Positions 1 to 33,515 of a stretch of 33,515 bases of DNA are shown in pieces (position 1 is the stretch's first letter; the number at the start of each line of letters is the position of its first letter). Origin of the DNA: Chromatiales bacterium (GTDB taxonomy: Bacteria > Pseudomonadota > Gammaproteobacteria > Thiohalospirales > Thiohalospiraceae); contig JALSHD010000012.1 of NCBI GenBank assembly GCA_026982395.1, positions 1 to 33,515 on the forward strand. The letters run 5' to 3'. A model generated the notes under the pieces. The model did not search any database, was not told the DNA's origin, and saw only the letters and a program-made list of their open reading frames with translations. The translations under genes were made by a program, and so were the position numbers.

Positions 1-30
1 TTGATTTCTAACAGAATCTCGCTTATGGCC

Positions 31-1974
31 TTAACGTCGTGACCAGCTCCAAGAAGACCACCAGCTCCAGATTGACCACCATTTCGGGCGGCCAGCCTCA
101 TCAGCGCCACCACAGGCGGAGTCGGCAGAGGCCTCACCAAAAAGTCCTTCAATGGTGACATTTCCAGTGCCAGCACCACAGTTAGCAACGATCCTGGTGT
201 CAGACCAAGAGTCAATGGAGCAGCTGCTGCCATCACCGGAGACGCCTAAGCTGCTTGTACCATCAACGTAGGTGCTACCAAAGCCGCTACCGGTGATAGT
301 TACCTTGCCATCGCTGCAGCTGACCTGATCAACATTGACACCTTTGGTCACCAGGAAGTTGATAGCGGGACTGCGCAGGGCATTTTCACCGATTCCTCTG
401 GTTACGTAGAGTTCATAGTTATCGGCCGGTAAATCGGCAGGGATGATTGCTTTAGCGGTTGTATAGTCGTTTTCAACCATGGCAATCTCGGTAACTTTCC
501 CGTCAGTTCCCACCAGCTCGAGTCTGGTGCTGGGTCCTTGAAGGCTTCTGCCCACAATTGATACCTCGGTAGCAACACCTTCTATGGCGCCTACCGGGTT
601 GATATCAGAGACGCTGGATGCTGCACCAGGGAACTTGAAGCCGCTACTATCCAGGTAGCTGGTGCTGGCTTGGTAGACCTGCCCGCTTCTGAATGTAAGG
701 TGACAACCGCGGCAGTTGAGATCGTTGCCGATATGGCCCAGGAAGGGTTTTTCCTGAAACGGAATAATGCCATCGCCATCTGCATCGAACTCAATCGCAT
801 GCAGCGTGCTGATGCCATGACAGACTTCGCAACCCCGGAAGGTGTAAAGGGCATTGAAGTCGCTAACGGGCTCATTAGCCGCGTGGCAAAGGCCACATTC
901 GATTGTATACCCTGTTCCTGGCCTGCAATTCCCGTTCTCGTCTTTCTCGTCATTGCGGCATACTGTCTTGCCAACCCCTGTGGCATTATGATGGTTATCC
1001 TGGTTCACACCAACGTTTTGGTGAGGAGTACCGGTATTTGGCTGAACGGCATCACCAGGATTAATTCCGCTGGAATGGCAGTGGGCGCAGTTGCCGGTGC
1101 GGCGACCACCGACTTCACCGTCAGGTACAAGAATGGCCTGGATATTGCCAGCAGCGTCTGCTTCATATCTGTATTTCGGTGGGTCGATGTTGAATTGTCC
1201 GTCGAGAACCGCAGGATCATAGTATCTTGCGCCATAGTCAGGGCAGTCGGAAAAGAAGTTCATGATCCTGTTTTTCAAACCATCAGGATTTTCAGGATCG
1301 ACTGAAATGATATCCACGCCGCTCCACGGTGTAACTATGGAGATATCGTAGAAATTCCGATCTCCCTCAGGCGTAGCTACTCCACAGCGGCGAGCGTTAT
1401 CAGCGCTACCAGGATTGGGAATGCGATGCTCAACCCCGGAATCCCACTTGCTGGCATCGTTCACCATGCTTCCGTGGCACAGATAACACTGTTTCTTCCG
1501 TGCCTTCCCCGTCAGATGGTGAACACTGGCTTTCAGGCTGCCATCCGCACCCATTTCCTGCTGATGACAGTTCAAGCAGTTGCGGAACTGGGGATCGGTA
1601 GGCTCCAGTGCAAATTTAAAGTACTGGCCATCCGGATGGGTCGGGTCTGCGATCACATCGATCTCGTGGCACGTTACACATTTGTGGGTGCCATCCGGTG
1701 AACTGCCCGGAAATGGAGAATCCGAAAAATCACCAATGGGCGTATCGACCCGCAGATGGTGCCGATCCGGCAGATAGCCCAGCTTGACCGGTGCAGGCGC
1801 ATTGGCCGGGTCACCGTGACAACCAAGGCAGGTTTGAAACGTCATATCCTTGAATGTACCGTCCGGTATTCCAAGATTCTGGTTTACCGGCGGAGGTGGT
1901 AGTTTGGCCCATGCCGCGCCAGCCATGACCATGGCTGCCGTGAGCAGGACTCCTTTTAACAGTTTCCTGAACAT
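31..1974 (-). CDS. Secreted octahaem cytochrome c with IPT/TIG-like domains and Trp-rich tail
   Basis: A 647-residue protein with an N-terminal signal peptide (basic start, hydrophobic core, likely cut after AWA at residue 23). Eight CxxCH haem-binding motifs are visible at residues 49, 99, 133, 163, 296, 360, 382 and 421, so it should carry eight covalent haems and move electrons in the periplasm or outside the cell. Between haems 7 and 8 lies DADGDGIIPFQE (397-408), which fits a calcium-binding EF-hand loop. Residues about 460-625 look like two beta-sandwich IPT/TIG-type domains with a few cysteines. The protein ends in a Trp/Ser-rich tail containing two copies of WWSxWS and a final Arg-Arg. 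The start is preceded by AAGGGG at good spacing. There is no CxxCK motif, so it does not look like an octahaem tetrathionate reductase. Partners and substrate are unknown; no electron-transfer gene lies beside it in the window. Confidence 0.9.
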   Translation of the reverse strand: MFRKLLKGVLLTAAMVMAGAAWAKLPPPPVNQNLGIPDGTFKDMTFQTCLGCHGDPANAPAPVKLGYLPDRHHLRVDTPIGDFSDSPFPGSSPDGTHKCVTCHEIDVIADPTHPDGQYFKFALEPTDPQFRNCLNCHQQEMGADGSLKASVHHLTGKARKKQCYLCHGSMVNDASKWDSGVEHRIPNPGSADNARRCGVATPEGDRNFYDISIVTPWSGVDIISVDPENPDGLKNRIMNFFSDCPDYGARYYDPAVLDGQFNIDPPKYRYEADAAGNIQAILVPDGEVGGRRTGNCAHCHSSGINPGDAVQPNTGTPHQNVGVNQDNHHNATGVGKTVCRNDEKDENGNCRPGTGYTIECGLCHAANEPVSDFNALYTFRGCEVCHGISTLHAIEFDADGDGIIPFQEKPFLGHIGNDLNCRGCHLTFRSGQVYQASTSYLDSSGFKFPGAASSVSDINPVGAIEGVATEVSIVGRSLQGPSTRLELVGTDGKVTEIAMVENDYTTAKAIIPADLPADNYELYVTRGIGENALRSPAINFLVTKGVNVDQVSCSDGKVTITGSGFGSTYVDGTSSLGVSGDGSSCSIDSWSDTRIVANCGAGTGNVTIEGLFGEASADSACGGADEAGRPKWWSIWSWWSSWSWSRR

Positions 1975-2481
1975 AGTAATACCCCTTGTGTTGGTATGTA
2001 GCTTCTCTTCTTGCTTGTACTTACGTACAGCGACACGCCACTCTTGATGGTGGTTTCATCAATTTCTTTCGCAATTTTCATAGAACCGGACGCAATTTTT
2101 CTTGTCATGCCTGTTTCCTTGTCACGGTTTTCACAAATCCCTACCAGTAAGATAGTCCATTTTTTAAGTGATAGGAAGTTTTTTTAAATTATTTTTTTGA
2201 TTCCCAATGCTGCAATCAGGCAATGCTAGTCTGGTATGGGGCAACTGCTTGTTTTGCAAGGAGGAAGCGATAATTTTCCGAGAACTGGAAACGAGCATTT
2301 CTTTTCCCGGGTAGACTAAGGTTATACGGCGAATTTATTCCTGTTTTCTTGCCGGATAACAAGTGCCAAAAAATTGTCAAATTAACAAAAATATGTCATT
2401 TATTGCGCGAAGGTATGTTGGAGCTTTATTATATAAAAATATCCGTGTTTATCATGTGCTTTGCAGAAACAAACCGGTTTC
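1975..2481. other. Gene-free AT-rich intergenic region
   Basis: About 500 bp between the start of the cytochrome gene and the end of hslR, both on the minus strand. It is clearly more AT-rich than the genes, with T/A runs around 2160-2205 and 2370-2400, and it must hold the promoter of the cytochrome gene. A CGCAATTTT sequence occurs twice about 20 bp apart near 2070-2100. Only short unconvincing open frames are present, and no tRNA-like structure or clear terminator was recognised. Confidence 0.6.
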
Positions 2482-2874
2482 CTATTTCTCCAGGCGGGTA
2501 AAACGTATAATGTGACGGCGTTCCCGCTTTGCCGGACGGCCATGTCCCCGCGGACGTTCGTTGGCTGCAGCCCGGCGTTGGTCTGCATTTTGTTCTCTTT
2601 TTCGAATGCTTGCTTCGGTTTCCTGACAGAGTTGTTCTGCCTGTTTGGCCGCGCCACGTCTTTCGGATAATTGTTGTACCTCTACAGTTTTTTTGTCAAA
2701 TCCTTGTTGTATTTGAAGCAAGTCACCGATGCGTACGGAGTAGCTGGGTTTTACCCGTTCCCCATTGCAATGTACCTTGCCCCCTCGTACCGCTTTGTTG
2801 GCAATTGCCCGCGTTTTGAAAAAACGCGCTGCCCACAGCCATTTGTCGATGCGGATTTTTTGCAATGATTCCAC
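2482..2874 (-). CDS. hslR: Heat shock protein 15 (Hsp15), S4 RNA-binding protein
   Basis: A 130-residue protein whose first about 65 residues form an S4 RNA-binding domain ([17 protein letters not shown], then the basic loop GGKVHCNG), followed by a highly basic, Arg/Gln-rich tail. This is the pattern of Hsp15. In E. coli, Hsp15 binds free 50S subunits that still carry a nascent chain and helps recycle them. The start is a GTG 15 nt after the purD stop codon, so it is probably translated from the purine operon message. No separate heat-shock promoter was seen directly upstream. The C-terminal tail is low in complexity and its exact end rests on the stop codon only. Confidence 0.88.
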
Positions 2875-2889
2875 GCAATATACAGGCCG

Positions 2890-4167
2890 TCAGGTGTTCT
2901 TGATGGCGCGATAGCCTATGTCGGTACGGTAATAAACGTTGTTCCAATGGATTTTAGCAACCGCCTCGTAGGCATGTTGTTGTGCTCCGGCAATGCTGTT
3001 CCCCAATGCGGTAACACACAGTACCCGGCCCCCGTTGGTAACAATTTTCCCGTTTCTCTCTTTGGTGCCGGCATGGAATACCTTTAAGTCAGGGAGTTCG
3101 GCGGGCAGACCGGTGATGGTGTCCCCGGTATTATAACTGTCCGGGTATCCTCCGGCAGCCATCACCACTCCCAGAGCCGGGCGCGAATCCCATTCGGCTG
3201 TGGTGTGTTGCAGTTGTCCATCCAGTGCCTTGTTGCAGAGTTCAACCAGATCGGACTTGAGACGCATCATGATGGGCTGTGTTTCGGGATCGCCAAACCG
3301 GCAGTTGTACTCCAGTACCCTGGGCACGCCATCTGCTGCGATCATCAATCCGGCGTAGAGAAAACCGGTATAGGGAGTACCCTCCGCAGCCAATCCCCGT
3401 ACAGTTGGGTAGATGACCTGCTCCATGATACGCTCATGGAGCTCCGGGGTGATAACCGGGGCAGGAGAGTATGCCCCCATACCGCCGGTGTTGGGGCCCT
3501 TGTCTCCGTTGTCTCTCGGTTTATGATCCTGCGATGTGGCAAGCGGCAGCACATGCTCTCCGTCCACTATGACGATGAAGCTGGCCTCTTCGCCGGTGAG
3601 AAACTCTTCGATAACCACGCAGTGACCGGCGTCGCCAAAGGCGTTTCCTGCCAGCATATCTTCTGCGGCAGCTATCGCTTCCTGTTCAGTTTGTGCAACG
3701 ATTACCCCTTTGCCGGCGGCAAGTCCGTCTGCCTTGACCACGATGGGGGCCCCTTTGTTAAGAATGTAGGCCCGTGCCTGTTCCAGATCGGTAAAGCTGG
3801 CATATTCTGCGGTGGGGATTCTGTGACGGGCAAGGAACTCTTTGGTAAAGCGTTTGGAGCCTTCCAGTTGCGCCGCCGCCTGAACAGGACCGAAACAGCG
3901 CAGTCCCGCTTCGGTAAAGGCATCCACTACTCCGATTACCAATGGAGCCTCGGGGCCGACAATGGTGAGGGCTATATCATTGCTGGTCGCGAAGCTGACA
4001 AGCCGGTTGGTATCAGTAACTCCGATGTCGATATTTTCAACCTTGGGTTCCTGTGCTGTTCCTGCATTGCCGGGGGCGACGAAAACACGAGTGACTTCTG
4101 GTGATTGAGCCACTTTCCAGGCCAGGGCGTGTTCACGCCCGCCCGAGCCGATTATCAGTATGTTCAT
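2890..4167 (-). CDS. purD: Phosphoribosylamine--glycine ligase
   Basis: A 425-residue ATP-grasp enzyme joining phosphoribosylamine and glycine to give GAR in de novo purine synthesis in the cytoplasm. The N-terminal nucleotide-fold motif GSGGREHAL (7-15), the ATP-grasp segment KADGLAAGKGV (145-155), NTGGMGAYSP (226-235) and the metal-binding stretch EYNCRFGDPE all match the family, and the length is typical. The ATG at 4167 has AGGA about nine bases upstream. It lies 20 nt downstream of purH and 15 nt upstream of hslR, so all three are likely on one transcript. No truncation or odd residue was seen. Confidence 0.98.
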   Translation of the reverse strand: MNILIIGSGGREHALAWKVAQSPEVTRVFVAPGNAGTAQEPKVENIDIGVTDTNRLVSFATSNDIALTIVGPEAPLVIGVVDAFTEAGLRCFGPVQAAAQLEGSKRFTKEFLARHRIPTAEYASFTDLEQARAYILNKGAPIVVKADGLAAGKGVIVAQTEQEAIAAAEDMLAGNAFGDAGHCVVIEEFLTGEEASFIVIVDGEHVLPLATSQDHKPRDNGDKGPNTGGMGAYSPAPVITPELHERIMEQVIYPTVRGLAAEGTPYTGFLYAGLMIAADGVPRVLEYNCRFGDPETQPIMMRLKSDLVELCNKALDGQLQHTTAEWDSRPALGVVMAAGGYPDSYNTGDTITGLPAELPDLKVFHAGTKERNGKIVTNGGRVLCVTALGNSIAGAQQHAYEAVAKIHWNNVYYRTDIGYRAIKNT

Positions 4168-4187
4168 CTGGTCTGTCCTGCCGGGTG

Positions 4188-5753
4188 TTAGTGTCGAAAA
4201 TGGCGCATGCCGGTGAATACCATTGCAATACCGTGTTCGTTGGCAGCGCTGATGACCTCTTCATCGCGCATGGAACCGCCGGGTTGAATGACGGCGCTGA
4301 TGCCGGCTCCGGCAGCAGCATCGATGCCATCGCGAAACGGGAAGAAGGCATCTGAGGCCATCACGGAGCCGGGCACCTCCAGCCCCTCGTCAGCAGCCTT
4401 GATCCCGGCAATTTTTGTGCTGTACACGCGGCTCATCTGCCCTGCTCCGATGCCGATGGTCTGGTTGTTGCGGGCATAGACGATAGCATTGGATTTGACA
4501 TATTTTGCCACTTTCCAGGCAAACAGCAGATCAACAAGCTGTTCCGGGCTGGGCTGAATACGACTGACCACCTTGAGTTCACCGACTTCAACCATACCCG
4601 AATCACGATCCTGAACCAGCAGCCCACCATTGACCCGTTTATAGTCCAGGGAGGGTGGCTGTTTCTGTTCCCACTGGCCGCAGGCCAGAACCCGAACATT
4701 TTTCTTTTCGGCGATGATGGCGAGCGCTGCGTCACTTACCTGTGGAGCGATGATGACTTCGACAAACTGGCGGGAGATAATTGCCTGGGCGGTGGCCGCA
4801 TCCAGCCCCCGGTTGAAGGCGATAATCCCGCCAAAGGCCGAGGTGGGGTCGGTTGTGTAGGCTAGCCGATAGGCTGTTTCAATGTCGTCGGCCAGCGCTA
4901 CACCGCAGGGGTTGGCATGTTTCACGATGACGCATGCAGGCTTGTCGAACTGTTTGACACACTCCAGTGCAGCGTCGGTGTCAGCGATATTGTTATAGGA
5001 GAGCTCCTTGCCATGCAGCTGGGTGGCGGTGGCGACTCCGGCCTCGGGAGGCTGGTGTTCCGTGTAGAAAGCGGCTTGTTGATGGGGGTTTTCCCCGTAA
5101 CGCAAATCCTGTGATTTGTTCAGCTGGAAATTAAAGGTGCGTGGGAATTTTGTCTTGTCACCATCCGGCTGGATTGTCCCCAGATAGTTGGCGATTGCGC
5201 CATCGTAGCGGGCGGTGTGCTCAAATGCCTTGACCGCAAGGGAGAATCGGGTGGCATCTGTTACGCTCTGGTTGTTCCCTTTCATCTCTGTGATGACAGA
5301 GTCGTAATCGGTACTGTCCACTACCACGGTAACCGCAGCATGATTCTTGGCTGCGGAGCGCAGCATGGCGGGGCCTCCGATGTCGATGTTTTCGATTGCC
5401 ATCGCCAGATCGCAATCAGGCCGGGCAACCGTTTGCTGGAAAGGGTAGAGGTTAACGACAACCAGATCGATAGGAAGTATTCCGTTTTCATCCATCACCC
5501 GATCGTCGATACCGCGCCGGCCAAGCAGTCCACCATGTATTTTGGGATGCAGGGTCTTGACCCGCCCGGCCATCATCTCCGGAAAACCGGTGTAGTCGGA
5601 AACCCCGGTCACCGGGATACCGTTTTCTGCCAGCAGTTTTGCAGTGCCTCCGGTAGAGAGAACCTCCACCCCCAACTGTGTCAACTGCCGGGTAAACGGT
5701 ACAATACCGGTTTTGTCTGATACGCTGATCAGGGCGCGTTTGATTGGGTACAT
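4188..5753 (-). CDS. purH: Bifunctional AICAR transformylase / IMP cyclohydrolase
   Basis: A 521-residue two-domain enzyme that performs the last two steps of IMP synthesis: formylation of AICAR and ring closure. Residues 1 to about 195 form the methylglyoxal-synthase-like cyclohydrolase domain ([28 protein letters not shown]). The rest is the AICARFT domain with the conserved KHANPCG at 278-284 and the usual C-terminal MRHFRH. It is full length. It is followed closely by purD, giving a purHD pair as in many proteobacteria, and is preceded by fis after a 45-nt gap. The Shine-Dalgarno sequence is weak (GAGC). Confidence 0.98.
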
Positions 5754-5798
5754 GGTTGCTCGCTTGTGTTTGTGGCCCGCGGGCTTTAGGGTTTCCGG

Positions 5799-6059
5799 TT
5801 AAATCAGATTATATTCCCTGAGACGTTTGCGCAGGGTTGCCCGGTTGATACCGAGATGCTCTGCGGCCTTGGTCTGGTTTCCACCGGTATGATTCAGGAC
5901 GATTTCAAGCAGCGGTTTTTCCACCTGCTGCATTACCAGAGCGTAGAGGTCTCCCCCCGGCTGGCCATCCAGATCGGTGAAATAGCGGTTAATGGTAAGC
6001 TCCATGTAGTCACCCAGGTTCCGGGGGGGGAAGTCTTCTTGCTTGAATACAGCGTTCAT
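5799..6059 (-). CDS. fis: DNA-binding protein Fis
   Basis: An 86-residue nucleoid-associated regulator that bends DNA and modulates transcription, recombination and replication. The C-terminal helix-turn-helix (NQTKAAEHLGINRATLRKRL) is highly conserved, and the core helices A/B (DLYALVMQQVEKPLLEIVL) match the Fis dimer interface. The protein is about 12 residues shorter than E. coli Fis, and the N-terminal beta-hairpin region needed for DNA invertase stimulation is reduced and Pro-rich. Its ATG overlaps the dusB stop codon by four bases (ATGA), the conserved dusB-fis arrangement. An eight-C run on the coding strand (6023-6030) encodes the Phe-Pro-Pro-Arg region near the start. Confidence 0.96.
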   Translation of the reverse strand: MNAVFKQEDFPPRNLGDYMELTINRYFTDLDGQPGGDLYALVMQQVEKPLLEIVLNHTGGNQTKAAEHLGINRATLRKRLREYNLI

Positions 6060-7042
6060 GCGGCCAACTCCTCGTTTATTATCAACCGGTCAAAAAAGTC
6101 ACGTGCTGCGGCCAGTTGTTGTGTGCTGGTTTCCATCTGGTTTACTGCTTGCCGGAAAGCGGCGCCATGTGGCCTTGATCTGCTGTACCAGCAGATATGC
6201 TTGCGCGCCATGCGCACTCCGGTGTATTCACCGTAAAAACGGTAGATTGCCTGAAGATGTTCAAGCAGTGTGTTGCGGATTTCGTGCAGGGTGGGTGGCG
6301 GGAGGTGTTCCCCTGTCGCCAGATAGTGGTTTATTTCCCGGAAGATCCAGGGGTTGCCCTGTGCCGCCCGGCCTATCATTACCGCATCGGCGCCGCTGTG
6401 TTCCAGTACAAAGCGCGCTTTTTCCGGTGTGGTAATGTCTCCATTGGCGATAACCGGAATGCCAACGCTACTCTTGATGGCCTGCATGGTGTCATACTCG
6501 GCCTCGCCCTTGTAACCACAGGCCCGTGTACGACCGTGTACGGCCAAGGCTTGAATTCCGGAGGCCTCAGCAATACGGGAGATGCGTATACCATTGCGGT
6601 TGTCTGTGTCCCAGCCGGTGCGGATTTTGACGGTTACCGGAACCTTCACTGCCGTTACAACGGTTTCAAGGATCCGTCCCACCAGTATTTCATCACGCAG
6701 CAGTGCGGAACCGGCCATTACATTGCATACTTTTTTGGCCGGACACCCCATATTGATGTCGATGATCTGGGCACCGTGATCCACGTTGTAGCGTGCAGCT
6801 TCCGCGAGCAGAGCGGGATCAGACCCCGCTATCTGCACTACTCGTGGCTCTTTTTCTCCTTTATGATTGGTTCGATTCAGTGTTTTCTTGCTGCCCCACA
6901 GCAGTGAATTGGCGGTTACCATTTCCGATACAGCCATTCCTGCTCCCAACTGTTTGCATAGCTGGCGGAATGGACGGTCGGTAATACCGGCCATCGGTGC
7001 CAGGATGGTTTTGTTGGCAATAAGGTAGGGGCCTATATGCAT
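6056..7042 (-). CDS. dusB: tRNA-dihydrouridine synthase B
   Basis: A 328-residue FMN-dependent enzyme that reduces uridine to dihydrouridine in the tRNA D-loop. The TIM-barrel start (TILAPMAGITDRPFRQL), the catalytic cysteine in NMGCPAKKV (Cys100) and the FMN-phosphate motifs ANGDI and MIGRAAQGNPWIF are all present. Length is normal for DusB. It is the first gene of the minus-strand cluster dusB-fis-purH-purD-hslR and overlaps fis by four bases. In E. coli the promoter upstream of dusB drives fis and responds to growth rate. The 184-bp gap upstream (7043-7226) should hold the equivalent promoter, but I could not assign its boxes. Confidence 0.97.
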   Translation of the reverse strand: MHIGPYLIANKTILAPMAGITDRPFRQLCKQLGAGMAVSEMVTANSLLWGSKKTLNRTNHKGEKEPRVVQIAGSDPALLAEAARYNVDHGAQIIDINMGCPAKKVCNVMAGSALLRDEILVGRILETVVTAVKVPVTVKIRTGWDTDNRNGIRISRIAEASGIQALAVHGRTRACGYKGEAEYDTMQAIKSSVGIPVIANGDITTPEKARFVLEHSGADAVMIGRAAQGNPWIFREINHYLATGEHLPPPTLHEIRNTLLEHLQAIYRFYGEYTGVRMARKHICWYSRSRPHGAAFRQAVNQMETSTQQLAAARDFFDRLIINEELAA

Positions 7043-7148
7043 CTATTAAATCCACAGAAAAACATGCACCCGTGCAACAGTTAGGGTGATTGGTTGTATC
7101 AGATACGGAAACCGGAAAGCAGTTCCCCGGCGTGCTGTGCCGAGGTGG

Positions 7149-7190
7149 TTATATGATACTCTTTCGCGGCGCGGTCATAAAGAGTTGTTG
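7149..7190. other. Imperfect hairpin between corB and dusB
   Basis: Within the 184-bp gap between the end of corB and the start of dusB the sequence contains ACTCTTT followed, after a GC-rich spacer, by AAAGAGT, a 7-bp inverted repeat. It has no T-run behind it on either strand, so a classic intrinsic terminator cannot be claimed. It may serve as a 3' end for the ypjD-corB message or be part of the dusB control region. Confidence 0.3.
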
Positions 7191-7226
7191 TTGCCGGAGT
7201 GTTACATAAATCACACAGGGGCCGCT

Positions 7227-8513
7227 TCAAGTCGTTGGTTCTTCCTGGGTATCCTGGCGCAGTTCCGGATAAATGCGTACCGTTTTGACAGTATTGGAAG
7301 AGGTCTGGACGATTTCGACAGGGTAACCGGCAATGAGCAGACTTGTGCCGGGTTCCGGGATGGTTTCCAGGTATTCGATAATCAATCCGCTCAATGTTTT
7401 GGGACCCTCAACGGGCAGGCTCCATTTTAGCAGGCGATTGAGATCGCGGATGGAGGCGCCGCCATCAACCAGATAGGAGCCGTCACTCTGCGGATGGATA
7501 TCCTTGACAATATAAGAAGGGTCGGTTGTGAACTCTCCGACGATCTCCTCGAGAATATCCTCCAGCGTAACCAGGCCCAGAAAGTCACCGTATTCGTCCA
7601 CAACGAGTCCGATACGACGCCGTTCGCGCTGAAAATTGAGTAGTTGTGTATTCAGGGGAGTTCCCTCCGGAATGAAATAGGGTTCCCGAATCGCCTCCAT
7701 AAAATGTTCCTTGGTCAGTTCATGTTCCAGAAACAGGCGCAGGATGTTACGTGCATGCACAATTCCCACAATATTGTCGATTACACCCCGGTAGACGGGG
7801 AGGCGGGTGTGCTGGCTGTCGAACAGATGTTTTCTGATTTCGCTCCAGTCCTGTTCCAGATCGATTCCGGCTACTTCGTTGCGTGGCACCATGATATCTT
7901 CCACGCTGATCTTTTCCATGTCCAGGATACTTATCAGCATCCGCTGGTGCCGTTGCGGGATCATTGCTCCTGCCTCATTGACCACCGTGCGCAACTCCTC
8001 GGCACTGAGTGCATGCATCGAGCCGCTCTCCACCGGGATTCTGAATAGCCTCATCAACCCTTTGGTGATCCAGCTGATGATCAGCACGACAGGATATAGC
8101 AGTCTCAGCAGTGGCCCCAGGATGAACGTGGCCGGAAAGGCAAAGCGTTCCGGATGCAGTGCGGCCAGGGTCTTGGGGGTTACCTCGGCAAAGATCAGTA
8201 TCACCAGCGTCAATAGTCCGGTGGCAACGGCAATTCCAGCTTCACCCATCAGCCGCAGTGCGATGATGGTGGCGATTGAGGATGCCAGAATGTTGACAAA
8301 GTTGTTGCCGAGCAGGATCAGGCCAATTAGCCGATCCATCCGCTCCAGCAGGCGGCTGGCGCGAATTGCTCCGGCATGTTTGATTTTAACCAGATGGCGC
8401 AGGCGATAGCGGTTCAGGCTGATCAGTGCCGTTTCTGAACCGGAGAAAAAGCCGGACAGAACAATAAGAAAAGCAAGAACAATAAATAACAGGCTAAGAG
8501 GGATTTCGTCCAA
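7227..8513 (-). CDS. corB: CorB/HlyC-CorC (CNNM) family transporter
   Basis: A 428-residue integral inner membrane protein. Residues 1 to about 185 form a CNNM (DUF21) domain with several hydrophobic helices and the motif SGSETALISLNR. Then come two CBS domains (MVPRNEVAGIDL; HARNILRLF to LVTLEDILEEIVGE) and a C-terminal CorC/HlyC domain. CNNM/CorB proteins are Mg2+ transporters or regulators of Mg2+/Co2+ resistance controlled by nucleotide binding at the CBS pair. The start codon is TTG, supported by GGAG ten bases upstream. It follows ypjD after 19 nt, the same order as in E. coli (ypjD-yfjD), so the two are likely co-transcribed. Confidence 0.92.
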   Translation of the reverse strand: MDEIPLSLLFIVLAFLIVLSGFFSGSETALISLNRYRLRHLVKIKHAGAIRASRLLERMDRLIGLILLGNNFVNILASSIATIIALRLMGEAGIAVATGLLTLVILIFAEVTPKTLAALHPERFAFPATFILGPLLRLLYPVVLIISWITKGLMRLFRIPVESGSMHALSAEELRTVVNEAGAMIPQRHQRMLISILDMEKISVEDIMVPRNEVAGIDLEQDWSEIRKHLFDSQHTRLPVYRGVIDNIVGIVHARNILRLFLEHELTKEHFMEAIREPYFIPEGTPLNTQLLNFQRERRRIGLVVDEYGDFLGLVTLEDILEEIVGEFTTDPSYIVKDIHPQSDGSYLVDGGASIRDLNRLLKWSLPVEGPKTLSGLIIEYLETIPEPGTSLLIAGYPVEIVQTSSNTVKTVRIYPELRQDTQEEPTT

Positions 8514-8532
8514 GGATCGTTAGCTCCGCAGG

Positions 8533-9345
8533 TTATGTCCGTTCCAGTATGAATTCAAGAATCATTCTGCTGCCGAAGTAGCCAACCAGCAGAATGACCA
8601 GCCCGGCAAGTGTCCAGCGGATTGCTGTACGTCCTCGCCAGCCAAAGCGCCAGCGTCCCCATAACAGGATGGCGAACACCAGCCAGGCAATGATGGAGAG
8701 TACAGTTTTGTGAACCAGATGCTGGGCAAAAATATCATCGACAAACAGTATGCCGTTGAACAGAGCCAGGCTCAGAAAGGTAAAACCCAGGCCGATCATC
8801 TGGAACAGCAGCCGTTCCATCGTTTCGAGCGGTGGGAGTGCGCGAATGAAACCGCCGGGTTTACGGTTGCGCAGATGACTGTCCTGGATGGCAAGCAGGA
8901 TAGCCTGAAGTGACGCAATGCTCAGCAGGCTGAATGCCAGAATAGAGAGCAGAATGTGGGCCTCCAGGCCTGATGAGGCATTGGCCAGCAACACGGGCCT
9001 GGTTGGCATGAGCAGTTGTAACAACACTAACAGGGCTGCCAGTGGCAGCAGGGCGATGGCAAGGTTTTCTACCGGCGTGCGCAGGGCGGACAGCAGCAGA
9101 AGCAGTGCGGCAAGCCAGCTAGTCAGTGAGGCGACGTTGACAAACTGGAGATTAACCCCTGTGGGGGTGAAAATAGTGATAAACAGGGTTATCCCGTGAA
9201 ACAGCACGCCGACCAGTCCTGCCAGAACAAAGAGTTTCCGTTTTGCTTCTGGTGAATATGACTTTCCCTTTTTCAGTCCTGCGCCCAACAGAAAGGCAAC
9301 CACCAGATAGATCAGGATGGCGAAAATACCGGATAGTGTACTCAT
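8533..9345 (-). CDS. ypjD: Inner membrane protein of the cytochrome c assembly (CcsA/YpjD) family
   Basis: A 270-residue membrane protein with about eight hydrophobic helices, matching the YpjD/HemX-like branch of the CcsA family (conserved helix pairs, HKTVLSIIAWLVFAILLWGRW near the C-terminus). The family is related to haem-handling cytochrome c assembly proteins. The gammaproteobacterial YpjD members are linked to magnesium/cobalt transport genes, and here too the next gene is corB. In many relatives ffh lies directly upstream on the other strand; it is absent from this window, so the neighbourhood has been rearranged. The Shine-Dalgarno region before the ATG at 9345 is poor. Confidence 0.85.
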   Translation of the reverse strand: MSTLSGIFAILIYLVVAFLLGAGLKKGKSYSPEAKRKLFVLAGLVGVLFHGITLFITIFTPTGVNLQFVNVASLTSWLAALLLLLSALRTPVENLAIALLPLAALLVLLQLLMPTRPVLLANASSGLEAHILLSILAFSLLSIASLQAILLAIQDSHLRNRKPGGFIRALPPLETMERLLFQMIGLGFTFLSLALFNGILFVDDIFAQHLVHKTVLSIIAWLVFAILLWGRWRFGWRGRTAIRWTLAGLVILLVGYFGSRMILEFILERT

Positions 9346-9450
9346 TAAACATTCATGGCAATTGGTTCATGGAGTGGAATAATGGCATATTCACCGCCAC
9401 TAAGCCAAACAGCAAGGGGATATCTGCCGAATTGTTTTTTTAACATTGAG

Positions 9451-10011
9451 TTATTTTATCAGGCAACTGATCGATTTGAACCGGGGGTGGCTTGCATCCT
9501 CCAGCCATTCAAACAGGACGGATTCTGTGTTGGTGAGTGTAACCCCGTGCTGGGCCATTCGTGTCACGGCATTGCGGTGATTGGCAGCAGTGCGGGAGCA
9601 GACTGCATCTTCTGCCACGAATACCTGGTAATTATTGGCCAACAGGTCAAATGCTGTTTGAAGGATGCAAACATGGGATTCCATTCCAGCAAGTATTACC
9701 TGGTGGCGTGCGGATTTCTCAAGCGTTTGGGGAAAACCACCTGCGCGAAAGCAGGAAAAGGCTGTTTTATCGATGGTCGTTGCCGTTTGTGCAGGAATGA
9801 CTGGTTCTGTATCCCCCAGTCTTTTCGGGTACTGGCGTGTGATAATGAACGGGATATCCAGCATTGAAGCAGCCTGCACCAGTATGGCCGTATTTTTCAG
9901 TACCCGGGCACGAACAGTCTCGGGCATGGCAGAGCTGAGGCGGGTCTGGATATCGATTAGTATCAGGACACCCTCACTACTCCGGCACAGGTTACGAGAA
10001 GGGTGTCCCAT
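9451..10011 (-). CDS. Isochorismatase-family cysteine hydrolase
   Basis: A 186-residue alpha/beta hydrolase of the isochorismatase superfamily (YcaC-like). The Asp-Lys-Cys triad is visible: Asp20 in LILIDIQ, Lys82 in DKTAFSCF and Cys115 in GMESHVCILQTA. The substrate cannot be told from sequence; relatives act on amides and related small molecules. AGGA lies about four bases before the ATG. It starts 32 nt after the stop of the PCM-like gene and probably shares its transcript. Confidence 0.9.
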   Translation of the reverse strand: MGHPSRNLCRSSEGVLILIDIQTRLSSAMPETVRARVLKNTAILVQAASMLDIPFIITRQYPKRLGDTEPVIPAQTATTIDKTAFSCFRAGGFPQTLEKSARHQVILAGMESHVCILQTAFDLLANNYQVFVAEDAVCSRTAANHRNAVTRMAQHGVTLTNTESVLFEWLEDASHPRFKSISCLIK

Positions 10012-10043
10012 CTGTCCTGAGTGTATCTCCGTTAATTTCGGGG

Positions 10044-10706
10044 CTAGAAGGTAAAGTGCCGAGGCTGTGGAGCATTAATCAGCGCGGGAATCTCGGTGCT
10101 GAACAGGTATTCGTTGCTGAATTGATTGTTATCTTGCCGAGTGATGAGACGTGCCTCCATTACCGGGGACTCTCCCACAATGGCAACCAGGCGACCGCCG
10201 GGAGCCAGACTCTGTTGAAAACTTTCCAGCAGCACCGGCAGGGAGCCGGTAATGACGATAACGTCATAGGGGGCGTAGCGATTCCAGCCGTTGGAACCAT
10301 CTCCCTCTTCCAGAGATGTGTTGTGAATCCCCAGTTCGGCAAGATGCTCTTCCGCGCGCTTTTGCAGTTCCGGGATGATCTCCACGCTGTAGACATGTCC
10401 ACCCATGTTGCCCAGCAGTGCAGTTAGATAGCCGCTACCGGTACCAATCTCCAGAACCTTGTCATCGGCATGTACTTGTGCTGCCTGCAGGATACGGCCC
10501 TCCACGACGGGGGTCATCATGACCTGACCATGGCCAATATCAATGTTTGTCTCGGCATAGGCAAGATCGCGGTACTGTTCCGGTACAAACAGCTCCCGCG
10601 GGATCTGGCCGATGAAATCCAGCACCCGTTGATCCAGTACGTTCCAGGTGCGGATCTGTTGTTCGACCATGTTGTTGCGGGCCTGCACAAAGTTGAGTTC
10701 GGTCAT
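10044..10706 (-). CDS. Protein-L-isoaspartate O-methyltransferase family protein
   Basis: A 220-residue SAM-dependent methyltransferase. The SAM-binding loop LEIGTGSGYL is at 85-94 with the acidic end of strand 2 in VYSVEII. It belongs to the PCM/PIMT family by its N-terminal helix and fold. However, the substrate loop reads GHGQVMMTPVVEGRIL rather than the classical G-T-x-S-x-P pattern, so true isoaspartyl repair activity is not assured. It has a good Shine-Dalgarno sequence (AGGA, eight bases before the ATG). It is divergent from the thiC riboswitch region, and the isochorismatase-family gene follows it. Confidence 0.88.
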   Translation of the reverse strand: MTELNFVQARNNMVEQQIRTWNVLDQRVLDFIGQIPRELFVPEQYRDLAYAETNIDIGHGQVMMTPVVEGRILQAAQVHADDKVLEIGTGSGYLTALLGNMGGHVYSVEIIPELQKRAEEHLAELGIHNTSLEEGDGSNGWNRYAPYDVIVITGSLPVLLESFQQSLAPGGRLVAIVGESPVMEARLITRQDNNQFSNEYLFSTEIPALINAPQPRHFTF

Positions 10707-12898
<2,192 letters not shown>

Positions 12899-12923
12899 TA
12901 CTCTGGCAAAAGTGAACCATATA

Positions 12924-13625
12924 TTATGCCGCTTCTGACTCCAGCCGTTCCAGGCGGTAGCCATGCTGGTAGATCGCGCTCAGCCGCCAACCGTACTCCG
13001 GAGTGAGATGCAGTTTGTTACGCAGCCGGCTGATGTGGGTATCCACGGTGCGGGTGTTGATCTCTGGCGGCATGTTCCACACCTTTTCCAGAATAAACCC
13101 GCGTGACAGCAGCTTGCCGTTGTTGCGCAGCAGGAATACTGCCAGGGCGAACTCCTTCTGGGTCAGTTCGATGGTTTCGTTTCCGAAATGAATGGCCCGT
13201 TCTGCGAAGGCGATGCGGAATGGCCCGATCTCCAGCACTTCACTTTCGGCCTCTCCTGTATGAGCACGGCGTACCGCGGCGTCGATTCGCGCCATCAGTT
13301 CCAGCTGTTTGACCGGCTTAATCATATAGTCATCAGCGCCGGTCTGTAGTGCGCGAACGATATCCTGTTCGCTGTCGCGGGCGGTGACAAAAATAATTGG
13401 AGTGTTTTGGCAGTGTTCCTGGCGAATCCATTCCAGTATTTCGATGCCGCTGGTATCCGGCAGCATCCAGTCCAGGATAAAAAGATCGTAGCGGCGGTGC
13501 TGTTTCAGGGCAGTGGTGAAGGAATCCCCTGTTTCATAACTGTCACATTGGTGGCCGGCGCTCTCCAGCCACAGCTTTATCAGTTCCACTTGATTTGGAT
13601 CGTCTTCCAGCAAAGCGATATACAC
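12924..13625 (-). CDS. OmpR/PhoB-type response regulator (orphan)
   Basis: A 233-residue two-domain regulator. The receiver domain (1 to about 120) has the acidic pair Asp8-Asp9, the phosphorylation site Asp52 in LDWMLPDTSG, Thr81 and Lys103 (MIKPV). The C-terminal winged-helix DNA-binding domain (about 135-228) includes LTQKEFALAVFLLRNNGKLLS and RTVDTHISRLRNKL. The start is GTG, with GAGGA eight bases upstream. No histidine kinase is next to it, so its signal and partner are unknown. It converges with thiC with only 25 nt between stop codons, and no strong terminator is visible there. Confidence 0.95.
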   Translation of the reverse strand: MYIALLEDDPNQVELIKLWLESAGHQCDSYETGDSFTTALKQHRRYDLFILDWMLPDTSGIEILEWIRQEHCQNTPIIFVTARDSEQDIVRALQTGADDYMIKPVKQLELMARIDAAVRRAHTGEAESEVLEIGPFRIAFAERAIHFGNETIELTQKEFALAVFLLRNNGKLLSRGFILEKVWNMPPEINTRTVDTHISRLRNKLHLTPEYGWRLSAIYQHGYRLERLESEAA

Positions 13626-13709
13626 AGTCTGAATCCTCAGTATTGGTGTTGGTAATAGCCTTATCGGAGTGTAGCAGAAATACCTTGAGTGATTCCGGGA
13701 CTTCGGTTG

Positions 13710-14576
13710 TCAGCGGTTCTCTCTCCGGCTGATTTGTAACAGTACCTTATCCAGCATGGTATAGGGAAGCAGGCGTTTCAGGGTGCCGAACAGCCAAGTG
13801 GGAAAGGTGACGTAGTAACGCACTTTCGGCCGCTTGCTTTCCAGTGCGTGAATCACCTTTTTCAGTACTGCCTCTGGTGGCAAAGTAAAAGGGGCAGCGG
13901 GTCCCGATTTGGTCAGCCGTTGTTCCATAGCCAGATATGTGTCGCGGTGGATGCTCTGCCCGGCATCGATATTCCTCTGGAACATGGCGTGCGCGTTGGC
14001 CCGGAAGCGGCTGGTGATCGGGCCGGGCTCGATCAGGGAAACATGGATGTTGCTGCCGTCCAGCTCCAGGCGCAGGGTGTCGGTCAGCCCCTCCAGCGCG
14101 TATTTGCTGGCGTTGTAGGCGCCACGATAGGCCATGGCGACGAACCCCAGCACCGAACTGTTCTGGATGATGCGGCCGTAGCCCTGGCGCCGCATCACCG
14201 GGATGACGAGGCGGGTCAGCTCGTGGGTGCCGAACAGGTTGGTCTCGAACTGGGCGCGCAGCACCTCGCGGGGCAGATCCTCGACAGCGCCCGGCTGGCC
14301 GTAGGCGCCGTTGTTGAACAGGGCGTAGAGGGTGCCGCCGGTCTGCTCCAGAACCCCGTCCACGGCGCGCCGGATGGAGGCGGAGTCATTCAGATCCAGC
14401 TGCAGCGCCTCCAGCCCGGCCGCCTGCAGGGCTTCCACATCCGCCATCTTGCGAGCGCTGGCGAACACCCGGTAGCCGCGGGCGCGCAGCCCCTCGGCCA
14501 CGCAGCGCCCGATGCCGCTGGAGCAGCCGGTGATCAGGATGGAGCGGTCAGCTGGATTCAACGGTCTCTTCATCAT
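13710..14576 (-). CDS. Short-chain dehydrogenase/reductase
   Basis: A classical SDR of about 288 residues. It has the NAD(P)-binding motif TGCSSGIG near the N-terminus, NNGAYG in place of NNAG, a Ser at NSSVLG and the catalytic YNASK. The substrate is unknown; it resembles broad ketone or fatty-alcohol type SDRs, and its C-terminus (VTFPTWLFGTLKRLLPYTMLDKVL) is amphipathic and could touch the membrane. I chose the ATG at 14576 (ATGATG) because GAGAGA lies just upstream. A start at 14612 would lengthen the overlap with the ABC gene and add residues without SDR character. It overlaps the 3' end of the exporter gene by about 29 bases, so the two are translationally coupled. Confidence 0.88.
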   Translation of the reverse strand: MMKRPLNPADRSILITGCSSGIGRCVAEGLRARGYRVFASARKMADVEALQAAGLEALQLDLNDSASIRRAVDGVLEQTGGTLYALFNNGAYGQPGAVEDLPREVLRAQFETNLFGTHELTRLVIPVMRRQGYGRIIQNSSVLGFVAMAYRGAYNASKYALEGLTDTLRLELDGSNIHVSLIEPGPITSRFRANAHAMFQRNIDAGQSIHRDTYLAMEQRLTKSGPAAPFTLPPEAVLKKVIHALESKRPKVRYYVTFPTWLFGTLKRLLPYTMLDKVLLQISRRENR

Positions 14577-16353
14577 GTTCTCTCTGTTGCTGCAGTTCCC
14601 ACATGTGGGCATAGAGTCCCCCTTGTGCCAACAGCTCCCGGTGGGTGCCGCGCTCCACGATGCGGCCCTGATCCATCACCAGGATCTTGTCCGCATCCAC
14701 GATGGTGGAGAGGCGGTGGGCGATCACCAGGGTGGTGCAGGCGCTGGAGGCCTCACGCAGCGTCTGCAGGATGGCCTGCTCGGATTTCGAGTCGAGGCTG
14801 GAGGTGGCCTCGTCGAACACCATGATCTTCGGGTCCTTGAGCAGGGCGCGGGCGATGGCGATGCGTTGCTTCTCGCCGCCGGAGAGCTTGAGGCCGCGCT
14901 CTCCCACCTGGGTGTCGTACCCCTCCGGCAGTGATTCGATGAAGCGGTCCAGATGAGCCATGCGCGCCGCCTCCATCACCGCCTCGCGATCTGCTTCCGG
15001 GTTGCCGTAGGCGATGTTGTAGTAGATGGTGTCGTTGAACAGTACCGTATCCTGCGGCACGATGCCGATTGCCCTGCGCAGGCTGCGCTGGGTCACCTCG
15101 CGAATATCCTGGCCATCGATGAGGATGCGGCCGCCGGTGACATCATAGAAACGGAACAGCAGGCGCGACAGGGTGGACTTGCCGGCGCCGCTGTGGCCCA
15201 CCACCGCCACCTTCTTTCCGGCGGGAACGGTGAAATCCACCCCGAACAGGATCTGCCGCTGCGGTGTGTAGCCGAACTCCACCTGCTTGAAACGGATCTC
15301 GCCGCGGCTGACCATCAGATCGGGCGCGCCGGGTTTGTCATTCACCTCGGCGTGCTGCTCCAGCAGGCCGAACATCCGCTCCAGATCCGCCAGGGAGTGC
15401 TTGATCTCCCGGTAGACGAAGCCGAGGAAGTTCAGCGGCATGTAGAGCTGCAGCAGGAAGGCGTTGACCAGCACCAGATCGCCAAGGGTCATCTCGCCAG
15501 TGGTTACCCGCTCTGCCGCCAGATAGATCAGCAGGGTGATGCCGGTGGCGATGATCGCACCCTGGCCGAAGTTCAGTGCCGACAGGGAGGTCTGGTTCCT
15601 GATCGCCGCCTGCTCCCACTGTGACATATGTTCGTCATAGCGGCGGGTCTCGTAATCCTCGTTGTTGAAATACTTGACAGTTTCGTAGTTGAGCAGCGCG
15701 TCGATGGCGCGGGTGTTGGCGCGCGAGTCCATCTCGTTCATGGTGCGGCGGAACTTCATGCGCCACTCGGTCACCACCAACGTGTAGGTGATGTAGGCGG
15801 CGATGCTGGCAAAGGTGATGAGCCCGAACCAGACATCGTAGCTGAACAGCAGGATGCCGATCACCATGCCGATCTCCACCAGCGTCGGGATGATGTTGAA
15901 CACCATGAAATTGAGCAGGAAACCCAGACCGCGCGTACCCCGTTCGATATCCCGGGAGACCCCTCCGGTCTTGCGCTCCAGATGAAAGCGCAGGGAGAGA
16001 TCGTGCAGATGGCGGAACACCTGCAGGGCGATGCTGCGGATTGCCCCCTGGGTAACCTTGGCGAACACCGCGTCACGCAGCTCGCCGAACAGGGAGCTGG
16101 TCAGGCGCAGCAGACCATAGGCCAGGATGAGCGACAGTGGCAGGACGATGACCGGGTTCTGCGCGGCATCCAGCGCATCCACAATCTGCTTCAGCACCAG
16201 CGGGACGCTGACATTGGCCACCTTGGCCAGGATCAGCAGGCTGAACGCCAGGATCACCCTGCTGCGGTAGCGCCACAGATAGGGGAACAGGGAGCGGATG
16301 GCCTTCAGGTCGCGTCCGGCGGAGGTCTCGGGAAAGTGATCGCGATAGCGCAT
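14548..16353 (-). CDS. Atm1-type ABC exporter (fused permease-ATPase)
   Basis: A 601-residue half-transporter. The six-helix permease spans about residues 25-320. The ATPase has Walker A GHSGAGKST (386-394), the signature LSGGE (490-494), Walker B IMVFDE (510-515) and the H-loop in IAHRLS. Segments NYETVKYFNNE and LYMPLNFLGFVYREIKHSLADLE are hallmarks of the Atm1/HMT1 branch, which exports glutathione-linked sulfur or metal compounds and links to Fe-S cluster and heavy metal homeostasis. Codon use is strongly GC-ending. The downstream SDR overlaps it. Function as an Atm1-like exporter follows from family knowledge; the cargo is inferred. Confidence 0.93.
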   Translation of the reverse strand: MRYRDHFPETSAGRDLKAIRSLFPYLWRYRSRVILAFSLLILAKVANVSVPLVLKQIVDALDAAQNPVIVLPLSLILAYGLLRLTSSLFGELRDAVFAKVTQGAIRSIALQVFRHLHDLSLRFHLERKTGGVSRDIERGTRGLGFLLNFMVFNIIPTLVEIGMVIGILLFSYDVWFGLITFASIAAYITYTLVVTEWRMKFRRTMNEMDSRANTRAIDALLNYETVKYFNNEDYETRRYDEHMSQWEQAAIRNQTSLSALNFGQGAIIATGITLLIYLAAERVTTGEMTLGDLVLVNAFLLQLYMPLNFLGFVYREIKHSLADLERMFGLLEQHAEVNDKPGAPDLMVSRGEIRFKQVEFGYTPQRQILFGVDFTVPAGKKVAVVGHSGAGKSTLSRLLFRFYDVTGGRILIDGQDIREVTQRSLRRAIGIVPQDTVLFNDTIYYNIAYGNPEADREAVMEAARMAHLDRFIESLPEGYDTQVGERGLKLSGGEKQRIAIARALLKDPKIMVFDEATSSLDSKSEQAILQTLREASSACTTLVIAHRLSTIVDADKILVMDQGRIVERGTHRELLAQGGLYAHMWELQQQREHDEETVESS

Positions 16354-16437
16354 CCAGGTATAATAACGGGTTATCTCTTGAATCGGGCTGATGTGGCCCT
16401 ATGTTAACGCATATTTCAATTGACGGGAGAGCTGTAA

Positions 16438-16710
16438 ATGCCGATCTACGAATATCAGTGCCAAAGTTGTGAACATAAACTGGAAGCGATGCAGAAGATG
16501 AGTGATGAACCGCTCAAGGAGTGCCCGGAGTGCGGCAAGCCGGAGCTGAAAAAGCTGATCTCGGCAGCTGGCTTCCGGCTCAGCGGGAGTGGCTGGTATG
16601 AGACCGACTTCAAGTCCGGCAACAAGAAAAATATAGCTGGTGACAAGCCGAAGAGCGAGTCGCCTGCTCCGTGTGGGGCGAATACCTCCTGCCCGGCCTG
16701 TCCTGACTGA
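16438..16710 (+). CDS. FmdB-family zinc ribbon protein
   Basis: A 90-residue protein starting MPIYEYQC. It has two CxxC pairs (Cys8/Cys11 and Cys29/Cys32) that form a small zinc ribbon, then the family segment [14 protein letters not shown] and a flexible, lysine-rich tail ending in several cysteines. Such proteins are called FmdB-type putative regulators, but their real role is not known. GGGAGA before the ATG gives a good ribosome binding site. It is followed 80 nt later by aspS, a conserved pairing in gammaproteobacteria, although the membrane protein gene often found between them is missing here. Confidence 0.93.
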
Positions 16711-16790
16711 TTTATCAACTCGAGTTGCGCGGGCGTGGTGCAGGTCGTACCATGCCCTTCATTTTACATTTGAGAATACAAGGGACAGAG

Positions 16791-18587
16791 ATGCGTACCC
16801 ATTATTGTGGACAGATCCGCGCGGCGGATATCGATGGCGAGATAACCGTCAGTGGCTGGGTTCACCGCCGCCGGGATCACGGTGGAGTGATCTTTATCGA
16901 TCTGCGTGATCGGGAGGGGTTGCTGCAGGTGGTGTTCGATCCCGATGCCGAAGCCGCCTTTGCCACCGCGGAGAAGGTGCGCAGCGAATATGTGCTGCGG
17001 GTCACCGGCAAGGTGCGCATCCGGCCGGAGGGAACCGAGAATCCCGACATGCCCACCGGCCAGGTAGAGCTGCTGGGCAGGCAGCTGGAGATCCTCAACA
17101 GCGCCGAGACCCCGCCGTTTCAGCTGGATATCGAGGATGACGAGGTCTCCGAGGAGCTGCGCCTGCGCTACCGTTACATCGATCTGCGCCGTCCACAGAT
17201 GCTGGAGCGTCTGAAGCTGCGCTCCGAGGTGGTGCGGGTGCTGCGCAACTTTCTCGACGACAACGGCTTCATGGATATCGAGACCCCGATGCTGACCCGC
17301 GCCACGCCGGAGGGGGCCCGCGACTATCTGGTGCCGAGTCGCACCCACCAGGGGAGTTTCTTCGCCCTGCCGCAGTCGCCACAACTGTTCAAGCAGCTGC
17401 TGATGATGTCCGGTCTGGACCGCTACTACCAGATCGTGCGCTGCTTCCGGGACGAGGATCTGCGCGCCGATCGCCAACCGGAGTTCACCCAGCTGGATAT
17501 CGAGACCTCATTCATGGACGAGGAGCAGATCATGGCCATGATGGAGGGGATGATGCGCCAGCTGTTCCGGCGGGTGCTCGACGTGCAGCTGCCGGACCCC
17601 TTCCCGCGCATGACCTACGCCGAGGCGATGCAGCGGTTCGCCTCCGACAAGCCGGATCTGCGAATCCCGCTGGAGCTGGTGGATATCGGCGATCTGCTGG
17701 TGGATGTGGAGTTCAAGGTGTTCTCCGGGCCGGCCAGCGATCCGGCGGGGCGGGTCGCCGCGCTGCGCCTGCCGCAGGGGAGCAAGCTATCACGCAAGGA
17801 TATCGACGAATACACCAGGTTCGTCGGCATCTACGGCGCCCGGGGTCTGGCCTATATCAAGGTGAACGACCCGGACAAGGGGCGCGAAGGGCTGCAGTCC
17901 CCGATCCTCAAATTCCTGCCGGATGCCGCCATCGACGGCATCATGGCCCGCACCGGCGCAGAGGCGGGGGATCTGATCTTCTTCGGTGCCGACAAGGCCA
18001 GCGTGGTCAACGAGTCCCTGGGCGCGTTGCGGGTCAGGCTGGGGCACGACTGTGGTCTGGTGGAGGAGGGGTGGCGCCCGCTGTGGGTGGTGGATTTCCC
18101 CATGTTCGAGTGGGATGGCAAGGAGCAGCGCTGGTACTCCCTGCATCACCCCTTCACCTCGCCGAAGGAGGAGCATCTGGAGCTGCTGGAGAGCGATCCC
18201 GCCGCCTGCCACTCCCGCGCCTACGACATGATCCTCAACGGCACCGAGCTGGGCGGTGGCTCCATGCGTATCCACCGGGAGGAGGTACAGGAGAGCGTCT
18301 TCCGCGCACTGGGGATCGGTGAACAGGAGGCGCGCGACAAGTTCGGCTTCCTGCTGGACGCCCTCAAATACGGCTGCCCGCCCCACGGCGGCGTCGCCTT
18401 CGGACTGGATCGGCTGGTGATGCTTATGTCCGGCGCCAGCTCCATCCGCGACGTAATGGCCTTTCCCAAGACCCAGAGCGCCAACTGCCTGCTCACCCAG
18501 GCTCCCTCCGGGGTCAGCTATGCCCAGCTGCGCGAGTTGGGGATTCGTTTACGCAAGCCGGTAACAGAGAAACAGTCTTCGCAATAG
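16791..18587 (+). CDS. aspS: Aspartate--tRNA ligase
   Basis: A 598-residue bacterial-type class II synthetase that charges tRNA-Asp (or both tRNA-Asp and tRNA-Asn if asparaginylation is indirect). It has an N-terminal OB-fold anticodon domain ([21 protein letters not shown]), motif 2 ([19 protein letters not shown]), the inserted GAD domain in the middle, and motif 3 (FGLDRLVML) near the C-terminus. The start at 16791 ([10 protein letters not shown]) is chosen because family members begin this way and AGGGACAG lies before it; the upstream ATG at 16725 adds a non-conserved stretch. Codons are strongly GC-ending. Confidence 0.97.
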
Positions 18588-18620
18588 TGGAACACTGCTA
18601 CTGCAACATGGCGCGTTGTG

Positions 18621-19256
18621 CTACTGAACGTTTTTCTGCGGAAAAGAGGGGGACGTATTAACGTGCAGAGCTGCCGCGCTGATTGCCTGTGCAATTTCCT
18701 GGCTTAGTTGCGACACTGCCCGGCTCTGGGCGGAAACAATCGCCTTGTATCCATTCCCGTCAACCGGCCTGGTAACAGATGTCTTGTTGCTTGTGAGGAG
18801 TTTGTTATTGTGCCGGTCCAGAACGCTCCAGCGGGCAACCAGATTTATCTGCCGGCCCGAACCGGCGTCCATCCGGATCACATCAATCAGAATTTGATAG
18901 GGAAAACTGCCGGTTTTGTATCCGGGATAGAGAGAGACGCGGGAGGTGTCCAGCAGCCGGGAGAGGTTTTCCGCCAACACGCGGGAAAAATTTCCCAGCA
19001 GCGGCTCTGCCCAGCGGTGGAACTCTTCATAGGTGACCTCGTTCGCATCATTGCGCAATGCGATCTGCGGACGGAGCAGATAATCTGGCAGGGTGACGGG
19101 GCCAACGATGATTCCGGGGCCTGAATTTTGTGTCGGGCTGTCGGTTTTTTCCAGCGGGGTGAGCAAGTAGAAGTGTGACGGCCGGGTGGTTCCGCAGGCG
19201 GCCAGCAAGACCAGACAGCAGGCGCACAGGGCAACAGATCTCGGCAGAGTAGTCAT
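18621..19256 (-). CDS. ABC-type transport auxiliary lipoprotein (PqiC-like)
   Basis: A 211-residue lipoprotein with signal and lipobox LLAAC (Cys21). The remainder fits the ABC-type transport auxiliary component family that includes PqiC: FYLLTP near the start, then VGPVTLPDYLLRPQIALR, and a segment on rewarding an outer membrane site. It is the last gene of the Mla-type operon, 2 nt after mlaD, with GGGGA as ribosome binding site inside the mlaD end. The likely role is at the outer membrane end of MCE-based lipid transport; this is inferred from family and position. Confidence 0.9.
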   Translation of the reverse strand: MTTLPRSVALCACCLVLLAACGTTRPSHFYLLTPLEKTDSPTQNSGPGIIVGPVTLPDYLLRPQIALRNDANEVTYEEFHRWAEPLLGNFSRVLAENLSRLLDTSRVSLYPGYKTGSFPYQILIDVIRMDAGSGRQINLVARWSVLDRHNNKLLTSNKTSVTRPVDGNGYKAIVSAQSRAVSQLSQEIAQAISAAALHVNTSPSFPQKNVQ

Positions 19257-19258
19257 CG

Positions 19259-20230
19259 CTATTTTTTCCCCTTCAGCAGTGTTTCCGGATTGCGTTCAAT
19301 GGTGTCTGACAGAATGCGCAATGAGCGGGCAGATTCGGTCAGCTCCTGCAGCGCACGGGAGAGCTGGTAGTGCAGTTCGGAGTCGTCGGAGAGCTGCTCC
19401 CCGATGGTGCTGAATGCTTCGTTGGCCTGTTCCATGGAGTGCTGGAAACTGGCGGACATGGTTTCGGCATGGCTGTCCAGATTGCTGGTCATGGTGCGTA
19501 TCTCAGCGAGCGCTTTTTGTGCGTCAACCAGTGTTTTGTTCAGGTTGGAGGAGATGGGTGCTATCTGTCCGTCCAGATTGGCGACCAGGGTGTCGACATT
19601 TTTCAGAACCTTGTTGAGGGAGTGGATGGTATCCATCAGTTCGGGTGAGTTGACCAGCTGCTCCAGCCCGGACATGGTGGCGGCCAGGTTGTCGAGCAGT
19701 TTTTCGTAGCTGTAGTTCTCCAGTTTTCCGCCCAGTTTGTCCAGCAGTGAGGGGACTGTGGGGATCTCCGGGTAGTCGGTTATTGCGCCGACATATTTGG
19801 GGGTTTCATCTGGATAGTAGTCAAGCTGGATGAAGAGTTGTCCGGTAATGAAACTGTGGATCTGCAGTTGCGCGCGCAGGCCGCGATCCACCAGACTTTG
19901 CAGATCAAACCGTCCCCCGGAAGTTTCGCCTTTGCCGGCAGCAGTCGAGAATCGGCGCGGGTTTATTTCGATATGTACCGGAATATAGATCTGCTCTGTT
20001 TCCGGATCCACCTGCAGTGTGATGTCGGTCACTGTCCCCACCTTGACGCCGCGAAAGCTGACCGGGGAGCCGACGGTCAGTCCGGTTACCGTGTTTTCAA
20101 AGAAGAGGACGTAGTGTTTTTTCTTGGAAAACATGGCGCCATCGCTGAGCAGGAATGTTGCCAGAACAAACAGTCCGATGGCGGCGACCACGAACAGTCC
20201 GATCAGGGTTGGGTTGGCTTTTTTGCTCAT
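19259..20230 (-). CDS. MCE-domain lipid transport protein (MlaD-like)
   Basis: A 323-residue protein with one N-terminal membrane helix (about 8-29), a single MCE domain (about 38-118, GLTVGSPVSFRGVKVGTV) and a long helical C-terminal part (about 165-320) without enzymatic motifs. MCE proteins form hexameric rings that pass lipids across the periplasm in complex with a permease and ATPase. The C-terminal region is longer than in E. coli MlaD and is likely coiled, so this is closer to the MlaD/PqiB-like proteins with an extended needle. Its ATG overlaps the ATPase stop codon by four bases. Confidence 0.93.
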   Translation of the reverse strand: MSKKANPTLIGLFVVAAIGLFVLATFLLSDGAMFSKKKHYVLFFENTVTGLTVGSPVSFRGVKVGTVTDITLQVDPETEQIYIPVHIEINPRRFSTAAGKGETSGGRFDLQSLVDRGLRAQLQIHSFITGQLFIQLDYYPDETPKYVGAITDYPEIPTVPSLLDKLGGKLENYSYEKLLDNLAATMSGLEQLVNSPELMDTIHSLNKVLKNVDTLVANLDGQIAPISSNLNKTLVDAQKALAEIRTMTSNLDSHAETMSASFQHSMEQANEAFSTIGEQLSDDSELHYQLSRALQELTESARSLRILSDTIERNPETLLKGKK

Positions 20231-20979
20231 ATCTTGCCCCGGTTCAGAAAGGCGCGCACCTTGAGATTTTCCGATTTGTCACGCAGCATTTTTGGGTCAC
20301 CCTGGGCAATGATGGTTCGGCTCTCATTATCGAGAAAAACCGAATTGTTTCCAATAGCAAAGATACTGGCCAGTTCATGGGTCACCACCACGATGGTTGC
20401 CCCCAGGCTGTCGCGGATCTCCAGAATCAACTCGTCCAGTCGCCGGGAGCTGATGGGATCGAGTCCGGCAGAGGGTTCATCGAAAAACAGCACTTCAGGG
20501 TCCAGCGCGATGGCTCGTGCCAGACTGGCCCGTTTGCGCATGCCACCGCTGATCTCGGAGGGGTAGAACTGCTCGAAACCGGCCAGCCCTACCAGTGCCA
20601 GTTTCAGGGAGGCGATCTCATGTACTTCCCGTTCACTCAAATCGGTGTATTCGCTGAGCGGCAGGGCGATGTTCTCTTCCAGCGTCATGGAGCTCCATAG
20701 CGCACCACTCTGGAACAGGACTCCGAAACGGCGTTTCAACATCTCCTGCTCCCGTGGTGGGGCCTTCCAGAAATTGATCTCGTCGAACCAGATCTCCCCC
20801 TTTTTCGGTGATTTGAGACCGATGAGATGTTTGAGCAGGGTGCTCTTGCCGCAGCCGCTGCCGCCCATGATGATGAACACATCGCCGCGGTTGATGGTGA
20901 AGTTCAGATCGCGCTGGATCACGAAATCACCGTAGGCCATGGTGAGATCCACCACCCGGATATGTGCCTCGCTGCTCAT
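20227..20979 (-). CDS. Mla-type ABC transporter ATPase (MlaF-like)
   Basis: A 250-residue cytoplasmic ATPase with Walker A GGSGCGKST (39-47), signature ISGGMRKR (143-150) and Walker B VLFFDEP (163-169). ISGGMRKRA is typical of the MlaF branch that powers phospholipid transport through MCE systems. It overlaps the permease stop by four bases (ATGA) and the next gene's start by four bases, so the operon is tightly coupled. Confidence 0.95.
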   Translation of the reverse strand: MSSEAHIRVVDLTMAYGDFVIQRDLNFTINRGDVFIIMGGSGCGKSTLLKHLIGLKSPKKGEIWFDEINFWKAPPREQEMLKRRFGVLFQSGALWSSMTLEENIALPLSEYTDLSEREVHEIASLKLALVGLAGFEQFYPSEISGGMRKRASLARAIALDPEVLFFDEPSAGLDPISSRRLDELILEIRDSLGATIVVVTHELASIFAIGNNSVFLDNESRTIIAQGDPKMLRDKSENLKVRAFLNRGKI

Positions 20980-22127
20980 ATGCCAAGCTTCTGGTACATG
21001 ATGGTCATCAGCGAAGCGGAGATGACGATGAATACGATGGCGGTGACTACTGCAGAGGTGGTTGCTTTACCCACCGCCGAGGCACTGCGCCCGCACTGCA
21101 TACCGCGCAGACAACCGGCGATGGCGATCAGTGTTCCGTACACCACCCCCTTGCTGAGTCCCACCAGAAAGTGCTGCATGGTAAGCGCGGAGAGGGTCTG
21201 CTGATAGTACTCGCTCATGTCCACATTGAAGGCCATTACCGCCACCAGCATGCCGGCCACCATCCCCACCAGACTGGCGTAAAGAGTCAGCAGCGGAGCC
21301 ATCAGGATCAGCGCCAGCATGCGCGGCAGCACCAGGAAGTCGATGGGGGAGATCCCCAGCGTCCGGTAGGCGTCGATCTCCTCGTTCACCTGCATGGTGC
21401 CCAGCTGGGCGGCGAAGGCGGCCCCGGTGCGGCCGGCCAGGATGATACCGGTCATCAGGGCGCCGATCTCCCGCGACATGCCGATCCCTACCAGATCCGC
21501 AATATAGATCTGGGCGCCGAACTGCGCCAGCTGCACCGCCCCCATGTAGGCCAGAATCAGCCCCACCAGAAAACTGATCAGTGAGACGATGGGCAGCGCC
21601 TGTGGCCCCGCCTCCTGGAGAACCAGCGCCAGATCCGAGCGCCGGTATTGCGCCTTGCCGCGCAGTAGCCGTCCCATGGCTAGGGTAACCTCGCCAATGA
21701 AGCGAACCATTGCCGGTGCGCCGTGAATCAGATCCAGGGTGACCTCACCCACATATTTCAGAACCGAGGGTGGCTCCACATGCCGGCCGGTTGCCTCCTC
21801 CGGGACTGCGAAGGCGAGCTTCAACAGCCGCTGGGCGCCTTCCGGCAGCCCGCTGTTGTCCACCTCGATATTCCGGCGGTTGCAGAGTTTTATTACATTG
21901 CGCAGGAAGTTGATCAGGCCGCTGTCCCAGCCAGAGATGCCGTCGGATGCAAACACGACCCGGTGAATCCGGGCGGCCTCTCCCAGCTGCTTTTCCACCT
22001 CATCGGCCGAGGGGAGGCGATCCCGCATCCGCCAGCTGCCGGACAGGCCGATCTGCAGGGTGGTGTCGCCGAGGAGGGAGAGATCCAGCTTCCAGGGCGG
22101 TTGTTCTGTAGTACGCGAGGCGTTCAG
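20976..22127 (-). CDS. Mla-type ABC permease with N-terminal STAS domain (MlaE-like), non-ATG start
   Basis: The permease half of the MCE lipid transporter. From the first ATG (22028) the protein has 350 residues: the later part of a STAS domain, then the MlaE permease with about five to six helices (ALPIVSLISFLVGLILAY, GREIGALMTGIILAGRTGAA-like region). The reading frame stays open to a stop at 22179-22181, and the upstream residues (PWKLDLSLLGDTTLQIGLSG) look like the first strands of the same STAS domain. The true start is therefore upstream of the first ATG. No ATG, GTG or TTG exists in that stretch; a CTG at 22127 with GGGA nearby is the best visible candidate. The end is certain, the start is not. 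Confidence 0.85.
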   Translation of the reverse strand: MNASRTTEQPPWKLDLSLLGDTTLQIGLSGSWRMRDRLPSADEVEKQLGEAARIHRVVFASDGISGWDSGLINFLRNVIKLCNRRNIEVDNSGLPEGAQRLLKLAFAVPEEATGRHVEPPSVLKYVGEVTLDLIHGAPAMVRFIGEVTLAMGRLLRGKAQYRRSDLALVLQEAGPQALPIVSLISFLVGLILAYMGAVQLAQFGAQIYIADLVGIGMSREIGALMTGIILAGRTGAAFAAQLGTMQVNEEIDAYRTLGISPIDFLVLPRMLALILMAPLLTLYASLVGMVAGMLVAVMAFNVDMSEYYQQTLSALTMQHFLVGLSKGVVYGTLIAIAGCLRGMQCGRSASAVGKATTSAVVTAIVFIVISASLMTIMYQKLGI

Positions 22128-22355
22128 CTGATTTTTCCCGGTGGGTGGATTACAACAATCTGTTTTGTCGGGGTTATTTTAGCATGACGCCAGTTCCTTA
22201 AACTAGATGGAGGCAATACCAAGGCATGTAAATCAAATTGGGATTTTTTCTGTGGATCAATTTACCGCTTGTTGCTGGTTCGGTGGATATGATAGAAGGG
22301 AAATCAAGCAACGTTAGCAAATGCAGCATGAACCAGGCGGGTATCAGGAACCTCT

Positions 22356-23813
22356 ATGAATACAACTCTATATTGGCACGACTACGAGACCTTCGGCGCC
22401 GATCCGAAGCGGGATCGCCCCGCCCAGTTTGCCGGGCTGCGCACCGACGAGGCGCTCAACGAGATCGGCGAACCGCTGGTCATCTACTGCAAACCGCCGC
22501 GGGACCTGCTGCCCCATCCGGATGCCTGTCTGCTCACCGGGATTACGCCTCAGCAGGCGGATGAGCAAGGGCTCCCGGAGCCGGAGTTCATCGCTCACAT
22601 CCATGCCCAGCTGGCGCAGCCGGGAACCTGCGGGGTGGGTTACAACACCCTGCGCTTCGACGATGAGGTGACCCGCTACACCCTCTACCGCAACTTCTAT
22701 GACCCCTATGCCCGCGAGTGGCAGAACGGCAACTCGCGCTGGGACATCATCGATCTGGTGCGCATGACCTATGCTCTGCGGCCTGAGGGGATCGAGTGGC
22801 CCCGGCACGAGGATGGCCGGCCCAGCTTCCGGCTCGAGGATCTGGCCGTCACCAACGGCATCGGCCATGAGGCCGCGCACGATGCCCTCTCCGACGTGCG
22901 CGCCACCATTGCTTTGGCGCGTCTGGTACGTGAGCGCCAGCCGCGTCTCTACGAGTGGCTGTTTCGGCTGCGCCACAAGCGCAAGGCGGCCGAACAGCTG
23001 GACTTGGTCCATCACCGGCCGGTCCTGCACACCTCGCGGATGTACCCGGCCGAGATCGGCTGCACCACGTTGGTGATGCCGCTGGCCGCCGAGCCGCGCA
23101 ACAGCAACGGCGTGCTGGTCTATGATCTGCGCCACGATCCGGAGCCGTTTCTGGGGCTGGATGTGGAGGCGCTGCATGACCGTCTGTTCACCCGCAGCGA
23201 GGAGCTGCCGGAGGGGGTGCCGCGGCTGCCGGTCAAGTCGGTCAAGATCAACAAGTGTCCGGCCCTTGCCCCGCAGAGTACTCTCGTTGAGGCGGCCATC
23301 GAACGCCTTGCCATCGATCTGGATGCCTGCACTCGGTACCACGAGCTGCTGAGCGCTGACAGCGGGTTCATGCAGCGGGTTGCCCAGGCCTATGGCGGCA
23401 GGGAGTTTGCTCCCGCCGAGGATGTGGATCTGGCTCTGTATGACGGATTTTTTGATGATGCCGACCGCAACCTGCTGGCCCGGGTGCGTGCTGCCACTCC
23501 GCAGGCGCTTGCCCGAAAAGCGTTCCATTTTCAGGACAAGCGCCTGCCGGAATTGCTGTTCCGTTATCGGGCCAGAAACTGGCCGGAGACTCTATCGGAG
23601 CAGGAGCTGCAGCGTTGGGAGCAGTTACGCTGTCAGCGAGTTCGCAACGGAATAGGCGGCAATACGCTGGGCCTGGAAGCGTATTGTGAACGGATTGCGC
23701 TACTGCGCAAGGAGCGTGAGGGAGAGAGTAAGGCGCAGCAATGCCTGGATGCGCTGGACGAGTGGGCGGAGCGCTTGGCGGCCTGCCGGATTCAGGATGA
23801 CTCCACTGCGTAG
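22356..23813 (+). CDS. sbcB: Exonuclease I (3'-5' single-strand DNA exonuclease)
   Basis: A 485-residue DEDDh exonuclease degrading single-stranded DNA from 3' ends, used in recombination and mismatch repair. Catalytic residues are visible: Asp9 and Glu11 in HDYETFG, an Asp at 102/103 in RFDDEV, and His175/Asp180 in HDALSD. The C-terminal half carries the SH3-like and helical ExoI domains. Length matches E. coli SbcB closely. AGGA precedes the ATG. It is divergent from the Mla-type operon across about 230 bp, and no strong promoter boxes were recognised there. Confidence 0.95.
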   Translation: MNTTLYWHDYETFGADPKRDRPAQFAGLRTDEALNEIGEPLVIYCKPPRDLLPHPDACLLTGITPQQADEQGLPEPEFIAHIHAQLAQPGTCGVGYNTLRFDDEVTRYTLYRNFYDPYAREWQNGNSRWDIIDLVRMTYALRPEGIEWPRHEDGRPSFRLEDLAVTNGIGHEAAHDALSDVRATIALARLVRERQPRLYEWLFRLRHKRKAAEQLDLVHHRPVLHTSRMYPAEIGCTTLVMPLAAEPRNSNGVLVYDLRHDPEPFLGLDVEALHDRLFTRSEELPEGVPRLPVKSVKINKCPALAPQSTLVEAAIERLAIDLDACTRYHELLSADSGFMQRVAQAYGGREFAPAEDVDLALYDGFFDDADRNLLARVRAATPQALARKAFHFQDKRLPELLFRYRARNWPETLSEQELQRWEQLRCQRVRNGIGGNTLGLEAYCERIALLRKEREGESKAQQCLDALDEWAERLAACRIQDDSTA

Positions 23814-23832
23814 GTCGCTGGCTTGTGGAGCA

Positions 23833-24354
23833 TCAGCGCCAGCTGACAATCTCGTCCAGATGCCGCCGTGGTGACAGTTCTGCAACCTCGGCAGGATAAC
23901 CGATGCTGAGGATCGACAGGGGGATCTGATCGGCCTCCAGTCCCAGTATCTCCCGCACCCGCTGTTCGTCAAAATCCCCAACCCATGTGGAGGCCATTCC
24001 GGCGGCTACTACGGCCAGTTGGGCATAGGTGGCCGCGATGGTGGTGTCCTGCAGCGCGTAGATGTTGGCGCCACGTTCACCAAAGTGCTCGGCGGAGCGT
24101 ACCGGTTCTGCGCTGAATACCAGAACAACGGGTGCTTCGGCGATAAACTGCTGCCGGGAGGCCGCTTCGGCCAGCTGTTTGCGGATCTGTTCATTGCGGA
24201 CAACGGTGATGTGATAGGCCTGAAGATCGCCTGCAGAAGGTGCGGCGCAGGCGGTCTCCAGAATGGCGTTCAGCTTTTCCGCTTCTACCGGTGTATCCGT
24301 CTGGTATTTGCGAATGGAGTGACGGTGACGGACGGTTTCAAAAAAATCCCACAT
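23833..24354 (-). CDS. Nitroreductase-family flavoprotein
   Basis: A 173-residue FMN-binding protein. The N-terminal RHSIRKYQ and PSAGDLQAYHITVV are typical FMN-phosphate-binding segments, and LSIGYPAE is near the C-terminus. Such enzymes reduce nitro compounds, quinones or related acceptors with NAD(P)H; the real substrate is unknown. Ribosome binding site AGGAG seven bases before the ATG. A 208-bp MITE-like element ends just upstream of this site, so the promoter must be inside or beyond it. It converges with sbcB. Confidence 0.9.
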   Translation of the reverse strand: MWDFFETVRHRHSIRKYQTDTPVEAEKLNAILETACAAPSAGDLQAYHITVVRNEQIRKQLAEAASRQQFIAEAPVVLVFSAEPVRSAEHFGERGANIYALQDTTIAATYAQLAVVAAGMASTWVGDFDEQRVREILGLEADQIPLSILSIGYPAEVAELSPRRHLDEIVSWR

Positions 24355-24375
24355 GGTTTTTCTCCTGTTACCTGG

Positions 24376-24583
24376 GAGGCTGTCCGAGAATAGAGAGCCT
24401 ACTGCGGAAAGCCGTTTTGGTCCATTTTTCCGCTCATTTTCGTTAAATATGAATCACTATTTGCCTCGAATGACCAAAAAATGGACTCAAAACGGCTTTC
24501 CCTCGCTACGACCACCACGGATGGCGGAAGTGTCGGTTTTGCAGGAGCAACAAGCCGGTCGGCCCCTATTCTCGGACAGCCTC
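24376..24583. mobile_element. MITE-like element with terminal inverted repeats
   Basis: A 208-bp non-coding element bounded by perfect 18-bp terminal inverted repeats: GAGGCTGTCCGAGAATAG at 24376-24393 and its complement at 24566-24583. CTGG directly repeats on both sides (24372-24375 and 24584-24587), as a 4-bp target duplication would. Inside lies a second inverted repeat: GGAAAGCCGTTTTG (24406-24419) with its complement at 24488-24501, extended by TCCATTTTT / AAAAATGGA. It has no transposase and no plausible gene, so it would have to be mobilised in trans. The parent IS family was not recognised. Confidence 0.88.
24406..24501. repeat. Internal inverted repeat of the MITE-like element
   Basis: The two arms (24406-24430 and 24476-24501) are nearly perfect complements of about 24-26 bp around a 45-bp AT-rich loop, so the transcript can form a long hairpin. 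The arms are not placed symmetrically with respect to the outer repeats: the right side carries about 64 extra bases (24502-24565), suggesting that this part was added or kept separately. Confidence 0.8.
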
Positions 24584-24597
24584 CTGGTTGAACAGGG

Positions 24598-25350
24598 TTA
24601 CTGCCTTCGTTTTGGAGCAGAGTAGTCCGGGAAATTGAGTCGAAGTACGCGCCGGGCATCATCAGCCAGACCCTGTCGCCCCATGTGTTCATAGGCTCTG
24701 GACATGATATCAAGAGCTTCGGCAACAGAAAGGGTGTTTTGATAGTGCTCAACAACATATCTGGCCCGGTTGACGGCGGCCAGCCAGGCCTCTCTTTCCA
24801 TATAGAATCTGGCGACATGGATTTCGTGACGGGCCAGGCTGTTGAGCAGGTACTTCATGCGCTGCAGCGCGTCGGGACGATATTTGCTGTCGGGAAATTT
24901 ACGGGCCAGTTCGGTGAAATAGGTAAATGATCGCCGCAGATGGCCGGGATCCCGCTCGGTCGGATCCTGATTGAATGTTTTATTCAGGAAGTTTTCTCCC
25001 TGTGAGAAGCTGGCCAGTCCGCGCAGATAGTAGGCGTAATCGACATTGGGGTGGCGCGGGTGCTGTTTGATGAAATTGTCGGCAGCAGCGATAGCCGATT
25101 CCGGCTCATCCCCTTTGTAGTAGGCATAAATGATATCCAGATCCGCCTGTTCCGCATGCCTGCCGTAGGGGTAGGCCGTTTTTAGCTCTTCATAGTAGCG
25201 AATGGCGGTTTCATAGTCCCGATTGTCCAGTGCGGTTTTGGCTTCCTGGTAGTAGCGCTGCGCTGACCACTCTGTTTTTTTGTCAACGCTGGCGCAGGCA
25301 CCGAGCAGCAGAATCAACGATAAAATAAGAAGACGGGCTAGTAGTTGCAT
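24598..25350 (-). CDS. bamD: Outer membrane assembly lipoprotein BamD
   Basis: A 250-residue lipoprotein: signal peptide with lipobox LLGAC (Cys19), then tandem TPR-like repeats (YYQEAKTALDNRDYETAIRYYEELKTAYPYG, ADNFIKQHPRHPNVDYAYYLRG, FPDSKYRPDALQRMKYLLNSLA). BamD is the essential partner of BamA in folding beta-barrel proteins into the outer membrane. The start at 25350 is fixed by the signal peptide; an open frame runs far upstream but is the antisense of rluD. It is divergent from rluD with 90 bp between, as in E. coli. No clear ribosome binding site precedes the ATG. Confidence 0.96.
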   Translation of the reverse strand: MQLLARLLILSLILLLGACASVDKKTEWSAQRYYQEAKTALDNRDYETAIRYYEELKTAYPYGRHAEQADLDIIYAYYKGDEPESAIAAADNFIKQHPRHPNVDYAYYLRGLASFSQGENFLNKTFNQDPTERDPGHLRRSFTYFTELARKFPDSKYRPDALQRMKYLLNSLARHEIHVARFYMEREAWLAAVNRARYVVEHYQNTLSVAEALDIMSRAYEHMGRQGLADDARRVLRLNFPDYSAPKRRQ

Positions 25351-25440
25351 TATGTTAGAGTATCCGGCAATTTCAGCATCAGGTGAGATGCCCTGGTTAT
25401 GATTCATTTGGTCAACAGTGGTTCCTATTTTATCTGAAAC

Positions 25441-26433
25441 ATGAATAAATCGATAGCAACAAGCGATATTGGGGAATCGGAACAACGGCTGGCTGCCCGT
25501 ATTCCAGAAGCGATGGCCGGGTTGCGCCTTGACCGGGCGTTGGTAGAGCTGTTTCCCGACTATTCGCGCAGTCGTCTCAGCCAGTGGATAAAATCGGGGC
25601 AGGTGCAGGTGAACGGTTGCCGTTTCTCCCCCAGCGACAAGGTGGCCGGAGGCGAACGGGTGGAGCTGGAGGTGCGGCTGGAGCCGCTGGAGAGCTGGAA
25701 GCCCCAGGATATTCCGCTGCACGTCGTTTATGAAGATGATGCCATTCTGGTGATTAACAAGCCGGCAGGTCTGGTGGTGCATCCCGCTGCTGGCAATCCG
25801 GATGGAACTCTGCTCAACGCACTGTTGCACCACGCGCCGGAGCTGGCACAGGTGCCCCGTGCCGGTATCGTCCATCGTCTCGACAAGCAGACCACTGGCC
25901 TGATGGTGGTGGCGCGTGATGTGACCAGCCATATCCGGTTGGTGGAGCAGCTCCAGGCCCGCAGCGTCAGCCGTCAGTATAGTGCGGTGGTGGTAGGAGT
26001 AATGCCGTCCGGTGGAACGGTGGATGTCCCTATCGGGCGTCACCGCGTGGATCGCAAGCGTATGGCGGTGACCGGGCAGGGCAGACAGGCCATCACTCAC
26101 TATCGGGTGGCGGAACGGTTTGCCGCCCACACCCTGATCGATGTGCGCCTGGAGACCGGCCGGACTCACCAGATCCGAGTTCACTTGGCGCATATTCGCT
26201 ATCCGCTGGTGGGTGATCCGGTCTATGGCGGACGGCTGCGGATTCCCGCGGGCTGTGGCGACGAGCTGAGGGAAACCTTGCGTAACTTCAAGCGCCAGGC
26301 GCTGCATGCCGGCTGCTTGGGGATTATCCATCCCGCCACCGGAGAGGCGATGGAATGGCAGACAGCACTGCCGGAGGATATGGCCCAGCTTCTCGAATGG
26401 TTGCGGGCAGATTCCCGAACCCATGTGGTCTGA
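25441..26433 (+). CDS. rluD: 23S rRNA pseudouridine synthase D
   Basis: A 330-residue enzyme making pseudouridines in helix 69 of 23S rRNA. It has an N-terminal S4 domain (about 28-85, LDRALVELFPDYSRSRLSQWI) and the catalytic domain with Asp148 in HRLDKQTTGLM, followed by LETGRTHQIRVH and PLVGDPVYGG. The ATG at 25441 has no Shine-Dalgarno sequence. TTGGTC (25408-25413) and TATCTG (25431-25436), 17 bases apart, would start the transcript almost at the ATG, so leaderless translation is possible. pgeF overlaps its 3' end by 11 bases. Confidence 0.96.
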   Translation: MNKSIATSDIGESEQRLAARIPEAMAGLRLDRALVELFPDYSRSRLSQWIKSGQVQVNGCRFSPSDKVAGGERVELEVRLEPLESWKPQDIPLHVVYEDDAILVINKPAGLVVHPAAGNPDGTLLNALLHHAPELAQVPRAGIVHRLDKQTTGLMVVARDVTSHIRLVEQLQARSVSRQYSAVVVGVMPSGGTVDVPIGRHRVDRKRMAVTGQGRQAITHYRVAERFAAHTLIDVRLETGRTHQIRVHLAHIRYPLVGDPVYGGRLRIPAGCGDELRETLRNFKRQALHAGCLGIIHPATGEAMEWQTALPEDMAQLLEWLRADSRTHVV

Positions 26434-27154
26434 CTGGATCACACCGGACTGGCCTGCGCCGGAGTGGGTGCGGGCCTGTGTTACCACCCGGTGGGGTGGC
26501 GTCAGTAGCGGACCTTACGACTCCCTGAACCTGGGCGATCATGTGGGTGACCATCCTGCAGCGGTTCGGGAGAACCGAAGGCGGCTGTTCTCCGTTCTGG
26601 AGCTGCCGGAGGAACCTCTCTGGCTCCGGCAGGTGCATGGGAACCGGGTGGTCGAGGCTGGAGCAGCTTCGCCGGGGTGTGAGGCAGATGCCTCATTCAG
26701 CCGCGTCCGGGGTCAGGTATGTGTCGTCATGAGCGCCGATTGTCTGCCGCTGCTGTTGTGTGACCATACAGGTAGCTGTGTGGCGGCGCTTCATGCCGGA
26801 TGGCGTGGATTGGCCGATGGAGTTATTGAGGCGGCGCTGGGCAGACTGCAGACGCCCGCCAGCGAGATCCTGGCCTGGCTGGGTCCCGCCATCGGTCCTG
26901 ACCACTTTATGGTGGGGGATGAGGTACGGCAGCGGTTTCTGCAGCACGACAGCCGGGCTGAAACGGCATTCCGTCCTGCAGGCAGACGCTGGCTGGCGGA
27001 TATCTATCTGCTGGCCCGGCAACGGTTGCATGGTAGCGGAGTGAGCGCTGTATACGGTGGAGGGGAATGCACCTTCCAGAATCGGGAGCGCTATTTCTCC
27101 TACCGGCGGGATGGTACGACAGGCCGTATGGCGAGCCTGATCTGGTTAACCTGA
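26423..27154 (+). CDS. pgeF: Multicopper polyphenol oxidase / peptidoglycan editing factor (PgeF/YfiH)
   Basis: A 243-residue member of the Cu-oxidase_4 (laccase-domain) family. The metal-site residues are seen in QVHGNRV, SADCLPLLL and HAGWRG, and the C-terminal FSYRRDG segment is typical. YfiH/PgeF is now described as an amidase-like editing factor that keeps wrong residues out of peptidoglycan; earlier work called it a laccase. I chose the ATG at 26423 because the upstream frame is only rluD antiphase sequence and family proteins start near here. It overlaps rluD by 11 bases, the usual order. Confidence 0.93.
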   Translation: MWSDWITPDWPAPEWVRACVTTRWGGVSSGPYDSLNLGDHVGDHPAAVRENRRRLFSVLELPEEPLWLRQVHGNRVVEAGAASPGCEADASFSRVRGQVCVVMSADCLPLLLCDHTGSCVAALHAGWRGLADGVIEAALGRLQTPASEILAWLGPAIGPDHFMVGDEVRQRFLQHDSRAETAFRPAGRRWLADIYLLARQRLHGSGVSAVYGGGECTFQNRERYFSYRRDGTTGRMASLIWLT

Positions 27155-27170
27155 ATGGAGTGACAGAACC

Positions 27171-27695
27171 ATGAGCAAGCAGTGGTACATGTTGACCGTA
27201 GTGGGAGAGGATCGCCCCGGTATCGTCGCCCGGGTGACAACGGCACTGTTCGAGGGCGGTTGCAATCTTGGTGAGGCGTCCATGATGCGGCTCGGTGGAA
27301 ACTTCACCATTATGCTGATGGTCGAGCTGGAAGGAAGCGATGGCGAACTCCGGAAGCTGCTTGAACCAGCTGCCCGTTCGCTCAATCTGCATATTCACAT
27401 CGACGGCATCAAGGGACGGTTGCATCGCCACCTGGAGCCGGATGTGAGTATCACTGTCTATGGTGCCGATCGGGCCGGAATCGTTGCCAGGGTCACGGGT
27501 GTGCTGGCGGATGCGGGGCTGCATGTTCTGGAACTGGACTCCGACGTGGCGGGGAGCAGGGAAACCCCGATCTACGTCATGCATATCGAAGGTCATGCTG
27601 GAGAGGGCATCGATGCATTGCGTTCGGCGCTGAAGCTGATAGAGCGTGACGGAATCGAGGTGAATCTGCAACCTGTCGACACGATGGTGGGTTGA
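27171..27695 (+). CDS. Tandem ACT-domain protein (GcvR-like)
   Basis: A 174-residue protein made of two ACT domains (about 5-75, starting TVVGEDRPGIVARVTTALFEG, and about 92-165, TVYGADRAGIVARVTGVLAD). This matches the glycine cleavage system repressor GcvR and related amino-acid-sensing proteins, which bind a ligand and a transcription factor rather than DNA. No gcvA or gcv gene is in the window, so the name is by family only. GGAG lies 11 bases before the ATG. The deformylase gene follows after three bases. Confidence 0.88.
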   Translation: MSKQWYMLTVVGEDRPGIVARVTTALFEGGCNLGEASMMRLGGNFTIMLMVELEGSDGELRKLLEPAARSLNLHIHIDGIKGRLHRHLEPDVSITVYGADRAGIVARVTGVLADAGLHVLELDSDVAGSRETPIYVMHIEGHAGEGIDALRSALKLIERDGIEVNLQPVDTMVG

Positions 27696-27698
27696 TCC

Positions 27699-28241
27699 GT
27701 GGTGGTTCTGGAGATCTTCACCTATCCCGATGAACGGCTTAAACAGATTTCGCAGCCGGTACAGCGGGTCGATGATGCGCTGCGTACTTTTATCGCCGAA
27801 CTGGAACAGACCATGCGCCACTCCCCCGGCGGAGTGGGGATCGCGGCGCCCCAGGTTGGTCGTTTCCAGCGCATCGTCATCGTTGATGTCTCCGCCAAAC
27901 CCAAAATCGCCAATCATGGGCGGATGATACTTGTAAATCCGGAAATCCTCTCTTGGGAAGGGATGGTAAAGGGACGAGAGGGATGCATGTCGGTGCCTGA
28001 TTATACCGGCAACGTCATGCGTGCTGAACGTGTTACTGTAAGCGCCCTCGACGAACAGGGCGAGCCGCGGGAATACCACTGTGAAGGATACGAAGCCCGC
28101 GCCATACAGCATGAGATCGACCACCTGGATGGGCTGCTGTTTCTGGATCGACTGGTCAGCCGCCGCACTGACCTGTTCCGGCGCAAGAATTATGGTGAAA
28201 AAAAACGGCGTAGGGGAGAGGGTGGCGCAACTCCACGGTGA
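27699..28241 (+). CDS. def: Peptide deformylase
   Basis: A 180-residue metalloenzyme removing the formyl group from new proteins. All three motifs are present: GVGIAAPQ (45-52), EGCMS with Cys96, and HEIDH with His138, Glu139 and His142. The start is GTG; there are two in a row (27699 and 27702). The Shine-Dalgarno sequence is weak, and its start 3 nt after the gcvR-like stop suggests coupling. The usual partner fmt is absent, so this may be a second def copy in the genome. The C-terminus is basic (KKRRRGEGG), after an eight-A run in the gene. Confidence 0.95.
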   Translation: MVVLEIFTYPDERLKQISQPVQRVDDALRTFIAELEQTMRHSPGGVGIAAPQVGRFQRIVIVDVSAKPKIANHGRMILVNPEILSWEGMVKGREGCMSVPDYTGNVMRAERVTVSALDEQGEPREYHCEGYEARAIQHEIDHLDGLLFLDRLVSRRTDLFRRKNYGEKKRRRGEGGATPR

Positions 28242-28255
28242 TGGGCAAACCCCGG

Positions 28256-28289
28256 GGGACAGGGCACCCATAAGGGATGCCTTTGTCCC
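28256..28289 (+). other. Strong imperfect hairpin after def
   Basis: Fifteen bases after the def stop codon, GGGACA pairs with TGTCCC, and inside it GGGCA-CCC pairs with GGG-A-TGCC around the loop ATAA, giving a stem of roughly 14 pairs with small bulges. There is no T-run, so it is not a standard intrinsic terminator. It could protect the 3' end of the upstream message or pause transcription. Confidence 0.5.
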
Positions 28290-28416
28290 TCGGTGAATAC
28301 TCCGCTATACACAGCTTATTGGCCATCTGTTCCATAAGGTTGGGCAGTGGAGGGTCATTTGGCAAATTGACTGCTCGCCGTGCCAGGGGTTCTCAAACCG
28401 GCTGTTGCAGAGACTC

Positions 28417-28447
28417 CCATGCAGCGGCATGGAACCGCGGATATAAT
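28417..28447 (+). promoter_or_regulatory. Candidate promoter with palindrome for plsC-like gene
   Basis: A perfect -10 box TATAAT (28442-28447) ends 8 bases before the ATG at 28456, and a perfect palindrome CCATGC-AGCG-GCATGG (28417-28432) lies ten bases upstream of it, over the -35 position. No good -35 box (TTGACA-like) is seen. With the normal 6-8 base spacing the transcript would start at or within a base or two of the ATG, so the message could be leaderless. The palindrome could be an operator. This is suggestive only. Confidence 0.4.
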
Positions 28448-28455
28448 CACTTCCC

Positions 28456-29118
28456 ATGACTGTAGCCATTATTCTGGTTTTTCTGTTGGTTCTGGGGGTT
28501 GTCGTCTGTCTGCGTGCCAGTGAGGCCAACTGGGGGCGGGGATGGCGTAATGCCGTGGATGGTTTTGTGCGGCTGTTCTGCCGCTGGTTTCATCGTCTGC
28601 AGTATCAGCCGATTCCGTTGCCAGAGGAGGGACCGGCTTTGGTAGTTTCCAATCATTTCTCCGGTCTGGATCCGTTGCTGCTGGTTACGGCGTCACGGCG
28701 ACCGTTGCGGTTTCTGATCGCCGAGGAGGAGTATCGGCGTTTCGGGTTTACCTGGCTTTTTCGCGCTGCCGGTTGTATCCCGGTGGATCGCAGCCGGCGT
28801 CCTGACATTGCACTGCTGCAGGCGCGCCGGGCGCTGGAGCGGGGTGAGGTGATTGCCCTGTTTCCGCACGGCAAGATTCATCTGGATTCCGATCCGCCGC
28901 GCAAGCTGAAAAAGGGTGTGGTCAAGCTGGCGCAGTGGCACGGTTGTCCGATCTATCCGGTGCGTCTGGATGGTATTCGGGGGGAGGGGCAGACGGTTTC
29001 GGCTGTGGTGATGCGCAGTCAGGCGCGGCTGCACAGTTTTCCTCCGCTCGATTGCGCCAATCAGTCGCCGGAGTGGTGTCTGGAGCGGGTGCGCGAGTAT
29101 ATCGAGGGGGAGAGGTAG
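28456..29118 (+). CDS. PlsC-like 1-acylglycerol-3-phosphate acyltransferase family protein
   Basis: A 220-residue membrane-associated acyltransferase: an N-terminal hydrophobic helix (about 3-19), the catalytic HX4D motif in NHFSGLD (His67, Asp72), motif II GCIPVDRS (106-113), and FPHGK (136-140) where PlsC enzymes normally have FPEGT. Transfer of an acyl group to a phospholipid or related acceptor is likely, but the changed motif leaves acceptor specificity open. No Shine-Dalgarno sequence precedes the ATG, and an in-frame TAA 12 bases upstream rules out an earlier start. The next gene starts by overlapping its stop codon by one base. Confidence 0.88.
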   Translation: MTVAIILVFLLVLGVVVCLRASEANWGRGWRNAVDGFVRLFCRWFHRLQYQPIPLPEEGPALVVSNHFSGLDPLLLVTASRRPLRFLIAEEEYRRFGFTWLFRAAGCIPVDRSRRPDIALLQARRALERGEVIALFPHGKIHLDSDPPRKLKKGVVKLAQWHGCPIYPVRLDGIRGEGQTVSAVVMRSQARLHSFPPLDCANQSPEWCLERVREYIEGER

Positions 29119-30596
29119 TGGGTACTTCGCTGTGGATTTTCACCATCCTGGGCTGGCTGGCCGGGATCGTGATGCTGGTTCTGGTGGTGATGTTTGTTCA
29201 GGATATGTTACAGAAGGAGCATGCCATCCGGCGCAACTTTCCGCTGGTTGGCCGGTTGCGCTATTTTCTGGAGAAGCAGGGGGAGTTTTTCCGCCAGTAT
29301 TTTTTCGCCATGGATCGGGAGGAGCAGCCTTTCAACCGGGCGACGCGCAGCTGGGTCTATCGTACCGCCAAGGGGAAGGGGGGGCTGATCGGGTTTGGTT
29401 CCACCAATGATCTGCGCGAGCCGGGTTCCTATATCTTTGTCAACTCCCCCTATCCCGTGCTGGAGCAGGAGTATGAGCCGTCGCCGCCGCTGGTGATCGG
29501 CCCCGATTGTCCGCGGCCGTTTTCCGCCCGTCATCCATTCAATGTCTCCGGGATGAGTTTCGGGGCGCTGTCTGCTCCTGCGGTGTGCGCGCTCTCCAGG
29601 GGGGCGGCCGAGGCCGGGGTCTGGATCAATACCGGCGAGGGGGGGCTCTCCTCTTACCATCTGGAGGGAGGAGGGGACATCCTTTTCCAGATCGGTACCG
29701 CGAAATATGGTGTGCGTGATGCGGATGGAAAGCTCAGCGATGATCGGCTGCGCGAGCTGGCGGAACAGGTCAAGGCGTTCGAGATCAAGCTCTCCCAGGG
29801 GGCCAAGCCCGGCCGTGGCGGGGTGCTGCCGGCGCACAAGGTGACCACTGAGATTGCCCGGATCCGCGGTATTCCGGAGGGAGAGACCTCCAGCAGCCCC
29901 AACCGCCATGTGGATATCAGGACGCCGGATGATCTGCTGGATATGATTCAGCATGTGCGTGAGGTGACCGGTCGGCCGGCGGGCTTCAAGATGGCGCTTG
30001 GTTCTCCCGCCTATCCCCGCGCCTTGTGCGAGGCCATCCGGCGGCGGGGGGTGGAGTCTGCGCCCGACTTCATCACCGTGGACGGGGGAGAGGCTGGCAG
30101 CGGCGCGGCGCCCCAGGTGCTGGCGGACCATGTGGCGCTGCCGATCACCGAGGCGCTTCCCATGCTGGTGGATGTGCTACTGGAGTGCGGTTTGAAAGAG
30201 CGGATTCGGGTCATCGCGTCCGGGAAACTGGTAGATTCCGGCCGGGTGGCCTGGGCACTCTGTGCCGGGGCTGACTTTGTGGTCACCGGGCGGGGGTTCA
30301 TGTTTGCGCTGGGATGCATCCAGTCGATGCAGTGCCCGCACAACACCTGCCCCGCTGGTGTGACGACCCACAACGAGCGGCTGCAAAAAGGGTTGGTAGT
30401 GGAGGACAAGGCAAAGCGTGTGGCCAGCTACGCCCACTGGGTCAACCATGAGGTGGATCTGCTGGCCCACTCCTGCGGTCTGGCCAATGCCCGGGAGTTT
30501 CGGCGTGAGCATGTGCGTATTGTGCAGAGCGCGGGTCACAGTCTGCCGATGGATGAGATCTATCCTTATCCTTCCCCGGGGCAGGTAGAGGCTTGA
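29118..30596 (+). CDS. Membrane-anchored FMN-binding glutamate synthase-domain protein
   Basis: A 492-residue protein from a GTG start at 29118 (AGGGGGAGAGG just before it), overlapping the plsC stop by one base. Residues about 4-27 are a membrane helix. The rest is the FMN/Fe-S synthase domain of glutamate synthase: GMSFGALS, KPGRGGVLPAHKV, SPNRHVDIRTPDDL, GGEAGSGAAP, and the Fe-S cysteines Cys400, Cys406 and Cys411 in CIQSMQCPHNTC. The glutaminase domain and the small subunit are missing. Such stand-alone proteins are common, and their real reaction is unknown; glutamate synthesis from ammonia or another electron-accepting role are possible. Longer frames upstream belong to plsC and are not used. 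Confidence 0.88.
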   Translation: MGTSLWIFTILGWLAGIVMLVLVVMFVQDMLQKEHAIRRNFPLVGRLRYFLEKQGEFFRQYFFAMDREEQPFNRATRSWVYRTAKGKGGLIGFGSTNDLREPGSYIFVNSPYPVLEQEYEPSPPLVIGPDCPRPFSARHPFNVSGMSFGALSAPAVCALSRGAAEAGVWINTGEGGLSSYHLEGGGDILFQIGTAKYGVRDADGKLSDDRLRELAEQVKAFEIKLSQGAKPGRGGVLPAHKVTTEIARIRGIPEGETSSSPNRHVDIRTPDDLLDMIQHVREVTGRPAGFKMALGSPAYPRALCEAIRRRGVESAPDFITVDGGEAGSGAAPQVLADHVALPITEALPMLVDVLLECGLKERIRVIASGKLVDSGRVAWALCAGADFVVTGRGFMFALGCIQSMQCPHNTCPAGVTTHNERLQKGLVVEDKAKRVASYAHWVNHEVDLLAHSCGLANAREFRREHVRIVQSAGHSLPMDEIYPYPSPGQVEA

Positions 30597-30620
30597 ATAT
30601 CCGATTTCCGTCCACATGTT
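30592..30620 (+). promoter_or_regulatory. Sigma-32 (RpoH) heat-shock promoter of clpB
   Basis: CTTGAA at 30592-30597 is a perfect sigma-32 -35 box. After 14 bases it is followed by CCACATGTT (30612-30620), close to the -10 consensus CCCCATNTA. The transcript would start near 30626, ahead of the GGGGAG ribosome binding site at about 30643 and the clpB ATG at 30659. The -35 box overlaps the stop codon of the upstream gene. Confidence 0.85.
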
Positions 30621-30658
30621 ATGGTTAACACTATTCAACCAATGGGGAGCCCATAGCA

Positions 30659-33256
30659 ATGCGAATGGACAAACTGACCACCAAATTTCAAATGGCCCTG
30701 GCCGATGCACAGAGTCTGGCGCTGGGCCGCGATCACCAGTTTATTGAACCGCTGCATCTGATGACCGCCCTGCTGGACCAGGAGGGAGGCACGGTACGCC
30801 ATCTGCTGGCCCAGGCCGGGGTTAATATCAACAGTTTGCGCTCCGCGCTGGGCGAGGCGCTGGATAAACTGCCTTCGGTAGAGGGAGCCGGGGGCGAGGT
30901 GCATATCTCCAATGAGCTGGGCCGCCTGCTCAATCTGACCGACAAGCTGGCCCAGAAGCGCAAGGATCAATATATCTCCAGCGAACTGTTTGCCCTGGTT
31001 GCGGTAGAGGACAAGGGTCAGCTGGGCGATCTGTTGCGTAAGGCAGGAGCGAACAAGGAGGCTGTTGAAAAGAGCATCGAAATGGTGCGCGGTGGTCAGC
31101 AGGTCAATGATCCCAATGCGGAAGATCAACGTCAGGCGCTGGAGAAATATACCGTAGATCTGACCGAACGTGCCGAGCTGGGCAAACTTGATCCGGTGAT
31201 CGGGCGTGACGACGAGATCCGCCGCACCGTCCAGGTGCTGCAGCGCCGCACCAAGAACAATCCGGTGCTGATTGGCGAGCCGGGTGTCGGCAAGACAGCC
31301 ATCGTGGAAGGTCTGGCCCAGCGTATCGTCAATGGTGAGGTGCCGGAAGGGCTGAAAGACAAGCGGATTCTGTCGCTTGATATGGGTGCACTGCTTGCAG
31401 GGGCGAAGTTCCGCGGTGAGTTTGAGGAGCGTCTTAAAGCGGTATTGAATGACCTCTCCAAACAGGAGGGGCGCATTATCCTGTTCATCGACGAGATTCA
31501 CACCATGGTCGGGGCAGGCAAGGCGGAAGGCTCGATGGATGCCGGCAACATGCTCAAGCCAGCGCTGGCGCGGGGTGAGCTGCACTGTGTGGGTGCGACG
31601 ACGTTGGACGAGTATCGCCAGTATATCGAGAAGGATGCCGCGCTGGAGCGCCGTTTCCAGAAGGTGCTGGTGGACGAGCCTTCGGTGGAGGATACCATTG
31701 CCATTCTGCGCGGCCTGAAAGAGAAATATGAGGTGCATCATGGTGTGGAGATCACCGATCCTGCCATTGTTGCGGCGGCGATGCTGTCGCATCGCTATAT
31801 CACCGATCGCCAACTGCCGGACAAGGCCATCGATCTGATCGATGAGGCTGGCAGTCGTCTGCGCATGGAGATCGACTCCAAGCCGGAGCAGCTGGACAAG
31901 CTGGAGCGCCGCCTGATTCAGCTCAAGATTGAGCGTGAAGCGGTGAGCAAGGAGAGTGATGAGGCCTCGCGCAAACGGCTGGAGAAGCTGGAGCAGGAGA
32001 TCTCTGATCTGGAGCGCGAATACAGTGATCTGGAGGAGATCTGGAAGGCGGAGAAGGCCGCCCTGCAGGGCACCCAGCAGATCAAGGAGGAGCTGGACCG
32101 GGCGCGCATCGAACTGGAGACCGCACACCGCGCCGGTGATCTGGCGCGCATGTCCGAGCTGCAGTATGGACGCATCCCGGAGCTGGAGAAGCAGCTGGAG
32201 ATGGCGGCCCAGGCCGAGCAGCGGGAAACGCAGCTGCTGCGCAACAAGGTAACCGAGGAGGAGATCGCCGAGGTGGTCTCCAAGTGGACCGGGATTCCGG
32301 TCTCCAAGATGCTGGAGGGCGAGCGCGACAAGCTGTTGCGTATGGAGGATGCGCTACACAGCCGCGTGGTCGGTCAGGATGAGGCGGTCAAGGCGGTGGC
32401 CGATGCTATCCGCCGCTCTCGTGCCGGACTCTCCGATCCCAACCGTCCTAACGGTTCGTTCCTGTTCCTCGGTCCCACCGGGGTGGGCAAGACCGAGCTG
32501 ACCAAGGCGCTGGCGGAGTTCCTGTTCGACACCGAGGATGCCATGGTGCGCATCGACATGTCCGAATTTATGGAGAAGCACTCGGTGGCCCGTCTGATCG
32601 GTGCGCCTCCCGGCTACGTGGGTTACGAGGAGGGCGGCTACCTGACCGAGGCGGTGCGGCGCAAGCCCTACTCGGTGATCCTGCTGGACGAGGTGGAGAA
32701 GGCCCACCCCGATGTGTTCAACGTGTTGCTGCAGGTGCTGGATGACGGCCGCCTCACCGACGGCCAGGGGCGCACCGTGGATTTCCGCAACACCGTGATC
32801 GTAATGACCTCCAACCTGGGTTCACAACAGATCCAGGAGATGGCTGGAGAGGAGAACTATCAGGCGATGAAGGATGCGGTTATGGAGATCGTCGGGCATC
32901 ACTTCCGGCCGGAGTTCATCAACCGCGTCGACGAGGTGGTGGTGTTCCACCCGCTGGGCAGGGAGCAGATCCGGGCCATTGCGGCAATCCAGATCGAGCA
33001 GCTGCGCAGCCGTCTGCGCGACCGGCAGATGGATCTCGATATTACCGACGCTGCGCTGGACAAACTGGGTGAAGCCGGATTCGATCCCGTCTATGGCGCA
33101 CGGCCGTTGAAACGTGCCATCCAGACCTCAATCGAGAACCCGCTGGCCCAGGAACTCCTGGCGGGCAGGTTCAGCGTTGGTGACGTGATCGAAGTTGATG
33201 TGAAAGATGGTCAATTTGTGTTCAAAAAGGCGGAACGGAAGGCTGACATCACCTAG
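30659..33256 (+). CDS. clpB: Chaperone ATPase ClpB
   Basis: An 865-residue AAA+ disaggregase that, with DnaK, pulls proteins out of aggregates. It has the N-terminal Clp-N repeat domain (1 to about 145), first ATPase domain with Walker A GEPGVGKT (206-213), the long coiled-coil M domain (about 410-525), and second ATPase domain with GPTGVGKT and the conserved arginine-rich sensor regions. The M domain and the absence of an IGL/F loop for ClpP mark it as ClpB rather than ClpA/C. It is full length and led by a sigma-32 promoter. In E. coli it follows yfiH directly; here four genes lie between. Confidence 0.98.
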
Positions 33257-33310
33257 TGTTGCAGTGTGGTAGCCGGGTATTTCCTGAGGTGTCTGCAGGG
33301 AACTGTTTGC

Positions 33311-33515
33311 CGAACCCCCTCTCCGCCCCGGAGACCAGGTGATAGCGATATGGTCGCCGGGGCGAAGAGGCTTGAGCAGTTCGGAGAGCGCCTTGATGTC
33401 GGTGCAGCCGTTGTATCGTCGACGCGGATGATGCACTCCCCTCCTGCAGTCCCGCGTGAATAGGGGGGGCTAAAAATGCACTTTTTCCGCGATAGCGGCG
33501 TCAGCTCCGTGCTCG
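33311..33515 (-). pseudogene. Remnant of a PDZ-domain gene, frame broken, cut by window edge
   Basis: Read on the minus strand, pieces in three frames join into a plausible PDZ domain end: frame one EHGADAAIAEKVHF then a stop; frame two LAPPIHAGLQEG; frame three ECIIRVDD; and again frame one TDIKALSELL with LKPLRPGDHIAITW. The order matches HtrA/S1C-type or peptidase-linked PDZ domains (GLQ-G-IIRVDD...L...LRPGD...ITW). At least three frame changes sit at runs of T, C and G or nearby. This is either a decayed gene or sequencing errors at homopolymers. The rest would lie to the right of the window. It is next to the end of clpB on the opposite strand. Confidence 0.6.

Follow-up and report, generated by a model that had tools for sequence, protein, structure and literature searches.

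A palindromic sequence of 208 bp (positions 24376-24583) lies in the intergenic region between a nitroreductase-like gene and bamD of a Chromatiales bacterium, and raises the question of what kind of element it is and which transposon could move it. The window analyzed here, 33,515 nucleotides in length, comprises contig C12 in its entirety, one of the 193 contigs into which a draft genome of 2.72 Mb is divided. The sequence is short, is bounded by terminal inverted repeats and has no transposase gene, being crossed by mechanical open reading frames (ORFs) only, the combination by which miniature inverted-repeat transposable elements (MITEs) are recognized [Table 1]. The perfect 18-bp terminal repeats claimed by an earlier, sequence-only reading of this DNA are exact, reach 19 bp when the flanking G/C is included, and form the sole perfect inverted repeat of at least 17 bp (starts no more than 500 bp apart) in the window; none of 200 shuffles had one, these being approximate dinucleotide shuffles made by a simple walk that may end before the full window length. 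The probable CTGG duplication and the second, internal inverted repeat that it had noted were also recovered, the internal arms being 70% complementary without gaps. Its claim that the right side has about 64 bases that the left lacks was correct for the right spacer, which is 64 bases long (24502-24565), but not for the excess itself, which is 52 bases net of a left spacer of 12 (24394-24405). The element has folding z-scores of -9.4 on the plus and -10.5 on the minus strand, with energies of -105.9 and -113.6 kcal/mol, respectively; the better-folding minus strand is the sense strand of both neighboring genes. Elsewhere in the window, a TPP riboswitch is found at 10875-10970 (plus strand, 65.1 bits).

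Table 1. Positions of the element's parts and of the neighboring genes in the window
Feature	Position	Strand	Evidence or remark
Nitroreductase-like gene	23833-24354	minus	best NCBIfam score below cut-off
Left target-site duplication CTGG	24372-24375		sequence; G006 C43 has CAAGA instead of CTGG-element-CTGG
Left terminal inverted repeat GAGGCTGTCCGAGAATAG, IS1182 type	24376-24393	plus	perfect, 18 bp
Core, match to covariance model R2	24395-24512	minus	99.8 bits; window outside R2 training set; minus is the better-folding strand here
Conserved core motif CTACTGCGG	24399-24407	plus	alignment A1
Left arm of internal inverted repeat (long hairpin)	24406-24449	plus	repeat search, fold, covarying pairs
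Conserved apex, family consensus CGTTAAATAG..CTATTCGCCTC	24441-24467	plus	alignment
Right arm of internal inverted repeat	24458-24501	plus	repeat search, fold, covarying pairs
Conserved core motif CTCGCTACGA	24502-24511	plus	alignment; nested repeat starts at its end
Nested two-hairpin small palindromic repeat (independent repeat family)	24510-24559	plus	R1 match, 61.3 bits, E 2e-13; copy belongs to R1 training set
Right terminal inverted repeat	24566-24583	minus	perfect 18 bp relative to left end
Right target-site duplication CTGG	24584-24587		sequence
bamD	stop at 24598	minus	TIGR03302, 282 bits

The mobility of this element is supported by an empty site and by further copies. In a genome of the same genus (G006, contig C43), flanks 85% and 87% identical to those of the window are joined by five bases, such that TGTTGC-CAAGA-TTGAACAGGG stands in place of TGTTAC-CTGG-[208 bp]-CTGG-TTGAACAGGG; a single short stretch thus replaces the element and both CTGG motifs, and its being CAAGA rather than CTGG implies that the target has changed or slipped. 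The 18-bp end recurs in the genome itself, which has three copies, that of the window included. One of the other two (C133:44820-45031) is 209 bp long, is 91% identical over its length and has the same insert at the same site; the other, on C1, is an 87-bp fold-back form built of two left halves. Identical flanks are seen in one of the three copies, those of the other two being CTAG/CTGG and TTGG/CTGG, one base apart between sides. At the C133 copy (L002, 1499-1711), the left flank CTAG provides the TAG stop of the preceding ORF, and the corresponding gene in G006 ends without the element in flanks whose divergence hides the duplication; the C1 copy is missing at the corresponding place in G004, again with flanks too diverged for the duplication to be read. 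A pattern covering the two end types described below matched G006 52 times in forward and 51 times in reverse orientation. Outside chromosomes, no match to the element was found in phages, one exact core pattern returned no match from IMG/VR, and one plasmid record, from Pseudomonas sp. MPC6, had a match. The existence of copies in this genome and in relatives, the full insertion sequences with matching ends found elsewhere, and an empty site judged to be in keeping with target duplication uphold the earlier proposal of a non-autonomous mobile element.

The sequence-only reading named no parent for this element. Its ends can now be matched to elements of the IS1182 family, a likeness from which we consider an IS1182-family insertion sequence very likely to be the parent, and IS1182-type transposons probably to be what mobilizes it. 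Three full insertion sequences flanked by CTAG on both sides, L176 of Marinobacterium profundum (1744 bp) and L145 and L173 of Desulfosediminicola flagellatus (1839 bp), agree with the ends of the element over the first 15-16 bases, with a mismatch in one end of L145 and of L173; what these three have in common with the MITE is the ends alone, over fewer than all 18 bases. Scored against the IS1182 model NF033551 (cut-off 270), the transposases of L176 and L145 reach 387 and 384 bits and protein P0001 of G146 reaches 368 bits, and the partner transposases carry the Pfam domains DDE_Tnp_1, DDE_Tnp_1_6 and DUF772. G146 has three full copies of its insertion sequence, with sister ends GAGTCTGTCGGACT and CTAG flanks, and two contig-broken loci of G006 have the N-termini of IS1182 transposases directly inside similar ends. 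The full insertion sequence with the same ends that the earlier reading proposed to look for is thus present in other genomes, over the first 15-16 bases, but none above the cut-off is present in the element's own assembly. No transposase exceeding the NF033551 cut-off was found in this genome (G000) or in 12 genomes of its family, in a search where contig-cut transposase fragments could not reach that score. In the 3.2 kb inspected at the best match of the own genome (C61, 136.9 bits), no ends of this type were found, and no facing pair of ends at insertion sequence distance was seen in the surroundings of single ends (L126-L130). The element would therefore be an orphan there, or its partner fell into assembly gaps; a multi-copy insertion sequence may be absent from an assembly of 193 contigs.

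The ends are widespread. In named genomes, CTRGGAGGCTGTCCGAGAA was found at 116 loci at least, in Nitrosomonas (N. halophila included), Endozoicomonas (E. acroporae included), Mariprofundaceae, Methylococcaceae, Desulfobulbaceae and others. Among the matches listed for these loci, at least 84 short end pairs were counted, 57 of which have identical flanking 4-mers (CTAG in 54 of the 57) and 27 differing ones, CTAG then mostly standing on one side, with CCAG, CTGG or CTAA frequent on the other. Very-short-patch repair, which turns CTAGG into CCAGG, could be a cause of such unequal flanks. The matches listed also include four longer end pairs, of which three enclose a transposase gene and the fourth (L223, 388 bp) has CTAC/CTAG flanks. 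At least two versions of the end exist, GAGGCTGTCCGAGAATAG and a sister type GAGYCTGTCGGAYTTAGG; each shares its outer part with IS1182 elements, and the core motifs are constant between the two versions. The pattern of the sister type was present in 44 of 369 genomes of the class, with no match of the reversed-pattern control among the matches listed, and its partners share GAGTCTGTCGGACT. A second type of MITE, roughly 139 bp long, combines the same IS1182 ends with a different core and was observed repeatedly in Desulfobulbaceae and other deltaproteobacterial records (L133, L181, L187, L197 and others).

A MITE partnered with an IS1182 element is a kind of element already known. The partner of one Methanosarcina acetivorans MITE (160 bp, 14 copies, 4-bp direct repeats) is ISMac2 of the IS1182 family, a second ISMac2 MITE of 169 bp being listed without direct repeats, and Methanosarcina MITEs are described as sharing little beyond the ends with their insertion sequences (PMC3852290). 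Set beside our element by description, the 160-bp MITE resembles it in presumed partner family, size and 4-bp repeats, but is archaeal and has inverted repeats of 26 bp as listed in that report (PMC3852290). Three bacterial insertion sequences can be likened to the partners found here on the basis of their published descriptions: ISPse1 of Paracoccus (IS1182; 1653 bp, ends 16/16, 4-bp repeats) in size and duplication (PMC3281130), ISPsy36 of Pseudomonas syringae (IS1182 family, 1666 bp) in size but not in its target, GGCC, and ISPsy32 of the same species in its CTAG target (PMC8027508). QMITE1 and QMITE2 of Coxiella burnetii, some of which yield small RNAs, are described as palindromic MITEs with very stable predicted folds too, but with direct repeats of 2-3 and 7-11 bp (PMC5896051).

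Between the ends lies a core common to 77 of the 118 distinct elements in the collected loci, 62 of the 77 measuring 158-161 bp, and an alignment of 50 elements (A1) shows CTACTGCGG, CGTTAAATAG..CTATTCGCCTCAAA and CTCGCTACGA to be kept across both end types. R2, a covariance model of the core without the ends, had matches in 41 of 249 Pseudomonadota genomes. We inspected 29 matches, which remained of the 35 obtained from 29 of 30 loci (the window's own being omitted) once the four weakest, two of them partial or weak and two antisense to a stronger match, and a further two at the edges of contigs had been set aside. An end was present on the left in 27, on the right in 27 and on both sides in 25, compared with 1 of 110 stretches in a shifted control, so that core and ends appear mostly to travel together; the same counts lend no support to the idea that transposon ends captured a free-standing RNA gene. 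An IS1182 element reduced by simple internal deletion, its interior free of constraint, would account for the ends and has precedent in the known IS1182-partnered MITEs (PMC3852290), but is in our view improbable given that the core was not seen in the 150 subterminal bases on either side of the three insertion sequences, recurs across the phylum at nearly constant length and has co-varying arms. Less probable still is an immobile intergenic palindrome of the REP or terminator type. The element is indeed intergenic and palindromic, and its relatives lie near gene ends (15 convergent, 23 tandem and 1 divergent setting among the 39 of the 77 elements that were usable with crude, ORF-based gene calls), but transposon ends, a 4-bp duplication and an empty site argue against such an origin; as to a core acting as a terminator, no intrinsic-terminator match (a G+C-rich hairpin followed by a T run) was found in 24300-24700. 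The edge of the element coincides exactly with the stop codon of the neighboring ORF in 14 of the 39 cases, the stop being the TAG of the CTAG target, so that the duplication leaves the ORF intact.

It is also conceivable that selection acts first of all on the core as a single folded strand, be it structured RNA or single-stranded DNA, for which the ends are merely carriers. Compensating double changes affect 40 of 54 pairs in A1 and 47 of 65 pairs in A2, an alignment of 35 of the same elements in the opposite orientation whose consensus energy is -96.9 kcal/mol, compared with -57.7 kcal/mol for A1, the two sets differing in number. The inner pairs of A1 show A.C 83 times and G.T 20 times when the nearly invariant G-T column 48-116 is omitted, an excess expected from wobble pairing on the opposite strand, but 83 and 66 times when that column is kept; with the same column left out, 18 representatives of less than 80% identity show 28 A.C and 7 G.T (11 vs 2 columns). 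In 60 of 62 locus groups of the discovery set, and in all 17 genomes of a second set, it is the opposite strand that folds at lower energy, with a mean difference of -12.8 kcal/mol in the second set; part of the difference in energy goes back to a single ancestor. The second set started from 60 regions, 14 of which were without a complete element, and 5 of the remaining 46 elements belonged to another type, leaving 41. A strand-neutral count of their arm mismatches gave 170 G.T and 116 A.C (13 vs 2 genomes, 2 ties), and mostly Watson-Crick columns of the 30 elements of 150-170 bp gave wobbles at 62 vs 26 (17 vs 6 columns), relatedness inflating these strand and mismatch counts. When derived wobbles were submitted to a sign test by genome, the outcome was 8 vs 2 of 13 (p 0.11). 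Further points against a core selected as a strand in its own right are its position between transposon ends on both sides in most R2 matches, the lack of orientation bias relative to neighboring genes (9 same and 14 opposite in the 23 tandem cases, which also refutes an orientation with transcription), and the finding in 24300-24700 of neither a sigma-70-like promoter nor an intrinsic terminator. Over the element, no Rfam family reached its gathering score, sub-threshold matches being limited to microRNA models. The pairing and strand data are moderate evidence that one strand is selected as RNA or single-stranded DNA. We put forward as a tentative idea, somewhat doubtful as it stands, both that the fold came first and that the 158-161-bp core would be a single-strand-acting RNA or folded single-stranded DNA, spread across proteobacterial groups between IS1182-type ends and receiving hairpin repeats in its internal loops.

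Most of the extra bases on the right-hand side (50 of the net 52) are a separate nested repeat, composed of a hairpin GACCRCCANNNATGGCGG followed by a second hairpin around GCAGGAGC, without which the element measures 158 bp. The pattern of this repeat was found in 9 of 56 genomes, the own genome included, with one match of the reversed-pattern control; G051, G046 and G012 have several copies. It also exists without the element: all 25 covariance-model matches checked in eight other genomes (G046, G051, G032, G004, G109, G012, G006 and G266) lack an end pair within 260 bp, three of them having a single end-like match with two mismatches, and three matches in the own genome and in G003 do have an end pair; the model, R1, was trained on 19 copies, several of these matches therefore being so by construction. 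The insert occupies the same site in the C133 copy and in a G003 element of the other end type, and other small palindromes are inserted in other copies (L099, L109, L142); as read off the consensus fold, the insert sites would be internal loops. In appearance, the nested repeat is a hairpin repeat inserting into the loops of hairpins. REP-type palindromes are dispersed hairpin repeats, as this repeat is, from which it differs in its two consecutive hairpins with similar loops. Several copies of it were also seen inside other palindromes (L279, L281, L268, L260), flanked for example by GCGACGGT and CCGTCGC, or by ATTCCCGC and GCGGGAAT.

Altogether, we favor, with a probability of roughly 0.9, a MITE that an IS1182-family DDE transposase mobilizes in trans and that was later enlarged by a nested insert. 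A transposase of this family would recognize ends of the GAGGCTGTCCGAGAATAG type and insert the element at CTAG-like 4-bp sites, which would thereby become duplicated, the 158-161-bp form being the standard unit of the family across several proteobacterial groups. In the lineage of the window, the 50-bp two-hairpin repeat would then have inserted into one copy, in its right arm, at a point predicted to be an internal loop in the consensus fold. The enlarged element probably remained mobile, as suggested by the second genomic copy with the same insert at the same site. Counting against this IS1182-based account are the lack of a transposase above the cut-off in the own genome and the 12 family genomes, the unequal flanks of two of the three own copies and of 27 of the 84 pairs among the matches listed, the CAAGA of the empty site, and the restriction of the likeness with the three insertion sequences compared to ends that match over fewer than 18 bases.

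Searches of the open-access literature by sequence string and by word found no published copies of either end type, of the core motifs or of the nested repeat, and no description of a broad spread with one core, of the strand effect or of the nested repeat was found in the literature so searched. This family is unusual in that a single core of nearly one length, its arms co-varying, persists in records that bear the labels Gammaproteobacteria, Nitrosomonas, Mariprofundaceae and Desulfuromonadaceae, and in the signs that one strand in particular is of consequence. If the strand does matter, what seems an inert leftover of a transposon would in fact be functional RNA or single-stranded DNA, and the two end types would make it possible to test how elements without a transposase of their own track that of the host. 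The nested repeat provides a composite in which to study how small hairpin repeats invade other palindromes.
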